This document shows, in pieces, positions 1-64,000 of a DNA stretch of 64,000 nucleotides. A model generated the notes under the pieces. That model was not told where the DNA came from and did no database searches. It worked only from the letters and a program-made list of their open reading frames with translations. The translations under genes and the position numbers were made by a program. The DNA is from Paracoccus zhejiangensis (lineage in GTDB: Bacteria; Pseudomonadota; Alphaproteobacteria; Rhodobacterales; Rhodobacteraceae), in contig NZ_CP025430.1 of assembly GCF_002847445.1 (NCBI RefSeq), forward strand, positions 2,170,001-2,234,000, given 5' to 3'. The first letter of the stretch is position 1, and each line of letters starts with the position of its first letter.

Positions 1-913
1 CGATGACGTGGCGATCTTCTTCGGCCTGTCGGGCACCGGCAAGACCACGCTGTCGGCCGAACCCTCGCGCGTGCTGATCGGCGATGACGAGCATGGCTGG
101 TCCGAGCGCGGTATCTTCAACTTCGAAGGCGGCTGCTACGCCAAGACCATCAACCTCTCGCCCAAGGCCGAGCCGGAAATCTATGCGACCACCTCGCGTT
201 TCGGCACCGTGATCGAGAACATGGTCCATGACCCCGACACGCTGGAACTGGATTTCGAGGATAACTCGATCACCGACAACATGCGTGCGGCCTATCCGCT
301 CGAGGCGATCTCTAACGCCTCGCCCACCAGCGTTGGCGGCAAGCCCAAGAACATCATCATGCTGACCTGCGACGCCTATGGCGTGTTGCCGCCGATCGCG
401 CGGCTGACCCCGGCGCAGGCGATGTATCACTTCCTCTCGGGCTTCACCTCGAAGACCCCGGGCACCGAGGTCGGCGTGGTCGAGCCGGTTCCGACCTTCT
501 CGACCTGCTTTGGCGCGCCCTTCATGCCGCGCCGTCCCGAGGTCTATGGCAAGCTGCTGCAGGAAAAGATCGCCGAGACCGGCGCCACCTGCTGGCTGGT
601 GAACACCGGCTGGACCGGCGGCGCCTATGGCACCGGCTCGCGGATGCCGATCGTGGCGACCCGCGCGCTTCTGGCCGCAGCGCTGGATGGCAGCCTGAAC
701 GACGTGCAGTTCCGCCGCGATCCGAATTTCGGCTTCGAGGTTCCGGTCTCGGTGCCGGGCGTCTCGGACGTGCTGCTGGACCCGCGCCGGACCTGGGCCG
801 ATGGGGCCGCCTATGACAAGCAGGCGGCGAAACTGGTGCAGATGTTCAGCGACAACTTTGCCCAGTACCTGCCGGCCATCGACGACGACGTGCGCGCCGC
901 CGCCATCGGCTGA
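1..913 (+). CDS. pckA: Phosphoenolpyruvate carboxykinase (ATP), C-terminal part (5' end outside window)
   Basis: This is the C-terminal 303 or so residues of ATP-dependent PEP carboxykinase, which makes phosphoenolpyruvate from oxaloacetate in gluconeogenesis. The reading frame is open from base 2, so the gene starts before the window; the first in-window GTG at base 8 is internal. Directly visible is the kinase-1a P-loop [11 protein letters not shown] near the left edge, followed by the metal-binding DDEHGW and the GGCYAKTI and NTGWTGG motifs typical of the family. The full enzyme is usually about 530-540 residues, so roughly 56% is present. It ends just ahead of a strong hairpin terminator. 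Confidence 0.96.
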
Positions 914-933
914 GGCTGACCGCCCGACATCCG

Positions 934-958
934 AAAGGCCGCCTTCGGGCGGCCTTTT
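934..958 (+). terminator. Rho-independent terminator of pckA
   Basis: A GGCCGCC / GGCGGCC stem closed by a TTCG tetraloop is flanked by AAA on the left and TTTT on the right. It begins about 20 bases after the pckA stop. The same stem-loop recurs after gcrA. Confidence 0.85.
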
Positions 959-1082
959 GCGTTTCGGACGCAACGTCACGGATCAGCCTGCCCTTAGGTC
1001 ACCCCAATAGGTTGAAAATAAACTGCTTTGATCCCCCGAAAGAAGAATCGCGCAAAGCGATAATCAGGGAGGAGAGACGCCC

Positions 1083-2885
1083 ATGGGGCTTTACGACTAC
1101 AAGAACTATTCGGATTCCGAGGCCGTCGAACGGTTGGCGCTGGCCAAGAATCTGGCGGTTTCGGCCTCGGTGCCGTCGACCGCGGAAGGCAGCAGCGGTT
1201 CCGAGACTGCCCTGCCCGCCGGCTGGCGCAATGTCAGCGCGACCGAGCTGGGGCTTGACCCGGCGTTGGTGGATTCGCAGGGATTCATCAAGTTCATGAG
1301 CCCGCTGACCGGATGGGCCGAGACTGGGCCGCAACTGAAGGTTCTGGCCCAGACCGATGCCAGCGGCCAGATCATCGGCCTCGCGGTCTGCTTTTCAGGC
1401 ACCAATTCGATGCTGGATGTGTTGGATTACCTGCAGATGAACGCCGATGCGCTGGTCCCCAGCATGGCTCCGGTGCTGGAAGCCGTGCGCGATCTGGCGC
1501 TGGCCAACGGGCTTGACGGGCAGGACGTGACCATCACCGGCTACAGCCTTGGCGGCGGCATGACCAATATCATGTCGCGCCATGCCGATACGCTGATCGA
1601 CGGCTTCTTTGCGGACTCCGACTATTACGGCTTCGCCTCGCCGGTCATCCATGAAAGCGATCGCATCCTGAATGTCGGCTTCGAGAATGACGTGGTCCAT
1701 CGCGCCACCGGCGATTCCCACTCGTTCTGGCAGGCGGTTGCGCAGGCCGATCCCGCGCTGTCGAACCCCGACCGCGAGTTCAGTACCTCGACCGACAATT
1801 TCGTGCTGTTCGACGATACCTATGCCGCAGCGGAGATCACGCTCGGGGTGGATTCGCTGCTGAACCCGCTTGCCTGGCTGGCGCATATCGAGGGCGCCAG
1901 CGGAGATGCGATCGAGCGCGCAGGGGCCTCGCGCTTCTATCACCTGATGGATCAGGACAGCACCGTCATCGTGTCGGGGCTGGGTGCCGATCTGCGCGAG
2001 CATGTCTGGGTGCGTGACAAGGCCGCCCCGACCTCGGACCATTTCGGCTCTGCGGGTTTCGTCATCGGCAGCGAGGCTGGCGACCGGCTGGCCGATAGCG
2101 CGGCCAATGACTGGCTGGAGGGTCTGGGCGGCGACGACACGATCCGGGTGTCCTCGGGGCTGAACGTCGTCGATGGCGGCGCGGGTCATGACACGCTGCG
2201 CCTGACCGGCACCCCCTCGGATTACACCGTCTTCGCGCTGTCCGATGGCAGCCTCGCCTTTGCCTCGGCCAGCGGGCTGACGCTAGCCAGCAATATCGAG
2301 GATGTGGAATTCGCCGGCGGCCCCCTGGGGCTCGAGACGATCCGCGCCTATGAAATTGCCGAGAAGGGTCTGGTGGATTCGCATTGGTGGCTGCTCTGGG
2401 GTCGGCAGGACCTTGCCTTCCAAGCCGGAGTGGAGGGCACGAATGGCGTGGATACGCTGACCGGGCGCGCGGTCTTTGGTCAGGGCGGGGCCAACGTGAT
2501 CACCGGCACCGGCAGCACCGATCTGCTGCATGGCGGCGCGGGCGCGGACCACATCAAGGGCGGCGCGGGCGCCGACCGGCTCTATGGTGGCGACGATGCC
2601 GACCGGCTGGTCGCCGACAGCCATGGCGACCGGTTGAACGGCGGCCATGGCAATGATGTCTTCGTCTTTGACGCGGCGACCCGCGGCACCGTCCATGTCG
2701 AGGATTTCAATGCTGCGGCGGGCGATGCCGATCTGCTGTACTTCCTGAACGGCGTGGCCGAGGCGGCGCTGGCCTCGGCCCGCCAGTTCGGCGAAGACAC
2801 CATCATCACCCATGGCCGGCTGACCATCGTGCTGGACGGGGTCGATGTGGACAGCCTTGGTCGCGATGAGCTGCTGGTCGCCTGA
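1083..2885 (+). CDS. Family I.3 (RTX-type) lipase / polyurethanase-like esterase
   Basis: This 600-residue protein resembles Pseudomonas family I.3 lipases from the first residues (MGLYDYKN) onward. The nucleophile elbow is GYSLGG at 153-158 (Ser155); the likely acid and base are in FDDTY (about 244-245) and LAHIEG (His268). The C-terminal half carries Ca-binding beta-roll repeats of the GGxGxDxLx kind, one block near 325-370 and a second near 465-530 (GGAGADHIK, GGAGADRLY). It has no Sec signal and ends in a hydrophobic DELLVA-type tail, as expected for type I secretion substrates. No type I secretion ABC/MFP/TolC set lies nearby, so an unlinked exporter is inferred. The start has a GGGAGGAG ribosome site 7 bases upstream. 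It is monocistronic and convergent with phoX. Confidence 0.88.
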   Translation: MGLYDYKNYSDSEAVERLALAKNLAVSASVPSTAEGSSGSETALPAGWRNVSATELGLDPALVDSQGFIKFMSPLTGWAETGPQLKVLAQTDASGQIIGLAVCFSGTNSMLDVLDYLQMNADALVPSMAPVLEAVRDLALANGLDGQDVTITGYSLGGGMTNIMSRHADTLIDGFFADSDYYGFASPVIHESDRILNVGFENDVVHRATGDSHSFWQAVAQADPALSNPDREFSTSTDNFVLFDDTYAAAEITLGVDSLLNPLAWLAHIEGASGDAIERAGASRFYHLMDQDSTVIVSGLGADLREHVWVRDKAAPTSDHFGSAGFVIGSEAGDRLADSAANDWLEGLGGDDTIRVSSGLNVVDGGAGHDTLRLTGTPSDYTVFALSDGSLAFASASGLTLASNIEDVEFAGGPLGLETIRAYEIAEKGLVDSHWWLLWGRQDLAFQAGVEGTNGVDTLTGRAVFGQGGANVITGTGSTDLLHGGAGADHIKGGAGADRLYGGDDADRLVADSHGDRLNGGHGNDVFVFDAATRGTVHVEDFNAAAGDADLLYFLNGVAEAALASARQFGEDTIITHGRLTIVLDGVDVDSLGRDELLVA

Positions 2886-2901
2886 GCCATAAGGGAACGC
2901 A

Positions 2902-2925
2902 GTGCCCCCGGAACCCCGGGGACAC
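2902..2925. terminator. Possible bidirectional hairpin between lipase and phoX
   Basis: The 53-base gap between the convergent lipase and phoX genes contains a GTG-CCCCGG / CCGGGG-CAC inverted repeat with a four-base loop. There is no long T-tract, so factor-independent termination is uncertain. Confidence 0.45.
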
Positions 2926-2938
2926 CGCATCTTGCGGC

Positions 2939-4939
2939 TCAGGCCTGATCCTTGGCCATGCCGATCTTGCCGCCGCCCTGCCGGGTGATCGCCACCACGG
3001 CGGGACGAACCGGCATCGCCTCGTTGAAATCCGGCCAGCGGGTCGACAGGTCCTCGTAATAGGACGGGCGACCGAAGCCCTCCCAGTCATCGCCGCCATC
3101 GCCCGGATGCTGGACCGCGACGAAGAAGGTCTCCATGTCATCGGTCACGCAAGGACCGCACATCTCGGCCCCCACCGGCACGCGGTAGAAAAGCCGCGAG
3201 GTGCCGCGTGCCGCGCCTTGGGTATCCACCGCCCAGAGCCCATCGGTGCGGCCGGTCTTCGAGGGCGAGTTGCCATCGGTCGAAACCCAGAGCCGCCCCT
3301 CGGCATCCACGGCGCAATTGTCGGGCATCCCGAACCAGCCGTTCACCGTGGTCTCGGTCGAGAAGGTGGCGCCGACCTCGGCAATGGCGGGATCGCCGCA
3401 TTTCAGCAGGATTTCCCATGTGCCGGTCGTTGCGGCGAAGTCCCCGCCCTCCTCGGCGATCTCGATGATATGGCCAAAGGCATTCTCGACGCGCGGATTG
3501 GCGGCATTGGCCTCTTCGCGCTTGGTGTTGTTGGTCAGCATGACATAGGCGCGGCCCGTCGCCGGGTTCGGCTGGATATCCTCGGGCCGGTCCATCGGCG
3601 TGGCTTCCAGAAGATCGGCGGCGCGGCGGGTTTCGATCAGCACATCGGCCTGACTGGCAAAGCCGTTCGGCTCGGTCAGCGGACCTTCGCCCTGCACCAG
3701 CGGCAGCCACTCGACCCGGCCATCGTCATGGAAGCGGGCGACGTAGAGCGTGCCGTCATCCAGCAGATCAAGGTTCGCCGCACGGTCCTCGGGGTTGTAG
3801 ATCCCTTTGGTCACGAACTTGTAGACATAATCGAACCGCTCGTCATCGCCGAGATAAAAGACCACGCGCCCGTCCTTGTTCAGCACGCTTTCCGCCCCCT
3901 CATGCTTGAAGCGACCAAGGGCGGTGCGCTTTTTCGGCACCGAATTCGGGTCCATCACATCGACCTCGACCACCCAGCCAAAGCGGTTCGGCTCGTTCGG
4001 GTCTTTCGAGACATCGAAGCGGTCGTGATACTTGCCCCAGTCATAGGCGCTCTCGGGGATGCCCATGCGGTCGTAATTCGCGGCCTCGGGATGACCCTCG
4101 GGCAGCTCGCCGATGAAATAGCCGTGGATGTTTTCCTCGGCCATGATGTAGGTGCCCCAGGGCGTCACCCCGCCGGCGCAATTGTTGATCGTGCCGAAGA
4201 CCTTGCGGCCGCTGGTATCGGCGACGGTCTGCAAGCGCGGGTGACCGGCGGCGGGGCCGCTGATCGCCATTTCGGTCTTGGCGGTGATGCGGCGGTTCAG
4301 CTCGCCGTCCAGCACCGGCTGCCATTTGCCATCGACCTTGCGGATCTCGATGACGGTGCCGCCATGCGCGGCCATCTCGATATTCACCCGCTCCTCGGTC
4401 GCCTCGGCAATCTGCACCTCGCCATCGACGATGGTGACGATGCCGGGGAACATCAGGTGCGGGTCGGTATATTCGTGGTTCACCACCAAAAGCCCGTGAT
4501 CGGCAGCACCGTCCAGCGGGATGACGCCGACGAAATCGTTGTTATAGCCGAACTGGCGTTCCTGCGTCGCCTCGCTCTGGGCGGTCGGATCGAACTCCGG
4601 CGCGTCAGCAAAGACCTTGTCGCCCCAACGCAGCAGCACATCGGCGTCGTAGCCCTCGGCCACGTGATGATCGGGATCGATGCCCGCCGTCACCTCGGGG
4701 AAATCGAAGGCCGAGGCGCCGGTCGCGGCATGGGCGCCATCGGCGGCCAGCAGCGCCAACGGGCTGACCGTGGCACTGATCGCCACGGTCGCCAGCGAGC
4801 CGCGCAGGAAACCACGGCGCGAGAAGCGCGCGGCGATGATCTCGCCCATGGTCCGGTTGTTGGTGGGGTTCAGGCCCGGACCTTCAGCATTCTCAAGCTG
4901 GCTGGTGCGGAAAACGTGGCGGGACGACTCGTCGTTCAT
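2939..4939 (-). CDS. phoX: PhoX-family alkaline phosphatase, Tat-exported (DUF839)
   Basis: The 666-residue product belongs to the PhoX/DUF839 family of periplasmic Ca/Fe-dependent phosphatases that release phosphate from organic phosphomonoesters. A twin-arginine signal, SRRGFLRG around residues 40-47 followed by a hydrophobic stretch ending near AHA at 69-71, indicates folded export. The family hallmark NNCAGGVTPWGT followed by AEEN lies near residues 252-270 and carries the Cys and Glu metal ligands. I chose the ATG at 4939 because AGGAG lies just upstream; a longer frame exists but lacks family similarity. A Pho box 63-80 bases upstream indicates PhoB control under phosphate starvation. 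Confidence 0.87.
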   Translation of the reverse strand: MNDESSRHVFRTSQLENAEGPGLNPTNNRTMGEIIAARFSRRGFLRGSLATVAISATVSPLALLAADGAHAATGASAFDFPEVTAGIDPDHHVAEGYDADVLLRWGDKVFADAPEFDPTAQSEATQERQFGYNNDFVGVIPLDGAADHGLLVVNHEYTDPHLMFPGIVTIVDGEVQIAEATEERVNIEMAAHGGTVIEIRKVDGKWQPVLDGELNRRITAKTEMAISGPAAGHPRLQTVADTSGRKVFGTINNCAGGVTPWGTYIMAEENIHGYFIGELPEGHPEAANYDRMGIPESAYDWGKYHDRFDVSKDPNEPNRFGWVVEVDVMDPNSVPKKRTALGRFKHEGAESVLNKDGRVVFYLGDDERFDYVYKFVTKGIYNPEDRAANLDLLDDGTLYVARFHDDGRVEWLPLVQGEGPLTEPNGFASQADVLIETRRAADLLEATPMDRPEDIQPNPATGRAYVMLTNNTKREEANAANPRVENAFGHIIEIAEEGGDFAATTGTWEILLKCGDPAIAEVGATFSTETTVNGWFGMPDNCAVDAEGRLWVSTDGNSPSKTGRTDGLWAVDTQGAARGTSRLFYRVPVGAEMCGPCVTDDMETFFVAVQHPGDGGDDWEGFGRPSYYEDLSTRWPDFNEAMPVRPAVVAITRQGGGKIGMAKDQA

Positions 4940-5001
4940 CGGCTGCTCCTGTGCGTCACGCGCCGAAGATGGCGCGGTTGCAGCGGAGTTAGGCCAGCGG
5001 G

Positions 5002-5019
5002 GTGACAGGTGGACGACAG
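5002..5019 (-). promoter_or_regulatory. Pho box upstream of phoX
   Basis: Read on the minus strand the site is CTGTCGT-CCAC-CTGTCAC, two 7-base half-sites separated by 4 bases. The Pho box consensus is CTGTCAT-N4-CTGTCAT, so there are two differences in 14 fixed positions. It lies 63-80 bases before the phoX start, a normal distance for a PhoB activator site. Confidence 0.75.
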
Positions 5020-5049
5020 GCCGGTGAAGCCTTTGTGACATCTGGCTTT

Positions 5050-5868
5050 TCAGCCGATCAGCGCCGCCGCCTTCTCGGCAATGGCCAGATCGATCTCGGT
5101 CAGCGGGTCTTCGTCTTCCAGAAACCAGCTGGCCGACAGCCCACACCACGCAAGGATCCAGTGCAGCAGGCGGGTGCGGTCCAGACCTGACGCGGAGACC
5201 ACGACATCAAGCCGCCGCTCGAACACGCCCGGAACGGTGGCGACAGGGCGGCTCGGGTCCGAAAGGTCGGGATTGGTGAAGATATTGGCATAGTCGAACC
5301 CACGCTCGCCAATCAGCCCCTGCGGATCGATCGCCAGCCAGCCGCGCGGCCCGAAATCCAGCACGTTGTCATGGTGCAGATCGCCATGCAGCGGCACCAC
5401 CTGCTGCGGATCGGCCAGCAGGGCGGCGGCGGCTTCGGCCGAACGGGCAAGGATACCGCCACGCTCGACCGCCATCGGCCAAAGCTCGCGAAACTGTTCG
5501 GCCAGCGGTTTCATCACCGGCAGCGGGCGGGATCGCGGCGCGTGCAGCCGCGCGGCCGTGGCGCAGAGGATATGCGTCGCCTCATCGTCCCGCCCCTCCC
5601 GCGCCATGTCGGACAGCGAGGCCGAGCCGGTCGCCCGCTCCATCAGCAGTGCCTCCTCGCGGTGCTCGATCACGCACGCGGCGCCCTCGCCCGCCCACCA
5701 GTCAAGCAGCAGCGCGCCCCGCCGCTCCTCGGGGGCATGCAGCAGTTTCAACATAAAGGGCCGGCCGTCCCGCTGCACCGGCAGCAACTCGGCATTGAGC
5801 GTGCGGATCGGCTCTCCGTCCGGCGTCAGCTGCCACTCGGCGAGGTAAGGGGCGAAACCGCCCCTCAC
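5050..5868 (-). CDS. APH(6)/hydroxyurea-type small-molecule phosphotransferase
   Basis: This is a protein-kinase-like phosphotransferase of the aminoglycoside/hydroxyurea resistance kinase family (StrB-like). The catalytic loop HGDLHHDN lies near residues 161-168, followed by the metal-binding [17 protein letters not shown] segment. The GTG start overlaps the argF stop as GTGA, which argues for translational coupling; a TTG 12 bases further upstream is an alternative. Members of this family are common chromosomal genes, and neither substrate nor resistance can be read from sequence. It is the last gene of the argD-nth-argF run. Confidence 0.72.
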
Positions 5869-6791
5869 AGGCCGAGGCAATAGCGCATGATCGCCTTTTG
5901 CGCGTGCAGACGGTTCTCGGCCTCGTCGAAGATCACCGAATGCGGGCCGTCCATCACCGCGCTGGTCGCCTCGTCATCGCGATGGGCCGGCAGGCAATGC
6001 ATGAACAGCGCATCGGGCTTGGCCAGCGCCATCAGCGCCTCGTTCACCTGGTAGCCGCGCAGCTGGTTGTGCCGCCGCTCGCGCGCCGATTGCGGGTCGT
6101 GCATGCTGACCCAGGTATCGGTAACCACCAGATCGGCCCCCTCGACCGCCTTGGCCGGATCGCGCTCGATCGTGATCGGGCGGCCCTTGCCGGCGGCATA
6201 GTCGAGCCATGTCTTTTCCGGGTCCAGCGTCTCGGGGCCGGTGAAGGTCAGGTCAAAACCGAATTGCCCGGCGGCATGGGCGAAGCTGGCAAAGACATTG
6301 TTGCCATCGCCCGACCAGACCACCTTCTTGTCGGTGATCGGCCCGCGATGTTCCTCGAAGGTCATCACATCGGCCATGATCTGGCAGGGATGGGTGCGGT
6401 TGGTCAGCCCGTTGATGACCGGCACCGTGGCATGTTCGGCCATGTCGAGGAGCGTCTGTTCCTCGAAGGTGCGGATCATGATCAGGTCGACATAGCGCGA
6501 CAGCACCCGCGCCGTGTCGGCAATGGTCTCGCCATGACCCAGCTGCATTTCCGAGCCCGACAGCACCATGGTCTGCCCGCCCAACTGCCGCACGCCCACG
6601 TCGAAGCTGACACGGGTGCGGGTCGAGGGTTTCTCGAAGATCAGCGCGACCATGCGCCCGGCCAGCGGCTGGTCATCGTCGGGCGTCCCCTTGGGCCGGC
6701 CATTGCGCGCGAGTTTCATCGCGCGGGCATTGTCGATGATCGTTCTGAGTTCGGTCGCGTCGGTCTTGTGGATATCGAGGAAGTTCTTCAT
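5865..6791 (-). CDS. argF: Ornithine carbamoyltransferase
   Basis: ArgF transfers the carbamoyl group to L-ornithine, giving citrulline in cytoplasmic arginine biosynthesis. The 308-residue product has the carbamoyl-phosphate site STRTR at 56-60, HPCQ at 134-137 and the ornithine-site HCLP at 265-268. The start MKNFLDIHK matches the usual N-terminus; an upstream in-frame extension to 6845 was rejected because it is not family-like. In many alphaproteobacteria argD directly precedes argF, whereas here three nitrile hydratase genes and a repeat element intervene. Its stop overlaps the following kinase gene. Confidence 0.95.
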
Positions 6792-6840
6792 CACATAGGC
6801 TTTCGTCGTTTCGGCCAGCAAGCCGATCTTGGGCTGCGGG

Positions 6841-6906
6841 GTCAAGGGGGCGCTGCCCCGTCACGCCTGCGGCGCGACTCCCCGGGATATTTTCACCAAG
6901 CTGAAA
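6841..6906 (+). repeat. Intergenic repeat element, copy A (hairpin plus conserved tail)
   Basis: The 118-base gap between argF and the nitrile hydratase accessory gene holds a GGGGGCGC-TGCCCC hairpin followed by a tail CCCCGGGATATTTTCACCAA. A related copy (hairpin, then GGATATTTGGACCAGGTGAA) lies at 44114-44163. From memory, this type of sequence recurs between genes in Rhodobacteraceae genomes; its role is unknown. Confidence 0.55.
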
Positions 6907-6909
6907 GCC

Positions 6910-7242
6910 TCATCGCAGACGGGTGTCCCGATGCGGGTCATTGTCCAACTCGATGGGCTGGCCATGCGGGGTGGCGCGGGCGGCGCGCTGCCAGGACGCG
7001 GCCAGCGCGGCGATGGTGTCGGCATCGGCGACACCGCGCTCGGCCAGCAGGCGTTGAAGCGTGTCGAGCCAGTCGGCGTAATAATCCCCCTCGCCAGCCC
7101 GCGCCTGCCCGAAGGCCACGGCCCAGTCCGGCCAGTCGAGCCAGCCGGCCTCGTTCAGCGCCACGGTCAGCGCAAAGGCCTGCGCCTGCCAGGGCTCGTC
7201 AAAGGGCTGGTCAGGCGCGCTCAAGATAGCTCTCCCAGGCAT
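6910..7242 (-). CDS. Nitrile hydratase accessory protein (metallochaperone/activator, P14K type)
   Basis: The roughly 110-residue product matches the small accessory proteins that help insert cobalt into nitrile hydratase (FDEPWQAQAFAL and the WLDTLQRLLAERG region are typical). The family is related to the beta-subunit N-terminus. The ATG at 7242 overlaps the beta gene by 32 bases. A TTG at 7224 has a better ribosome site (GGGAGAG about 6 bases upstream), so the true protein may be 6 residues shorter. It is last in the alpha-beta-accessory order, as in cobalt nitrile hydratases of Pseudomonas putida. Confidence 0.85.
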   Translation of the reverse strand: MPGRAILSAPDQPFDEPWQAQAFALTVALNEAGWLDWPDWAVAFGQARAGEGDYYADWLDTLQRLLAERGVADADTIAALAASWQRAARATPHGQPIELDNDPHRDTRLR

Positions 7243-7867
7243 CGATCATCACCTCGCTGCCGGGTTCGGCCTCGTCGCCCCAGAGATCGGCCCCCTCGAA
7301 GCGGACGGTATAGAGATGTTCTGGCGCCTCGCCCCGGCCATGGGCGTTGGCGTCGGGCAGGATGAAGCCACCATGCGCGGCGATGATCGTGCCCACATGC
7401 CCCCGGACATAGCCCGGCAGGCGGGTATGGCCCTTGGGTTGCAGGTTCCGCGTCCGCACAAGATCGCCAATGGCAAAGCGCGGCGCGGCGGTTACCGGGC
7501 GATCGGTCGGGCCACCGCGCGCCAGCACGGCATCGACCGCAGAAGCGGCAAGGCGGCGGGGGTGGACGGGTGCGGGCTCGGCCTCGCCTGTCGCCAGCTC
7601 ATCCGCGCTGACCAGACCGTGTCGGGTCAGCAGGGTCTCCAGCGCGCGGGTCCAGATCTCGTAATAGGAGGTGTCGAGATAGATCGGCCAGGGCAGGCTT
7701 TCGCGGGCATGGCGGCTTTCGTCGATGTTCCAGTGACCCAAGGCGCCGCAGGCCAGCGTCACGCCGAGGGCGCGGGCCTCCCAGCCTGCATGAAACAGCG
7801 GTTCATCGGCTTCCGGCGCGATCGCGCCATGCCCCATCATTCCGCCCAGATCATGCGGGCCGTTCAC
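7211..7867 (-). CDS. nthB: Nitrile hydratase beta subunit
   Basis: This 218-residue subunit pairs with the alpha subunit to hydrate nitriles to amides. It begins [14 protein letters not shown], the standard beta-subunit N-terminus, and contains the conserved WE-AL-LTLACG region and a C-terminal SH3-like barrel ([24 protein letters not shown]). The GTG start at 7867 overlaps the alpha stop as GTGA. A much longer upstream frame is only the shadow of the alpha gene. Beta-subunit residues normally help hold the alpha-subunit claw-setting metal centre. Confidence 0.93.
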
Positions 7868-8502
7868 GACGCCGCCCCGGGTGTCAGGGCAAGCCCGGTG
7901 CCGATCATCGAATCGCGCGTGACCAGCGTCGCCAGCCGTTCGGCCGCCCAGCCCTCGGTGCCCTCGGGGCGCTGGGGGATCACCAGATAACGCAGCTCGG
8001 CGGTGGAATCCCAGACCTGCACCTGTGTCTCGGGCGGCAGGGTCACCCCGAACTCGGCCAGAACCGCCCGCGGCTCGCGCACCGCGCGGGACCGATAGGC
8101 AGGGGATTTGTACCAGACCGGCGGCAGTCCGAGGACCGACCACGGATAGCAGGAGCAGAGCGTGCAGACGACCATGTGATGCGTGCCGGGCGCATTGAAC
8201 AGCGCCCGCATATGCTCACCCTGGCGGCCGGTGAAGCCCAGCTCGGAAATGGCGGCGGTTGTATCCGCGCGCAGCCGCTCGGCGTATGCCGGATCGGTCC
8301 AGGCGCGGGCGACGACGGCGGCGCCGTTCCGGCGGCCGACCCTGTTCTGATAGGTGTCGATGATCCGGTCGACCGCCGCCGGATCGATCAGGCCCTTCCG
8401 GGTCAGGATCGTCTCCAGCGCGCGCACCCGCGCCGTCATCTCGTCCAGCTCGCTGCCATGGTCGTGGCTGTGCCCGTGCTGATGATCGGCGTGGTCGTGC
8501 AT
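7864..8502 (-). CDS. nthA: Nitrile hydratase alpha subunit, cobalt type
   Basis: The 212-residue catalytic subunit carries the metal motif VCTLCSC with Cys113, Cys116, Ser117 and Cys118. Threonine in the first spacer (CTLC rather than CSLC) is the established signature of cobalt enzymes; two of the cysteines are normally oxidised to sulfinic and sulfenic acid. Residues 2-15 contain seven histidines alternating with other residues ([14 protein letters not shown]), a plausible cobalt-collecting tail that I recall also in P. putida-type enzymes. It starts 5 bases after argD ends, so the two are almost certainly co-transcribed. No amidase gene is in the window. Confidence 0.95.
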
Positions 8503-8507
8503 GGTCC

Positions 8508-9683
8508 CTATCCCTGTTCGACGGCACTGGCGGCCCTGTCCAGCCGCACCACCGCCTCGGAAATATCTTCATCCGAGATGTTCAGCGGCGGCAAGAGCCT
8601 CAGCGTATTGTCGGCGGCGGCGACGGTCAGGATCTGCTGATCATAGCCGGCCTTGACCAGATCGCCCGGCGCGATCTTGCATTTCAGCCCCAGCATCAGC
8701 CCCTGCCCGCGCACCGCCTCGAACAGGTTCGGATGGGCGGCGACCAGACCCTCGAGCTTCTGCCGGAAGAGGCCCGCCTTGCGTCCGACCTCGGCGAGGA
8801 AGGCCGGATCGGCCACGATCTCCATGACCTTCGAACCGACCGCGCAACCCAAGGGGTTGCCGCCATAGGTCGAGCCATGCGTGCCCGCCACCATGCCCGC
8901 CGCCGCCTTCTCGGTTGCCAGCACCGCACCGAGGGGGAAGCCTCCGCCGATACCCTTGGCGACCATCATGATATCGGGGGCAACGCCGGCGAATTCATGG
9001 GCAAACAGACGCCCGGTGCGGCCCATGCCCGATTGCACCTCGTCGAGGATCAGCAGCGTGCCGGTCTTGTCGCAAAGCGCACGGATCTCGCGCAGGTCGT
9101 CATCGGCCAGCGTGCGGATGCCGCCCTCGCCCTGGATCGGTTCGATCATCACCGCGCAGGTCGTGTCGCTGATCGCCGCGTGCAGCGCTGCCATGTCGCC
9201 GAAGGGCAATTGCCGGAAGCCCGGCATCAGCGGGCCGAAGCCCTTGACCATCTTCTCGGAGCCGGCTGCGGCAATTGCGCCGGTCGAGCGGCCGTGAAAG
9301 GCGCCGTCGAAGGTCAGGATCTCGACGCGCTCGGGATCGCCCTCGCTGTCCCAGTATTTCCGCGCCATCTTGATCGCCAGCTCGGCGGCCTCGGTGCCGG
9401 AATTGGTGAAGAAGACGGTATCGGCAAAGGTATTCTCGACCAGCAGATCCGCCAGCCGCTCCTGCTCGGGGATGCGGTAGAGGTTCGAGACATGCCAGAT
9501 CCGCCCAGCCTGCCCGGTCAGCGTGGCAACCAGATCGGGATTGGCATGGCCCAGCACATTGACCGCGATGCCCGCGCCAAGGTCCAGATATCGCGTCCCG
9601 TCCGTGGCAATGGCCCAGCTGCCCTCGCCGCGCTCGAAGGCGACGGGTGCACGGTTATAGGTCGGCAGGACATGCGAAATCAT
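8508..9683 (-). CDS. argD: Acetylornithine aminotransferase
   Basis: ArgD is a PLP-dependent class III aminotransferase that makes N-acetylornithine in arginine biosynthesis and can also act in lysine synthesis. The 391-residue protein shows [13 protein letters not shown] near 93-105, the cofactor aspartate in LILDEVQSG near 211-219 and the Schiff-base Lys243 in [13 protein letters not shown] lies upstream of the ATG. It heads a minus-strand operon that continues into nitrile hydratase genes and argF. A perfect inverted repeat 48-66 bases before the start may be an operator. Confidence 0.94.
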
Positions 9684-9730
9684 GGCAGATTCCTTCAGCA
9701 GTACAGGGATGTGAATGGCAGACGGGATCG

Positions 9731-9749
9731 GACGTTGAAAATCAACGTC
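9731..9749. promoter_or_regulatory. Perfect inverted repeat in the argD upstream region
   Basis: GACGTTGA-AAA-TCAACGTC is a perfect 8-base inverted repeat with a 3-base spacer. It lies 48-66 bases before the argD ATG, in the only non-coding stretch ahead of the arg-nitrile hydratase operon. It could be an operator; the core TTGAAAATCAA only loosely resembles an ARG box, so the binding protein is unknown. Confidence 0.5.
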
Positions 9750-9819
9750 GGGGACGGGCGAAGCTGGCGGTCCGGCTGATCATGGCATCCGCCATAGCGG
9801 CTAATCCGCGCTCGCGCAA

Positions 9820-10638
9820 TCACGGTTTCATCCGGTATCCGGTTTTCAGCCAGCGCCAGCCGGTGAAGAGAACCAGGGCCACGACCGGCACGCAGACCAT
9901 CAGCCCCAGCATTGGCGGCGCATCGCTGACCCCGGCAAAGCCATAGCGCGCGCCGTCGATCAGGTAGAAGATCGGGTTCCAGTGCGACAGCGTGCGGAAC
10001 GGCTCGGGCAGTTGCTCGACCGAGTAGAAGGTACCCGAGAGAAAGCTGAGCGGCGTCACGACAAAATTGTTGATCGCCGCCATCTGGTCGAACTTCTGCG
10101 CCATGATCGCGGCAAGGATGCCAAGCCCCCCCATCAGCAGCGCGCCCAGAAGGATGAAGGTGATCGCCCAGAGCGGATGCGCCACGCCCTGCCCGATGAC
10201 CAGCGCCATGCCGGTGGCGATGACCACCGCAACCAGCCCGGCCCGCGCCACGGCGCCTGCCAGATAGCCCGTCAGCAACTCGCCCGCCGACAGCGGCGGC
10301 ATCAGCGTGTCGACAATATTTCCCTGCATCTTGGCCGAGATGATCGACGAGGAGGTATTGGCGAAGGCGTTCTGGATCACCGTCATCATCAGGATGCCCG
10401 GCCCGATGAAGGCGAGATAAGGCACCCCCATCACCACCTGCCCCTCGCGCCCCATGGCGAGGGCAAAGACCGTGACGAAGAGGCCCGCGGTCATCAGCGG
10501 CGCAAAGACCGTCTGCTGCCAGACCGCCATGAAGCGCATGATCTCGCGCCGGGCCAAGGTTCGCATCCCCAGCCAGTTGACCCGGCCAAAGCGGCGCACG
10601 CCCAGTGTTTTCGCGGCGTTTGTCATGTGATCGGCCAT
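9820..10638 (-). CDS. ABC-2 type transporter permease without adjacent ATPase
   Basis: A 272-residue, six-helix permease of the ABC-2 family (NodJ/YadH-like). The sequence shows an N-terminal cytoplasmic arm (TLARREIMRF), several hydrophobic helices, and the family segment YLISG-like FYLIDGARYGF near 224-234. I chose the ATG at 10638, giving the normal length; the frame extends further upstream only as the shadow of gcrA. No ATP-binding subunit is adjacent, so its partner must be encoded elsewhere, possibly the ATPase at 33.6-34.6 kb, whose own permease is similar in type. The substrate is unknown. Confidence 0.85.
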   Translation of the reverse strand: MADHMTNAAKTLGVRRFGRVNWLGMRTLARREIMRFMAVWQQTVFAPLMTAGLFVTVFALAMGREGQVVMGVPYLAFIGPGILMMTVIQNAFANTSSSIISAKMQGNIVDTLMPPLSAGELLTGYLAGAVARAGLVAVVIATGMALVIGQGVAHPLWAITFILLGALLMGGLGILAAIMAQKFDQMAAINNFVVTPLSFLSGTFYSVEQLPEPFRTLSHWNPIFYLIDGARYGFAGVSDAPPMLGLMVCVPVVALVLFTGWRWLKTGYRMKP

Positions 10639-10752
10639 TTCCCGTCCTTGAATTTCCCGCTTTGCGGGGATATCTCTCGGCATCCCGTTTCTGGCGGGGT
10701 CAATCACGGGTTTCAAGATGTGGCGGGGATACGCCCTGCCGGAAAGGCAATC

Positions 10753-11376
10753 ATGTCCTGGACGGATGAGCGCGTCGAGACGCTGAAGCGCATGTGGAGC
10801 GAGGGCCAGTCGGCCAGCGCCATCGCGAAGGAACTGGGCGGCGTCACCCGCAACGCGGTGATCGGCAAGGTGCATCGCCTTGGCCTGTCGAACCGCAATG
10901 ACGAGCCCGAGGCCGGCAAACCTGCCGCGCCCGTGGCCGAGGCCCCTGCGCCCGAGCCGGCGAAGAAGCCTGCCAAGAAGCCCGAGGTCAAGGTCGACGC
11001 CAAGCCCGAGAAGCTCGAGGAACCCGAAGCCGCCGCGCCGGAAGAAGACGACGAGGCCGAGCCCTCGACCCAGCCGGCCTTCAACCCGGCCAACCGCCGG
11101 ATGATCGTGCCCGCCGGCCAGCCGCTGCCGCCGCAGCCCTCGGCCAACGAGATCAGCCCCGAGGCGCTGGCCTCGGTCCGCGAGGTCGAGAAGAAGGCGC
11201 GAAAGCTGAGCCTGATGGAACTGACCGAGCGCACCTGCAAATGGCCGATCGGCGACCCGGCGACCGAGAAGTTCTGGTTCTGTGGTCTGCCCAGCCAGCC
11301 CGGCAAACCCTATTGCGAGGCCCATGTCGGCGTGGCCTTCCAGCCGATGTCCTCGCGCCGCGACCGCCGGCGCTGA
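10753..11376 (+). CDS. gcrA: GcrA cell cycle regulator
   Basis: GcrA is an alphaproteobacterial sigma70 cofactor that activates promoters carrying methylated GANTC sites during the cell cycle. The 207-residue product begins MSWTDERVETLKRMWSEG with a helix-turn-helix ending NAVIGKVHRLGLS, followed by a long Ala/Pro/Glu/Lys-rich linker (about 50-120). It ends in the conserved sigma-interacting domain with TCKWPIGDP and FCGLP...PYCEAH. The start has GGAAAGG upstream. It is divergent from the ABC-2 permease and followed by its own terminator. Confidence 0.95.
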   Translation: MSWTDERVETLKRMWSEGQSASAIAKELGGVTRNAVIGKVHRLGLSNRNDEPEAGKPAAPVAEAPAPEPAKKPAKKPEVKVDAKPEKLEEPEAAAPEEDDEAEPSTQPAFNPANRRMIVPAGQPLPPQPSANEISPEALASVREVEKKARKLSLMELTERTCKWPIGDPATEKFWFCGLPSQPGKPYCEAHVGVAFQPMSSRRDRRR

Positions 11377-11396
11377 GGGTTCGGCAAACGAGACAG

Positions 11397-11419
11397 GGCC
11401 GCCTTCGGGCGGCCTTTTT
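11397..11419 (+). terminator. Rho-independent terminator of gcrA
   Basis: A GGCCGCC-TTCG-GGCGGCC hairpin followed by TTTTT lies 20 bases after the gcrA stop. It is the same stem-loop as the one after pckA. Confidence 0.85.
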
Positions 11420-11480
11420 CGTTGAGAGCGGCGTCTTTGCTGCGGGCATCATCCTCTTCGGGCCGCGCTACGCCTGAGCC

Positions 11481-12446
11481 TCAGTCGAAGCCCCTCACTT
11501 GCCCGTTCACCCAAGCCCGCAGGATCACCTGCGCCACGGCCCCCTTGCGTGCCGGGGCGATCTTCTCGTGCCGCCCTTCCAGCGCCAGGGCGATCTCGGC
11601 CTTGCTGGCCCAGAGCGCATCTTCCAGCTCGTTCGGGTCCATGGCGATCCGGGTGGTCTCGGCCCGCCCGGCGCAACCGATCATCAGCGAGGCCGGGAAG
11701 GGCCAGGGCTGCGAGGTGACATAGCGCACCTCGCCCACGGTGATCCCCGCCTCTTCCATCACCTCGCGGCGCACCGCCTCCTCGACCGTCTCGCCCGGCT
11801 CCATGAAGCCCGCGAGCAGCGAATACATGCGCGGGTCCCAGTTCGATTGCCGGCCCAAGAGCACCCGGTCGCCATCGAGGATCAGCATGATGACCACCGG
11901 ATCGGTGCGCGGGAAATGCTGCCGCCCGCAGCCGGGGCAATCAAAGCGCCAGCCGGCATGGCTGACCACGTTCCGCGTGCCACAATTGGCGCAAAAGCCA
12001 TGGGTCAGCCGCCATTCGAAAATGCCCTTGGCCGCCGCCGCGATGCCGGCATCGCGATGGTCGATATCGCCCATGATCGCGCGCAGGTCGATGAACTTGC
12101 GCGTCTCGGACAGGTCCAGCGTGCGGCGATCGACGAATTCGGCCGGAGCCACGTCGGGCGGGGCGATATAGGAGACATCGGCGGCGAAATGCGCCGTGCC
12201 GGTCTCGTCGAGGCCCATGAACACGACCGGCTCGGGGCCGTCCACGATCAGTGGATCGGTGGCCGACAGCCAGGCGAGGCGCGGGCCTTCGGGCGTCAGG
12301 TCGAACAGCGGTTTGCCACGCCAGAAGGGCGAGACGCGGCTGGCGGGATCGGCGAGCTGCTGGTCCTGCCAAGCGGCATCGCTGCGCAGCCGGTCGGCGC
12401 GGTCGAGGAAGCTGCCAGCGAAGGTGACATCGGATTCGGGGATCAT
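11481..12446 (-). CDS. nudC: NADH pyrophosphatase / NAD-cap hydrolase
   Basis: NudC cleaves NAD(H) to NMN(H) and AMP and removes NAD caps from RNA. The 321-residue protein has a zinc ribbon (Cys152, 155, 170, 173), the Nudix box starting GFMEPGETVEE at 213 with REVMEEAG, and the NADH-specific SQPWPF at 245-250. Together these distinguish NudC from general Nudix hydrolases. It is convergent with gcrA and separated from it by the gcrA terminator. Confidence 0.94.
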   Translation of the reverse strand: MIPESDVTFAGSFLDRADRLRSDAAWQDQQLADPASRVSPFWRGKPLFDLTPEGPRLAWLSATDPLIVDGPEPVVFMGLDETGTAHFAADVSYIAPPDVAPAEFVDRRTLDLSETRKFIDLRAIMGDIDHRDAGIAAAAKGIFEWRLTHGFCANCGTRNVVSHAGWRFDCPGCGRQHFPRTDPVVIMLILDGDRVLLGRQSNWDPRMYSLLAGFMEPGETVEEAVRREVMEEAGITVGEVRYVTSQPWPFPASLMIGCAGRAETTRIAMDPNELEDALWASKAEIALALEGRHEKIAPARKGAVAQVILRAWVNGQVRGFD

Positions 12447-12530
12447 GGCGGCAACCTGCCCCGTCGCGTGCCGGCTGGCAAGCCACCGCCTGAGACGGGG
12501 CCGGCCAGCCGGGCGGTTCAGTCCCTGCGA

Positions 12531-13694
12531 TCAGGCGTCAGCCAGCAGCAGTTTCCGGTTCTGCAGGTGGCGGCTTGCCAGCTTGCGCGCCGGCCGTCCG
12601 CTGAGCAGCATCCGGGCACCTTCGATCTCGCGGCCGGCCTCGGCGATCCCGGGCATGATCGCCAGGATCTCGTCGCGCGCCTCGGCAGCGACGCTATCCA
12701 GCGCGACCGGGCCGGTGAACAGGCTTTCGCTCGGCGCGCCCTCGGCGAAGATGATCTCATGCTGGTCAAAGAGCATGTGATGATAGGTCACTTCCTCAGC
12801 ATCCTGTACGATGTCAAAGCCCTCGAGCCGCAGGAACTGCTTGGCCGCGCCCAGAACCTCCTGCGTGCCGAACATGCGCTGCGCGATCTTCGACCGGACC
12901 AGGATGCGGTGCTGCGGCGAGACCAGCAGGTCACGATACGGCAGGGCGCCGCCCAGGCAGCCGGCGGCGATGCGGATCGGCTTCAGCTTGGGATTGGCGG
13001 CCAGATCGATGCTGTCCAGCCGCTTGCAACCGATCCAGCGCACCTGCTGGAGCCCGTGATCCAGCGTCTGCACCATGTCACCAATGGTGATGTCCTCGAT
13101 GGCAACCTCGCCGCGCTCGGTCAGAATCTGCGTGCCCGCCGCGAAGCAGACGATATCGACGGCATCGATCGTCCGGCTGTGCGTCGTTCCGTAGTAATCG
13201 CTCGTGATGAACTTGACGATCTTGAACGACTGCATGTGCAGACCGTCGAATGCGGTGTCGGCATTGGTGAAGATCGCGCCGTTCTGCAGCTGGACGATCT
13301 CCAGCGTCCTGGTCACCGCCGTGCCGTCGCCCAGCAGGACCTCGACCTCCCAGGTCGAGACCGAATCGATGGCCGAGGTCACCGGCCCGTTGCCGATGTC
13401 ATAGCTGTAGCTGTCAGCATCGCGCTGGAAGATCGGGCTCTTGAGGTTGGCACGGTCATCTTCTTCAAGACGGCCCGCCTCGCGATCCCGAACAACGTCG
13501 TTCTGGGTGATCGTTGTCAACTGCAGCTCGTCACCGCCGAAGACCGAGCCGACGGCCCAATTGGTGCCGGCACCTTGATTGGCGACGGCAAGGTTCTCGA
13601 TCGTCGTGTTGATGTTCAACAGGCTGGTCGACTCGACAGTGTCCATGTCCGCGAATTGGCCAAGATAGAACTGGTTGACGGTATAGGTCGGCAC
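12531..13694 (-). CDS. Hint-domain (hedgehog/intein-fold) protein
   Basis: This 387-residue protein has an N-terminal region of unknown fold (PTYTVNQFYLGQF) and a Hint domain from about residue 185. The Hint domain starts CFAAGTQILTERGEVAIEDI, where the cysteine is the expected self-cleavage nucleophile, and contains VSPQHRILVRS. Such proteins are abundant in Rhodobacteraceae and are thought to be exported and possibly autoprocessed, but substrates are unknown. I chose the GTG at 13694 because GGGAGAG lies about 7 bases upstream; the frame opens at 13763 without a better signal. There is no canonical signal peptide. Confidence 0.8.
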   Translation of the reverse strand: MPTYTVNQFYLGQFADMDTVESTSLLNINTTIENLAVANQGAGTNWAVGSVFGGDELQLTTITQNDVVRDREAGRLEEDDRANLKSPIFQRDADSYSYDIGNGPVTSAIDSVSTWEVEVLLGDGTAVTRTLEIVQLQNGAIFTNADTAFDGLHMQSFKIVKFITSDYYGTTHSRTIDAVDIVCFAAGTQILTERGEVAIEDITIGDMVQTLDHGLQQVRWIGCKRLDSIDLAANPKLKPIRIAAGCLGGALPYRDLLVSPQHRILVRSKIAQRMFGTQEVLGAAKQFLRLEGFDIVQDAEEVTYHHMLFDQHEIIFAEGAPSESLFTGPVALDSVAAEARDEILAIMPGIAEAGREIEGARMLLSGRPARKLASRHLQNRKLLLADA

Positions 13695-13777
13695 GAAAGG
13701 TCTCTCCCAGAGATTGGATCCTCGATTGAATGTGCCATCCTGAACACCAACCCCCGCGACCAAGCCAGCGGCCGCCG

Positions 13778-13800
13778 GGTTAACTGGTTAAACGGTTAAT
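13778..13800. repeat. Triple GGTTAA repeat upstream of the Hint-domain gene
   Basis: GGTTAA occurs three times at an exact 8-base spacing, 84-106 bases before the Hint-gene start. TTAA spacings of 4 and 12 do not fit the CtrA consensus (TTAA-N7-TTAA), so it is called only as a short phased repeat in a promoter region. Confidence 0.5.
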
Positions 13801-14173
13801 TCGCTTGCAGATTTCCTGTTTAAAGCGGTGAATTGACCTCGGCCGCAGCGATGATCGCCGGGCAAAAAGCGAATGAATTTGCGGGTTCATTCCTGTTCTC
13901 GTCGCCGCCCTTGTCGATCGGGCCATGCGGTGGCTGGCACCAGCGGCTCATTAACAAACCGGAGAACAATGCCGATCTTGCAGCATTGAAACGGGCCGGC
14001 GTGGCGATCTGTCGCAGCAGCCGCAGCGCCGCCGCCAGAGAACTGCTGTCGCCCCTCTCGATCGCACCAAACAGTGCTAGCCCGGCGCTCGCCGCTGTCG
14101 CCCCGCCCGCTCTCTTTCATTCGCGGTCCATCGCGGCTACATACGGCGCCGATCGACCCAAGGACGCACGCGC
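13801..14173. other. Intergenic region between Hint-domain gene and metG
   Basis: About 370 bases between divergent genes. Short frames exist on both strands, but none has a good ribosome site or recognisable protein. It must hold the metG promoter. Just before the metG ATG is AAGGACG as ribosome site. No riboswitch fold was recognised by eye. Confidence 0.5.
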
Positions 14174-15892
14174 ATGGCCCGCCACCTCATCACCTCTGCC
14201 CTGCCCTATATCAATGGCATCAAGCATCTGGGCAATCTCGTCGGCAGCCAGCTGCCCGCCGACCTCTATGCGCGCTATCTCAGGGGTCGCGGCCATGAGG
14301 TGATGTTCATATGCGCCACCGACGAACATGGCACGCCCGCCGAACTGGCGGCGGCCAAGACCGGCGAGGCAGTGGCCGATTATTGCGCCCGGATGCATGG
14401 CGAACAGGCGGCGCTGGCGCGCGGCTTTGGCCTCAGCTTCGATCATTACGGCCGCTCGTCCAGCGACCGCAATCGCGCCCTGACCCAGCATTTCGCCGGC
14501 AAGCTGGCGGATAACGGGTATATCAGCGAGGTCTCGGAAAAGCAGGTCTATTCCATCGACGACGCCCGCTTCCTGCCCGACCGCTATATCGAGGGCACCT
14601 GCCCGAATTGCGGCTATGACAAGGCGCGCGGCGACCAGTGCGAGAATTGCACCAAGCTTCTGGACCCGACCGACCTGATCGACCCGCGCAGCGCCATCTC
14701 GGGCAGCACCAATCTGGAGGTGCGCGAGACCAAGCATCTTTACCTGCGCCAGTCAGCACTGAAAGACGAGATCGCAGCCTGGATCGATAGCAAGACCGAC
14801 TGGCCGATCCTGACCACCTCGATCGCCCGCAAATGGCTGAACGACGGCGACGGCTTGCAGGATCGCGGCATCACCCGCGACGTGCAATGGGGCGTGCCGG
14901 TCAAGCGCGGCGACAGGGACTGGCCGGGGATGGAGGGCAAGGTCTTCTATGTCTGGTTCGACGCGCCCATCGAATATATCGCCGCGACCGCCGAATGGGC
15001 CGATGCCAATGGCAAGACCGACGCCGACTGGCGCCGCTGGTGGCGCAAGGATGAAGGCGCCGAGGATGTCACCTATACCCAGTTCATGGGCAAGGATAAC
15101 GTGCCCTTCCACACGCTCAGCTTCCCGGCCACGCTGATCGGCTCGGACGAGCCGTGGCGCATGGTCGATTACATCAAGTCCTTCAACTACCTGACCTATG
15201 CCGGCGGGCAATTCTCGACCAGCCAAGGCCGTGGCGTTTTCATGGATCACGCGCTGGAGATCCTGCCCGCCGATTACTGGCGCTGGTGGCTGTTGAGCCA
15301 TGCGCCGGAATCCGGCGACAGCGAGTTCACCTGGGAGAATTTCCAGCAATCGGTGAACAAGGACCTCGCCGATGTGCTGGGGAATTTCGTCAGCCGCATC
15401 ACCAAGTTCTGCCGCAGCAAGTTCGGCGAGACCGTCCCCGAGGGCGGCGCATACGGTGCCGAGGAACGCGCGCTGATCGAGGCGCTGACCACCCGCATAC
15501 GTGCCTATGAAGGCTTCATGGCGGACATGGAAGTGCGCAAATCCGCCGCCGAATTGCGCGCCATCTGGGTTCTGGGCAATGAATACCTGCAAAGCGCCGC
15601 GCCCTGGTCCAGCTTCAAGACCGCCCCGGAAAAGGCCGCCATGCAGGTGCGTCTGGGTCTGAACCTGATCCGTCTCTATGCCGTGCTCTCTGCCCCCTTC
15701 ATCCCCTTCACCGCCAAGGCCATGGCCGAGGCAATGGGGACTGCGGATGCGGGCTGGCCCGATGATGTGGAACAGGCCATGATGGCGCTTCAGCCCGGCC
15801 ATGTTTTCACCACGCCCGACAATCTTTTCGCCAAGATCACCGACGACCAGCGCGCCGAGTGGGAAGACCGCTTCAAGGGCGTGCGCAAGTAG
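14174..15892 (+). CDS. metG: Methionyl-tRNA synthetase
   Basis: This class I synthetase charges tRNA-Met. The 572-residue protein has the HIGH-like NGIKHLGN at about 14-21, a four-cysteine zinc finger (CPNC...CENC) near 143-161, and FSTSQGRG near 347 at the KMSKS position. The C-terminal anticodon-binding domain is present. No C-terminal tRNA-binding extension is seen, which is normal for this subtype. It is followed after 10 bases by arginase, so the two may be co-transcribed. Confidence 0.95.
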
Positions 15893-15902
15893 GAGGCCTA
15901 CC

Positions 15903-16823
15903 ATGACCCATTGCATCCTGATCGGCGCCCCCGTCGACGAAGGTCAGCGCCGCCTCGGCTGCCTGATGGGCCCCGCCGCCTATCGCGTGGCGGGCCTGTC
16001 GCGCACGCTTGGCGACCTTGGCCACACGGTCGAGGATCGCGGCGACGTGACCCCGCGCGCGCCCGGCAACGAGACCTGCGCCAACCCCGCCGTCCATCAC
16101 CTGCCCGAAATGCTGGCCTGGACCGAGGCGCTGCGCAGCGCCATGGCCAATGCGCTGCCCGACGGCATGCCGATCATCATGGGCGGCGATCACTCGCTGG
16201 CGCTCGGCACGGTGGCTGGCGTGGCCCAGCACGCCGCTAAGCTCGGTCGCCCGCAATTCGTCATCTGGCTGGACGCGCATAGCGATTTCCACACCGTCGA
16301 GACCACGACTTCGGGCAACCTGCACGGCACGCCGATGGCCTATGCCGCCGGTCGTCCGGGCTTCGATCCCTTCCCGCCCTTCCCCGCCCCGATCCCCGGC
16401 GAGAATATCTGCATGTTCGGCATCCGCAGCGTCGATCCAGCCGAGCATGCCGCGATGCAGGAAACCGAGATCGCGGTGAATGACATGCGGGTGCTGGACG
16501 AGCAGGGCATCGTCGCGCCGCTGCGCGCCTTCCTGAACCGGGTACGCGAGGCGAACGGACTGCTACATGTCAGCCTCGACGTGGATTTCCTCGATCCCTC
16601 GATCGCGCCCGCCGTCGGCACCACCGTTCCCGGTGGCACCACCTTCCGCGAGGCGCATCTGGTGATGGAGCTTCTGCACGAATCCGGCCTTGTCACCTCG
16701 CTGGATCTGGTCGAGCTGAACCCGTTCCTCGACGATCGCGGTCGCACCGCCAAGCTGATGGTCGATCTGGTCGGCAGCCTGATGGGCCGCAAGGTCTTCG
16801 ACCGCCCGACCCGCAGCTACTGA
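15903..16823 (+). CDS. rocF: Arginase
   Basis: Arginase hydrolyses L-arginine to ornithine and urea in the cytoplasm using a binuclear Mn site. The 306-residue protein has GGDHS near 94-98, DAHSDFH near 124-130, GNLHGTPMA and DVDFLDP near 226-232, which supply the metal ligands. The GNLHG segment favours arginase over agmatinase. A strong TAGGAGG lies 6 bases before the ATG. It works in the opposite direction to the argD/argF synthesis genes elsewhere in the window. Confidence 0.93.
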   Translation: MTHCILIGAPVDEGQRRLGCLMGPAAYRVAGLSRTLGDLGHTVEDRGDVTPRAPGNETCANPAVHHLPEMLAWTEALRSAMANALPDGMPIIMGGDHSLALGTVAGVAQHAAKLGRPQFVIWLDAHSDFHTVETTTSGNLHGTPMAYAAGRPGFDPFPPFPAPIPGENICMFGIRSVDPAEHAAMQETEIAVNDMRVLDEQGIVAPLRAFLNRVREANGLLHVSLDVDFLDPSIAPAVGTTVPGGTTFREAHLVMELLHESGLVTSLDLVELNPFLDDRGRTAKLMVDLVGSLMGRKVFDRPTRSY

Positions 16824-16825
16824 CC

Positions 16826-16852
16826 GGCAAGGGCGCCCGCTCGCCCCTTGCC
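16826..16852 (+). terminator. Hairpin after arginase
   Basis: GGCAAGGG ... CCCCTTGCC forms a stem right after the arginase stop, with no clear T-tract. It probably marks the transcript end before the tRNA gene. Confidence 0.5.
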
Positions 16853-16885
16853 ACCACCCCCGCCAGCGGATAGCCAAAGCCATCC

Positions 16886-16971
16886 GCGGGCGTGGCGGAA
16901 TGGTAGACGCATGGGACTTAAAATCCCTGGGGCGCAAGCCCGTGCGGGTTCGAGTCCCGCGGCCCGCACCA
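16886..16971 (+). tRNA. tRNA-Leu (anticodon UAA)
   Basis: The 86-base gene shows an acceptor stem GCGGGCG/...CCCGC, the class II D-arm GGCGGAATGGTAGACGC, an anticodon loop CTTAAAA giving UAA, a short variable arm GGGGCGCAAGCCCGT, a T-arm GCGGG-TTCGAGT-CCCGC, and an encoded CCA. One acceptor pair (7-66) and one outer anticodon-stem pair are mismatched. It reads the UUA/UUG codons, which are rare in this GC-rich DNA. Confidence 0.93.
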
Positions 16972-16986
16972 TGAACGGACAGGTTG

Positions 16987-18168
16987 ATGCGGCTGATCGA
17001 CAACCCGACCGCGCGGCGCATCTTTCTGGATCGCCATGCCCTTTGCGAGCCGGCGACCGGCACGGCGACGCGCGCCGATCTCTTGGCGCTGATCGAGCGT
17101 TTGGGCTTCGTGCAGGTCGACAGCATCAACACCGTCGCCCGCGCCCATGACATGATCCTGTGGTCGCGCCGCCGCGCCTATCGGCCCGAGCTGCTGCGGC
17201 GCATGGTGGACCGCGACCGGACCCTGTTCGAGCATTGGACCCATGACGCCGCCGTCATCCCCTCGGCCTTCCTGCCGCATTGGCGCTGGCGGATGCGGCG
17301 CGACGCGCCGGGCATTCTCGCGCGCTATCGCAAGTGGCAAGGGGATGGCTTTGTCGACCGGCTGGACGAGGTGATCGCCCATATCCGCGAGAACGGCCCC
17401 GCTGGCACCGGCGATGTCGGGCAGGACGAGGCCCGCAGCAAGGGCGGCTGGTGGGAATGGCATCCCTCCAAGGCGGCGCTGGAATTCCTGTGGCAAAGCG
17501 GGCGTATCGCCGTCACCCGGCGCGAGGGCTTCGCGAAACTCTATGACCTGGCCGAGCGGGTGCATCCGCCCGGCCCCGAGATGAGCGATGACGACGCGAT
17601 AGACTGGGCGATGCAAGCCGCGCTGGACCGGCTCGGCTTTGCGACCACCGGGGAACTGGCGGCCTTCTGGGGCCGCATCCGACCCGAGGAGGCCGCGCGA
17701 TGGGCCGATGCCGCGCTGCACCGGGGCGAGGTGGTGCCGGTGCGCATTGAATCCGCCGATGGCAGCCATCGCCGCGCGCTGGCCCGTGCCGATCTGGATA
17801 CCGACGCCGCCCCCGAGGTGCGCGGGTTGCGCATCCTCTCGCCCTTCGACCCGGCGCTGCGCGACCGCAAGCGGACCGAACGCTTGTTCGGTTATTGCTA
17901 TCGCATTGAAGTCTTCGTCCCCGAGGCCAAGCGCCAGTTCGGCTATTACGTCTTTCCAATCATGGAGGATGACCGCCTGATCGGCCGCGTCGATGCCCGC
18001 GCGCGGCGGGCCGAGGGCGCGCTGACGGTCGCGGGCCTCTGGCTGGAACCGGGTATCCGCCCGGCCAAGGGGCGGCTGGCGAAGATCGAGGCGCAATTGC
18101 AGCGACTGGCCGGCTTCGCGCAATGCGAGCGGGTGGAGTTCGAGGACGGATGGCAGAAATGGACTTGA
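16987..18168 (+). CDS. YcaQ-like winged-helix DNA glycosylase family protein
   Basis: The 393-residue product belongs to the HTH_42 family, whose E. coli member YcaQ unhooks interstrand DNA crosslinks. The characteristic QxD motif is visible as VQVDSI (Gln43, Asp45), as are R-AHDMILWSR and the WWEWHPSK region (about 157). The family fold is three winged helices plus a beta-barrel. ATG at 16987 is preferred over TTG one codon earlier. It begins 15 bases after the tRNA and overlaps the next gene. The glycosylase role is inferred from family membership. Confidence 0.82.
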   Translation: MRLIDNPTARRIFLDRHALCEPATGTATRADLLALIERLGFVQVDSINTVARAHDMILWSRRRAYRPELLRRMVDRDRTLFEHWTHDAAVIPSAFLPHWRWRMRRDAPGILARYRKWQGDGFVDRLDEVIAHIRENGPAGTGDVGQDEARSKGGWWEWHPSKAALEFLWQSGRIAVTRREGFAKLYDLAERVHPPGPEMSDDDAIDWAMQAALDRLGFATTGELAAFWGRIRPEEAARWADAALHRGEVVPVRIESADGSHRRALARADLDTDAAPEVRGLRILSPFDPALRDRKRTERLFGYCYRIEVFVPEAKRQFGYYVFPIMEDDRLIGRVDARARRAEGALTVAGLWLEPGIRPAKGRLAKIEAQLQRLAGFAQCERVEFEDGWQKWT

Positions 18169-18791
18169 CCAGTTGTGACAGCATCGCTGGACAGCGGGTA
18201 CTGTTCGTCATGGCGGCGGAACCCGAATACGGCCCGCACTTGCGCCAGCGGATCACCCCCCTGATGACCGGCATCGGCCCGGTCGAGGCGGCGGTGGTGC
18301 TGGCCTCGACCCTGACGGCGATGGCCGAGAAACCGGCGCTGATCGTCTCGCTCGGCTCGGCCGGCTCGCGCCATCTGGCGCAGGCCGATGTCTATCAGGC
18401 CACCCATCTGGCCTATCGTGACATGGATGCCTCGCCCCTCGGCTTCGACAAGGGTCGCACACCGCTGTTGGATCTGCCGCGACAGGTGGCGCTGCCCCAT
18501 CGCATCCCCGGCATCCCCGAGGCCAGCCTCTCGACCGGCGCGAATATCGTCAGCGGCGCGGGCTATGACGGCATTGCCGAGGACATGGTGGACATGGAAA
18601 CCTTCGCCCATCTGCGCGCCGCCATGCGCTTTGACATTCCGCTGATCGGGCTCAGGGGCATTTCGGATGGCAAGGAAGAGCTGCAAACCCTGACCGACTG
18701 GACCCAGTATCTGCACATCATCGACGAAAAGCTGGCGCAGGCCGTCGATCTGCTGGCCGGGGCGCTGTCGAGGGACGAGCTGCGCCTTTAG
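18150..18791 (+). CDS. MTA/SAH nucleosidase-like phosphorylase-fold protein
   Basis: This 213-residue protein has the PNP/UDP phosphorylase fold of 5'-methylthioadenosine/S-adenosylhomocysteine nucleosidases, which recycle SAM by-products. Visible motifs are ALIVSLGSAG near 63-72, VDMETFAHL near 148 (purine/ribose-binding Glu) and RGISDG near 167 (catalytic Asp). The chosen ATG lies inside the ycaQ-like gene, with GAGGA just upstream; a second ATG at 18159 is possible. The overlap implies co-expression with the glycosylase-like gene. Confidence 0.78.
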   Translation: MAEMDLTSCDSIAGQRVLFVMAAEPEYGPHLRQRITPLMTGIGPVEAAVVLASTLTAMAEKPALIVSLGSAGSRHLAQADVYQATHLAYRDMDASPLGFDKGRTPLLDLPRQVALPHRIPGIPEASLSTGANIVSGAGYDGIAEDMVDMETFAHLRAAMRFDIPLIGLRGISDGKEELQTLTDWTQYLHIIDEKLAQAVDLLAGALSRDELRL

Positions 18792-18854
18792 GCCCGCTTG
18801 CCCCTGCCGCCCCGGCCCCCTAAACGGTCCTGAGCCACGTGCGAAGGAAACCAG

Positions 18855-20675
<1,821 letters not shown>

Positions 20676-20677
20676 CG

Positions 20678-21214
20678 CTATTTCGGCGCGCCATAGACCG
20701 CCGACCAGAACACCGTCCGCCCATCCGAACCGACGGCGCGGCCGATGCCCACCTCGCGCACCTGCGGGATGCGGATATTCTCCAGATGCCCGCCCGAGGC
20801 GTTCCACTCGGCCAGCACCCGGTTCAGCGAATAGGGACCGGCAGCGATGTTCTCGGCGGTCAGGCGCGGGGCATAGCCAAGCGACTTGACCCGTGCCGCC
20901 GGGCCGCTGCTGGACCGCCCGCGATGCGCCATCATCCCGCGCTCGGCCATGTCGCAGGCATGGGCGGCGGCGGCGCGCGCCAGCACCGCGTTCGGCTGTA
21001 CATCCGGCAGACCTGCGGCCCGGCGCGCCGCATTGGTTGCCGCCGCCGCTGTCGCGTTCTCGGCCGCGCTGGTCGCATGGCATTGCGCCGCACCCGGCGG
21101 GCTTGCCTGGACATCGGGGTATTTGCTGCTGGCCGAGGCGTGCAGCCCACCCCTGTCCCCCGCGCATCCGGCGAGCATCAGCGCCATCAGTGACGCAAGA
21201 AAGTACCTGCTCAT
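20678..21214 (-). CDS. CAP-domain (SCP-like) lipoprotein
   Basis: The 178-residue protein has a lipoprotein signal with lipobox LAGC (Cys17) and a CAP/SCP domain. CAP markers are HACDMAERGMMAHRGRS, RLTAENIAAG, W(N)ASGGHLENI and a terminal FWSAVYGAPK. Bacterial CAP proteins are extracytoplasmic and of varied, mostly unknown function. I chose ATG 21214 because GGGAGGG sits 9 bases upstream, whereas the ATG at 21223 directly abuts it. It is divergent from the LysM gene. Confidence 0.85.
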   Translation of the reverse strand: MSRYFLASLMALMLAGCAGDRGGLHASASSKYPDVQASPPGAAQCHATSAAENATAAAATNAARRAAGLPDVQPNAVLARAAAAHACDMAERGMMAHRGRSSSGPAARVKSLGYAPRLTAENIAAGPYSLNRVLAEWNASGGHLENIRIPQVREVGIGRAVGSDGRTVFWSAVYGAPK

Positions 21215-21378
21215 TCGCCGCATCCCTCCCGCTCTCGCTAAGGTTGTATAGCCCGCATTTTTCAAGGCTTCAACGAATCGAACATTTCGGTGCAGTTTGG
21301 CAATGCCGACCGTGCTGCGGAACTTCGTCATCCGGCTGGCGTTTTGACGATCGAGACATGAACCTGAAAGGACAGTCC

Positions 21379-21960
21379 ATGGCATTGTGGGATTTCGTGA
21401 AGGACGCCGGCAAATCGATCTTCGGGTCGGAAGCCGAAGCCGCCGAGGCGAAGCCAAGCGGTCCAGCGCTGGACGAGGCAACCAAGGCCAAGGTCGCCGC
21501 GCTGGAAGCCGAAGTGAAGCGTCTGGGGCTGGACAGCGGCGATGTGCACCTGCGCTTGCGCGGAGACACGGTGATAGTGGAATCCAAGGGTGCCGACCGT
21601 GAGACCATGGAGAAGCTGATCCTGGCCGTCGGCAACATCAAGGGCATCGCCCATGTCGAGGCCGATCTGCCCGGCGCGCCCGCCGCACCGGCTGCGAAGG
21701 CCGAGGCGCCTAAGGCCGAGGCAGGTGCAGCAAAACCCGCCGCCGAAAAACCCGCCGCGCCGAAAGCCGCGCCCCAGCCCGCCGCGGCCGCACCGGTGTT
21801 CCACACCGTTGCCAAGGGCGAAACCCTGTCGGCCATCGCCAAGAAGTACTTGGGCAATGCCAACAAGTATAACGCCATCTTCGAGGCCAACCGCCCGATG
21901 CTCAGCGACCCCGACAAGATCTATCCGGGCCAGACATTGCGCATTCCGCAGGCAAATTGA
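21379..21960 (+). CDS. BON-LysM domain protein (Kbp/YgaU-like)
   Basis: The 193-residue protein starts MALWDFVKDAGKSIFG, like E. coli Kbp (YgaU), a K+-binding stress protein. A BON-like domain spans about 33-100 (LDSGDVHLRLRGDTVIVES), then an Ala/Pro/Lys/Glu-rich linker, then a C-terminal LysM (141-193, VAKGETLSAIAKKYLG...YPGQTLRIP). No signal peptide is seen, as in Kbp. AAAGGACAG precedes the ATG. A strong terminator follows. Confidence 0.87.
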   Translation: MALWDFVKDAGKSIFGSEAEAAEAKPSGPALDEATKAKVAALEAEVKRLGLDSGDVHLRLRGDTVIVESKGADRETMEKLILAVGNIKGIAHVEADLPGAPAAPAAKAEAPKAEAGAAKPAAEKPAAPKAAPQPAAAAPVFHTVAKGETLSAIAKKYLGNANKYNAIFEANRPMLSDPDKIYPGQTLRIPQAN

Positions 21961-21998
21961 CCCTGCGTGACCCATTCTGACGCTGCGTTGCAGCGCCC

Positions 21999-22025
21999 GA
22001 GGGCAGGGGCAAGACCCTTGCCCTC
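21999..22025 (+). terminator. Terminator of the BON-LysM gene
   Basis: An 11-pair stem (GAGGGCAGGGG / CCCTTGCCCTC with one G-T wobble) and a CAAGA loop is followed by a T-rich stretch containing TTTT. It lies 38 bases after the stop. Confidence 0.7.
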
Positions 22026-22109
22026 ATTGGTAATTTTGCCTCATTCTTTGCGCCACCCGGCATGGCAGGAGGCCGGCTGGACAAGACGCGTAATCGGGGG
22101 GAGGCGTTG

Positions 22110-23990
22110 ATGAGCCGCTTTGGCAGCATGGAAGATCGCAACCGGATCGAGTCCGAGATGGACTATGGAAGCCGGCAGCTACCGAAGACAATCTACGGCT
22201 TTCTGTCCGCCACGGCCGAGCGTTTTCCGGACCGCCCTGCCCTCTCGTTCCAGCTGCTCTCGGGCGAGCGCGACCATGCCACCACCCTGACATGGCGTGA
22301 ATTCCACGCCCGGGTGACCGAGACCGCGAACCTGTTCCGCAGCCTCGGCGTCGGGCCCAAGGATACCGTCGCCTACCTGCTGCCGAACAGCATCGAGACA
22401 CCGATCGTGCTCTTGGCCGGGGCCACCGCCGGCATCGTGAACCCGATCAATCCGCTTCTGGACGCCGAGCAGATCGCCGGCATCCTGCGCGAGACCAAGG
22501 CCAAGGTGCTGGTCACGCTGAAGGCCTTTCCCAAGACGGACGTGGCGCAGAAAGCCGCCGAGGCGGTCAGCAAAGCTCCGAACGTGACCCATGTGGTCGA
22601 GATCGACCTGAACCGCCACCTGACCGGGCTGAAGAAATTCATCGTGCCGCTGGTGCGCCCCAAGGTTCCGGTCAAGCATCACGCCAAGGTGCTGGATTTC
22701 GAGGCCGCGACCAGCGGCAGCAAGCATACAAGGCTGGATTTCAACGATCCGCAGGAAGACCGCGTCGCCGCCTATTTCCACACCGGCGGCACCACCGGCA
22801 CGCCCAAGGTGGCGCAGCATCTTTACTCGGGCATGATCTACAATGGCTGGCTGGGCGGGCGGCTGCTGTTTGATGAAACCGACGTGCTGATCTGCCCCTT
22901 GCCGATGTTCCACGTCTTTGCCGCCTACCCGATTCTGATGTCCTGCATCGCCTCGGGCGCGCATGTGGTCATGCCGACCCCCGCCGGCTATCGCGGCGAC
23001 GGCGTCTTCGACAATTTCTGGAAGCTGATCGAGCGCTGGCAGGTCACCTTCCTGATCACCGTGCCCACGGCCATCTCGGCGCTGATGCAGCGCCCGGTGA
23101 ATGCCGATGTCTCGTCGCTGAAAACCGCCATCTCGGGCTCGGCGCCGCTGCCGCTGGAACTTTACAACCGCTTCAAGGCCGCCACCGGCGTCGAGATCGC
23201 CGAGGGCTATGGCCTGACCGAGGCGACCTGTCTGGTCAGCTGCAACCCGGTTGACGGTGCCAAGAAAGTGGGCTCGGTCGGCATTCCCCTGCCCCATACC
23301 CATGTGCGCATCCTCAAGCACATCCCCGGCGGCGTGCAGGAATGCGGTGCCGACGAGGTGGGCGAGATCTGCGTGGCCAATCCGGGCGTCTATGCCGGCT
23401 CGACCTATACCGAGGCCGACAAGAACAAGGACCTGTTTGCCGAAGGCATCTATCTGCGCACCGGCGATCTGGGACGCATCGATGCCGATGGCTACCTGTG
23501 GATCACCGGCCGCGCCAAGGACCTGATCATTCGCGGCGGCCATAACATCGACCCGGCCGAGATCGAGGACGGGTTGCTGAGCCACCCGCAGGTCGCCTTT
23601 GCCGGCGCCATCGGCCAGCCCGATGCCTTTGCCGGTGAACTGCCCACGGCCTATGTCGAACTGACCGAGGGCGCGACCGTCACCGTCGAAGAGTTGATGG
23701 AACACGCCAAGACCCATATCCACGAGCGCGCCGCCCTGCCCAAGCATATCGAGATCATGGCCGAGCTGCCGAAGACGGCGGTGGGCAAGATCTTCAAGCC
23801 CGACCTGCGCCGCATGGCCATCACCCGCGTCTACGACGCCGCGCTGAACGGCACCGGCGCCCATGTGGCCGAGGTGGTCGAGGACAAGAAGCGCGGTCTG
23901 GTCGCGCGTCTGGCCCGCGACGGCGAGGTGGACGAGGCCGCGATCAAGGCCAAGCTGGGGGAATTCACCCGCCCCTGGGAATGGGTCTGA
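22110..23990 (+). CDS. Acyl-CoA synthetase (AMP-forming)
   Basis: A 626-residue ANL-superfamily enzyme that would activate a carboxylic acid with ATP and CoA. It shows the P-loop HTGGTTGTPK near 232-241, the adenine motif EGYGLTEATC near 368-377, TGDLGRID, and the catalytic lysine in KTAVGKIFKP near the C-terminus. The N-terminal tail after residue 595 (EDKKRGLVARL) is slightly longer than usual. Substrate chain length is not evident. GGGGGAGG precedes the chosen ATG. The stop overlaps the HNH gene by 10 bases. Confidence 0.9.
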   Translation: MSRFGSMEDRNRIESEMDYGSRQLPKTIYGFLSATAERFPDRPALSFQLLSGERDHATTLTWREFHARVTETANLFRSLGVGPKDTVAYLLPNSIETPIVLLAGATAGIVNPINPLLDAEQIAGILRETKAKVLVTLKAFPKTDVAQKAAEAVSKAPNVTHVVEIDLNRHLTGLKKFIVPLVRPKVPVKHHAKVLDFEAATSGSKHTRLDFNDPQEDRVAAYFHTGGTTGTPKVAQHLYSGMIYNGWLGGRLLFDETDVLICPLPMFHVFAAYPILMSCIASGAHVVMPTPAGYRGDGVFDNFWKLIERWQVTFLITVPTAISALMQRPVNADVSSLKTAISGSAPLPLELYNRFKAATGVEIAEGYGLTEATCLVSCNPVDGAKKVGSVGIPLPHTHVRILKHIPGGVQECGADEVGEICVANPGVYAGSTYTEADKNKDLFAEGIYLRTGDLGRIDADGYLWITGRAKDLIIRGGHNIDPAEIEDGLLSHPQVAFAGAIGQPDAFAGELPTAYVELTEGATVTVEELMEHAKTHIHERAALPKHIEIMAELPKTAVGKIFKPDLRRMAITRVYDAALNGTGAHVAEVVEDKKRGLVARLARDGEVDEAAIKAKLGEFTRPWEWV

Positions 23991-24277
23991 CCGATCCTGA
24001 CCCCGAACATCCGGTCTGCCCGCTTTGCGGGCGGCCGATCCCGCCCGGTGCGCCGCAGAGCCGCCATCACCTGATCCCGAAACTGCGCGGCGGCAAGGGC
24101 GGCGAGACAGTGCTGCTGCACCAGGTCTGCCATTCGACCATCCACAAGACCCTGAGCGAGACCGAGCTTGCCCGGCAGTTCAACAGCGTCGAGGCGCTGC
24201 GTGGGCATCCCGACCTTGCCCGCTTCTTCGCCTGGGTGGCGCGAAGGCCACCCGGCTGGAAGGGCAAGGTGCGCTAG
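23981..24277 (+). CDS. Small HNH endonuclease-like protein
   Basis: The 98-residue protein has an HNH/zinc-finger layout: CPLC at 13-16, RHHLIPKLRGG at 28-38, and LHQVCHSTIH at 46-55. These match the beta-beta-alpha-metal core with paired cysteines. It overlaps the acyl-CoA synthetase stop by 10 bases in another frame and ends 4 bases inside the convergent DsbA-like gene. A stand-alone HNH of this size may be a nuclease or a structural zinc protein; no partner gene suggests which. Confidence 0.75.
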   Translation: MGLTDPDPEHPVCPLCGRPIPPGAPQSRHHLIPKLRGGKGGETVLLHQVCHSTIHKTLSETELARQFNSVEALRGHPDLARFFAWVARRPPGWKGKVR

Positions 24278-24906
24278 ACCCCCAGCGTCTTGCGCCCCCG
24301 CGCCACCAGGTCCTGCGCCTCTTTCAGCGACATGCGACCAAAGACGGCCTCGTCGCCCGCGATGAAGGTCGGTGTGCCCATCAGCCCCATGTGATCGGCC
24401 AGCTGGAACGAGGTGGTGATATGCTCGTCGATCTCGGGCCGCTCCATGTCGGCGCGCAGCTTGGTCACGTCCAGCCCGATCTGCCGGGCGATGCGCATGA
24501 CGCTCGCCTCGGCCGCGCGGTCCTTCATCGCCATCAGCGCGGCGTGGAACTGCCAGTATTTGCCCTGTCGCAGGGAGGCCAGCGAGGCCCGCGCCGCGAA
24601 TTCCGAGCCCTCGCCGAAGACCGGCCATTCGCGGTAGACCACGCGCAACTGCGGGTCCGACGAGATCAGCTGCTGCACGACCCCGACCATCTGGCGGCAG
24701 AACGGGCAGTTATAGTCGAAGAACTCGGTCAGCGTCAGGTTGCCCTCGGGATTGCCGAGGACCGGCGCATTCGGGTCACGCTCGATCGCCTTGCGCAGAT
24801 CCTCGGGCATCGGGTTCGGGCGGTCGGCGCCCTGGGCGAAAGCCGGCAGAGCGGCGCTGGCGCCAAGGGCGGTGGCACCGATGAGAAGGTGGCGGCGGCT
24901 CGGCAT
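24274..24906 (-). CDS. DsbA-family thiol:disulfide interchange protein
   Basis: A 210-residue periplasmic thioredoxin-fold protein. The signal peptide (about 1-25, ending AFAQ) starts PSRRHLLIG, so Tat export is possible. The active site is CPFC (Cys67, Cys70) in FFDYNCPFCR, and the cis-proline loop is GLMGTPTF. It resembles ScsC/DsbA-like proteins of alphaproteobacteria that oxidise or isomerise disulfides. No DsbB or DsbD partner is adjacent. Confidence 0.88.
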   Translation of the reverse strand: MPSRRHLLIGATALGASAALPAFAQGADRPNPMPEDLRKAIERDPNAPVLGNPEGNLTLTEFFDYNCPFCRQMVGVVQQLISSDPQLRVVYREWPVFGEGSEFAARASLASLRQGKYWQFHAALMAMKDRAAEASVMRIARQIGLDVTKLRADMERPEIDEHITTSFQLADHMGLMGTPTFIAGDEAVFGRMSLKEAQDLVARGRKTLGV

Positions 24907-25089
24907 GTGGCGGTCCTTTCGGTCAAGGGCGGTCGCGACGGAACCCTAGACGTGAAACGGGCGGCGAGACAGTCACGATCGGGTGGGCCAAGCCTGCTCG
25001 CTTTCGCGGCATCGGGAAAGCGTGATTTTGTGATCTGGCGATTCGGGCGCAGGATGAAGGTTCTTAACCCGCAATCGAAAGGATCACCC

Positions 25090-25302
25090 ATGCCCCGCCA
25101 TGCCCTGACCCTGGCGCTTGCCGCCGCCTTTCTGGCCGCGCCGGCCCTTGCGCAGCAGGCCACGACCGGCACCGAGACGACAAAGCCCGTGGTCATCCTG
25201 CCGGCACCGCAGGAAACCGACGCCAATCTGCAAACCACGCCCGAGACGATCAAACCCGCCAGCGGCTCGCGCTGCGGGATGAGCAAGGCCGTGACCTCGT
25301 AA
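25090..25302 (+). CDS. Small exported protein of unknown function
   Basis: A 70-residue product with a clear Sec signal (MPRHALTLALAAAFLAAPALAQ) and a short Thr/Pro-rich mature part with one cysteine (SRCGMSK). AAAGGA lies 8 bases before the ATG. Too short for family assignment. Transcribed toward the outer membrane protein gene but separated from it by 240 bases with a CCGGGC/GCCCGG inverted repeat just after the stop. Confidence 0.6.
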   Translation: MPRHALTLALAAAFLAAPALAQQATTGTETTKPVVILPAPQETDANLQTTPETIKPASGSRCGMSKAVTS

Positions 25303-25543
25303 CACCGGGCCGCTCCGCCCGGATTGACCTATGCGCGGATGCGCAGACCCTGTGCCACGCCGCACAGAGGTAACCGTCTGCGAGACGAGAACACCAGCAA
25401 ATGCTGGACTTCCTGTCACTTTCGATCACGTTTCGTTGGTTGCGGCAGCGACACGCAGCCCGCAGATGCCCGTCATCGGCCCTTCAACCCTGTCAGAGCC
25501 AGACCTAGATCGGCTGGCGAAACACAGAAGAAGGATGTTTCAG

Positions 25544-26134
25544 ATGAAACTCGCAATTGCGGCTGTTGCAGCCACCCTCACCGCCGGTTCGGCCTTCGCT
25601 GGCGGCTATACCTCGCCGGTCGTCGAGACCCCGGTCATCGCCCCGGTCGCCCCGGTTGCCGTTGATGCCGGCACCGACTGGACGGGCTTCTACGCCGGTC
25701 TGCAGTACGGCCAGGGCAACGCCGAGGCCTCGCTTGGCGGCGACAACGTCGAGTCCGATTTCGACGCCTACGGTGTCCATGGCGGCTATAACCACGACTT
25801 CGGCAACTACGTCCTGGGCGGCGAACTCGACTATAACAAGGTCGACCTCGACGACGCCGATGGCGATGCCGACCTGTGGCGCCTGCGTGGCCGCGCCGGC
25901 TATGACATGGGCAAATTCCTGCCCTACGTCACCCTGGGCGCCGCCCATATCTCGGGCGACAACGACCTGTCGGAAACCGACGTGACCTATGGCATCGGTG
26001 GTGAATACATGGTCACCGACCGCTTCACCGTCGGCGCCGAGTACACCAAGCAGGACTTCAGCGACGTGCAGAACGTCGATGGTCTGGACCTGGACAGCGA
26101 CATGGTGCAGGTCCGCGCCTCGTTCCGCTTCTGA
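25544..26134 (+). CDS. Outer-membrane beta-barrel protein (Omp25/Omp31-like)
   Basis: A 196-residue protein with a signal peptide ending near AFA (about 19), then a Pro/Val-rich stretch and an eight-strand barrel. Features typical of the family are WTGFYAGLQYGQGNA, VHGGYNHDFGNYVLGGELDY and a terminal aromatic strand VQVRASFRF, the usual BAM recognition end. ATG 25544 is preferred to the ATG 9 bases earlier because AGAAGG directly abuts the earlier one. A terminator follows. Confidence 0.87.
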   Translation: MKLAIAAVAATLTAGSAFAGGYTSPVVETPVIAPVAPVAVDAGTDWTGFYAGLQYGQGNAEASLGGDNVESDFDAYGVHGGYNHDFGNYVLGGELDYNKVDLDDADGDADLWRLRGRAGYDMGKFLPYVTLGAAHISGDNDLSETDVTYGIGGEYMVTDRFTVGAEYTKQDFSDVQNVDGLDLDSDMVQVRASFRF

Positions 26135-26162
26135 TCGAAGCTGATCCGCGTGAGACGGAAGG

Positions 26163-26186
26163 GCGACCCCTCGGGGTCGCTCTTTT
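26163..26186 (+). terminator. Terminator of the outer-membrane protein gene
   Basis: GCGACCCC-TC-GGGGTCGC followed by TCTTTT lies 28 bases after the stop. It is a standard intrinsic terminator. Confidence 0.8.
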
Positions 26187-26275
26187 CGTTTGCGGGGGTG
26201 CAACGGCTGCGTGCGGTGGGTGGCGCAACAGCGGGGCCGGGGAACGGGTTTCGTCAGCAAATGCTGGGGTTTTGG

Positions 26276-26330
26276 CTGCGCAGGGCGTGCACCGGGGATA
26301 CACAGGTGGTGCACCGGGCGTGCACGGGGT
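26276..26330. repeat. Degenerate 11-bp tandem array 1 (GTGCACCGGGG units)
   Basis: Units of 11 bases begin at 26276, 26287, 26298, 26309 and 26320; three start exactly GTGCAC, and the others are CTGCGC and ATACAC. The period is exactly 11 across five units. It lies in the 568-base non-coding stretch between the outer-membrane protein gene and ettA. No frame here looks like a protein. Confidence 0.65.
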
Positions 26331-26371
26331 TGAGCGGAATGGTGCGTGCGGCCGTTCACGACGGGTCTGGG

Positions 26372-26443
26372 CGTAGGGTGGGGTTTCACCCCACCATGCG
26401 AACAGGGAAACGGGCAATCGGTGGGGTGGAACCCCACCCTACG
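26372..26443. repeat. REP-like composite inverted repeat, unit 1
   Basis: Two arms, CGTAGGGTGGGGTTTCACC... and its inverted counterpart GGTGGGGTGGAACCCC...CTACG, flank a 24-base spacer. Each arm is itself a hairpin. A second unit occurs at 26546. This resembles mobile palindromic intergenic repeats found in many proteobacteria. Confidence 0.7.
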
Positions 26444-26458
26444 ATTGCTGCAAAGAGC

Positions 26459-26503
26459 GTGCACCTAGGGGTGCACAGGGCGTACACGGTATGCGCGGGG
26501 TTG
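26459..26503. repeat. Degenerate 11-bp tandem array 2 (GTGCAC units)
   Basis: Units beginning GTGCAC at 26459 and 26471, GTACAC at 26482 and GCGCGG at 26493 have spacings of 12, 11 and 11. The array is related in sequence and period to array 1 and is separated from it by one REP-like unit. Confidence 0.6.
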
Positions 26504-26545
26504 CAGCGGCCGCCCGGGCCATCGGCGCGGCTGATCTGGACTCGG

Positions 26546-26609
26546 TGTAGGGTGGTTTTTCCAACCCACCACGATCCACCGCGATGGTGGGGTCTAACCC
26601 CACCCTACG
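26546..26609. repeat. REP-like composite inverted repeat, unit 2
   Basis: Arms GTAGGGTGGTTTTTCC... and ...GGTCTAACCCCACCCTACG have the same design as unit 1. Both units are followed by a related outer sequence (ACGATTGCTG / ACGCTTGCTG), suggesting that the mobile unit extends past the CTACG boundary. Confidence 0.7.
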
Positions 26610-26677
26610 CTTGCTGTGCAACGGCAGTGCAGCGTCAGTCCGCGGGCACGGATGAAACACTTGATCGAGCAACCGTA

Positions 26678-26702
26678 AAGGGCGCCTCTCGGCGCCCTTT
26701 TT
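26678..26702. terminator. Terminator hairpin at the 3' end of ettA
   Basis: AAAGGGCGCC-TCTC-GGCGCCCTTTTT directly abuts the ettA stop codon. The stem serves the minus-strand ettA transcript, where the following bases are TTTACGG; the longer T-run is on the plus strand, so it may work in both directions. Confidence 0.75.
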
Positions 26703-28358
26703 CTACCTCGTGAACTTCTTGTACTTCACCCGCTTCGGCTCGATGCTGTCCGGCCCCAGCCGCCGCACCTTGTCCTCTTCATAGGCCTCAAAGTTGCCCT
26801 CGAACCATTCCACATGGGCATCACCCTCGAACGCAAGAATATGCGTGCAAAGGCGGTCGAGGAAGAAACGGTCGTGCGAGATGATCACCGCGCACCCGGC
26901 GAAATCTTCCAGCGCGGCTTCCAGCGCCTGCAGGGTTTCCACGTCGAGGTCGTTGGTCGGTTCGTCCAGCAGCAGCACGTTGCCACCGGATTTCAGCAGT
27001 TTCGCCATGTGGACGCGGTTGCGTTCACCGCCGGACAGTTGGCCCACCTTCTTCTGCTGGTCTCCGCCCTTGAAGTTGAAGGCGCTGGCATAGGCGCGGC
27101 TGTTCATCGTCGCATCGCCCAGCTCGATCTGCTCGGCCCCGCCCGAGATTTCCTCCCAGACCGTCTTGTTGCCGTCGAGCGCGTCGCGCGACTGGTCGAC
27201 ATAGGAGAGCTGCACTGTATCGCCGAGCGTGATCTGGCCCTCGTCGGGCTGGTCCTGGCCGGTCAGCATGCGGAACAGCGTGGATTTACCGGCGCCGTTC
27301 GGGCCGATCACGCCGACGATGGCGCCGGGCGGAATTGTGAAATCCAGATTCTCGATCAGAAGCTTGTCGCCCATGGCCTTCTTAAGCCCGGCGACCTCGA
27401 TCACCTTGCCGCCAAGACGCTCGCCATTCGGGACGATGATCTGGGCGCGGGTCAGCTTGTCGCGCTCGGACTGGCCGGCCAACTCGTTATAGGCGTTGAT
27501 CCGGGCCTTCTGCTTGGCCTGGCGGGCCTTGGCACCGGCGCGGATCCATTCCAACTCGCGCTCCAGCGTCTTCTGCTTGGCCTTGTCCTCGCGCGCCTCC
27601 TGCGCCAGCCGCTTGGCCTTCTGGTCGAGCCAGGCGGAATAGTTGCCCTCGTAGGGAATGCCGCGGCCGCGATCCAGTTCGAGGATCCAGCCGGTGATGT
27701 CGTCGAGGAAATAGCGGTCATGGGTCACGATCAGGATCGTGCCCGGATATTCGATCAGGTGCTTCTGCAGCCAGGCGATGGTTTCCGCGTCGAGGTGGTT
27801 GGTCGGTTCGTCCAGCAGCAGCATGTCGGGCGCTTCCAGAAGCAGCTTGCACAAAGCCACCCGGCGGCGTTCACCGCCCGACAGGGTTTCGACATTGGCA
27901 TCGTCGGGCGGGCAGCGCAGGGCCTCCATCGCCACGTCGATCTGGCTGTCCAGGTCCCAGAGGTTCTCGGCGTCGATCTCGTCCTGCAGCGTAGCCATTT
28001 CCTCGGCGGTCTCGTCCGAGTAGTTCATCGCCAGCTCGTTATAGCGGTCGAGCTTGGCCTTCTTCGCCGCCACGCCCAGCATGACATTGCCGCGCACGTC
28101 GAGGTTCGGATCCAGATGCGGTTCCTGCGGCAGATAGCCGACGGTCGCGCCCTTGGCGGCCCAGGCCTCGCCCGAGAAATCCTTGTCGAGCCCGGCCATC
28201 ACCTTGAGCAGCGTCGACTTACCGGCGCCGTTCACGCCAACGACGCCGATCTTGACCCCCGGCAGGAAGTTCAGCCGGATGTTCTCAAAGACCTTCTTGC
28301 CACCGGGATAGGTCTTGGACACGCCGTCCATGTGATAGACATACTGATAGGACGCCAT
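26703..28358 (-). CDS. ettA: Energy-dependent translational throttle protein EttA (ABC-F)
   Basis: EttA is a ribosome-associated ABC-F ATPase that gates the first peptide bond according to energy charge. The 551-residue protein has two ATPase domains without membrane segments: Walker A GVNGAGKST near 41-49 and GPNGAGKST near 350, signatures LSGGERRR and LSGGERNR, and Walker B LLLDEPTNHLD and LLLDEPTNDLD. An arm domain near 95-135 and the inter-domain linker rich in Lys/Ala/Glu are present. AGGAG precedes the ATG. A 17-base inverted repeat in the leader overlaps that ribosome site. Confidence 0.94.
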   Translation of the reverse strand: MASYQYVYHMDGVSKTYPGGKKVFENIRLNFLPGVKIGVVGVNGAGKSTLLKVMAGLDKDFSGEAWAAKGATVGYLPQEPHLDPNLDVRGNVMLGVAAKKAKLDRYNELAMNYSDETAEEMATLQDEIDAENLWDLDSQIDVAMEALRCPPDDANVETLSGGERRRVALCKLLLEAPDMLLLDEPTNHLDAETIAWLQKHLIEYPGTILIVTHDRYFLDDITGWILELDRGRGIPYEGNYSAWLDQKAKRLAQEAREDKAKQKTLERELEWIRAGAKARQAKQKARINAYNELAGQSERDKLTRAQIIVPNGERLGGKVIEVAGLKKAMGDKLLIENLDFTIPPGAIVGVIGPNGAGKSTLFRMLTGQDQPDEGQITLGDTVQLSYVDQSRDALDGNKTVWEEISGGAEQIELGDATMNSRAYASAFNFKGGDQQKKVGQLSGGERNRVHMAKLLKSGGNVLLLDEPTNDLDVETLQALEAALEDFAGCAVIISHDRFFLDRLCTHILAFEGDAHVEWFEGNFEAYEEDKVRRLGPDSIEPKRVKYKKFTR

Positions 28359-28366
28359 GGGAATCT

Positions 28367-28383
28367 CCTGCAAATGTTGCAGG
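28367..28383 (-). promoter_or_regulatory. Leader hairpin overlapping the ettA ribosome-binding site
   Basis: CCTGCAA-CAT-TTGCAGG (minus strand) is a perfect 7-base inverted repeat with a 3-base loop. Its 3' arm shares the AGG of the AGGAG Shine-Dalgarno sequence, so pairing would partly hide the ribosome site. Confidence 0.5.
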
Positions 28384-28415
28384 CTATTTAGGGGATCGCG
28401 CGGCTTTAGGAAAGG

Positions 28416-29294
28416 TCAGCGCAGTTGCGCGGTGAATTCCGGCGGGAAGGCACTTTGCAGGAAATCCGTCTGGTCCTGCAGACGGTCGGCCAGGATCGCG
28501 CGCAGTTCCGGCGGGGCGAGAAGGTCATCCGGGGCAGCGAAGACCTTGCGCTCGGCATTCTCATAGGCGTGATGCGGCAGGCCGAGGAAATCCTCGATCT
28601 CGGACAGCAGCCCGGCAGGATCGGCACTGATGCGGCCGAAGGGCAGGATCATCAGCTTCTCGGGGCCAAAGGCCGCCTGCCAGCGCGGCACGTAGGCGGC
28701 GTAGTCGCCCCGGTTGAACAGGGCCGGCTCGCTCTCCAGCAGCTCCAGCCACGGCCCGGCCTCGCGCGGGTTCTTCTTCTTCCGCGTCATGTGCATCTTC
28801 ATCTGCGAGACCACCCGGTCGACCGGGTCGCGCAGGATATAGATGAACCGCGCGCGCGGGAGGAAATCGCGGATGAAGGCGACACCTTCCTCGGGCACGG
28901 TCGAGTATTCCGGGCTGACATCCATGGTCTGGCTGCCCGGCGGCGCCGGGGCGAAGACGCGGCGATACCAGTCATTGGTGAACATCGGGTCGGCGGTGAT
29001 GCCGTCGAGATAGTCGATCAGCCCCTGCGGCATCGGATCGCCGCGCAGGCCCCAGCGACGTTCGATGGTCTGGCGCGAGCGGCGGAAATGCCAGGGCAGC
29101 CATTGCCGGTGCTCCTCGACAAAGCGATGGCTGAAGAACTGCACCTCTTTGAAAGGCGGGGTCCAGATCTTGGGGTGCTGGGCCAGCATCTGCGACAGCC
29201 AGGTGGTCCCGGCCTTCTGCGCGCCGATGCCGATGATGGTGGGCTTGCGGGGCTTGCCGGGTGCGTTCCAGTCGATTTCGCGTTCGGTGGTCAT
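28416..29294 (-). CDS. Sulfotransferase family protein
   Basis: A 292-residue PAPS-dependent sulfotransferase fold protein. The 5'-phosphosulfate loop is IGAQKAGTTWLSQ near 22-34, and the 3'-phosphate site is RDPVDRVVSQMKMH near 140-153. A conserved His/Tyr-rich middle (FFSHRF, SPEYST) is also present. Bacterial members sulfate lipids, polysaccharides or small molecules, and the acceptor here is unknown. I chose the ATG at 29294, with AGGACGG upstream; the frame is open much further but only as the shadow of the opposite gene. Confidence 0.85.
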   Translation of the reverse strand: MTTEREIDWNAPGKPRKPTIIGIGAQKAGTTWLSQMLAQHPKIWTPPFKEVQFFSHRFVEEHRQWLPWHFRRSRQTIERRWGLRGDPMPQGLIDYLDGITADPMFTNDWYRRVFAPAPPGSQTMDVSPEYSTVPEEGVAFIRDFLPRARFIYILRDPVDRVVSQMKMHMTRKKKNPREAGPWLELLESEPALFNRGDYAAYVPRWQAAFGPEKLMILPFGRISADPAGLLSEIEDFLGLPHHAYENAERKVFAAPDDLLAPPELRAILADRLQDQTDFLQSAFPPEFTAQLR

Positions 29295-29444
29295 GCCGTC
29301 CTGTCTGCTGGTGACACCGCGCCCCTCTTGCCACAAGACGCGGGCAAGCCCAAGCCCGGCCATCGCGCCGTTGCGCTGGACAGCAGGCCGCACGCGCCCT
29401 AGCCTCTGCGGCATAGTGTCCGTCATCAGCGATCCGGTTTCGTC

Positions 29445-30299
29445 ATGTCCAGCCAGTTGCCCCTTGCCGCGCGTCCGATGCGGCCGATCAAGTCCCATCA
29501 CAGCGTCAGCGATGCCATGCGCCGCCATCGCATCCTTGCCTCGAGCCAATGCGTCGACAACCGCGCCAAGCTGGCCAACCTGAAGCGGCTGATCGCGGCG
29601 ACCGACCAGGAATACCGCAGCATGATGGCCGAGTTGGACCGGCTGGATCGCGAGGGCCGGGTCTGGCTGATCGTCGACCTGATCCACAAGACCTCGCTGG
29701 CGACGCTGGACCTTGGCGCGAGTCTGATGGAAGTGGGCGGGCTGAAGGGCGGCGAGGCGGTCCGGGAGCTGTCGGACCAGACGCGCGAGATTTCGGATCT
29801 GAACGGCGCGCTGACCGATCTTGTCTCGGGTCAGGCCAGCTGGAACGAGTTCGGCCGCACGGTTCTTGGCCGGGCCATGGGCCGCATCAAGCCAACCTCG
29901 GCGGGCGGTGTCTTTGCCAAGGGATCGGCCGATCTGGCGCTGTCGGGGGCTGAAAACCTCGGCGAGATCGCCAAGGCGGATGCCGCCAGCCGGGGCACGC
30001 GCACCATCGAAGGCGGGGTGGACGGGCTGGCGGGTCTGGTCCAGCGGGTCGCCGATGTCGCCGATGCCGACCCCAGCAACAAGACCCGCACCGCCAAGCA
30101 GGTCAGCGCCATGGCGCAGATCGCGCGGGCCATGGTCACCTATAACCGCGAGCTGGAAGGAGCTTTCAACCGCCGGCTGGAGATCTCGGGCGGGCTGAAC
30201 GCCAGCCGCTCGAATTTCAAGGCGGTGATGGAACGCACCATGACCCGTTATCGTCGCGATGCCGCCGAGATCGAGCGGCTGGTGCAAAGCTGCATGTAA
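29445..30299 (+). CDS. Hypothetical protein, largely alpha-helical
   Basis: I do not recognise this 284-residue protein. It has no signal peptide or membrane segment, is rich in charged amphipathic stretches (for example KLANLKRLIAATDQEYRSMMAELDRLDREG) and in Ala/Gly (KGSADLALSGAENLGEIAKADAAS), and looks soluble and helical. Codon use matches its neighbours. There is no clear ribosome site before the ATG, so the start is uncertain; a Met at residue 12 is an alternative. It lies between a divergent sulfotransferase and the convergent rimO. Confidence 0.65.
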   Translation: MSSQLPLAARPMRPIKSHHSVSDAMRRHRILASSQCVDNRAKLANLKRLIAATDQEYRSMMAELDRLDREGRVWLIVDLIHKTSLATLDLGASLMEVGGLKGGEAVRELSDQTREISDLNGALTDLVSGQASWNEFGRTVLGRAMGRIKPTSAGGVFAKGSADLALSGAENLGEIAKADAASRGTRTIEGGVDGLAGLVQRVADVADADPSNKTRTAKQVSAMAQIARAMVTYNRELEGAFNRRLEISGGLNASRSNFKAVMERTMTRYRRDAAEIERLVQSCM

Positions 30300-30337
30300 G
30301 GCTGGGCCGGCCCCGGTGAAGGGCCGGACCCTTTGCC

Positions 30338-31726
30338 CTAACGGTGCCCCCAGAGGTCGTATTCGCCGGCCTCGTCCACCGTCACCTCGACGATATCGCC
30401 GGGATGCAGGCCCTCGAACCCCTCGTCGATGAACAGGTTGCCGTCGATCTCGGGTGCGTCGGCCTTGGTGCGGCAGGTGGCACCCTCGTCATCGACCTCG
30501 TCCACGATGACATGAAGGCGCTGGCCGACCTTGGCGGCCAGCTTGGCCTCGCTGATGGCCTGCGCTTTTTCCATGAAGCGGTCGAAACGATCCTGCTTCA
30601 CCTCGGGCGCGACATGGTCGGGCAGATCATTGGCCCGCGCGCCCTTGACGTTCTCGTATTGAAACGCCCCGACGCGATCCAGCTGCGCCTCGTCCAGCCA
30701 GTCCAGAAGCGTCTGGAACTCGGCCTCGGTCTCGCCGGGATAGCCCACGATGAAGGTCGAGCGAAGGGTGATCTCGGGGCAGACCGCGCGCCAGGCCGCG
30801 ATCTCGTCCAGCGTCTTCGCGGCGGCAGCGGGCCGGGCCATGCGCCTCAGCGTATCGGGATGGGCGTGCTGGAACGGGATATCCAGATAGGGCAACACCA
30901 GCCCGCCAGATTCCGAATGGGCCGCCATCAGCGGGATCAGGTCGCGCACGAAGGGATAGGGATAGACGTAATGCAGCCGCACCCAGGCCCCAAGCGAGCC
31001 AAGGTCGCGGGCGAGGTCCACGATATGGGCGCGGTGGCCGCGTTCGGTCTCGTGCTTGCGGTCAAGCCCATAGGCGCTGGTATCCTGCGAGATCACCAGC
31101 AGTTCCTTGACCCCGGCAGCGACCAGCTTCTCGGCCTCGCGGACGATGGCATGGGCCGGGCGGCTGACCAGACGGCCGCGCATGTCGGGGATGATGCAGA
31201 ACTTGCACTTGTGATTGCAGCCCTCGGAGATCTTCAGATAGCTGTAATGGCGCGGCGTCAGGCTGACGCTGGAGGCCGGCAGCAGATCGACGAAGGGATC
31301 GGGCGCGGGCGGCACCGCGCCATGCACGGCATCCAGCACCGATTCATATTGATGCGGACCGGTGACGGCCAGAACCTTGGGATGCGCGCCGGTGATGTAT
31401 TCGGGCTCCGCCCCGAGGCAGCCGGTGACGATCACCCGTCCGTTTTCCTGCAACGCCTCGCCGATGGCCTCGAGGCTTTCGGCCTTGGCGCTGTCCAGAA
31501 AGCCGCAGGTGTTGACGATCACCGCATCCGCGCCGTTGTAATCGGCGCTGATGGCATAGCCCTCGGCCCTGAGGCGGGTCAGGATGCGCTCGCTGTCGAC
31601 CAGCGCCTTGGGACAGCCGAGGCTGACCATGCCGATGGTCGGCTGGCCGGGGCGGCGCAGCTCGGGGATATGGGCGCGGGCAAGATCCGGGCGCAGGTTG
31701 GGCGGGTTCTGGGTCATTGCCGGCAT
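30338..31726 (-). CDS. rimO: Ribosomal protein S12 methylthiotransferase RimO
   Basis: RimO is a radical-SAM enzyme that adds a methylthio group to Asp of ribosomal protein S12. The 462-residue protein has the UPF0004 cluster cysteines (Cys38 in SLGCPK, Cys74 in NTCGF, Cys103 in GCLG), the radical-[11 protein letters not shown] at 170-177, and a C-terminal TRAM domain. The [17 protein letters not shown]-terminus and the overall length favour RimO over MiaB. A second ATG at 31717 is an equally good start; neither has a strong ribosome site. Confidence 0.93.
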
Positions 31727-31831
31727 ATACGGCCCCGCCCGTCACCGGGCAAGGGCAGGCTCACGCCGGCGGGCCTCTCGCTCGCGGCAATGTGGCTTTC
31801 CCCCGGCGCGCGACTGACGCAAAGTGACCGA

Positions 31832-32290
31832 ATGTTGAAACCTGTCCTGATCGCCCTGTCCCTCCTGCTGAGCCTGCCCACCGCGACGCCGGTCGCGGCG
31901 CAGACACAGCGTCCCATCGACATCTCGAACGATTCCGGCGGGAACGTGCTGGAAACGATCCAGCGGCGGAACGAGCTGCAGCGCTCGGGCCGGCTGGTGC
32001 GCATCCGCGGCTATTGCCGTTCGGCCTGCACCATCTACCTGACCCTGCCGAATGCCTGCCTTGGCCCCAAGGCGCGGGTCGGGTTCCACGCGCCGCGCAT
32101 TCCCGGCACCAAGATCATCCCGCCGATGGTGGGCGACATCATGGGCCAGTTCTATCGCGGCGAGATTCGTCGTCGCTGGTACGCAAGCTGGCAGTATTCA
32201 CTGGACATGCACGTGATGTCCGCCGCCGAGTACCGTCGGCTGGACCCCCAGATCAAGATCTGCAACCTGGGGGCCCGGCAGGGCAGCTAG
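31832..32290 (+). CDS. Exported ClpP-like-fold protein (COG3904-like)
   Basis: A 152-residue exported protein with a signal peptide ending near VAAQ (24). The mature part has GYCRSACTIYL near 60-70, followed by RVGFHAPR. This layout (Ser/Cys within SACT, then FHAP) is seen in a periplasmic ClpP/crotonase-like group, where the Ser would be the nucleophile. Function is unknown. No strong ribosome site is visible before the ATG. It overlaps the convergent HdeD-like gene by 4 bases. Confidence 0.68.
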   Translation: MLKPVLIALSLLLSLPTATPVAAQTQRPIDISNDSGGNVLETIQRRNELQRSGRLVRIRGYCRSACTIYLTLPNACLGPKARVGFHAPRIPGTKIIPPMVGDIMGQFYRGEIRRRWYASWQYSLDMHVMSAAEYRRLDPQIKICNLGARQGS

Positions 32291-32799
32291 GCCTCGCGCC
32301 GCATCGAGCCGAGGGTGATCATCGCCACCCCGTTCGAGATCAGTTCGATCGCCAGCAGAACGCCAAGGATCACCGCGGCGGATTGCGGGAAGTTCGAGAA
32401 GATCATCACCGCCAGCACCACCGACAGCGCGCCGCTGAGCAGCATCAGCCAGAAGCCCGGTCCACGCGGCAGCGAGAAGGAGATGATGACCTTGCCCAGC
32501 CCGGCGACAAGGAACATCACCGCCACCAGCACCGTCAGCGAGATGATCCCCGCCAGCGGATTGCCCAGAAGCGAGATGCCGGTCAGCACGAAGGCGAGGC
32601 CGATCAGGATCGCCCAGATGCGCGCGCCCCAGCCGATATCGCGGAAGGCGAAGACGACCTGCAAAATGCCGACGATCAGGAAGCCCCAGCCGGCCAGTGT
32701 CTCGGCGGCCAGCGTAGCCGCCAGCGGATTGGCGAGGGCGAAGATCCCGGCCAGAACCGAGATTGCGCCGACAACGATCCAGAGAACTCGAGAACCCAT
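32287..32799 (-). CDS. HdeD-family membrane protein
   Basis: A 170-residue protein of about six short transmembrane helices, matching the DUF308/HdeD family linked to acid stress in E. coli. Repeated helix pairs (VVGAISVLAGIFAL, IGLAFVLTGISLLGNP, GALSVVLAVMIF) show the internal duplication typical of the family. GGAGAG lies upstream of ATG 32799. It is separated by 84 bases from the ABC permease upstream. Confidence 0.8.
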   Translation of the reverse strand: MGSRVLWIVVGAISVLAGIFALANPLAATLAAETLAGWGFLIVGILQVVFAFRDIGWGARIWAILIGLAFVLTGISLLGNPLAGIISLTVLVAVMFLVAGLGKVIISFSLPRGPGFWLMLLSGALSVVLAVMIFSNFPQSAAVILGVLLAIELISNGVAMITLGSMRREA

Positions 32800-32883
32800 A
32801 ATAGTCTCTCCAACATTGGTTTCGCTGGAAAAATCTCTCACAGGCTCCCGGGCTTGTCCACGGCAGGTTGCAGGGTGCGACGA

Positions 32884-33645
32884 TTACTCGCGCAGCCGCC
32901 AGCCGGTGTAGAAGATCCAGCGGATCAGCGCCATGCAGAGGCCGATCATGATGGCCACCGCCACCAGCGACACGCCAACCGGCACATCGGCCAGCCCGAA
33001 AAAGGCCCAACGGAAGCCCGAGATCAGGTAGAGCACCGGGTTCAGCTTGGCCACGCCCTCCCAGAAGGGCGGCAACATGCTGGCCGAGTAGAAGGCGCCG
33101 CCAAGGAAGACGAGTGGCGTGATGACCATCATCGGGATGATCTGTAGCTGTTCGAAATTCTTCGCCCAGAGACCGATGATGAAGCCCAAGAGCGAGAAGC
33201 CGATGGCCGAGAGGATCAGAAAGGCCATCATCCAGATCGGATGGGCGACGTGCATGTCGACGAAGAAGAAACTGGTCGCAAGGATCAGCAGCGCGACGAA
33301 GATCGCCTTGGTCGCCGCCGCGCCGACAAAGCCCAGCACCACCTCGGCCCAACCCGTGGGGGCTACCAGCAATTCATAGATCGTGCCCGAGAATTTCGGG
33401 AAATAGATGCCGAAGCTGGCATTGGCGACCGACTGCTGCAGCACCGTCAGCATCATCAGCCCCGGCACGATGAAGGCGCCGTAATCGATGCCCTCGACCG
33501 ACTGGATGCGATTGCCGAGTGCGGCACCGAAGACCACGAAGTAAAGCGTGGTCGAGATCACCGGCGAGGCGATGGACTGGGTCAGCGTGCGGAAGAAGCG
33601 CATCATCTCCTTGCGGTAGATGGCGCGGACGGATTGCCAGTTCAT
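32884..33645 (-). CDS. ABC-2 type transporter permease
   Basis: A 253-residue six-helix permease of the ABC-2 family, with the conserved FYSASMLPPFW...NPVLYLISGFRW region near 190-215. Its ATG overlaps the stop of the ATPase gene by 4 bases (ATGA), so the two form one exporter. The substrate is unknown; related systems export polysaccharides, lipids or drugs. Confidence 0.9.
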   Translation of the reverse strand: MNWQSVRAIYRKEMMRFFRTLTQSIASPVISTTLYFVVFGAALGNRIQSVEGIDYGAFIVPGLMMLTVLQQSVANASFGIYFPKFSGTIYELLVAPTGWAEVVLGFVGAAATKAIFVALLILATSFFFVDMHVAHPIWMMAFLILSAIGFSLLGFIIGLWAKNFEQLQIIPMMVITPLVFLGGAFYSASMLPPFWEGVAKLNPVLYLISGFRWAFFGLADVPVGVSLVAVAIMIGLCMALIRWIFYTGWRLRE

Positions 33646-34568
33646 GCCTTGTCCTCCAACAGGTTGAGGAACACATCCTCAAGGCTGGATTGCCGGGTCG
33701 AGACGTCGCGGACGCTGACCCCCGCCGCCGACAGGTCAGCCAGCAGGCGGCCGATGCCCGAGCGGCCGGCGCGCGATTCATAGTCATAGCTGATCGACTG
33801 GCGGTCATCTGACAGCGTCAGGCTGCGACCCTGCAGGGTCTCGGGCAGCGCCGTCAGCGGCTGGTCCAGCTCGATCGTCAGGGTCTTGCAGCCGAACTCG
33901 CCCATCAGTTCGGCCTTGGGCCGGACCAGTTGCAGCTGGCCCTTGTCGATGACGCCGATCCGGTCGGCCATCTCCTCGGCCTCTTCCAGATAATGCGTGG
34001 TCAGGATGATGGTCACGCCATCGGCCCTGAGCTGCCGCACCACCTGCCACATCTCGCGGCGCAGGGTGACATCGACCCCGGCGGTCGGCTCGTCGAGGAA
34101 CAGGACGCGCGGCTTGTGCGCCAGCGCCTTGGCGATCAGGACCCGGCGCTTCATCCCGCCCGACAGTTCCCGCACCTGCGCCTTGCGCTTGTCCCACAGC
34201 GTCAGGCTGCGCAGCACCTGCTCGACATAGGCCGGATCGGCCGGTTTGCCGTAAAGCCCGCGCGAGAATTTCACGCTGTTCTCGACCGTCTCGAAGAGGT
34301 CGAGCGAGATTTCCTGCGGCACCAGCCCGATCAGCTCGCGCGCGGCGCGCCAGTCGGTGCGGATGTCATGGCCGCCGACGCGGACGGTGCCGCCGGTCGG
34401 CACCACCAGCCCGCAGATGATCGAGATCAGCGTGGTCTTGCCGGCGCCGTTCGGCCCCAGCAGCGCCAGAATCTCGCCCTCCTCGATGGTCAGGCTGACA
34501 TCGTCCAGCGCCTTGGTGCCGCTGGCATATTGTTTCGAAAGATGATCGACCTCGATGATCGCGCCCAT
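33642..34568 (-). CDS. ABC transporter ATP-binding protein (ABC-2 exporter)
   Basis: A 308-residue DrrA/CcmA-type ATPase. Walker A is GPNGAGKTT (38-46), the signature is LSGGMKRR near 138, Walker B is VLFLDEPTAGVD near 156-168, and the switch His is in LTTHYLEEAE. A C-terminal extension of about 80 residues ending in SLEDVFLNL is typical of drug/polysaccharide exporter ATPases. GAGGAGC precedes the ATG. It is coupled to the permease by an ATGA overlap. Confidence 0.92.
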   Translation of the reverse strand: MGAIIEVDHLSKQYASGTKALDDVSLTIEEGEILALLGPNGAGKTTLISIICGLVVPTGGTVRVGGHDIRTDWRAARELIGLVPQEISLDLFETVENSVKFSRGLYGKPADPAYVEQVLRSLTLWDKRKAQVRELSGGMKRRVLIAKALAHKPRVLFLDEPTAGVDVTLRREMWQVVRQLRADGVTIILTTHYLEEAEEMADRIGVIDKGQLQLVRPKAELMGEFGCKTLTIELDQPLTALPETLQGRSLTLSDDRQSISYDYESRAGRSGIGRLLADLSAAGVSVRDVSTRQSSLEDVFLNLLEDKA

Positions 34569-34670
34569 GCCGCGGCTCCTCGGTTTGCAAGACGCGCAAG
34601 CTAGAACGCGGTGAATGGCTTGTCCACTCACCGCGCCTGTTCAAATTCGCACAAGCCCGGCGGGCAGGTC

Positions 34671-35939
34671 TCAGCCCCGCGCGGCCTTGATGCTGTCTTC
34701 CAGAATATCCAGCGCCTCGTCGAAGACCGCATCGGGGATGGTCAGCGGCGCGAGGAAGCGGATGACGTTACCATAAACGCCGCAGGTCAGAAGGATCAGG
34801 TTGCGCTTCAGCGCCTCTTCCCTGACCCGGTTGGCAAGGTCGGGGTTAGGCTTGTCGCTGCCCGCGACGTTGAACTCGACCGCGTTCATGAAGCCGGGGC
34901 CACGGATGTCGATGATCTCGGGCACCTCGTCGCGCAGGGCAGCCAGACGCTGCTTCAGCCGCTGGCCCAGACGGGTGGCGCGGTCGTTCAGCCCCTCTTC
35001 CTCGATCACGTCCAAGACCGCATGGGCCGCCGCCACGCCCAGGGGGTTGCCGGCATAGGTGCCGCCCAGACCGCCCGGATTGGGGCTGTCCATCACCTCG
35101 GCCCGGCCGGTGACGGCGCTGATCGGCAGACCGCCGCCCAGCCCCTTGGCCATGGTGGTCAGATCGGCGGCAACGCCGTGATGCTCCATCGCGAAAAGCT
35201 TGCCGGTCCGGGCAAAGCCGGTCTGCACCTCGTCGGCGATCAGGAGGATGCCGTAAGCGTCGGCGATCTCGCGCAGCTTCTGCACGAAGCTCGTCGGCAC
35301 CTCGTAGAAACCGCCCTCGCCCTGAACCGGCTCGATGATGAAGGCCGCGACCCGGCCCGGTTCCAGATCGGCCTTGAACAGCCGGTCCAGCGCCGCCAGC
35401 GCGTCCGCCTCGCTGACGCCATGCAGCGGATTTGGGAAAGGCAGGTGCCAGACATCGTTCATCATCGGTCCGAACCCGGCCTTGTAGGGCTGGACCTTGC
35501 CGGTCAGCGCCATGCCCATGAAGGTGCGGCCATGGAAGCCACCGGCAAAGGCGACGATGCCCGGGCGGCCAGTGTAATGGCGCGCGATCTTCACCGCGTT
35601 CTCGACCGCCTCGGCGCCGGTGGTGGCGAAGATGGTCTTTTTCGGGAAATCGCCGGGCACGAGGTTGTTCAGCCGCTCGGCCAGTTCGACGTAATTCTCG
35701 TAGGGAACGACCTGGTGGCAGGTATGGGTGAAGCGGTCGAGCTGGTCCCTGACCGCGGCCATCACCTTGGGGTGCCGGTGGCCGGTATTCACCACGGCGA
35801 TCCCGGCGGCGAAGTCGATATAGCGGTTGCCCGCCTTGTCCCAGATCTCGGCATTCTCGGCGCGGTCGGCATAGATCTGCGTCGTCATGCCGACACCGCG
35901 GGAAATGGCGGCATTCTTGCGGTCGGTCATCGTGCTCAT
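34671..35939 (-). CDS. gabT: 4-aminobutyrate aminotransferase
   Basis: A 422-residue class III PLP aminotransferase that moves the amino group of GABA to 2-oxoglutarate. Cofactor features are TTGAEAVENAVK near 106-117, the Asp in LLIADEVQTG and the Schiff-base Lys265 in TMAKGLGGG. The sequence style (GGLGGTYAGNPL, GFMNAVEF) is closer to GabT than to ArgD. GAGGAG lies upstream of the ATG. No gabD is adjacent. Confidence 0.88.
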   Translation of the reverse strand: MSTMTDRKNAAISRGVGMTTQIYADRAENAEIWDKAGNRYIDFAAGIAVVNTGHRHPKVMAAVRDQLDRFTHTCHQVVPYENYVELAERLNNLVPGDFPKKTIFATTGAEAVENAVKIARHYTGRPGIVAFAGGFHGRTFMGMALTGKVQPYKAGFGPMMNDVWHLPFPNPLHGVSEADALAALDRLFKADLEPGRVAAFIIEPVQGEGGFYEVPTSFVQKLREIADAYGILLIADEVQTGFARTGKLFAMEHHGVAADLTTMAKGLGGGLPISAVTGRAEVMDSPNPGGLGGTYAGNPLGVAAAHAVLDVIEEEGLNDRATRLGQRLKQRLAALRDEVPEIIDIRGPGFMNAVEFNVAGSDKPNPDLANRVREEALKRNLILLTCGVYGNVIRFLAPLTIPDAVFDEALDILEDSIKAARG

Positions 35940-36050
35940 GGCAAGGCTCCTCACCCATGGTCTGGCGCCATTTCTACTCTGGCCGCGCCCCGCTTGCCAG
36001 ATGGCGCGCGAAGGGGCAGGTTGTAGCAGACGACCACGAAAGGCCCCCCG

Positions 36051-36776
36051 ATGTTCCCGATCCGCGACCACAACCCGTCGACGCGGCGGCCCTATGTCAC
36101 CATGGCGCTGATCGCGCTGAACCTTCTGATGTTCGTGCTGACTCAGGGCTGGAGCGACCAGTTCAACGCGCTTTGGGCACAGCTTGCGCTTTATCCCGTC
36201 GCCGTGACGCATGGAGAGATGCTGTGGGGGCTGGTCAGCCACATGTTCCTGCATGCGGGTTTCCTGCATATCGGCGGCAATCTCTTGTTCCTGTGGATTT
36301 TCGGCGACAATCTCGAGGACCAGATGGGGCATCTGGGGTTCCTCCTGTTCTACCTCGCCTGCGGGCTGGCGGCGGCCTTCGCGCAGATCATCCCCGACCC
36401 GAATTCCGGCGTGCCGATGGTCGGGGCCTCGGGGGCGATTGCCGGGGTGATGGGCGCCTATCTGCTGCTGTTCCCGCGCGCCAAGGTGGACGTGCTGGTC
36501 ATCATCATCATTATCATCAAGATCTTTACCATCCCGGCCTGGGTAATGCTGGCCTTCTGGTTCGCACTGCAGGTCTTTGGCGGCTTCTCGACCCTTGGCG
36601 CCGAGGAGGGCGTGGCCTATTGGGCCCATGCCGGCGGTTTCGTCGCGGGGATCGTGCTGGCCTTGCCGCTGTTCCTGCGGCGTGGCGGGCCGGGTTTCTG
36701 GCAGCGCACCCACGGCCATCCGCCGCATCCGGCGATCGACTATCCGCAGAGCCGCATCCCCACGGTGCGACGCTAG
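36051..36776 (+). CDS. Rhomboid-family intramembrane serine protease
   Basis: A 241-residue membrane protein with six or so helices. The catalytic Ser127 sits in GASGAIAG and His193 in YWAHAGGFVAG, the rhomboid dyad, and the conserved SHMFLHAG...HIGGNLLFLW loop is at 63-82. Residues 151-156 are six consecutive isoleucines encoded by ATC/ATT repeats. It overlaps the convergent mnmD by 4 bases. Confidence 0.9.
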   Translation: MFPIRDHNPSTRRPYVTMALIALNLLMFVLTQGWSDQFNALWAQLALYPVAVTHGEMLWGLVSHMFLHAGFLHIGGNLLFLWIFGDNLEDQMGHLGFLLFYLACGLAAAFAQIIPDPNSGVPMVGASGAIAGVMGAYLLLFPRAKVDVLVIIIIIIKIFTIPAWVMLAFWFALQVFGGFSTLGAEEGVAYWAHAGGFVAGIVLALPLFLRRGGPGFWQRTHGHPPHPAIDYPQSRIPTVRR

Positions 36777-37444
36777 GGATACCGCCCCGCCGACATGTGT
36801 CGCTTGCCGGCGAAACCGGGGCGGCGCTCGACCACAAAGCCCGCCGCCGCCAGCGCGCGCCGCACGTGGCCGGCGGCAGTATAGGTGGCGAAACTGCCGC
36901 CCGGCGCGGTGTGACGGCCCACCTCACCCATCAACCCCTCGCCCCACATCTCGGGGTTCTTGGCCGGCGAGAAGCCGTCGAGAAACCAGGCATCCGCCCG
37001 CCCCTGCCAATCGGGCAGCGTGGCGCGCACGTCACCGGTTATCACCTCGGCTTCGACCAATCCCACTTGCATCCGCCGGGCAGGCCAGCCGGCGCGCAGC
37101 TGCGCCGAGAGGTCCGCCAGATCGGGGAAGGCCGCATGGGCCTGTTCCATCTGTTCGACGCTCATCGGGAAGCCCTCGAAGCTGGTAAACCGCAGCGGCA
37201 CCGTCGCCAGCCGCGCCAATGCCAGCAGGTTCAGCCCGGTGCCGAAGCCCAGTTCCGCGACATGGAACCCCGGCCGCAGTCGTTCCGGCAGGTCATTGCC
37301 GGCAAGGAACACATGGGCCGTCTCGGCCAGCCCGCCCGCGAGGCTGAAATAGGGGTCGTCAAAGCGGGTCGAGACCGGGATGCCGCCCTCGCGCCATTCC
37401 AGATGCGGCTGGTTGCCGCTGCCGTTCTCGGGTAACTCGCTCAT
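36773..37444 (-). CDS. mnmD: tRNA (mnm5s2U34) methyltransferase MnmD
   Basis: MnmD methylates 5-aminomethyl-uridine at the tRNA wobble position to give mnm5(s2)U. The 223-residue protein equals the N-terminal half of E. coli MnmC: ELGFGTGLNLL is the SAM site near 65-75, and DAWFLDGFSPAKNPEMW near 147-163 is the family signature. The FAD half is absent here and instead is encoded by the divergent neighbour. The ATG at 37444 is followed by a DUF752-type N-terminus (HLEWREGGIPVSTRFDDPYFS). Confidence 0.92.
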   Translation of the reverse strand: MSELPENGSGNQPHLEWREGGIPVSTRFDDPYFSLAGGLAETAHVFLAGNDLPERLRPGFHVAELGFGTGLNLLALARLATVPLRFTSFEGFPMSVEQMEQAHAAFPDLADLSAQLRAGWPARRMQVGLVEAEVITGDVRATLPDWQGRADAWFLDGFSPAKNPEMWGEGLMGEVGRHTAPGGSFATYTAAGHVRRALAAAGFVVERRPGFAGKRHMSAGRYP

Positions 37445-38492
37445 GCCGGCAGCTAGGGGAAAGGCGCAGGGTTTGGCAAGCGTGAGCGTGATCGGCGGCG
37501 GCATCTTCGGCCTCGCTTGTGCCTGGGAAATGGCACGGCGCGGGGCGCGGGTGCGCGTCCACGAGGCCCGACAGATCTGCGCCGGCTCCTCGGGCGGTCA
37601 TGTCGGCGCGCTGGCCCCGCATACCCCCGACACATGGAACGACAAGAAGGCGTTTCAGCTGGACAGCCTGCTGATGGCCCCGGACTTCTGGGCCGAGGTC
37701 GAGGCCGTATCGGGGCTGTCCAGCGGATATGCCCGCATGGGCCGGTTGCAGCCGGTCACTGATCCCGCCGCCCTGCAACCCCGGCTCGACGGCGCGGCGC
37801 GGCATTGGCCCGAGGGGATCGGGATGCGGATTGTCGAGAACCCGGCCAGCCCGCTGGCCACAGCCGGCCTCTGGCTCGAGGACGACCTGACCGCCCGGCT
37901 GAACCCGCGCGCCGCGTTACAGGCGCTCGCCGGTGCCATCCGCGCCAAGGGCGGCGAGGTGATCGAGGGAAAGGCCGCGCCCAACGACCTGCCCGGCCCG
38001 GTGATCTGGGCCACTGGCACCGAGGGGCTTCTGGCGCTGAACGCCGCCACCGGGCGCAAGATCGGTCAGGGGGTCAAGGGTCAGTCGGCGCTGCTGGATC
38101 TCGCTTTGCCAGACAGCCCGCAGGTCTTTGCCGACGGGCTTTACATCGTGCCCCATGCGGATGGCACCACCGCCATCGGTTCGACCAGCGAGAACAGGTT
38201 CGACCATGACCGCCCCGACAACCAGATCGACGCGCTGCTGACCCGCGCCCGCGACCTTTGCCCGGGGCTGGAGGGCGCGGCGCTGATCGAGACCTGGGCC
38301 GGCATCCGTCCCCGCGCGCAAAGCCGCGCGCCGATCCTCGGGCCCTTCCCCGGTCGGCCCGGGCATTTCATCGCCAATGGCGGCTTCAAGATCGGCTTCG
38401 GCATGGCCCCGAAGATTGCCCGCTTGATGGCTGACCTGATCCTTGAGGGCCGCGATAGCATCCCCGACGGCTTCCGCCTGCCCGCCGCGTAA
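37443..38492 (+). CDS. FAD-dependent oxidoreductase, MnmC oxidase-domain-like
   Basis: A DAO-family flavoprotein of 349 residues with the dinucleotide motif VIGGGIFG near the N-terminus and the C-terminal WAGIRPRAQSRAPILGP and GHFIANGGFKIGFGMAPK segments. AGSSGGHVGALAP resembles the FAD half of MnmC, which removes the carboxymethyl group from cmnm5U. Its position divergent to mnmD supports a split MnmC. The ATG shares the CATG palindrome with the mnmD start; a TTG at 37473 has an AGGGGAAAGG upstream and would give 339 residues with the FAD motif at the usual distance from the start. Confidence 0.75.
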   Translation: MPAARGKAQGLASVSVIGGGIFGLACAWEMARRGARVRVHEARQICAGSSGGHVGALAPHTPDTWNDKKAFQLDSLLMAPDFWAEVEAVSGLSSGYARMGRLQPVTDPAALQPRLDGAARHWPEGIGMRIVENPASPLATAGLWLEDDLTARLNPRAALQALAGAIRAKGGEVIEGKAAPNDLPGPVIWATGTEGLLALNAATGRKIGQGVKGQSALLDLALPDSPQVFADGLYIVPHADGTTAIGSTSENRFDHDRPDNQIDALLTRARDLCPGLEGAALIETWAGIRPRAQSRAPILGPFPGRPGHFIANGGFKIGFGMAPKIARLMADLILEGRDSIPDGFRLPAA

Positions 38493-38556
38493 CGGCCACA
38501 TCACGCTTGCGCCACGCCCCTACCCGCGCGACACTTGCGGGAAAAGGACAGCCGCC

Positions 38557-39120
38557 ATGACCCCGCTCGAAACCGTCTTTGCCGCCATCGACAAGGCCAA
38601 TGCCGCCGATCCGACGCTGGAGCACGGCCACCCCGCCGCGCTGCTTTATGGCGAGCGGATGACGGCCGAGCAGGTGCGGCTGTTCCCCGAAGCCTCGGAC
38701 GTCTTGTGCATCGCTTGCCGTGGCCAGCATATCGAGCGCTGGAAGCTGCCGCGCCAGGATTACCCGATGGACCGCGCCGGCTATCTGCAATGGCGGACCG
38801 AGCAGGGCCGCCGCCATGCCAACCGCGTCGGCGGCATCATGGAGGAAGCCGGCTATCACGGTGACGAGATCGACCGCGCCCGCAAGATGCTGACCAAGCA
38901 GGGGATCAAGCGCGATCCCGAGGTGCAGGCGCTGGAAGACGTGATCTGCTTTACCTTCATCCGCTGGTATCTGGGCGATTTCATGGCCGATCAGCCCGAC
39001 GAGAAGATGCCCCGCATCATCGAGTTGACCGCCCGCAAGATGTCCGCCGATGGACGCGCCCGGGTGCTGGCGGAATTCCCCATGCCTGATGAGTTCGCGC
39101 AGTTCTTCCGCGCCGAGTGA
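38557..39120 (+). CDS. DUF4202 domain protein
   Basis: A 187-residue soluble protein of the DUF4202 family. It has a His/Cys-rich segment (CIACRGQHIERWKLPR near 48-63) and a conserved ICFTFIRWYLGDF near 130-142, suggesting an HD-like or metal-binding helical fold, though this is inference. AAAAGGA precedes the ATG. It lies 64 bases after the FAD oxidoreductase and 7 bases before the CbiX-like gene, so the three may be co-transcribed. Confidence 0.78.
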   Translation: MTPLETVFAAIDKANAADPTLEHGHPAALLYGERMTAEQVRLFPEASDVLCIACRGQHIERWKLPRQDYPMDRAGYLQWRTEQGRRHANRVGGIMEEAGYHGDEIDRARKMLTKQGIKRDPEVQALEDVICFTFIRWYLGDFMADQPDEKMPRIIELTARKMSADGRARVLAEFPMPDEFAQFFRAE

Positions 39121-39127
39121 TCCGGCG

Positions 39128-39817
39128 ATGAAAGCCGTCATCGTTGCCCATGGCCAGCCCGGCGATCCCGGGCCGCAGGAACAGGCCATCCGCGATCTGG
39201 CGGCGCAGGTTGCGAAGCATGATCCCGGTTGCACGGTCACGGGTGCCACGCTCGCCATGCCCGGCGCGCTGGCGGCGGTGGTTGACGCGGACAGCCTGAT
39301 CTATCCGATGTTCATGGCCGAGGGCTGGTTCACGCGGAAACAATTGCCGAAGAAGCTGGCCGAGGCCGGCGCGACCGAGGCCCGCATCCTGCTGCCCTTC
39401 GGCACCGATCCGGCGCTACCCGGACTGATCGTGACCAAGGCCCATGCGGCTGCGGCAACCGAAGGCTGGGCGCCCGCCGAGACCACCCTGCTGCTTTCTG
39501 CCCATGGCTCGCAGGTGAGCCAAGCCAGTTTCACCATCACGACGGCCATCGCCGGTCAGATCGCCCCGCAATTTGCCCGCGTCGTCACTGGCTTTGTCGA
39601 GCAGGAGCCCTTCATCGCGGATGCCGCGCGGGGGCTCGATCGCGCGGTTCACCTGCCGCTGTTCGCGCTGCGGGCCGAGCATGTGACCGATGACCTTCCG
39701 GCGGCGCTGGACGGTGCAGGCTTCACCGGCCCGCGCCTCGATCCGATCGGGCTGGCACCCGAGGTTCCCAGCCTCATCGCCGCCGCGATCCGGGCAGAAA
39801 TTTTAAACTTGAAATAA
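39128..39817 (+). CDS. CbiX/SirB-type chelatase-like protein
   Basis: A 229-residue protein with two CbiX-type halves: VAHGQ (His8) in the first and LSAHGSQ (His126) in the second. CbiX/SirB enzymes insert Co or Fe into sirohydrochlorin using such histidines. The C-terminus (EILNLK) is encoded by unusually AT-rich DNA that also forms the upstream region of the next operon. No cobalamin genes are adjacent, so the chelatase activity is unproven. Confidence 0.75.
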
Positions 39818-39822
39818 ATTTT
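39798..39822. promoter_or_regulatory. AT-rich candidate operator upstream of the anthranilate operon
   Basis: AAATTTT occurs twice as a direct repeat with an 18-base period, and between the copies lies TTTA-N9-TAAA. The 25-base tract is almost free of G/C in a GC-rich region, lies 40-64 bases before the operon start, and overlaps the CbiX-like stop codon. It is a candidate site for the operon's own MarR regulator. Confidence 0.4.
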
Positions 39823-39861
39823 CCTCCATGCCAGCTTGGCCCGGCAAGGGGGAGCACCGGC

Positions 39862-42147
39862 ATGAAGATTCTCTGCCTCGGCGGCGGGCCTGCGGGTCTT
39901 TATTTCGCCATCTCGATGAAGCTGCGCGACCCGTCGCATCAGGTGACGGTGATCGAGCGCAACCGCGCCAATGACACCTTCGGCTGGGGCGTCGTGCTGT
40001 CGGATGACGCGCTGGATCGGATGCAGCGGAACGACCCGCAATCCACCGATGCGATCCGCGAGAACTTCATCTACTGGGACGATATCGCGGTGATCCGCGA
40101 CGGCCATCGCGCCGTTTCGGGCGGGCATGGGTTCGCCGGCATCGGCCGCAAGAAGATGCTGACCATCCTGCAGGCCCGCGCGACCGAGCTGGGCGTCGAG
40201 ATGCGCTTCGAGACCGAGTTCAAGGCTGCCGAGGACTATCGCCGCGACTATGATCTGGTGGTCGCCTCGGACGGGCTGAACAGCACCGTGCGGCGCGAAT
40301 ATGCGGAGGTGTTCAAGCCGGATATCGACATGCGGCTGGCGAAGTTCGTCTGGCTGGGCACCAACCAGAAATTCAACGACGCCTTCACCTTCATCTTCGA
40401 GAAGACCCGGCATGGCTGGGTCTGGGCGCATGTCTATCAGTTCGACGACGAGACCGCGACCTTCATCGTCGAATGCAGCCAGCAGACATGGGAGAATTTC
40501 GGCTTCGAGGGCATGAGCAAGGAGGAGATCGTCGAGACCTGTCGCGAGGTCTTCGCGGGTCATTTGGGCGGTCATCCCCTGATGTCCAACGCCGCCCATC
40601 TGCGCGGCTCGGCGGTGTGGATGAATTTTCCACGGGTGATCTGCGAGCGTTGGTATGAAGGCAATGTCGTGCTGATGGGCGATGCGGCGGCGACCGGGCA
40701 TTTCTCGATCGGCTCTGGCACGCGGCTGGCCTTTGACAGCGCCATCGCGCTGGCTGAGTACCTGCATTCGGAACCGACAATGGAAGCCGCCTTCGAACGT
40801 TACCAAGAGGAACGCCGGCTCGAGGTGCTGCGCCTGCAATCGGCGGCGCGCAACAGCCTTGAATGGTTCGAGCAGGTCGAACGCTATTTCGATCTCGACC
40901 CGGTCCAGTTCACCTATTCGCTGCTGACCCGCAGCCAGCGGATCAGCCATGAGAACCTGCGCCTGCGCGATCCCGACTGGGTGCGCCGCGCCGAGGACTG
41001 GTTTCAGCAACAGGTCGGCGGCCAGCCCGGCCGCGCGCCGATGTTCGCGCCCTATCAGCTGGGCGGGATGCGGCTGAAGAACCGCATCGTTGTCTCGCCC
41101 ATGGCGCAATACAAGGCCATCGACGGCAAGCCGACCAACTGGCATCTGGTGCATTACGGCGAGCGCGCCAAGGGCGGCGCGGGTCTAGTCTATACCGAGA
41201 TGACCTGCGTCTCGCCCGAGGGCCGGATCACGCCGGGCTGCCCCGGCCTCTATGCGCCCGAGCACGAGGCGGCGTGGCGCGAGATCGTCGATTTCGTGCA
41301 TCAGGAAACCGACGCCAAGATCTGCTGCCAGATCGGTCACTCGGGCCGCAAGGGCTCGACCCGGATCGGGTGGGAGGGGATGGACCAGCCGCTTGCGGAC
41401 GATAACTGGCCGCTTCTCTCGGCCTCGGCGATCCCGTGGTCGGATCGCAATGCCGTCCCCGAGGCGATGACGCGCGCGCAGATGGAGGAGGTCCGCGATC
41501 AGTTTGTCGCGGCGACCCGGATGGCGGCGCGGGCGGGCTTCGACATGGTGGAGCTGCACGCGGCCCATGGCTACCTGATCTCCAGCTTCATCTCGCCCCT
41601 CTCGAACCAGCGGACGGACGAGTTTGGCGGCTCGCTGGAAAACCGGATGCGCTACCCGCTCGAGGTGTTTGCGGCCATGCGCGCGGCCTGGCCCGCTGAG
41701 AAACCCATCTCGGTCCGGATCAGTGCCTGCGACTGGGTCGGCGATCATGGCGTCACCCCGGAAGAGGCGGTCAGCATCGCCCGGATGTTCCGCGAGGCCG
41801 GGGCCGATATCATCGATGTTTCCGCTGGTCAGACCAGCGTGGAGGGGCGGCCGGTCTATGGCCGGATGTTCCAGACGCCGTTTTCCGACCGCATCAGGAA
41901 CGAGGCCGGCATCGCCACCATGGCGGTCGGCAATATCTACGAGCCCGACCATGTGAACGGCATCCTCATGGCGGGCCGCGCTGATCTGGTCTGCCTCGCC
42001 CGGCCGCATCTGAACGACCCCTACTGGACGCTGCACGCCGCCACCGCGCTCGGGGACAAGGCGACGAGCTGGCCCCTGCCCTACCTCGCCGGGCGCGATC
42101 AGGCGCGGCGGCTGGCCGAGCGTGAAGCCGAGGCGATCCGGGCATGA
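39862..42147 (+). CDS. Anthraniloyl-CoA (2-aminobenzoyl-CoA) monooxygenase/reductase, bifunctional
   Basis: A 761-residue fusion of a class A FAD monooxygenase (GGGPAG at 7-12, [14 protein letters not shown] near 273-286) and an Old Yellow Enzyme reductase from about residue 393 ([33 protein letters not shown]). This architecture is that of 2-aminobenzoyl-CoA monooxygenase/reductase, which hydroxylates and then reduces the ring to 2-amino-5-oxocyclohex-1-enecarboxyl-CoA; salicylyl-CoA 5-hydroxylase relatives share it. The nearby aryl-CoA ligase and tryptophan dioxygenase favour anthranilate as substrate. A GGGGGAG site precedes the ATG. It heads a nine-gene operon. Confidence 0.88.
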
Positions 42148-42869
42148 GCCGCGTCCTCATCACCGGAGGCGGATCGGGCACCGGCGCCGACATGGCCCGC
42201 GCCTTTGCCGAAGCCGGGCATGAGGTGGTGATCACCGGGCGCCGCCTCGACCGGCTGACCGACGTGGCAGAGGGGCCGATCCGCGCGGTTCAGGGCGATG
42301 TCACCGACGCGGACAGCGTGGCCGCGATGTTCCGCGAGGCCGGGCCCTGTCCGATCGTCATCGCCAATGCCGGCGTGGCCGAGGCCGCGCCCTTCGGCAA
42401 GGTGACGCTGGAGCATTGGCAACGGATGATCGCCACGAACCTGACCGGGGTTTTCCTGACCTTCCAACAAGGACTGGCGCAGATGGGTGAAGGCGGGCGG
42501 CTGATCGCCATCTGCTCGATCACGGGACTGCGCGGAGCCGCCTATGCCGCGCCCTATGCCGCCAGCAAGCACGGCGTGATGGGGCTCGTGCGCTCGCTGG
42601 CGCTGGAGGTGGCGAAGAAGGGCATCACAGTCAATGCCATCTGCCCGGGCTATCTCGATACCGAGATGACCGGCCGCAGCATCGCCAATATCATGGAGAA
42701 GACGGGGCGCTCGCGCGACGAGGCCATTGCCGCGCTGGCCGGGAAGAACCCGCAGGGCCGGCTGATCCCGCCCGCAGAGGTGACGGCGGCGGCCCTGTGG
42801 CTGGCCTCGCCCGCGGCGGCCTGCGTCAACGGTCAGGCGATCACCCTCGATGGGGGCGAAAGCGCATGA
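42144..42869 (+). CDS. Short-chain dehydrogenase/reductase
   Basis: A 241-residue SDR with cofactor site TGGGSGTG at 7-14, NAGVAEAAP, catalytic Ser in CSITG and YAASK (Tyr and Lys). The start overlaps the preceding stop (ATGA), so it is co-translated with the monooxygenase/reductase. In this setting it could reduce the ring ketone or oxidise a hydroxyacyl-CoA intermediate; the exact step is not established. Confidence 0.9.
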
Positions 42870-43300
42870 GCGATCTGTCGAAGCGCCGGCTGAAGCTGTG
42901 GATCCGCCTCTTGGGCGTGACCCGCGGGGCGGAAAACCACCTGCGCGACTACCTTCGCCGCGAACATGCCACCACCCTGCCCCGGTTCGATGTCATGGCG
43001 GCTTTGTGGAGGCGGCGCGACGGCGTGACCATGTCGGAACTGTCGCGGATGTTGCTGGTGTCGAACGGCAATGCCACCGCCGTCGTCGACCGGCTGGAAG
43101 CCGATGGCCTCGCCCGGCGCGAGGCCGAGGATGGCGACCGCCGCCGCATCCGCGTGCGCCTGACCCCGGCAGGGCTGACCAGCTTCGAGGCGATGGCCAC
43201 CGGCCACGAGGCCGAGGTGGATGCGATCTTCGACCGGCTGAGCGACAACGATCTAGACACGATGCGCGAGATTCTGACCCGCGCAGGAAAGGCAACATGA
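42866..43300 (+). CDS. MarR-family transcriptional regulator
   Basis: A 144-residue winged-helix repressor: [45 protein letters not shown] contains the recognition helix and wing, with the conserved DRR motif. It is embedded in the operon by ATGA overlaps on both sides, which suggests self-limiting control of the pathway. The ligand is probably an aryl-CoA or anthranilate by analogy with other aromatic-catabolism MarR proteins; that is inference. Confidence 0.92.
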
Positions 43301-44109
43301 AACCGATCCAGATGGCGGGCCTCTGCCCCCAGCATTTCCTGTGGAGCGTCAGCGACCGCATCGCCGTGATCCGGCTGAACCGGCCCGAGCGCAAGAACCC
43401 GCTGACCTTCGACAGCTATGCCGAACTCGGCCGCACCTTCCGCGATCTGGCCCATGCCAGCGATGTCGATGTGGTGGTGCTGGCCAGCAATGGCGGCAAT
43501 TTCAGCTCGGGCGGTGATGTGCACGAGATCATCGGCCCGCTGGTCGGGATGGAGATGCCGGAACTGCTGGCCTTCACCCGCATGACAGGGGAACTGGTCA
43601 AGGCGATGATCCATTGCGGGAAGCCGGTGATCGCAGCGGTCGAGGGCATCTGCGTCGGCGCCGGGGCGATCATGGCCATGGCCAGCGACCTGCGGCTGGC
43701 CGCGCCCTCGGCCAAGGCGGCGTTCCTGTTCACCAAGGTCGGGCTGGCAGGCTGCGACATGGGCGCCTGCGCCATGCTGCCGCGCATCGTCGGTCAGGGG
43801 CGGGCGGCAGAGCTGCTCTATACCGGCCGGGTGCTACGCGCCGAAGAGGGCGAGCGCTGGGGCTTCTGGAACAGCCTGCACGAGGATGTCGAGGCAGCGG
43901 CGATGGATCTGGCGCGGGCCATAGCGGCGGGGCCTGTCTGGGCGCATGGCATCACCAAGACCCAGCTGAACCAGGAATGGAACATGGGGCTGGACCAGGC
44001 GATCGAATCCGAGGCGCAGGCGCAGGCCATCTGCATGCAGACCCGCGATTTCGAACGCGCCTATCGCGCCTTCGTCGCCAAGGAGACGCCGGTTTTCGAG
44101 GGTAACTGA
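43297..44109 (+). CDS. Enoyl-CoA hydratase/isomerase family protein
   Basis: A 270-residue crotonase-fold enzyme. The oxyanion loops are seen as [11 protein letters not shown] near 68-78 and [21 protein letters not shown] near 112-132. The residues at the usual catalytic Glu positions are not obviously both present ([11 protein letters not shown]), so it may be an isomerase, hydrolase or C-C lyase rather than a simple hydratase. The ATG overlaps the marR stop. A likely role is in opening or hydrating the dearomatised ring. Confidence 0.88.
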
Positions 44110-44113
44110 CAGA

Positions 44114-44163
44114 GCGGGGGCGCTTCGCCCCCCGCACCCCCAGAGGATATTTGGACCAGGTGA
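44114..44163 (+). repeat. Intergenic repeat element, copy B (hairpin plus conserved tail)
   Basis: GCGGGGGCG-CTTCG-CCCCCCGC is followed by CACCCCCAGAGGATATTTGG and ends directly at the next ATG. It is related to copy A at 6841. It is the only sizeable gap inside the operon; the hairpin could trim or attenuate the transcript between the hydratase and dehydrogenase genes. Confidence 0.55.
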
Positions 44164-45294
44164 ATGGATAGAAGCTTTCTGGACTGGCCATTTTTCGAGG
44201 ACCGCCATCGCGAATTGGCGGCGGGGCTGGAGGCGTGGGCCTCGGCCAATCTGCCGGTCGACCATGGCGATGTCGATGCGGCCTGCCGCGGGCTGGTGCA
44301 GGCGCTTGGCGCGGGCGGCTGGCTGAAGCACTCGGGCGGTGAGGCGCTGGACATCCGCAGCCTCTGCCTGATCCGCGAGACGCTGGCGCGCCATGACGGG
44401 CTGGCGGATTTCGCCTTTGCCATGCAGGGGCTGGGCATGGGGGCAGTGACGTTGTTCGGCACGCCCGGGCAACGGCAATGGCTCGACCGGACCCGGGCGG
44501 GCGAGGCGATCTCGGCCTTCGCGCTGACCGAGCCGGGATCGGGCTCGGACGTGGCGCGGACTGCAACCACGGCTGTCCGCGACGGTGGCGACTGGGTGTT
44601 GAACGGCGAAAAGACCTATATCTCCAACGGCGGCATCGCCGATCTCTACGTGATCTTCGCCCGCACCGGCGAGGCGCCGGGGGCCAAGGGCCTGTCGGCC
44701 TTCCTGCTGCCCGCCGACACGCCGGGGCTGGAAGTGGTGGGCCGCATCGAGGTCATGGCACCGCATCCCTTGGCGCATCTGCGGCTGACCAATCTGCGCC
44801 TTCCCGAAACCGCGCTGATCGGCACGGCAGGGGGCGGCTTCCGCGTCGCCATGACGGTTCTGGATCATTTCCGCCCGACCGTCGGCGCCGCCGCCCTGGG
44901 CTTTGCCCGTCGCGCGCTCGACGAGGCGCTGGCGCGGGTACGCGAGAGACAGCTTTTCGGCGCGCCGATGGCCGAGCTGCAGATGGTTCAGGGCCATATC
45001 GCCGAGATGGCGCTGAAGGTCGATGCCGCGGCGCTCTTGGTCTATCGCGCCGCATGGGCCAAGGATCAGGGCGCGCCGCGCATCACCCGCGAGGCGGCGA
45101 TGGCCAAGCTTTATGCCACCGAAGCCGCACAAGAGGTGATCGATCAGGCGCTGCAGCTGTTCGGTGGCGATGGCGTCCGGGTCGGCATGGCAGTTGAAAG
45201 CCTCTACCGCGAGATCCGGGCCTTGCGCATCTATGAAGGGGCCAGTGACGTGCAGAGGCTGGTCATCGCCCGTTCCGTATTAGGGGGAGACTGA
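44164..45294 (+). CDS. Acyl-CoA dehydrogenase family protein
   Basis: A 376-residue flavoprotein with the ACAD pattern: [13 protein letters not shown] near 120-132 binds substrate and FAD, and the C-terminal [18 protein letters not shown] carries the usual catalytic Glu position in YEGAS. It would desaturate an alicyclic acyl-CoA. It follows copy B of the repeat; TGATG links its stop to the thioesterase start. Confidence 0.9.
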
Positions 45295-45683
45295 TGATCT
45301 ATACCCGCACCATCCCAATCGAATTCTGCCATTGCGACCCGGCGGGGATCGTCTTCTATCCGCGCTATGCCGAGATGGTGAATCACATGGTAGAAAATTA
45401 TTTCATCGATGTGCTCGGCTATTCCTTTGCCGAGATGATGGCGGCAGGTCAGGGGATGCCCACCGCCCGGCTGGAGGTCGATTTCCGCAAGCCCTCGCGG
45501 CTTGGCGACCGGCTCAACTGGACGCTGGCGGTCGAGCATCTGGGTCGCAGCAGCGCGCGCTTTCTGGTCCGGGCCGAAGACCGGATCGAGGCGCGCAGCA
45601 CAGTCGTGTGGATGGAACGCGACTTCACCCCCTCGCCCTGGCCCGAGGCGTTCCGGGCGAAACTGGAGGCCTATCATGCATGA
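45294..45683 (+). CDS. 4-hydroxybenzoyl-CoA-type thioesterase
   Basis: A 129-residue hotdog-fold thioesterase with HCDPAGIVFYPRY near 13-25; the Asp15 position matches the catalytic Asp of the Pseudomonas 4-hydroxybenzoyl-CoA thioesterase. In aromatic-CoA operons such enzymes remove dead-end CoA esters and free CoA. The start overlaps the dehydrogenase stop, and its stop lies inside the RidA-like gene. Confidence 0.9.
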   Translation: MIYTRTIPIEFCHCDPAGIVFYPRYAEMVNHMVENYFIDVLGYSFAEMMAAGQGMPTARLEVDFRKPSRLGDRLNWTLAVEHLGRSSARFLVRAEDRIEARSTVVWMERDFTPSPWPEAFRAKLEAYHA

Positions 45684-46071
45684 TGCCCTGCACCCCGCCA
45701 ACTGGAAGCGCGCCGTGGGCTATGCCAATGGCATTTCGGCCCGTGGGCGGATGATCTTTACCGGCGGGCTGGTCGGATGGGATGCCGACCAGCAATTCCT
45801 GACCGATGATTTCGCCCTGCAGGTGCGGCAGGTGCTGGAGAACATCGTGGCCGTGCTGGCCGAGGGCGGGGCCGGGCCGCAGCATCTGGTGCGGCTGACC
45901 TGGTATGTCACGGACAAGCGCGACTATCTCGGTGCGCTGCGCGAGGTGGGCGCGGCCTATCGCGAGGTAATCGGGCGGCATTATCCGGCCATGGCGCTGG
46001 TTCAGGTGGCAGCATTGGTCGAGGACCGCGCCAAGGTCGAGATCGAGGCCACCGCCGTCATCCCCGACTGA
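45676..46071 (+). CDS. RidA (YjgF)-family protein lacking the canonical Arg
   Basis: A 131-residue YjgF/RidA-fold protein with IFTGGLVGWD near 27-36 and VEIEATAVIP near the end (Glu of the active site). RidA enzymes hydrolyse reactive enamines/imines to carbonyl plus ammonia. At the position of Arg105 of E. coli-type RidA this protein has Ala113 (VAALVED against VARLPKD), so it fits an Arg-less Rid subgroup. Its place in an operon whose ring-reduction product is an enamine suggests a tailored role. It overlaps the thioesterase gene by 8 bases. Confidence 0.88.
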   Translation: MHDALHPANWKRAVGYANGISARGRMIFTGGLVGWDADQQFLTDDFALQVRQVLENIVAVLAEGGAGPQHLVRLTWYVTDKRDYLGALREVGAAYREVIGRHYPAMALVQVAALVEDRAKVEIEATAVIPD

Positions 46072-46092
46072 CCGCTTTGGGAGGAGCAAGAG

Positions 46093-47712
46093 ATGCAACA
46101 TCTGGGACCAAGCGGGCATCAGGACAGCTTCGCGCGCGACAACCTGCCGCCCGCCGCCGACTGGCCGCAAATCGATTTGTCGGGCTTTGACTATCCCGAC
46201 TGGCTGAACATCGGCGCCGAACTGACCGATCGCATGGTCGATCACGGCTTTGGCGACCGCAACGCGCTGATCGGCAATGGCCGGGCGCGCACCTACAAGG
46301 AACTGACCGACTGGACCAACCGGCTGGCTCATGCGCTTGTCGAGGATTACGGGGTGAAACCCGGCAACCGGGTGCTGATCCGTTCCGCCAACAACCCGGC
46401 GATGGTGGCCTGCTGGCTGGCGGCGACCAAGGCGGGGGCGGTGGTGGTCAATACCATGCCGATGCTGCGCGCGGGCGAGCTGGGCAAGATCATCGACAAG
46501 GCCGAGGTGACCCATGCGTTGTGCGACACGCGGCTGATGGACGAGCTGGTGGCGGCGGCCAAGGATTCAGCCTTCCTCAAGACCGTGGTGGGCTTCGATG
46601 GCACCGCCAATCACGATGCTGAACTGGACCGGGCGGCACTGACCAAGTCGGTGCGCTTTGACGCGGTCAGGACCGGGCGCGACGATGTGGCGCTGCTGGG
46701 GTTCACCAGCGGCACCACGGGTGAGCCCAAGGCCACGATGCATTTCCACCGTGACCTGCTGATCATCGCCGATGGCTATGCCAAGGAGGTGCTGGCGGTC
46801 CGGCCCGATGATGTCTTTGTGGGCAGCCCGCCCCTGGCCTTCACCTTCGGGCTGGGCGGCATGGCGGTGTTTCCGCTGCGCTTCGGGGCCTCGGCGGTGC
46901 TGTTGGAAAACGCCTCGCCGCCGAACATGATCGAGATCATCCAGAACCACCGGGCAACCATCTGCTTCACCGCGCCGACCGCTTACCGGGTGATGCTCAG
47001 GGCGATGGAGGAAGGCGCGGACCTCAGCAGCCTGCGCGCCGCAGTCAGCGCCGGCGAGACCCTGCCGGCCCCGGTCTGGGAGGAGTGGCGGCAGAAGACC
47101 GGCAAGCCGATGCTGGACGGGATCGGCTCGACCGAACTGCTGCATATCTTCATCACCAACCGCTTCGATGACAGCTATCCCGGCTGCACCGGCCGCCCGG
47201 TCGGCGGCTATCGCGCCAAGATCGTCGACGAGGCGGGCCGCGACCTGCCGCAGGGCGAGCCGGGGCGGCTGGCGGTGATAGGGCCGACCGGCTGCCGCTA
47301 TCTGAACGACGCGCGGCAGGGCGAGTATGTTCAGAACGGCTGGAACATCACCGGCGACACCTTCTGGCAGGACGAGGACGGGCGTTTCCATTTCGCCGCG
47401 CGCTCGGACGACATCATCCTGTCGGGCGGCTACAACATCGCCGGGCCGGATGTCGAGGCCGCGCTTCTGGCGCATGACGACGTGCTGGAATGCGCGGTCA
47501 TCGGCGTGGCGGACGAGGATCGCGGCCAGATCGTTCAGGCGCATGTGGTGCTGGCGCAAGGGGTCGCGCCCGACGAGGCCACGCGGCAGCGGCTGCAGGC
47601 GCATTGCAAGGCCGTGATCGCGCCCTACAAATATCCGCGCAGCCTGCTCTTTACCGACGCCCTGCCCAAGACCCAGACCGGCAAGATCCAGCGATTCAGG
47701 TTGAAATCATGA
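46093..47712 (+). CDS. 2-aminobenzoate (anthranilate)-CoA ligase / benzoate-CoA ligase family
   Basis: A 539-residue AMP-forming ligase that would make anthraniloyl-CoA from anthranilate, ATP and CoA. The P-loop [17 protein letters not shown] is near 202-218, the adenine region [13 protein letters not shown] near 337-349, and the catalytic Lys is in KTQTGKIQR near the C-terminus. The N-terminal [16 protein letters not shown] is shared with benzoate-CoA ligases. GGGAGGAG precedes the ATG after a 21-base gap. The substrate is inferred from the operon. Confidence 0.87.
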
Positions 47713-48530
47713 GCTATGACCCCGAGGGCGAAGGCGCCCGCATGTCCTTCAGGGACCGCATGTCCTATGGCGATTACCTGGGGCTTGATGCCATCCTGAC
47801 TGCGCAGCACCCGCTGTCGCAGGCCCATGACGAGATGCTGTTCATCGTCCAGCACCAGACCAGCGAGCTCTGGATGAAGCTGGCGCTGCACGAGATGGGC
47901 GCGGCGCGCAGCCGGATCGCGGCGGGCGACCTGCAACCGGCCTTCAAGATGCTGACCCGCGTGGCCCGGATCATGGAGCAGCTGAATTCCGCATGGGATG
48001 TGCTGCGCACCATGACCCCCAGCGAATATACCGAGTTCCGGCAATCCCTTGGCGAAAGCAGCGGCTTCCAGTCGCAGCAATACCGGATGATCGAATTCGT
48101 CGCCGGCAACCGCAACATGGCGATGGTCCGCCCGCACGAGCATCGGCCCGAGCTGGTCGCGCCGTTGCTGGCGGAAGTGGCGCGGCCATCCCTCTACGAC
48201 ACCGTTCTGGCGCGGCTGGCGGCGGCGGGCTTCGACGTGCCGCCGCGCGAGAGGCTGGACCAGCCGCACCAGCCCGACCCCAGGGCCCGCGCAGCTTGGG
48301 CCGAGGTCTATCGCAATCCCGGCACATATTGGGAGCTTTACGAGCTGGCCGAGAAGCTGGTGGATTTCGAGGATTACTTCCGCCGCTGGCGCTTCAACCA
48401 TGTCACCACGGTCGAGCGCATCATCGGCTTCAAGCGCGGCTCGGGCGGCACCTCGGGGGTCAGCTATCTGCGGCGGATGCTGGATGTGGTGCTGTTCCCC
48501 GATCTTTGGGAATTGCGGACGGACCTGTGA
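47709..48530 (+). CDS. kynA: Tryptophan 2,3-dioxygenase
   Basis: A heme dioxygenase that opens the indole ring of L-tryptophan to N-formylkynurenine. The 273-residue protein shows the family N-terminus ([16 protein letters not shown]), the [16 protein letters not shown] helix and the heme-ligand His231 in [19 protein letters not shown], ending [10 protein letters not shown]. Its ATG overlaps the ligase stop (ATGA), tying the first step of tryptophan breakdown to anthranilate activation. Confidence 0.95.
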
Positions 48531-48548
48531 GGCCGGACAGGCAGGGGT

Positions 48549-49409
48549 CTAGTGACCGGCCAGATCCCGCGCCATTCTGAGCGCGCCATCGAGCGGGCTG
48601 CCCTTGGGATCGAGGATCGTCCAGCGCCCGGCCAGCCGTCTGGCGAAACCCGCGCCAAGGCCACCGCTGAAGGCGACGGGCAGCGGCACTTCGGGCTGCA
48701 ACCGGTCGATGAAAGCGGCGATGCCCGCATCGGCCCGGCTCAGAACCGTCAGCGCGGCGGGATCGTCGGCGCGTTCCATCAGCATCGGCGCATGGGTGGC
48801 GAAATCGGCGGCGCGGGCACTGGCGGCGAAGGTGATGATGCCACTGATGCCGCCCATCTGTGCAAGCAGATCGGCGACAAGCGGCGTGACCGGATGCAAC
48901 CCGTCGGCCGCCTCGAGCGCATGGGCCAGCAGTTGCCGCCCCAACCAGTTGCCGCTGGCCTGATCGCCAAGGATCGGCCCGCGCCCGCCAATCACGGTGG
49001 TCTCGCCGCCGATCTGCCGCGAAAAGACCGAGCCGGTTCCGATGGCCGCGACGATCCCGTCCGCTCCGCCAAGCGCCCCCATGGTCGCCGTCACCGCATC
49101 CTGCACCACCCTGACCCGGGCGAAGGGCAAATGCGGAGTCAGCCAGTCGCGCGCGCCCGAAACTTCCGCGCCCGCCAGACCCAGCACGGCGGCGACCTGA
49201 CCCGGTTCGGCACGACCCGCCAGCGCCTGATCGCAGGCCGCGAGGATCGCCGTCAGCGCCCCTTGCCGGTCGGAATTCACATTGGCCGGCCCGCCCTCGC
49301 CGCGTCCGATGACCTGCCCCGCCGGATCGACCAGCAGCGCCCGGCAGCCCGAGCCGCCGCCATCGAGGGCCAGCGCGAACAGGGCGGGCTCAGGCTTCGT
49401 AATAGGCAT
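48549..49409 (-). CDS. BadF/BadG/BcrA/BcrD-type ATPase (N-acetylglucosamine kinase-like)
   Basis: A 286-residue ASKHA-fold kinase with the phosphate-1 loop ALDGGGSGCRALLVD near the N-terminus, GTGSVFSRQIGG as phosphate-2 region and FSGGLGAGF as the adenosine motif. These fit bacterial GlcNAc/MurNAc kinases of the BadF family rather than the CoA-reductase activators. It overlaps the upstream acetyltransferase by 20 bases. The sugar is not known. Confidence 0.8.
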   Translation of the reverse strand: MPITKPEPALFALALDGGGSGCRALLVDPAGQVIGRGEGGPANVNSDRQGALTAILAACDQALAGRAEPGQVAAVLGLAGAEVSGARDWLTPHLPFARVRVVQDAVTATMGALGGADGIVAAIGTGSVFSRQIGGETTVIGGRGPILGDQASGNWLGRQLLAHALEAADGLHPVTPLVADLLAQMGGISGIITFAASARAADFATHAPMLMERADDPAALTVLSRADAGIAAFIDRLQPEVPLPVAFSGGLGAGFARRLAGRWTILDPKGSPLDGALRMARDLAGH

Positions 49410-50097
49410 AGCCCGCGATCTCGTCGAAACCCATCGCGCGGTATAGCGCCACGGCGCCCGCATTCGCCCGGCTGACCGCCAGCCCGATCCGGGCCGCGCC
49501 GTGTTCGGCCGCCCAGAAGGCCGCCTGCCGCATCATCCAGCCGGCGAGCCCCAGCCGCCGCCAGTCGGGCAGCACCTCGAGCGCATGGACCATCGCCACA
49601 TCGCCATGGATCGCCGCGAAGCCCGCCCCCGCCGCCCGGTCCTTGATCCGGCCGAGGATCGATGTCCGGGGCTCGGGCACGCGCAGCATTACCTGCTGAC
49701 GCGCGGCCTTGATATTGCCCGCCGCCCAGATGTCGCGCTGGATCGCCATGGGCGGCCAGATGGCGAAGGCGGTGACCGGCGGCAGCTCGCGATCGGTCAG
49801 CCGGGCGATCGGCGCGGCCATGATCGCCGTAGGGTTCTCGCGCCGGAAACCGCGCGCCGTCAGCGCGTCTTGCAGACGCTCATCGCCATCGAGCACGCGA
49901 AAAACCAGCGGCTGGCCCCAGCCGCGCATGACGGCAATGGCGGCGTCGACATCGGCGTCGGACCACACGCCCGCCGCACGGGCCGAGTTCACCCGCCCGC
50001 CGGCCCCCGGCGCGCGACCGATACGGAAACCGCCGGCATCGGCATAATCCTCGGCGGGCCAGGTGGCCTCGAAAGCCTCGGACAGACCGGCGTCCAT
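49390..50097 (-). CDS. GNAT-family N-acetyltransferase
   Basis: A 235-residue protein whose C-terminal half is a GNAT domain: VHALEVLPDWRRLGLAGWMMRQAAF is the acetyl-CoA-binding motif A, and ANAGAVALYRAMGF is motif B. The N-terminal half is less conserved. A GTG directly before the ATG gives an alternative start; either way the start touches the stop of the CinA-like gene. The acceptor is unknown. Confidence 0.85.
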   Translation of the reverse strand: MDAGLSEAFEATWPAEDYADAGGFRIGRAPGAGGRVNSARAAGVWSDADVDAAIAVMRGWGQPLVFRVLDGDERLQDALTARGFRRENPTAIMAAPIARLTDRELPPVTAFAIWPPMAIQRDIWAAGNIKAARQQVMLRVPEPRTSILGRIKDRAAGAGFAAIHGDVAMVHALEVLPDWRRLGLAGWMMRQAAFWAAEHGAARIGLAVSRANAGAVALYRAMGFDEIAGYAYYEA

Positions 50098-50837
50098 CAC
50101 AGCGACAGCCGCTGTTTCAGCGCCCCCATGGCCTCGGCCACCCGCGCGCCATCGAGGCCGCGCACCACCAGATGCGTGCCCCAGACATCATGGTCGCGGA
50201 ACGGATAGGAGCCGAGCGAGAGATCGGGGAAGGCCGCCGCGATCTCGGTCAGCCCTTCGGCCACGTCGCTTTCCCCGCGACGCACCTCGACCGAAAGCGA
50301 TTGCACCGGCCGGCCACCGGCAAGGCGCGGGATCAGCCAGTCGACCATGGCGCGGAACACTTCCGGCACGCCGGCCATGACATGCGTATGCCCGATGGAA
50401 AAGCCCGGCGCGGCAGAGACGGCATTGTCGATCAGCGTGGCACCGACCGGGATGCGGGCCATGCGCAGGCGGTTCGGGGTCAGCTCTACCCCCATGCGGT
50501 CGCAACGGGCCTGCAACAGCGCCCGGGCATCCGGGCTGACCTCGACCGTGGTGCCATGGGCGGCGGCCACCGCATCGGCGGTGATGTCATCATGGGTCGG
50601 GCCGATGCCTCCCGATGTGAACAGAAGATCATAGGTGCCGCCAAGGCTGCTGTCCAAGGCGCGCACCGCCGCCACGATCTGGTCCTGATTGTCCGAGACC
50701 ACCCGGATCTCGCGCAGATCGAAGCCGGTGGCGTTCAAGACCTGCGCCAGATGATGGGCATTGCCCTCGCGCGTGCGGCCCGACAGGATCTCGTCGCCGA
50801 TGACCAGAATTGCGGCTGTGGGATTGTCGGATTGCAT
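50097..50837 (-). CDS. CinA N-terminal/MoaB-like domain protein (competence/damage-inducible protein A)
   Basis: A 246-residue stand-alone CinA N-terminal domain. GDEILSGRTREGNAHHL and TSGGIGPTHDDIT match the molybdopterin-binding-like fold, which in related proteins has ADP-ribose or FAD pyrophosphatase-type activity. The NMN-deamidase C-terminal half of full CinA is absent. It is divergent from map and heads a three-gene run with the acetyltransferase and the BadF-type kinase. Confidence 0.87.
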   Translation of the reverse strand: MQSDNPTAAILVIGDEILSGRTREGNAHHLAQVLNATGFDLREIRVVSDNQDQIVAAVRALDSSLGGTYDLLFTSGGIGPTHDDITADAVAAAHGTTVEVSPDARALLQARCDRMGVELTPNRLRMARIPVGATLIDNAVSAAPGFSIGHTHVMAGVPEVFRAMVDWLIPRLAGGRPVQSLSVEVRRGESDVAEGLTEIAAAFPDLSLGSYPFRDHDVWGTHLVVRGLDGARVAEAMGALKQRLSL

Positions 50838-50940
50838 CCTCGGCTCCTTGGCATGGCTCTGGGGTCTTTTACGCCGGGCCGCAGGGCTGGAACAACCCGC
50901 CTTGCATCGCTATCTAGGCATGAAGCGAAAGGTTTGAGCG

Positions 50941-51744
50941 ATGAACGAAGGACGCATCACCCGCGAGGGTATCCGCATCCACCTTGCCGAGGATTTCGCC
51001 GGCATGCACAAGGCAGGCCGGCTGGCGGCGCAGATCCTTGACGAGGTCGGCGCATTGGTCGAGCCGGGGGTGACCACCGGCGTGCTGGACGATTTCATCC
51101 GCAACCGGGTGGAAGCGGAAGGCGCGGTCAGCGCCACAATCGGCTATCGCGGCTATCAGCACGCCAGCTGCATCAGCGTGAACCATGTCGTCTGCCACGG
51201 CATCCCCGGCGAGAAGGTGCTGGCGGATGGCGATATCCTGAACATCGACGTGACGGTCATCATCGATGGCTGGTATGGCGATTCGAGCCGCATGTATGTG
51301 GCCGGCCGCGCGCCGATCAAGGCACAGCGGCTGATCCAGGTCACGCATGATTCGCTGATGTACGGGATCGAGGCGGTGAAGCCCGGCAATACCTTCGGCG
51401 ATATCGGCGCCGCGATCCAGGCCCATGCCGAGAAGCACCGCATGTCGGTGGTGCGCGATTTCTGCGGTCACGGACTTGGCCGGGTGTTCCACGCGCCGCC
51501 GAACGTGCTGCATTTCGGACGTGCCGGCAAAGGCCCGACGCTGGAAGAGGGCATGTTCTTCACCATCGAGCCGATGATCAACCTGGGCCGCCCCGACACC
51601 AAGATCCTCGCCGATGACTGGACCGCCGTCACCCGCGACAAGTCGCTGTCGGCGCAGTTCGAGCATTCGATCGGCGTGACCGCGACGGGGTTCGAGATCT
51701 TCACCCTCTCGCCCGGCAACAAGTTCTTCCCCGAGATGGGGTGA
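50941..51744 (+). CDS. map: Methionine aminopeptidase, type I
   Basis: Map removes the initiator methionine from new proteins. The 267-residue protein shows NIDVTVIIDGWYGDSSR (two Asp metal ligands), CGHGLGRVFH (His ligand), FTIEPM and FEHSIGVT (two Glu ligands). The length and lack of an inserted domain fit the bacterial type Ia form. It is divergent from the CinA-like gene. Confidence 0.95.
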   Translation: MNEGRITREGIRIHLAEDFAGMHKAGRLAAQILDEVGALVEPGVTTGVLDDFIRNRVEAEGAVSATIGYRGYQHASCISVNHVVCHGIPGEKVLADGDILNIDVTVIIDGWYGDSSRMYVAGRAPIKAQRLIQVTHDSLMYGIEAVKPGNTFGDIGAAIQAHAEKHRMSVVRDFCGHGLGRVFHAPPNVLHFGRAGKGPTLEEGMFFTIEPMINLGRPDTKILADDWTAVTRDKSLSAQFEHSIGVTATGFEIFTLSPGNKFFPEMG

Positions 51745-51860
51745 GGCCAAGCGCGGCGGAGGGCCAGCGCCGGACCGTGGGATGGCGCCGCCACGCTGCG
51801 CCGAGGCGCTTTATGGTGCCAAGCCCCTCTTTTGCCTGAACGCGGGACCAGCGTGACCAA

Positions 51861-51923
51861 AGCGCCAGCCCGCCGGGACGGGCAGGCGCTGGCCCGGGCG
51901 GGCTTCGCCCTTGCTCCCGGGCC
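51861..51923. terminator. Two strong hairpins between map and the RND gene
   Basis: The first hairpin is AGCGCC-A-GCCCG / CGGGC-A-GGCGCT (51861-51890), and the second is GGCCCGGG / CCCGGGCC (51891-51923) with a nested GGGC-TTCG-CCC. They fill the gap between two convergent genes. No T-tract follows, so they may block or stabilise ends rather than act as simple terminators. Confidence 0.45.
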
Positions 51924-51934
51924 GGGTCTGCGGA

Positions 51935-54900
51935 TCAGACGTCAGTGGTCGCAGGTTCGCCCTTCGGCGGCTTCACCCCAAAGACCGCGCAGTAAAGCGC
52001 CGGGACGAAGACCAGCGTGACCAGCGTGCCGGCAATGATCCCGCCCATCATCGAGAAGGCCATCGGCCCCCAGAAGACCTGACGCGAGATCGGGATGAGC
52101 GCCAGCGAGGCCGCCGCCGCCGTCAGAAGGATCGGCCGGGCGCGGCTGTCGGCCCCCTCGTAGACAGCTTCCCACGCGGTCATCCCCTTGGCCAAGAGCG
52201 CCTGAACCTCGTGGACAAGGATGATCGAGTTGCGGATCAGGATGCCGATCAGCGCCAGGATCCCCAGGATCGCCACGAAGCCCATCGGCACACCGAAGGG
52301 CACCAGCACCGCCACCACGCCGATCAGGCCCAAGGGTGCAGCGGCAAAGACGATCAGCGACAGGCGGAAGCTCTGCATCTGCGCCATGACCAGCAGCGCC
52401 ATGATCAGGATCATCACCGGCACGACGGCGGCAATCGGTTCCTGGCTTTCACCCGAGGTCTCGACTGTGCCGCCGACCACCACCTTGACCTGAGCCGGCA
52501 GCCCGGCCTGATATTCGGCCACCCGTCCCGCCAGTGCGTCGACCAGCGTGGCGGGCTGGTCCTTGGTCGAGATCGCGGCCTTCACCGTGACCGTGGGCAT
52601 CCCGTCGCGCTGCATGATCAGCGGCTGTTCGGTTTCGTATTCGAGCGTCGCCAGTGTCGCCAGCGGGATATGCGCCCCCGCCCCCGTCGCCAGTTGCAGG
52701 TTGCGGATCGAATCGAGCGAACCGCGGTCCTCTTCGTCGCCCCGCGCGATGATGTCGATCAGGAAGATATCGTCGCGCAGCTGGGTGACGGTCTGGCCCG
52801 AGAACAGCGCCTGCAGCGCGCCGGCAATGTCCTGACTGGTCACGCCCAATTGCCGGGCCTTGTCCTGATTGACGATCAGCCGCACCACCCGCGCCGGCTC
52901 GTTCCAGTCGAGCGCGATCCCCTGCAGCCGCGGCTCGGTCGCCAGAACGGCAGCCAGCCCACGCGCGGCATCGCGCGCCTCGTCGATATCGGGCGAGCTG
53001 ACGCGATACTGCACCGGCTTGCCGACCGGCGGTCCGATCTCGAGATTCTTCACATAGACATCGGTGCCGACCAGATCGCTGGACGCGATCCTGTTCAGCT
53101 TGGCCTTCAGCCGGTCTCGCGCCTCGAGGTTCGGGGTCTGGATGACGATCTGGCCCATATGCGGCCCGGCGGTCGGTACGTCCATCGACAGCACGAAACG
53201 CGGCGCGCCGCGCCCGACATAGGAGGTCCAGAACAGCGCGTCCTCGTCGCCCTGCAGATGCGATTCCAAGAGGTCCATATCGGCGCGGGTCTTGGCGATC
53301 GAGGCGTTCTGCCGCTCGCCGATATCGACGATCACCTCGGTCCGGTCCGAGGTCGGGAAGAACTGCTGCTCGACAAAACGCATGCTCCAGACCGAGAAAG
53401 CGAAAAGGGCGAAGGTCAGGGCAATGGTCAGCCATTTGAAGCGCATCGCCAGAAGCAGCAGCCGGCGGAAGCCGCGCCTGAGCAGGCCCGCGCGGGCGGT
53501 GTCGTGATGGAGCGTCTTGGGCAGGAAGGTGACGCCGAGGATCGGCGCGAACAGCACCGCGACGATCCACGAGACCAGCAGCGAGACCGCGATGACCACG
53601 AACAGCGAGAAGGTGAACTCGCCGGCGGCCGAGCTGTTCAGCCCGATGGGAATGAACCCCGCGACCGTGACCAGCGTGCCCGAAAGCATCGGGAAGGCAA
53701 TCGAGGTCCAGGCATAGCTGGCGGCCTGCCGCCGGTTCTCGCCCAGTTCCAGCCGCGAGATCATCGTCTCGATGGCGATCATCGCGTCATCGACCAGCAG
53801 TCCAAGCGCGATGATCAGCGCGCCAAGCGAGATGCGCTGCAGGGTGATGCCGTAAAGATCGAGGACAACGAAGGTGATCGCCAGTACCAGCGGAATGGTC
53901 AACGTCACCACCAGCCCGGCCCTGACGCCAAGGCTGATGAAGCTGACGATCAGGACGATACCGACGGCCTCGGCCAGCGCCTTAATGAAATGGCCCACCG
54001 CGTCTTTCACCACATGCGGCTGGTCGGCGAATTTCGCCATCTCGATGCCGATGGGCAGATCGGCGGCGATGCCCTGCATCAGCGCGTCCAGTTCCTCGCC
54101 GAATTTCTGGATGTTCTCGCCGCCGCGCATGCCGATCTGCAGGCCGATGGCCGGCTGACCGTTATAGCGGAACAGCGATTCCGGCGGGTCCTGATAGCCG
54201 CGCCGCACGGTGGCGACATCGGCCAGGTTGAAGAAGCGGTCGCCCACCCGCAGGTTCACCGCCGCGATGGTGTCGGCATCGACGAACTGCCCGCCCACGC
54301 GAACCAGCACCCGCTCGGGCCCGGCCTGGATCACGCCCGAGGGCGCGATGGCGTTCTGGCTGGCCAAGGTCGCCATCACCTGCTGCTGGTTCAGCCCCAG
54401 CGCCGCCAGCCGCGTGGTCGAGAATTCGAGATAGATTTCCTCTTTCTGCACGCCCAGAAGCTCGGTCTTGCCCGCCGCCGGCAGCGCCGCCACCTGCTTG
54501 CGGATGGTCTCGACGCGGTCGCGCAGCTCGCGCTGGCTGAACCCGTCCGTGGTGAAGGCGTAGATGTTGCCGTAGACATCGCCGAAATTGTCGTTGAACT
54601 GGAAGCCGGCAAATTCCTGCGGGAATTCGGGCCGGATATCCGCCATCATCTGCCGCACCCGCTTCCAGACCTCGGGCACCTGCGGGCCGCGGATCGTCGG
54701 CAGCAGCTCGACATAGACCACCGACTGACCGGGCGAAGTGACCGAACGGGTGAATTTCAGCTCGTCCAGCTCCTCCAGCTTGGTCTCGATCCGGGTGGTC
54801 ACCTGCTTCAACGTCTCGTCGATGGTGGCGCCGGGCAGCGCCGCGCCGATGATCATCGTCTTGATGGTGAAGTTCGGGTCTTCCTCGCGGCCGAGATTGA

Positions 54901-54997
54901 GATAGCTGATCGTGCCCGCGATCATCGAGATGATCAGCAGGAACCAGACAAAGCTGCGATGGCTCAGCGCCCAGTCCGACAGGTTGAAGCGGTTCAT
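51935..54997 (-). CDS. RND efflux transporter permease
   Basis: A 1020-residue inner-membrane RND pump with 12 predicted helices in two repeats and two large periplasmic loops. Family segments include SYLNLGREEDPNF near the start, ALGLLVDDAMIAIE (helix 4 acidic motif, proton path) and IGILIRNSIILVHE in the second half. It would export drugs or metabolites with its two adaptors and an outer-membrane TolC encoded elsewhere. The start overlaps the adaptor stop (ATGA). Confidence 0.93.
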   Translation of the reverse strand: MNRFNLSDWALSHRSFVWFLLIISMIAGTISYLNLGREEDPNFTIKTMIIGAALPGATIDETLKQVTTRIETKLEELDELKFTRSVTSPGQSVVYVELLPTIRGPQVPEVWKRVRQMMADIRPEFPQEFAGFQFNDNFGDVYGNIYAFTTDGFSQRELRDRVETIRKQVAALPAAGKTELLGVQKEEIYLEFSTTRLAALGLNQQQVMATLASQNAIAPSGVIQAGPERVLVRVGGQFVDADTIAAVNLRVGDRFFNLADVATVRRGYQDPPESLFRYNGQPAIGLQIGMRGGENIQKFGEELDALMQGIAADLPIGIEMAKFADQPHVVKDAVGHFIKALAEAVGIVLIVSFISLGVRAGLVVTLTIPLVLAITFVVLDLYGITLQRISLGALIIALGLLVDDAMIAIETMISRLELGENRRQAASYAWTSIAFPMLSGTLVTVAGFIPIGLNSSAAGEFTFSLFVVIAVSLLVSWIVAVLFAPILGVTFLPKTLHHDTARAGLLRRGFRRLLLLAMRFKWLTIALTFALFAFSVWSMRFVEQQFFPTSDRTEVIVDIGERQNASIAKTRADMDLLESHLQGDEDALFWTSYVGRGAPRFVLSMDVPTAGPHMGQIVIQTPNLEARDRLKAKLNRIASSDLVGTDVYVKNLEIGPPVGKPVQYRVSSPDIDEARDAARGLAAVLATEPRLQGIALDWNEPARVVRLIVNQDKARQLGVTSQDIAGALQALFSGQTVTQLRDDIFLIDIIARGDEEDRGSLDSIRNLQLATGAGAHIPLATLATLEYETEQPLIMQRDGMPTVTVKAAISTKDQPATLVDALAGRVAEYQAGLPAQVKVVVGGTVETSGESQEPIAAVVPVMILIMALLVMAQMQSFRLSLIVFAAAPLGLIGVVAVLVPFGVPMGFVAILGILALIGILIRNSIILVHEVQALLAKGMTAWEAVYEGADSRARPILLTAAAASLALIPISRQVFWGPMAFSMMGGIIAGTLVTLVFVPALYCAVFGVKPPKGEPATTDV

Positions 54998-56094
54998 GGC
55001 GCGATCCTCCGGCCGACCTGCTGACCCTCGCTCAGCGAATGGACGCCACGCACGACAACCTCGTCGCCCTGATCCAGCCCCTCGTTGATGAAGACCTCGC
55101 CCAGCAGCGCCGCCCCGGTGACAACCGGGGTCAGGGACACCGTGGCGCTGTCGCCCTCGCGGGTTACGCGCCAGACATGGGGCTTGCCCTCGTGATCAAA
55201 GACTGCCCGCTCGGACAGGGTCATGGCGATATCCGTCTCGCCGGCCAGCCGCGCCCGGATCAGCGAGCCGAGCCGCAGATGGTGACCCGAGTCCAGCGAC
55301 AGATGCACCCGGCGGGTGCGGGTGGCGCTGTCGGCCAAGGGCTCAATCCGGTCGACGGTGGCGCGGGTCTCGGTGTCGGGGTCATCGTCCTGCCAGACGG
55401 TAAAGACGGCGCTGTCATCCAGTTCCGACAAAGCCGCTTCGGGCAGGTCGATCACCGCCTCGCGGCTGTCCTCGGCCGACAGCTGCACCACCGGCTCGCC
55501 GGCGTTCAGCACCGCGCCGGGATTGGCAAAGACATCGCTGATGACACCGTCAAAGGGCGCAGTCATCTGGGCGAAGCCCTCGGCATCCCGCGCCCGGATC
55601 AGTTCCGACCGGGTCTGTTCCACCGCCGCCTCGGCCGCAGCCAGCGCCTGTTCGGCCTGTTCCAGCTGCGCGGTCGAGGCAACGTTTCGATCGGCCAGCG
55701 CCCGGGTCCGCTCGGCCGTGGCTTGCGCCGTTGACAGCTGAACCTCTGCCGCCTCGGCGGCGGCGCCGGCGGCGCTGACATTGGCGGCCAGATCGTCAGG
55801 GTCCAGTTCGGCCAGCACATCGCCTGCGGCCACGTCATCGCCCAGTTCGACATTGCGCAGCACCAGCCGCCCCAGCGTCTGGAAGGCCAGCGTCACCTGA
55901 TTGCGCGCCGTCACCACGCCGGGGACCGAGCGGGCCTTGATGTCGCTGTCCGAAACGATGACGCTGACCACCGGGCGCGGCGGCCCCTCGACCACCGGCT
56001 CCTCGGCCTTCTGCCAGGGCAGTTCAAACGCATGGACAGGGGGCGCCAGCGCGAGGCAGAGGGCGGCAAGCCCCAGAGTTCCAACGGGGTTCAT
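54994..56094 (-). CDS. RND periplasmic adaptor subunit (membrane fusion protein) 1
   Basis: A 366-residue HlyD/AcrA-type adaptor with a signal peptide (ending near HAFE), lipoyl half-motif VELGDDVAAGDVLAELDPDDL, a coiled-coil hairpin (about 90-160, AEAAEVQLSTAQATAERTRAL) and a beta-barrel. It overlaps both neighbours by 4 bases. Two successive adaptors with one pump is a known alphaproteobacterial arrangement. Confidence 0.9.
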   Translation of the reverse strand: MNPVGTLGLAALCLALAPPVHAFELPWQKAEEPVVEGPPRPVVSVIVSDSDIKARSVPGVVTARNQVTLAFQTLGRLVLRNVELGDDVAAGDVLAELDPDDLAANVSAAGAAAEAAEVQLSTAQATAERTRALADRNVASTAQLEQAEQALAAAEAAVEQTRSELIRARDAEGFAQMTAPFDGVISDVFANPGAVLNAGEPVVQLSAEDSREAVIDLPEAALSELDDSAVFTVWQDDDPDTETRATVDRIEPLADSATRTRRVHLSLDSGHHLRLGSLIRARLAGETDIAMTLSERAVFDHEGKPHVWRVTREGDSATVSLTPVVTGAALLGEVFINEGLDQGDEVVVRGVHSLSEGQQVGRRIAP

Positions 56095-57182
56095 TCACCG
56101 GCCTCCGCTTCGGCTTCCGCTTCCACCGCCGCCGTCGCATCGACGACCGCTCGGCCGGGATAGAGCATCTGCGAGCCGGCGCCGACCACGGTCTGCCCCT
56201 GCTCGATGCCGCTTTTCAGATAGACATCGCCATTGGTGAAACGTTCGATCTCGACCGGCTGAATGGCAACGCGCCCGTCCTCGCCGATCAGCCAGACCGC
56301 CGGTGCGGCGCCGTCGCGGGTCAGCGCCGTCCAGGGCACGGTGATCGCCGCGCCGGCGGGGAAGCTGACAGTGCCGCGCACCGCCGCACCGAGCAGCCGC
56401 GTATCGGTCGGCGCGCCATCGACGCGGGCGCGCACGGTGACAGTGCCGGTCTGCGGATCGACGAGCGGTGCGATCTCGGTCACATGGCCAACCATGTCTG
56501 GCGCATCCACGTCGAGCGGTTCCAGCTCCACCTGAGCGCCCATGGCCTTGTCCAGATTGGGCATGTCCGGGGTCTGGAACACCGCCTCGAAGCCGCCCAG
56601 AACCGCAAGCGACAGCACCACCTGCGCCGCCCCGACGATCTGGCCGGGATCGGCATTGCGCCTAGTCACGATCGAATCCTCGGGTGCGCGGATCACCGTA
56701 TCCTCGACCGCGCGGCGGGCCTGATCGGCCTGCGACTGCGAGCGGGTCACCCCGCCATCGGCCTGCGACAACGCCTGCTGTGCCTGATCGCGGGCAGCGC
56801 GGGTGCCGACGCCGCGATCCAGCATCGCCTGCGCCCGGTCAAAGGCCTGACTGGCCTGCGCACGTGTCGCCTCGGCGGCGGAAAGGCTGGCCTCGGCCAC
56901 CGACAGCGCCTGGTCCTGCTGCACCGGATCGGTCCGCGCCAGCGCCTGCCCGGCACTGACCCGGTCGCCCTCGTCCACCATGATTTCAATGACGCGGCCA
57001 CCCTGACGGAAGCCGAGATCCACCGTGTCCTTGGCCTCCAGCGTTCCGGTCAGCGAGGAGTCAAAGGTCAACTCGGTGCCGCGCACCGGCACGAATTCCA
57101 CCGCAAGGGGCTCTTCGGCCAGCCCGGCTGAAGCGGCAATCGTTGTGGAAAAGAGTAGCGTCGACAAGAGTTTGCGCGTCAT
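56091..57182 (-). CDS. RND periplasmic adaptor subunit (membrane fusion protein) 2
   Basis: A 363-residue paralogue of the next adaptor, with a signal peptide ending near SAGLAEE, lipoyl motif VDEGDRVSAGQALARTDPVQQ and a coiled-coil hairpin (SVAEASLSAAEATRAQASQAF). The C-terminus is an unusual Ala/Glu repeat (VEAEAEAEAGE). ATG 57182 has GAGGCC upstream and is preferred to ATG 57194. It is the first gene of the efflux operon. Confidence 0.88.
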   Translation of the reverse strand: MTRKLLSTLLFSTTIAASAGLAEEPLAVEFVPVRGTELTFDSSLTGTLEAKDTVDLGFRQGGRVIEIMVDEGDRVSAGQALARTDPVQQDQALSVAEASLSAAEATRAQASQAFDRAQAMLDRGVGTRAARDQAQQALSQADGGVTRSQSQADQARRAVEDTVIRAPEDSIVTRRNADPGQIVGAAQVVLSLAVLGGFEAVFQTPDMPNLDKAMGAQVELEPLDVDAPDMVGHVTEIAPLVDPQTGTVTVRARVDGAPTDTRLLGAAVRGTVSFPAGAAITVPWTALTRDGAAPAVWLIGEDGRVAIQPVEIERFTNGDVYLKSGIEQGQTVVGAGSQMLYPGRAVVDATAAVEAEAEAEAGE

Positions 57183-57264
57183 TGCCGGCCTCATGAAACA
57201 ACCATCCGACAGCTTGCCGGATTCAATCGCCAAAAGAAAGGTGCACTGACGTCAGGTCACGGGC

Positions 57265-58452
57265 TCAGGTGACGGCGGCCTTGCGGTGAAACTCGGGCTT
57301 GTCCCATGATCCGTCACGCAGAAGCCGCGCCAGAACATCGACCGCGCGGGCCACATCATCCAGCCCGTTATAAAGCGGCGCGAAGCCGAAGCGCAGCACG
57401 TCGGGCGCGCGGAAATCGCCGATCACCCCCTCGGCAATCAGCGCCTGCATCACCGCATAGGCCTGCGGGTGGCGGAAGCCCACCTGCGAGCCGCGCAGCG
57501 CCGGATCGCGCGGCGAGTTCAGCGTGACACCCGGACAATTCGCCTCGACCCCGGCGATGAAGGCCTCGGTCAACTCGATCGAGCGGGCGCGCAGATCGGC
57601 CAGCGCGACGCCCTCCCAGACATCCAGCGCCGCGTCGAGCGCGGTCATGGCGATGACCGGCGGCGTGCCGACCCGCATCCGCTCGATCCCCGACGCGGGG
57701 CGATAGCCCAGGTCAAAGGCAAAGGGCGCGGCATGTCCCATCCAGCCCTGCAGGATCGGCTCGGCCGCCTCGGCATGGCGGGGATGGGTCCAGATGAAGG
57801 CCGGCGCCCCCGGCCCGCCGTTCAGGTATTTATAGGTGCAGCCGACGGCGAAATCGGCATCTGCACCCAAAAGGTCCACGTCCACTGCCCCCGCCGAATG
57901 CGCCAGATCCCAGACCGTCAGCGCGCCGGCCTCATGCGCGCGGGCGGTCAGACCGGCCATGTCGTGACGGCGGCCGGTGCGGTAATCGACCTCGGTAATC
58001 ATCAGCACCGCGAGATCGGGGCCGATGGCATCGGCCACGGCCTCGGGCTCGACCACCCGCAATTCGGCCCCGACGGCGCGGGCCAGCCCTTCGGCGACGT
58101 AAAGATCCGAGGGGAAATTGCCGCTGTCGGACAGGATCACCCGGCGCTCGGGGCGCAGCGCGCGGGCGGCGCTGACCGCCTGAAACACCTTGATCGACAG
58201 CGTGTCGCCCATGACCACCTGCCCCGGCCCCGCGCCGATCAGCCGTGCCACCCGGTCACCGACGCGGCGGGGCTGTTCATACCAGCCGGCGCTGTTCCAG
58301 CCCCGGATCAGTTCTTCCGCCCATTCGTCCTGCATCATCCGCGCCACGCGATCCCGCGCGGCCAGGGGCATCGGACCCAGCGAATTGCCATCCAGGTAGG
58401 TCACCCCTTCGGGCAGGTGAAAGGCCGCTCGGGTGCGGTTGAAGTCGGTCAT
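57265..58452 (-). CDS. kynU: Kynureninase
   Basis: A PLP enzyme that cleaves kynurenine to anthranilate and alanine. The 395-residue protein starts FNRTRAAFHLPEGVTYLDGNSLGPMP, typical of the family, with the Schiff-base Lys208 in CTYKYLNGGPG and GWMGHAAPF plus FRAPDVLRFGFAPLYN near the C-terminus. It is divergent from the kynurenine formamidase gene with a 61-base shared upstream region. Its product feeds the anthranilate-CoA operon at 39.9-48.5 kb. Confidence 0.95.
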   Translation of the reverse strand: MTDFNRTRAAFHLPEGVTYLDGNSLGPMPLAARDRVARMMQDEWAEELIRGWNSAGWYEQPRRVGDRVARLIGAGPGQVVMGDTLSIKVFQAVSAARALRPERRVILSDSGNFPSDLYVAEGLARAVGAELRVVEPEAVADAIGPDLAVLMITEVDYRTGRRHDMAGLTARAHEAGALTVWDLAHSAGAVDVDLLGADADFAVGCTYKYLNGGPGAPAFIWTHPRHAEAAEPILQGWMGHAAPFAFDLGYRPASGIERMRVGTPPVIAMTALDAALDVWEGVALADLRARSIELTEAFIAGVEANCPGVTLNSPRDPALRGSQVGFRHPQAYAVMQALIAEGVIGDFRAPDVLRFGFAPLYNGLDDVARAVDVLARLLRDGSWDKPEFHRKAAVT

Positions 58453-58513
58453 GGCTGGTCCCCCTTGACCCGACGCTATCAGCCGGGTCTGCTGGGTGAA
58501 AGGGGAAGAAATC

Positions 58514-59305
58514 ATGCTGTATCAGGTCACTGACTGGGACGACGCCTATGCCAATACGATCCATATCCCGCAGGGTGAGTCCTATCCCGACCGCTTCGCG
58601 GCGGCGGCGGCGGCCTTTCGCGACAGCGCGCGGATCGAGCCGTTGGGTCTGGGCCAAATTTTCCTGCCCGAAGGCGAGCCTCAGGGCCTCGCCGTCTTCA
58701 TTCATGGCGGCTACTGGCTGCATTCCAACCCCAGCTTCTGGTCGCATCTTGCCGCCGGTCCGCTGGCCCGGGGCTGGGCCGTCGCCCTGCCCGGCTATCC
58801 GCTGACGCCCACGGTCCGCATTGCCGAGATCACCGCCCATGTCGCCCGCGATCTGACCGAGGCCGCCGCCCGCATTCCGGGCCCCATCGCGCTCACCGGC
58901 CATTCGGCGGGCGGGCATCTGGCGGCGCGGATGATCTGTGACGATGGCACCCTACCCGACGAGGTTGCCGCGCGGGTGGCGCGCTGTGTGCCGATCTCGG
59001 GCCTCTTCGATCTGCGCCCGCTGATGCGCACGGCGATGAACGCGACGCTGCATCTGGACCTGGCCGAGGCCATGGCGGAAAGCCCCGCGCTGCTGACGCC
59101 CCGCCCCAGCATTCCGGTCACCGCATGGGTCGGCGGGGCCGAGCGCCCCGAGTTCCTGCGCCAGTCGCGGCTTCTGGCAGATATCTGGGCCGGGCTTGGC
59201 GCGGCGACCGACTGGGTCATCGATCCCGGACGCCACCATTTCGACGTGATCGAGGGGCTGAGTGATCCGGACAGCCCGCTGACTCGCGCGCTGCTGGGGC
59301 GTTGA
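58514..59305 (+). CDS. Kynurenine formamidase, alpha/beta-hydrolase type
   Basis: A 263-residue alpha/beta hydrolase with the oxyanion motif FIHGGYW near 62-68 and the nucleophile in TGHSAGGHLAA near 121-131. The catalytic His is probably in GRHHFDVIEG near 239-248. This is the layout of animal and yeast arylformamidases, not of the cyclase-fold bacterial KynB. Its divergent pairing with kynU supports N-formylkynurenine as substrate. GGGGAAG precedes the ATG. Confidence 0.83.
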   Translation: MLYQVTDWDDAYANTIHIPQGESYPDRFAAAAAAFRDSARIEPLGLGQIFLPEGEPQGLAVFIHGGYWLHSNPSFWSHLAAGPLARGWAVALPGYPLTPTVRIAEITAHVARDLTEAAARIPGPIALTGHSAGGHLAARMICDDGTLPDEVAARVARCVPISGLFDLRPLMRTAMNATLHLDLAEAMAESPALLTPRPSIPVTAWVGGAERPEFLRQSRLLADIWAGLGAATDWVIDPGRHHFDVIEGLSDPDSPLTRALLGR

Positions 59306-59308
59306 GGC

Positions 59309-60133
59309 TCAGCGCATGTCGAAGGTGTCGGGATCGGGGCCGGTGCGATGACCGCGGTCCAGCCCGTCTAGAATCGCCATGTCCGCGTTTGACAGTTCGA
59401 CATCCAGCGCGTGGAAATTCTCGGCCAGCCGCTCGGCGCTGACCGACTTCGGGATCACCGACAAATCGTTTTGCAGATGCCAGCGCAGCACCACCTGCGC
59501 CGGGGTGCAGCCATGTTGCTCGGCGATGGCGCGCAGCTCGGGCAGGTCCAGATCGCCGCGCCCCAGGGGCGACCAGCTTTGCGTGACGATACCCAGCGAG
59601 CGGTCGGTCTGGCGCAGCGCGGCTTGCGTCAGGGTCGGGTGCAGTTCAATCTGGTTCACCGCCGGGGTGACGCCGGTTTCATCGATCAGCCGGCGCAGAT
59701 GCGCCTCGTGAAAATTCGCCACGCCGATCGAGCGGACACGGCCTTCTTCCTTCAGCCGGATCAGCGCCCGCCAGCTGTCGACATAAAGATCCGCCGCTGG
59801 CACCGGCCAATGGATCAGGTAGAGATCCAGGTAATCCAGCCCCAGCCGGTCAAGACTCGCCTCGCAGGCCCGCAGCGCCGCGTCATGGCCGTGATCGCTG
59901 TTCCACAGTTTCGAGGTGACGAACAGCTGATCACGCAGGACATCGGCTTGGCGCAGCCCCTCGCCCAGCCCGGTCTCGTTCTGGTAGGCGGCAGCGCCGT
60001 CGAACAGCCGATAGCCGATGGCAAGGGCGTCGCGGACCACGCGGGCGGTATCGGCCTCGGGCACCTGCCAGACGCCAAAGCCAAGCTGCGGCATGAAGTT
60101 GCCGTCGTTCAGGGTCATTCTGGGTTGAATCAT
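59309..60133 (-). CDS. Aldo/keto reductase
   Basis: A 274-residue AKR of the 2,5-diketo-gluconate-reductase group. The TIM-barrel active site is visible as LFDGAAAYQNE (Asp, Tyr; about 42-52), DLYLIHWPVP (His) and the NADPH-binding IPKSVSAERLAEN near the C-terminus. The usual DTA of the first motif is DGA here. GGAG precedes the ATG. It ends 4 bases from the convergent formamidase; no link to tryptophan breakdown is implied. Confidence 0.88.
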   Translation of the reverse strand: MIQPRMTLNDGNFMPQLGFGVWQVPEADTARVVRDALAIGYRLFDGAAAYQNETGLGEGLRQADVLRDQLFVTSKLWNSDHGHDAALRACEASLDRLGLDYLDLYLIHWPVPAADLYVDSWRALIRLKEEGRVRSIGVANFHEAHLRRLIDETGVTPAVNQIELHPTLTQAALRQTDRSLGIVTQSWSPLGRGDLDLPELRAIAEQHGCTPAQVVLRWHLQNDLSVIPKSVSAERLAENFHALDVELSNADMAILDGLDRGHRTGPDPDTFDMR

Positions 60134-60207
60134 CGGATTCTCCGCAATGAACGAATTCAGGTTAGCACAGGATCATCACGGCTTGTCACCTGCCAAAGGA
60201 CTGATGC

Positions 60208-60678
60208 TTAATCGGTGAAATCGGCGATCTCTGCGCCGGTGATGGACAGCAGCGTCCCGGGGTCGATGGCAAAGATATGGCGCGGCGTCCCGGCGGCCGC
60301 CCAGACCCGGTCGAAGGAGGAAAGGCGCGGGTCGAAATAGGCGCTGACCGGGTTCAGGTGCCCGACCGGCGCGACGCCGCCGATGGCAAAGCCGGTCTCG
60401 GCACGAATCAGGTCCGCATCGGCCTTGCCAAGCGGCTGGCCGGCGACCACTGTCGCCTTGGCCGGATCGACGCGGTTGCCGCCGGCGGTCAGGAACAGCA
60501 CGACATGGCCGGTCTCCTCGCCGCGGAAGATGATCGACTTGGCGATCTGGTCGACCGTGCATCCCGCCGCCCGCGCCGCCTCTTCGGCGGTGCGCGTGCT
60601 CTCGGTCATTTCCAGCACCTCGACCGGCGCACCCGCCGCCTCAAGTGCTGCCTTGACCCGTGCCAAGCTCTTGCTCAT
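60208..60678 (-). CDS. YbaK/ProX-type aminoacyl-tRNA editing protein
   Basis: A 156-residue single-domain editing protein of the YbaK/ProX family that deacylates mischarged tRNA-Pro or tRNA-Cys. Features are the ADQIAKSIIFR-like stretch (DQIAKSIIFRGEE), GFAIGGVAPVGHL and a C-terminal ITGAEIADFTD. It has no neighbours in an obvious operon. Confidence 0.87.
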   Translation of the reverse strand: MSKSLARVKAALEAAGAPVEVLEMTESTRTAEEAARAAGCTVDQIAKSIIFRGEETGHVVLFLTAGGNRVDPAKATVVAGQPLGKADADLIRAETGFAIGGVAPVGHLNPVSAYFDPRLSSFDRVWAAAGTPRHIFAIDPGTLLSITGAEIADFTD

Positions 60679-60798
60679 GCCCCGCTCTCCTTCTGTCCAG
60701 CGCCGAGGCTAGCCTTCCGCGCCGGGGACGAAAACCCCTTGCGAAGCGGGTCGCGGCATGGTGAGGCAAGGGTGATCTGCCGCCGGAAAGGACATGCG

Positions 60799-61131
60799 AT
60801 GAAGGTTTACACCCTGCTGGTCGAGGTCGGCCGCAAGACGGGCGACGGGCTGCCCGATGGCGCGACGGGCGCGGCGCTGGTCTGCTATGCCTCGGGCAAG
60901 GATCAGGCCGAGGCGGTGCGCGAGACGGTGGCGATCCTGAAGCAGGCCGATCTGGCACCCTTGGAGGTGACCGGCTATGGCTCGATCGAGGACCGGCTGG
61001 CCGAAGGGCACGAGATCCCCGACGAGGAGCGCGCGCTGATGGATCGCGCGCTGGCGGAAAACTCGGTCATCATCGCGCAGATGGACCCCTTCTTTGAAGG
61101 CTGCAAGGGTGCCGAGGACGGCGAGGACTGA
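60799..61131 (+). CDS. Hypothetical small acidic protein
   Basis: A 110-residue protein that I do not recognise. It is acidic, starts MKVYTLLVEVGRK, has an alternating hydrophobic strand/helix pattern (ALVCYASGKDQAEAVRETVAILKQADLAPLEVTGYG), and ends in a Glu/Asp-rich tail with one Cys. The pattern suggests a small ferredoxin-like alpha/beta fold. GGAAAGGA precedes the ATG. Codon use matches the genome. Confidence 0.7.
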   Translation: MKVYTLLVEVGRKTGDGLPDGATGAALVCYASGKDQAEAVRETVAILKQADLAPLEVTGYGSIEDRLAEGHEIPDEERALMDRALAENSVIIAQMDPFFEGCKGAEDGED

Positions 61132-61232
61132 ACGCGCCGCGCCACCCGTCCTCGCGCCCTATTCAACCCGAATCACATTCGCTAGACTGCCGGTCAACGA
61201 ACAATCACAGCAGTAACCGACAGGCGCATTCC

Positions 61233-62498
61233 ATGGCACGTTTGACGATCCGCACGCTTTTGGCGACCACCCTTGTCTTCACCCTCGCGGCCTGCGGTGG
61301 CGTGCCAATGAGCCGCAGCCCCGGCAGCGCCGGCGCGCAGGTGACCATCCCGCAGCGCCCCGCGGGTTCGGCTGCCAGCGAGGCCGGCTTGCAGCAATGG
61401 GTGCAGGCCTTCCGCCCCGCCGCCATGTCCGCCGGGATCACCCCCGCCACCTTCGACCGTTCGATGGCGCTGGCGCATTACGACAGCAGCATCGTCGCGC
61501 TGGATGGCCGGCAGAGCGAGTTCTCGCGCCCGGTCTGGGCCTACCTGGACGATGCCGCCTCGGGCAGCCGGGTCTCGATCGGCCGCGAGAAGGCAGCGCA
61601 GCTGTCGGGCACGCTTGGCGCCATCGAAAGCCGTTATGGCGTCCCGCGCGAGATCGTGCTGGCGGTCTGGGGGATGGAATCGAATTTCGGCGCCAATCGC
61701 GGCTCGACCCGGATCATACCGGCGCTGGCGACCTTGGCCTATGACGGGCGGCGCGGGCAGTTCTTCGGCAACGAGTTGATCGCGGCCATGCGCATCGTCC
61801 AGTCGGGCGACACCACGCCCGAGGGACTGGTCGGCAGCTGGGCCGGCGCGATGGGCCATACGCAGTTCATGCCGTCCTCCTACCTCGCCCACGCGGTCGA
61901 TTTCACCGGCGACAGCCGCCGTGACATCTGGTCGAACGACCCGACCGACTCGCTGGCCTCGACCGCCGCCTACCTGCGTCAGGCGGGCTGGCAGCCGGGG
62001 ACGCCCTGGGGTGTCGAGGTCGTGCTGCCGGCGAATTTCAACTATGCGCTGTCGGGCAAGAACAACCGCCAGTCGGGGGCCAGCTGGTCGGGCATGGGCG
62101 TACGCACCGCCAATGGCACGGCCATGCCGCGTTGGGCGGGCTCGATCCTTGTTCCCGCAGGCGCGCGTGGCCCGGCCTTCCTGATCTCGGACAATTTCCG
62201 CGCCATCCTCGATTACAACACCTCGGACAGCTATGCGCTTGGTGTCAGCATCCTGGGCGACCGCATCGCGGGGCGCGCGGGCGTGCAGGGCAGCTGGCCG
62301 CGCGGCGACCGGCCGCTGTCGAACAGCGAAAAGGCCGAGATCCAGCGCCTGCTGACCCAGCGCGGCTTCTATCGTGACGAGGTGGACGGCAAGCTGGGCG
62401 CCAAGTCGACCGAGGCGATCCGCGCCTTCCAGCAATCCATCGGCGCGACGCCCGACGGCTATGCCGATGCGCGGCTGCTGGGGCAGTTGCGCGGGTAA
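61233..62498 (+). CDS. Lytic murein transglycosylase, MltB type, with peptidoglycan-binding domain
   Basis: A 421-residue lipoprotein (lipobox LAAC, Cys21) that cleaves peptidoglycan. The transglycosylase domain has the catalytic Glu in VWGMESNFGANRG near 147-159 and WAGAMGHTQFMPSSYL near 203-218. The last 60 residues form a PG_binding_1 domain (LLTQRGFYRDEVDGKLGAKSTEAIRAFQ). It is monocistronic, and a hairpin follows. Confidence 0.93.
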   Translation: MARLTIRTLLATTLVFTLAACGGVPMSRSPGSAGAQVTIPQRPAGSAASEAGLQQWVQAFRPAAMSAGITPATFDRSMALAHYDSSIVALDGRQSEFSRPVWAYLDDAASGSRVSIGREKAAQLSGTLGAIESRYGVPREIVLAVWGMESNFGANRGSTRIIPALATLAYDGRRGQFFGNELIAAMRIVQSGDTTPEGLVGSWAGAMGHTQFMPSSYLAHAVDFTGDSRRDIWSNDPTDSLASTAAYLRQAGWQPGTPWGVEVVLPANFNYALSGKNNRQSGASWSGMGVRTANGTAMPRWAGSILVPAGARGPAFLISDNFRAILDYNTSDSYALGVSILGDRIAGRAGVQGSWPRGDRPLSNSEKAEIQRLLTQRGFYRDEVDGKLGAKSTEAIRAFQQSIGATPDGYADARLLGQLRG

Positions 62499-62510
62499 GA
62501 CCGTTAGAAC

Positions 62511-62540
62511 GGCAGCGGGCGCCCATCGGTGACCGCTGCC
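62511..62540. terminator. Hairpin between the transglycosylase and gntR genes
   Basis: GGCAGCGG and CCGCTGCC pair perfectly across 14 bases in the 69-base convergent gap. There is no T-tract; it may end both transcripts. Confidence 0.5.
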
Positions 62541-62567
62541 CGTCTCACCTTCAAGCCGTCCTAGGGC

Positions 62568-63245
62568 TCACTCTCCCGGCCGCTGCAGCATTGCCGACAG
62601 CGCCCCGGTGACGGGCGGCACATCGCCAAAGCGCACGCCGGCCTCGATCTGGCGCAGGTGCTGGTCCAGCAGACGTAAGGCCAGTGCCTCGTCACGCGCG
62701 GCGATGGCGTCAACGATGCGGCTGTGGTCGTCCTCGGCGCACAGCACCCCCTGCCGCGCGGCGTAGAGGCCGATGATCAGCGAACTGCGCATCACCAGCT
62801 CTTCCAGATAGCGGCTCAGCACCGGGTTGCGCCCCACCCGTGCCAGCAGCAGGTGGAACTGCCGCGACAGGCGCACGGCCGACGGGCGGTTGTCGCCATG
62901 CGCTGCCGCCTCGGCCGCCAGATGGGCGCGCAGGTCGGCCAGATCCGCCTCATCCGCCTGCCGCACGGCATTCCGGCAGATCGTCGCCTCGATGGCGCGG
63001 CGTGCCTGGAAAACGTTGCGGGCGTCATCGGGCGTAGGCGTGGCGACGAAGGCGCCCCGGTTCGGCAGGTGATCGACCACCTGGTAGGCGGTCAGTTGCG
63101 CCAGCGCCCGGCGCACCAGCGCGCGATTGGCGCCGAACAGATCGCTCAGCGCCTGCTCGCCCAGCTTGGTGCCGGCCCGCAATCGCTGATCCGCGATCGC
63201 GTCCAGCACGCTGTCCACAATGACGAGGTCGATCGGCTTGTCCAT
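62568..63245 (-). CDS. GntR/FadR-type (FCD) transcriptional regulator
   Basis: A 225-residue regulator: the N-terminal winged helix is RLRAGTKLGEQALSDLFGANRALVRRALAQL, followed by an FCD ligand domain with metal-binding His residues (FHLLLARVG, DDHSRIVDAI, LLDQHLRQIE). I chose ATG 63245 because the longer frame adds a non-conserved leader. It is divergent from the racemase gene and likely controls it through the palindrome between them. Confidence 0.9.
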   Translation of the reverse strand: MDKPIDLVIVDSVLDAIADQRLRAGTKLGEQALSDLFGANRALVRRALAQLTAYQVVDHLPNRGAFVATPTPDDARNVFQARRAIEATICRNAVRQADEADLADLRAHLAAEAAAHGDNRPSAVRLSRQFHLLLARVGRNPVLSRYLEELVMRSSLIIGLYAARQGVLCAEDDHSRIVDAIAARDEALALRLLDQHLRQIEAGVRFGDVPPVTGALSAMLQRPGE

Positions 63246-63320
63246 ATGCCGATAAATGGCATCTGGCCCCCGTCTCAGCAACAATCTTTCGCACAATTGC
63301 CTCGGCAAAAATAGTTCTTA

Positions 63321-63336
63321 AAATTGTTAACAATTT
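63321..63336. promoter_or_regulatory. Perfect palindrome, candidate GntR operator
   Basis: AAATTGTTAACAATTT is a perfect 16-base palindrome in an unusually AT-rich stretch, 36-51 bases before the racemase start and 76 bases from the gntR start. Its size and symmetry suit a dimeric GntR/FCD repressor. Confidence 0.65.
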
Positions 63337-63371
63337 ATGTTACAAAAAATGCGACTCAGCTGGAGGACCTG

Positions 63372-64000
63372 ATGAAGCTCGTCGTGATCAACCCGAATTC
63401 CACCCAATCCATGACCGACAAGATCCTGGAATCCGCCCGCGCCGCCGCCGCTGACGGTGTTGTCGTCGAGGGCCGCACCGCCCATGGCGCGCCGGCCAGC
63501 ATCGAGGGCCACTATGACGAGGTAATGGCCGCCGCCCACCTGCTGCGCGAGGTTCAGCAGGCCGAGGCCGAGGCCGCCGATGCCATCGTTGTCGCCTGTT
63601 TCGACGATCCGGCCATCGGTGCCTGCCGCGAGATCGCCACCGGCCCGGTCATCGGCATCTGCGAGGCTGGCATCAAGGCCGCCAGCATGATCGCCACGTC
63701 CTTCAGCATCGTGACCACGCTGCCCCGCTCTGTCCCGGTGATCGAGGAACTGGTCCGCCGCTATGGCCTCGACCACCAATGCCGCAAGGTCCGTTCGGCC
63801 GCCATCCCGGTGCTGGCGCTGGAGGAGCCCGGCTCGAACGCCCGGCAACTGGTGCGCGACGAGATCCTGCGCGCCATCGAAGAGGACAATTGCGAGGCGG
63901 TGGTGCTGGGCTGCGCCGGCATGTCTGACCTGACCGAATGGCTGAGCGTGGAGACCGGCATCCCGGTGATCGACGGCGTGACCGTGGCCACCAAGTTCGC
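63372..64000 (+). CDS. Asp/Glu/hydantoin racemase family protein (3' end outside window)
   Basis: The 5' 209 codons of a cofactor-independent racemase; the frame is open at the window edge. It starts MKLVVINPNSTQSMTDKI, the family N-terminus. The two catalytic cysteines are visible in VVACFDDPAIG near 73-83 and VVLGCAGMSDL near 178-188. The family includes hydantoin and allantoin racemases, so a role in hydantoin or purine breakdown under the divergent GntR regulator is plausible. CTGGAGGA precedes the ATG. Confidence 0.88.
   Translation, partial: MKLVVINPNSTQSMTDKILESARAAAADGVVVEGRTAHGAPASIEGHYDEVMAAAHLLREVQQAEAEAADAIVVACFDDPAIGACREIATGPVIGICEAGIKAASMIATSFSIVTTLPRSVPVIEELVRRYGLDHQCRKVRSAAIPVLALEEPGSNARQLVRDEILRAIEEDNCEAVVLGCAGMSDLTEWLSVETGIPVIDGVTVATKF

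Follow-up and report, generated by a model that had tools for sequence, protein, structure and literature searches.

The window, i.e., the whole 64-kb stretch of Paracoccus zhejiangensis DNA that was analysed, harbors nine frames on the forward strand between positions 39862 and 48530, all of them open and each bounded by an ATG start and a stop codon. A candidate operator precedes them, and kynU and a formamidase candidate, arranged divergently, lie 9-10 kb downstream of the nine genes; both of these genes had been missed by the earlier note on this DNA. The features are the following:

39800-39815, no strand: candidate MarR operator (palindrome match)
39862-42147, + strand: ACMR, a fusion of monooxygenase and old-yellow-enzyme reductase (NF006101)
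42144-42869, + strand: short-chain dehydrogenase/reductase, SDR (SDR family matches)
42866-43300, + strand: MarR-family regulator (weak MarR-type model matches)
43297-44109, + strand: crotonase without the hydratase glutamates (NF006107)
44164-45294, + strand: acyl-CoA dehydrogenase (family matches below cut-offs; Glu358)
45294-45683, + strand: hot-dog thioesterase of the YbgC/4-hydroxybenzoyl-CoA type (weak TIGR00051 match)
45676-46071, + strand: RidA-like protein (weak TIGR00004 match, below cut-off)
46093-47712, + strand: anthranilate-CoA ligase, by homology (similarity to 4wv3 and to the pAL1 ligase)
47709-48530, + strand: kynA, tryptophan 2,3-dioxygenase (TIGR03036, over cut-off)
57265-58515, - strand: kynU, kynureninase (TIGR01814)
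58514-59305, + strand: probable kynurenine formamidase, an alpha/beta hydrolase with an HGGYW motif (4e11 and 2pbl matches)

The gene order given in the earlier note, from the monooxygenase/reductase to kynA, is borne out by nine intact frames. It had also counted five overlaps of 1 to 8 bases plus ATGA junctions, of which the range stands and the count does not: there are six overlaps (4, 4, 4, 1, 8, and 4 bases in gene order), four of them being ATGA. Gaps of 54 and 21 bases separate the crotonase from the dehydrogenase and the RidA-like gene from the ligase, respectively, and the former stretch is repeat-like, its tail occurring eight times in the genome at ≤3 mismatches. The nine genes form a predicted operon. 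The succession of ACMR, SDR, MarR, crotonase, and dehydrogenase genes is also seen in 48 of 73 stretches and, among named loci (some being short), in 28 of 80, and this grouping is therefore not due to chance.

The upper part of the predicted route can be followed gene by gene. KynA exceeds the cut-off of TIGR03036 (400.2 vs. 390.7 bits) and KynU the curated cut-off of TIGR01814 (281 vs. 246.4 bits), with a possible start of kynU at an inner ATG at 58452. The alpha/beta hydrolase is probably the kynurenine formamidase, judging from its neighbors and relatives: it matches the Drosophila kynurenine formamidase 4e11 at 63 bits and the "putative esterase" 2pbl at 245 bits, also exceeds the cut-off of NF058665 ("hormone-sensitive lipase", NCBIfam), and is 47.7% identical to a Ruegeria pomeroyi relative that adjoins kynA. 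The best match to a cyclase-type KynB (45 bits) was under cut-off, and this candidate was rejected. With kynU and a probable formamidase in the window, the steps from tryptophan to anthranilate would be complete. The PF06052 profile, which marks the 3-hydroxyanthranilate route, had no match in this genome, nor in any control genome.

Activation of anthranilate is attributed by homology to the product of 46093-47712. Its nearest solved structure is 4wv3, "Anthranilate-CoA ligase" (280.6 bits), followed by the benzoate-CoA ligase 2v7b (269.9 bits), and it falls just short of TIGR02262 (365.1 vs. a cut-off of 375.25). It is 54.7% identical to the ligase of the Arthrobacter plasmid pAL1, which is reported to be active on anthranilate (PMC3534580, in extract). 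The next enzyme, acting on anthraniloyl-CoA (2-aminobenzoyl-CoA), is found at 39862-42147 as a flavin monooxygenase joined to an old-yellow-enzyme (OYE) reductase, the fusion that defines ACMR; it scores 1288.6 bits against NF006101 (cut-off 1078), its reductase half matches OYE-type structures, its N-half matches VioD, and it is 49.5% identical to the ACMR of pAL1. The link from tryptophan through anthranilate to anthraniloyl-CoA, as claimed at first reading, is supported by kynU and the probable formamidase and by the co-occurrence of ACMR and kynA across the family.

Enoyl-CoA hydratases rely on two glutamates for catalysis. The crotonase of the operon (NF006107, 459.9 bits vs. a cut-off of 330) has Ile125 and Phe145 at the places of PaaF Glu109 and Glu129, and both glutamates by which a hydratase would be recognized are absent from 131 of 131 orthologues, chosen by identity to the window's proteins with a resulting bias toward alike residues, in which position 125 is Ile or Met and position 145 is Phe. 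Asp154 is invariant in the same set (65/65 and 66/66), which suggests that the enzyme may open the ring by hydrolysis once an enamine has been hydrolyzed, with the caveat that a PaaG-type Asp is compatible with an isomerase no less than with a hydrolase. Identification with the ring hydrolase BadI was rejected, since the aspartate that a BadI homologue carries falls two alignment columns from Asp154; TIGR03210 (BadI) exceeded its cut-off in just 2 of 142 genomes, P. zhejiangensis not being among them.

The RidA-like protein, whose gene is present in 53 of 73 stretches (some of them cut) and 54 of 61 long named loci, shows a comparable pattern. At the place of Arg105, a carboxylate-binding residue, 112 of 113 orthologues (again chosen by identity to the window's proteins) have Met (53/53 and 59/60, with Ile once), while the places of Glu120, Tyr17, and Gly31 are kept in all (53/53 and 60/60) and Cys107 in just 1 of 53. 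In E. coli TdcF, Arg105 binds the carboxylate of the ligand (PMC4960622, in extract); it is lost in these proteins, for which the proposed substrate is a CoA thioester. The retention of Glu120 together with the Arg105 to Met change suggests an enamine hydrolase acting on the CoA-bound ring. Arthrobacter grown on anthranilate holds a CoA ester of C7H8O4, which may be cyclohexanedione-carboxyl-CoA according to its authors (PMC3534580, same extract) and is the product expected of the proposed RidA step.

The matches of MarR, thioesterase, and RidA-like proteins to their models are weak and all below cut-offs. No family over cut-off was found for the SDR among the best 25 matches listed, and its Ser/Tyr/Lys, which we take to be the functional residues, are kept in 63/63 orthologues. 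The acyl-CoA dehydrogenase has sub-cut-off family matches, including cyclohexane-1-carbonyl-CoA dehydrogenase, and conserves Glu358, presumably at the usual catalytic place, in 62/62 and 64/64 orthologues. The thioesterase keeps Asp15, assumed by us to have a functional role, in 27/27.

These observations bear on the nature of the later steps, whose description as poorly defined agrees with PMC9007349, in extract, where the route is omitted from a pathway tool "due to a lack of knowledge". An ordinary beta-oxidation by hydratase, dehydrogenases, and thiolase is the strongest competing account: PMC4539516, in extract, describes the reactions of the Azoarcus ligase and ACMR and, citing the Azoarcus work, places beta-oxidation enzymes after ACMR, and the operon does encode a crotonase, an acyl-CoA dehydrogenase, and an SDR. 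However, the sole crotonase lacks both hydratase glutamates, and a thiolase is, as stated in the earlier note, absent from the nine genes, so that the operon does not provide for a textbook round of beta-oxidation; the RidA-like protein, moreover, is not a beta-oxidation enzyme. On the same grounds, the further claim that every later step has a candidate in the operon is open to doubt. A hydratase and a thiolase could come from elsewhere in the genome, which encodes seven thiolases over the TIGR01930 cut-off outside the operon, yet we consider ordinary beta-oxidation unlikely. A middle part that is hydrolytic instead, in which enamine hydrolysis by the Arg to Met RidA-like protein is followed by retro-Claisen opening of the dioxo ring by the Asp-type crotonase, is put forward tentatively and at clearly less than even odds.

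The eight-gene pathway unit itself is already known; the hint at how the ring-opening steps could proceed comes from altered active-site residues, conserved among orthologues, in two of its enzymes. The abm clusters of Azoarcus evansii, the subject of a 2001 paper, reportedly contain a ligase, ACMR, three beta-oxidation-type enzymes, MarR, and a RidA-like "translation inhibitor" protein. By gene description, the P. zhejiangensis operon resembles this content in its ACMR, adjoining ligase, beta-oxidation-type genes, MarR, and RidA-like gene, but has no transporter gene and includes a thioesterase and kynA; in the one Aromatoleum locus among the 80 named loci, only ACMR matched. On plasmid 1 of Paracoccus denitrificans PD1222, counterparts of all eight genes lie in an unchanged order (PDEN_RS25280-RS25315; identities of 78.7% for the ligase, 79.5% for the crotonase, 73% for RidA, and 47.7% for the thioesterase), but a branched-chain-type ABC transporter comes after them and the 22-kb stretch has no kynA. 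The megaplasmid of R. pomeroyi DSS-3 carries a cluster from ACMR to RidA (SPO_RS21895-RS21860) with kynA and an alpha/beta hydrolase divergent beside it, and differs in that kynA is on the opposite strand, a cupin replaces the thioesterase, and the ligase precedes RidA. The lower pathway of Arthrobacter sp. Rue61a pAL1 (NC_009453) shares the ligase, ACMR, a RidA-like protein in which Met stands in for Arg105, and a thioesterase-domain protein, whereas it has an FAH-family hydrolase and a cupin, and the annotation of its 17-kb stretch lists no crotonase, acyl-CoA dehydrogenase, or SDR; its entry is quinaldine instead of tryptophan (PMC3534580, in extract).

Such comparisons raise the alternative of a general anthranilate scavenging unit, supplied by indole, quinolines, or anthranilate from the surroundings, to which kynA was added by chance. 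It would fit the transporter genes that follow the eight genes in P. denitrificans in place of kynA, and the scarcity of nearby kynA in 3 of 61 long named loci, mostly betaproteobacterial, and in none of the 14 loci (153 examined) that have the exact eight-gene order. On the other side, kynA is joined to the ligase by an ATGA overlap, kynU and the formamidase candidate lie in the same window, 21 of 73 stretches have kynA close to the cluster, and, among 149 genomes of the family, kynA occurs in 47 of 51 with ACMR vs. 20 of 98 without (Fisher p 5e-18). Counting against the tryptophan reading is the only other sampled member of the genus, in which kynA and ACMR occupy separate contigs. We regard chance addition to a scavenging unit as improbable. 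The view of the earlier note that the operon is dedicated to tryptophan and is no anthranilate unit nevertheless goes too far, given the eight genes without nearby kynA in P. denitrificans and in 14/14 same-order loci: the eight-gene unit is an anthranilate module, with kynA attached in some lineages. Among the listings and excerpts covered by a search of open-licence papers, no account placing kynA within an ACMR operon was seen.

A salicylyl-CoA (gentisate) pathway, suggested by the NCBI name of NF006101 ("bifunctional salicylyl-CoA 5-hydroxylase/oxidoreductase"), was rejected as very improbable on the reductase half of ACMR, the kyn genes, and the similarity of the ligase; an ACMR paralogue with the N-terminal part only also lies elsewhere in the genome, beside a ligase that resembles dihydroxybenzoate-AMP ligases (below cut-off), and Arthrobacter with homologous genes uses anthranilate but not salicylate or gentisate for growth (PMC3534580, in extract). 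Equally remote is a conversion of anthranilate to catechol by a benzoate-type dioxygenase that would leave the CoA operon a minor role. The genome does encode a BenA homologue (TIGR03229, 805.7 bits vs. a cut-off of 780.95), but its score with TIGR03228, the model for the anthranilate enzyme, is only 498 (cut-off 671.9). Of the two Rieske alpha subunits scanned, the other is closest to glycine betaine monooxygenase, below cut-off, and the genome check proposed earlier thus found no AntA over cut-off.

Regulation can be approached through the MarR gene, which sits between the SDR and crotonase genes in 48 of 73 stretches. The operator candidate ATTTTAAACTTGAAAT has 2 mismatches to the palindrome ATTTCAAGCTTGAAAT and overlaps the 3' end of the upstream frame 39050-39817. 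Nothing else in the window comes within ≤3 mismatches of the palindrome (0.04 matches expected). Of 48 close loci, 42 have the palindrome ahead of ACMR, beginning at a distance of 58-101 bp (0.11 expected), and so do 32 of 38 held-out loci, which points to a probable MarR operator. The palindrome was not found in a search at kynU and the formamidase gene.

Taken together, the operon, kynU, and the formamidase would constitute a tryptophan catabolic route via anthraniloyl-CoA, including the proposed late steps and MarR control, a reading to which we assign a probability of about 0.72. KynA, the formamidase, and KynU would convert tryptophan to anthranilate, the ligase anthranilate to anthraniloyl-CoA, and ACMR the latter to 2-amino-5-oxocyclohex-1-ene-carbonyl-CoA, a reaction known in Azoarcus and presumed here from family membership. 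The RidA-like protein may then hydrolyze the enamine of the ring, releasing ammonia and leaving 2,5-dioxocyclohexane-carbonyl-CoA, and the Asp-type crotonase would open the ring to 4-oxopimeloyl-CoA by retro-Claisen hydrolysis. The acyl-CoA dehydrogenase and SDR might act on the open chain, a thiolase encoded elsewhere could perform the last cleavage, and the thioesterase may free CoA from a product or dead end; the order of these late steps is conjectural. Repression of the operon by MarR would be exerted at the palindrome that precedes ACMR and would probably be relieved by the binding of an aryl-CoA.

The public names "enoyl-CoA hydratase" and "salicylyl-CoA 5-hydroxylase" are probably misleading for these genes, and the residue patterns render two of the steps testable with single purified proteins, while the operator candidate offers a handle on the regulon. 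If the proposal is true, a member of the RidA family would be a dedicated catabolic enzyme acting on a CoA thioester, common to Proteobacteria and Arthrobacter. In the family, with ACMR and kynA together in 47 of the 149 sampled genomes, tryptophan breakdown via anthraniloyl-CoA is probably common.

The nine reading frames of the operon and their coordinates, as proposed in the earlier note, were borne out on re-check, and their junctions comprise six overlaps (4, 4, 4, 1, 8 and 4 bases) and two gaps (54 and 21 bases). In family scans of the operon proteins, the anthraniloyl-CoA monooxygenase/reductase (ACMR), the crotonase and KynA scored over their curated cut-offs and the ligase just under its own; the nearest named relatives of ACMR belong to Paracoccus. 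The eight-gene module without kynA is already known, since Paracoccus denitrificans carries these genes in identical order, and Azoarcus clusters reportedly hold nearly the same enzyme set. In the literature, one paper presents tryptophan breakdown via ACMR as an omitted pathway (PMC9007349) and another lists abm and kyn genes side by side in Cupriavidus metallidurans (PMC8879955). As far as we looked, the co-occurrence count of ACMR and kynA, the operator candidate and the residue patterns reported here are new, the literature look being slight for the latter two. The 54 bases separating the crotonase and dehydrogenase genes (44110-44163) harbor a GC-rich inverted repeat, seen by eye, followed by CCCCAGAGGATATTTGGACCAG, which has 8 genome copies at up to 3 mismatches, including that of the operon, vs. 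0 for a reversed control; this element is an interspersed repeat within the operon.

Among solved structures, the ligase scores highest against an anthranilate-CoA ligase (280.6 bits), with a benzoate-CoA ligase second at 269.9 bits, so that this match alone does not decide the substrate. The ligase is 54.7% identical to that of plasmid pAL1 of Arthrobacter sp. Rue61a, which we take, from its position beside ACMR, to be ARUE_113p00220, a protein with reported anthranilate-CoA ligase activity (PMC3534580). The same paper states that anthranilate supports growth of this strain and that salicylate, gentisate and catechol do not (PMC3534580), and another study describes a 2-aminobenzoyl-CoA cluster genetically verified for anthranilate breakdown in indole degradation (PMC6221969). 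The search of the genome for an alternative anthranilate dioxygenase, advised in the earlier note, yielded two Rieske alpha subunits and no AntA over cut-off: one is BenA (over the BenA and under the AntA cut-off), the other most resembles glycine betaine monooxygenase. Elsewhere in the genome (L134:6799-9643, i.e., G000:C1 3053961-3056805), a second, reductase-less hydroxylase of ACMR type matches NF006101 with its N-terminal half only (308.8 bits); it comes after a ligase whose nearest matches, below cut-off, are dihydroxybenzoate-AMP ligases, nearby frames resemble a TRAP transporter by eye, and the locus may perhaps encode a true salicylyl-CoA-type pathway.

Residue patterns were read in two sets of loci. 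The first holds 73 stretches around ACMR (75 stretches of 14-19 kb, less two from the window's genome: the 3' part of the window itself and the paralogue). The second consists of named loci, the best 80 of 591 retrieved with a betaproteobacterial-type lead sequence. Among RidA-like orthologues at least 44% identical (53 in the first set, 60 in the best 80 of 591), no variation occurs at the positions corresponding to Tyr17, Gly31 and Glu120 (53/53 and 60/60), the place of Arg105 is taken by Met (53/53 and 59/60), as in the 37% identical pAL1 protein, and Cys107 is not kept (one Cys in the 53). In E. coli TdcF, Arg105 is reported to form a salt bridge with the 2-oxobutanoate carboxylate, the keto group being contacted by Cys107 and Glu120 (PMC4960622). 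Loss of Arg105 would thus fit a substrate bound to CoA through its carboxylate. Acting on the ring enamine, the RidA-like protein would yield cyclohexanedione-carboxyl-CoA, the suggested identity of a C7H8O4 CoA ester detected in cells of Arthrobacter (PMC3534580); this supports the step and does not prove it, because the ester may also form non-enzymatically.

Regarding the crotonase, Asp154 is invariant in all 65 first-set orthologues (at least 55% identical) and all 66 found in the best 80 of 591 loci. In both these sets, the places of Glu109 and Glu129 of E. coli PaaF, which we take to be the hydratase pair, hold Ile or Met, and Phe, respectively; a hydratase role is therefore unlikely. 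Asp154 aligns with an Asp of the isomerase PaaG, presumably catalytic and matching the nucleophile of 4-chlorobenzoyl-CoA dehalogenase, and in a BadI homologue and in MenB an Asp stands two columns before it. The alignment is consistent with an isomerase as well as with a hydrolase. The pAL1 stretch is annotated with an FAH-family hydrolase and a cupin, and its gene table, incomplete by its own account, lists neither a crotonase nor an acyl-CoA dehydrogenase nor an SDR. FAH enzymes act on diketones, breaking C-C bonds, and by analogy the pAL1 member would suit hydrolytic ring opening there too. The order of steps after 4-oxopimeloyl-CoA is conjecture. The cupins of the pAL1 (L241:8560-9042) and Ruegeria pomeroyi (L240:15538-15990) clusters have no detectable mutual similarity at E 1e-3.

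An exact or near palindrome, ATTTCAAGCTTGAAAT, was recognized in the 140 bp upstream of ACMR in the window and 10 relatives. With up to 3 mismatches allowed in the 200 bp upstream, it occurs in 42 of 48 loci whose ACMR is at least 69.5% identical, for 0.11 expected from the remainder of the same loci, always starting 58-101 bp upstream of ACMR; 32 of 38 loci keep it once the 10 discovery loci are removed, and 18 of 107 more distant loci match (0.2 expected). The window copy (39800-39815, 2 mismatches) is its sole match there, and genome-wide 9 sites fall within 3 mismatches vs. 1 for the reversed control. From the place of the MarR gene in the operon, we infer that MarR binds this candidate operator. 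It shares bases with the final codons of the frame upstream (39050-39817), the operon control region thus lying within the neighbour's coding end. Six of the 48 loci have a further match elsewhere (up to 2 mismatches); in loci L080, L081, L117, L118, and L131, a second palindrome is located about 7.3-7.7 kb downstream of the start of ACMR and 1.2-1.4 kb past the gene for the RidA-like protein, and possibly marks another regulon gene.

For the steps between tryptophan and anthranilate, a genome search for kynureninase gave a match inside the window, next to a second candidate:

57265-58515, minus strand, kynureninase gene kynU (281 bits, cut-off 246.4)
58514-59305, divergent from kynU, alpha/beta hydrolase with an HGGYW motif, probable formamidase

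We take this motif to be connected with formamidases. The hydrolase scores 63 bits against 4e11, a kynurenine formamidase presumably from Drosophila, and 245 bits against 2pbl, a structure named putative esterase; its NCBIfam name, over cut-off, is hormone-sensitive lipase. In R. pomeroyi, a relative sits between kynA and ACMR. No cyclase-type formamidase was found over its cut-off in the genome. With kynU and this probable formamidase, assigned from sequence, the route from tryptophan to anthranilate would therefore be encoded within 12 kb of kynA, the operon's last gene.

ACMR passes the cut-off in 39 of 299 genomes of the phylum sample and in 51 of 149 of the family sample, the window's genome included, where kynA matches above 250 bits in 67. 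Both are present in 47 family genomes, ACMR without kynA in 4, kynA without ACMR in 20 and neither in 78 (Fisher p 5e-18, kinship ignored). In one of the 4 (G319), fragments of kynA occur at a contig, and three of the 20 (G083, G432, and G435) were scored as without ACMR on a partial or below-cut-off match. kynU alone is little informative, being over cut-off in 121 of the 149.

The run ACMR-SDR-MarR-crotonase-dehydrogenase is found in 48/73 first-set stretches and 28/80 second-set loci (best 80 of 591), and the exact eight-gene order ending thioesterase-RidA-ligase in 8/73 and 6/80; none of these 14 loci has kynA in the stretch. In G175, the only other sampled genome of the genus, ACMR and kynA lie on separate contigs. 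Among second-set loci longer than 17 kb (61 of the best 80 of 591), 3 have kynA and 4 kynU. The first set has kynU in 13 stretches, a formamidase relative in 14 and kynA (at least 55% identity) in 21 of the 73, a weak match in L111 (32%) being left out; simple arithmetic (19 kb in 4 Mb) gives about 0.5% for kynA at a random place. Read from gene positions, kynA follows ACMR on the same strand in 13 of the 21, lies upstream on the opposite strand in 6, and downstream on the opposite strand in two (L070 and L071). Thus, among the loci examined, kynA as ninth gene of the exact eight-gene order is seen only in the window, and its presence next to differently ordered versions of the cluster is common in the family.
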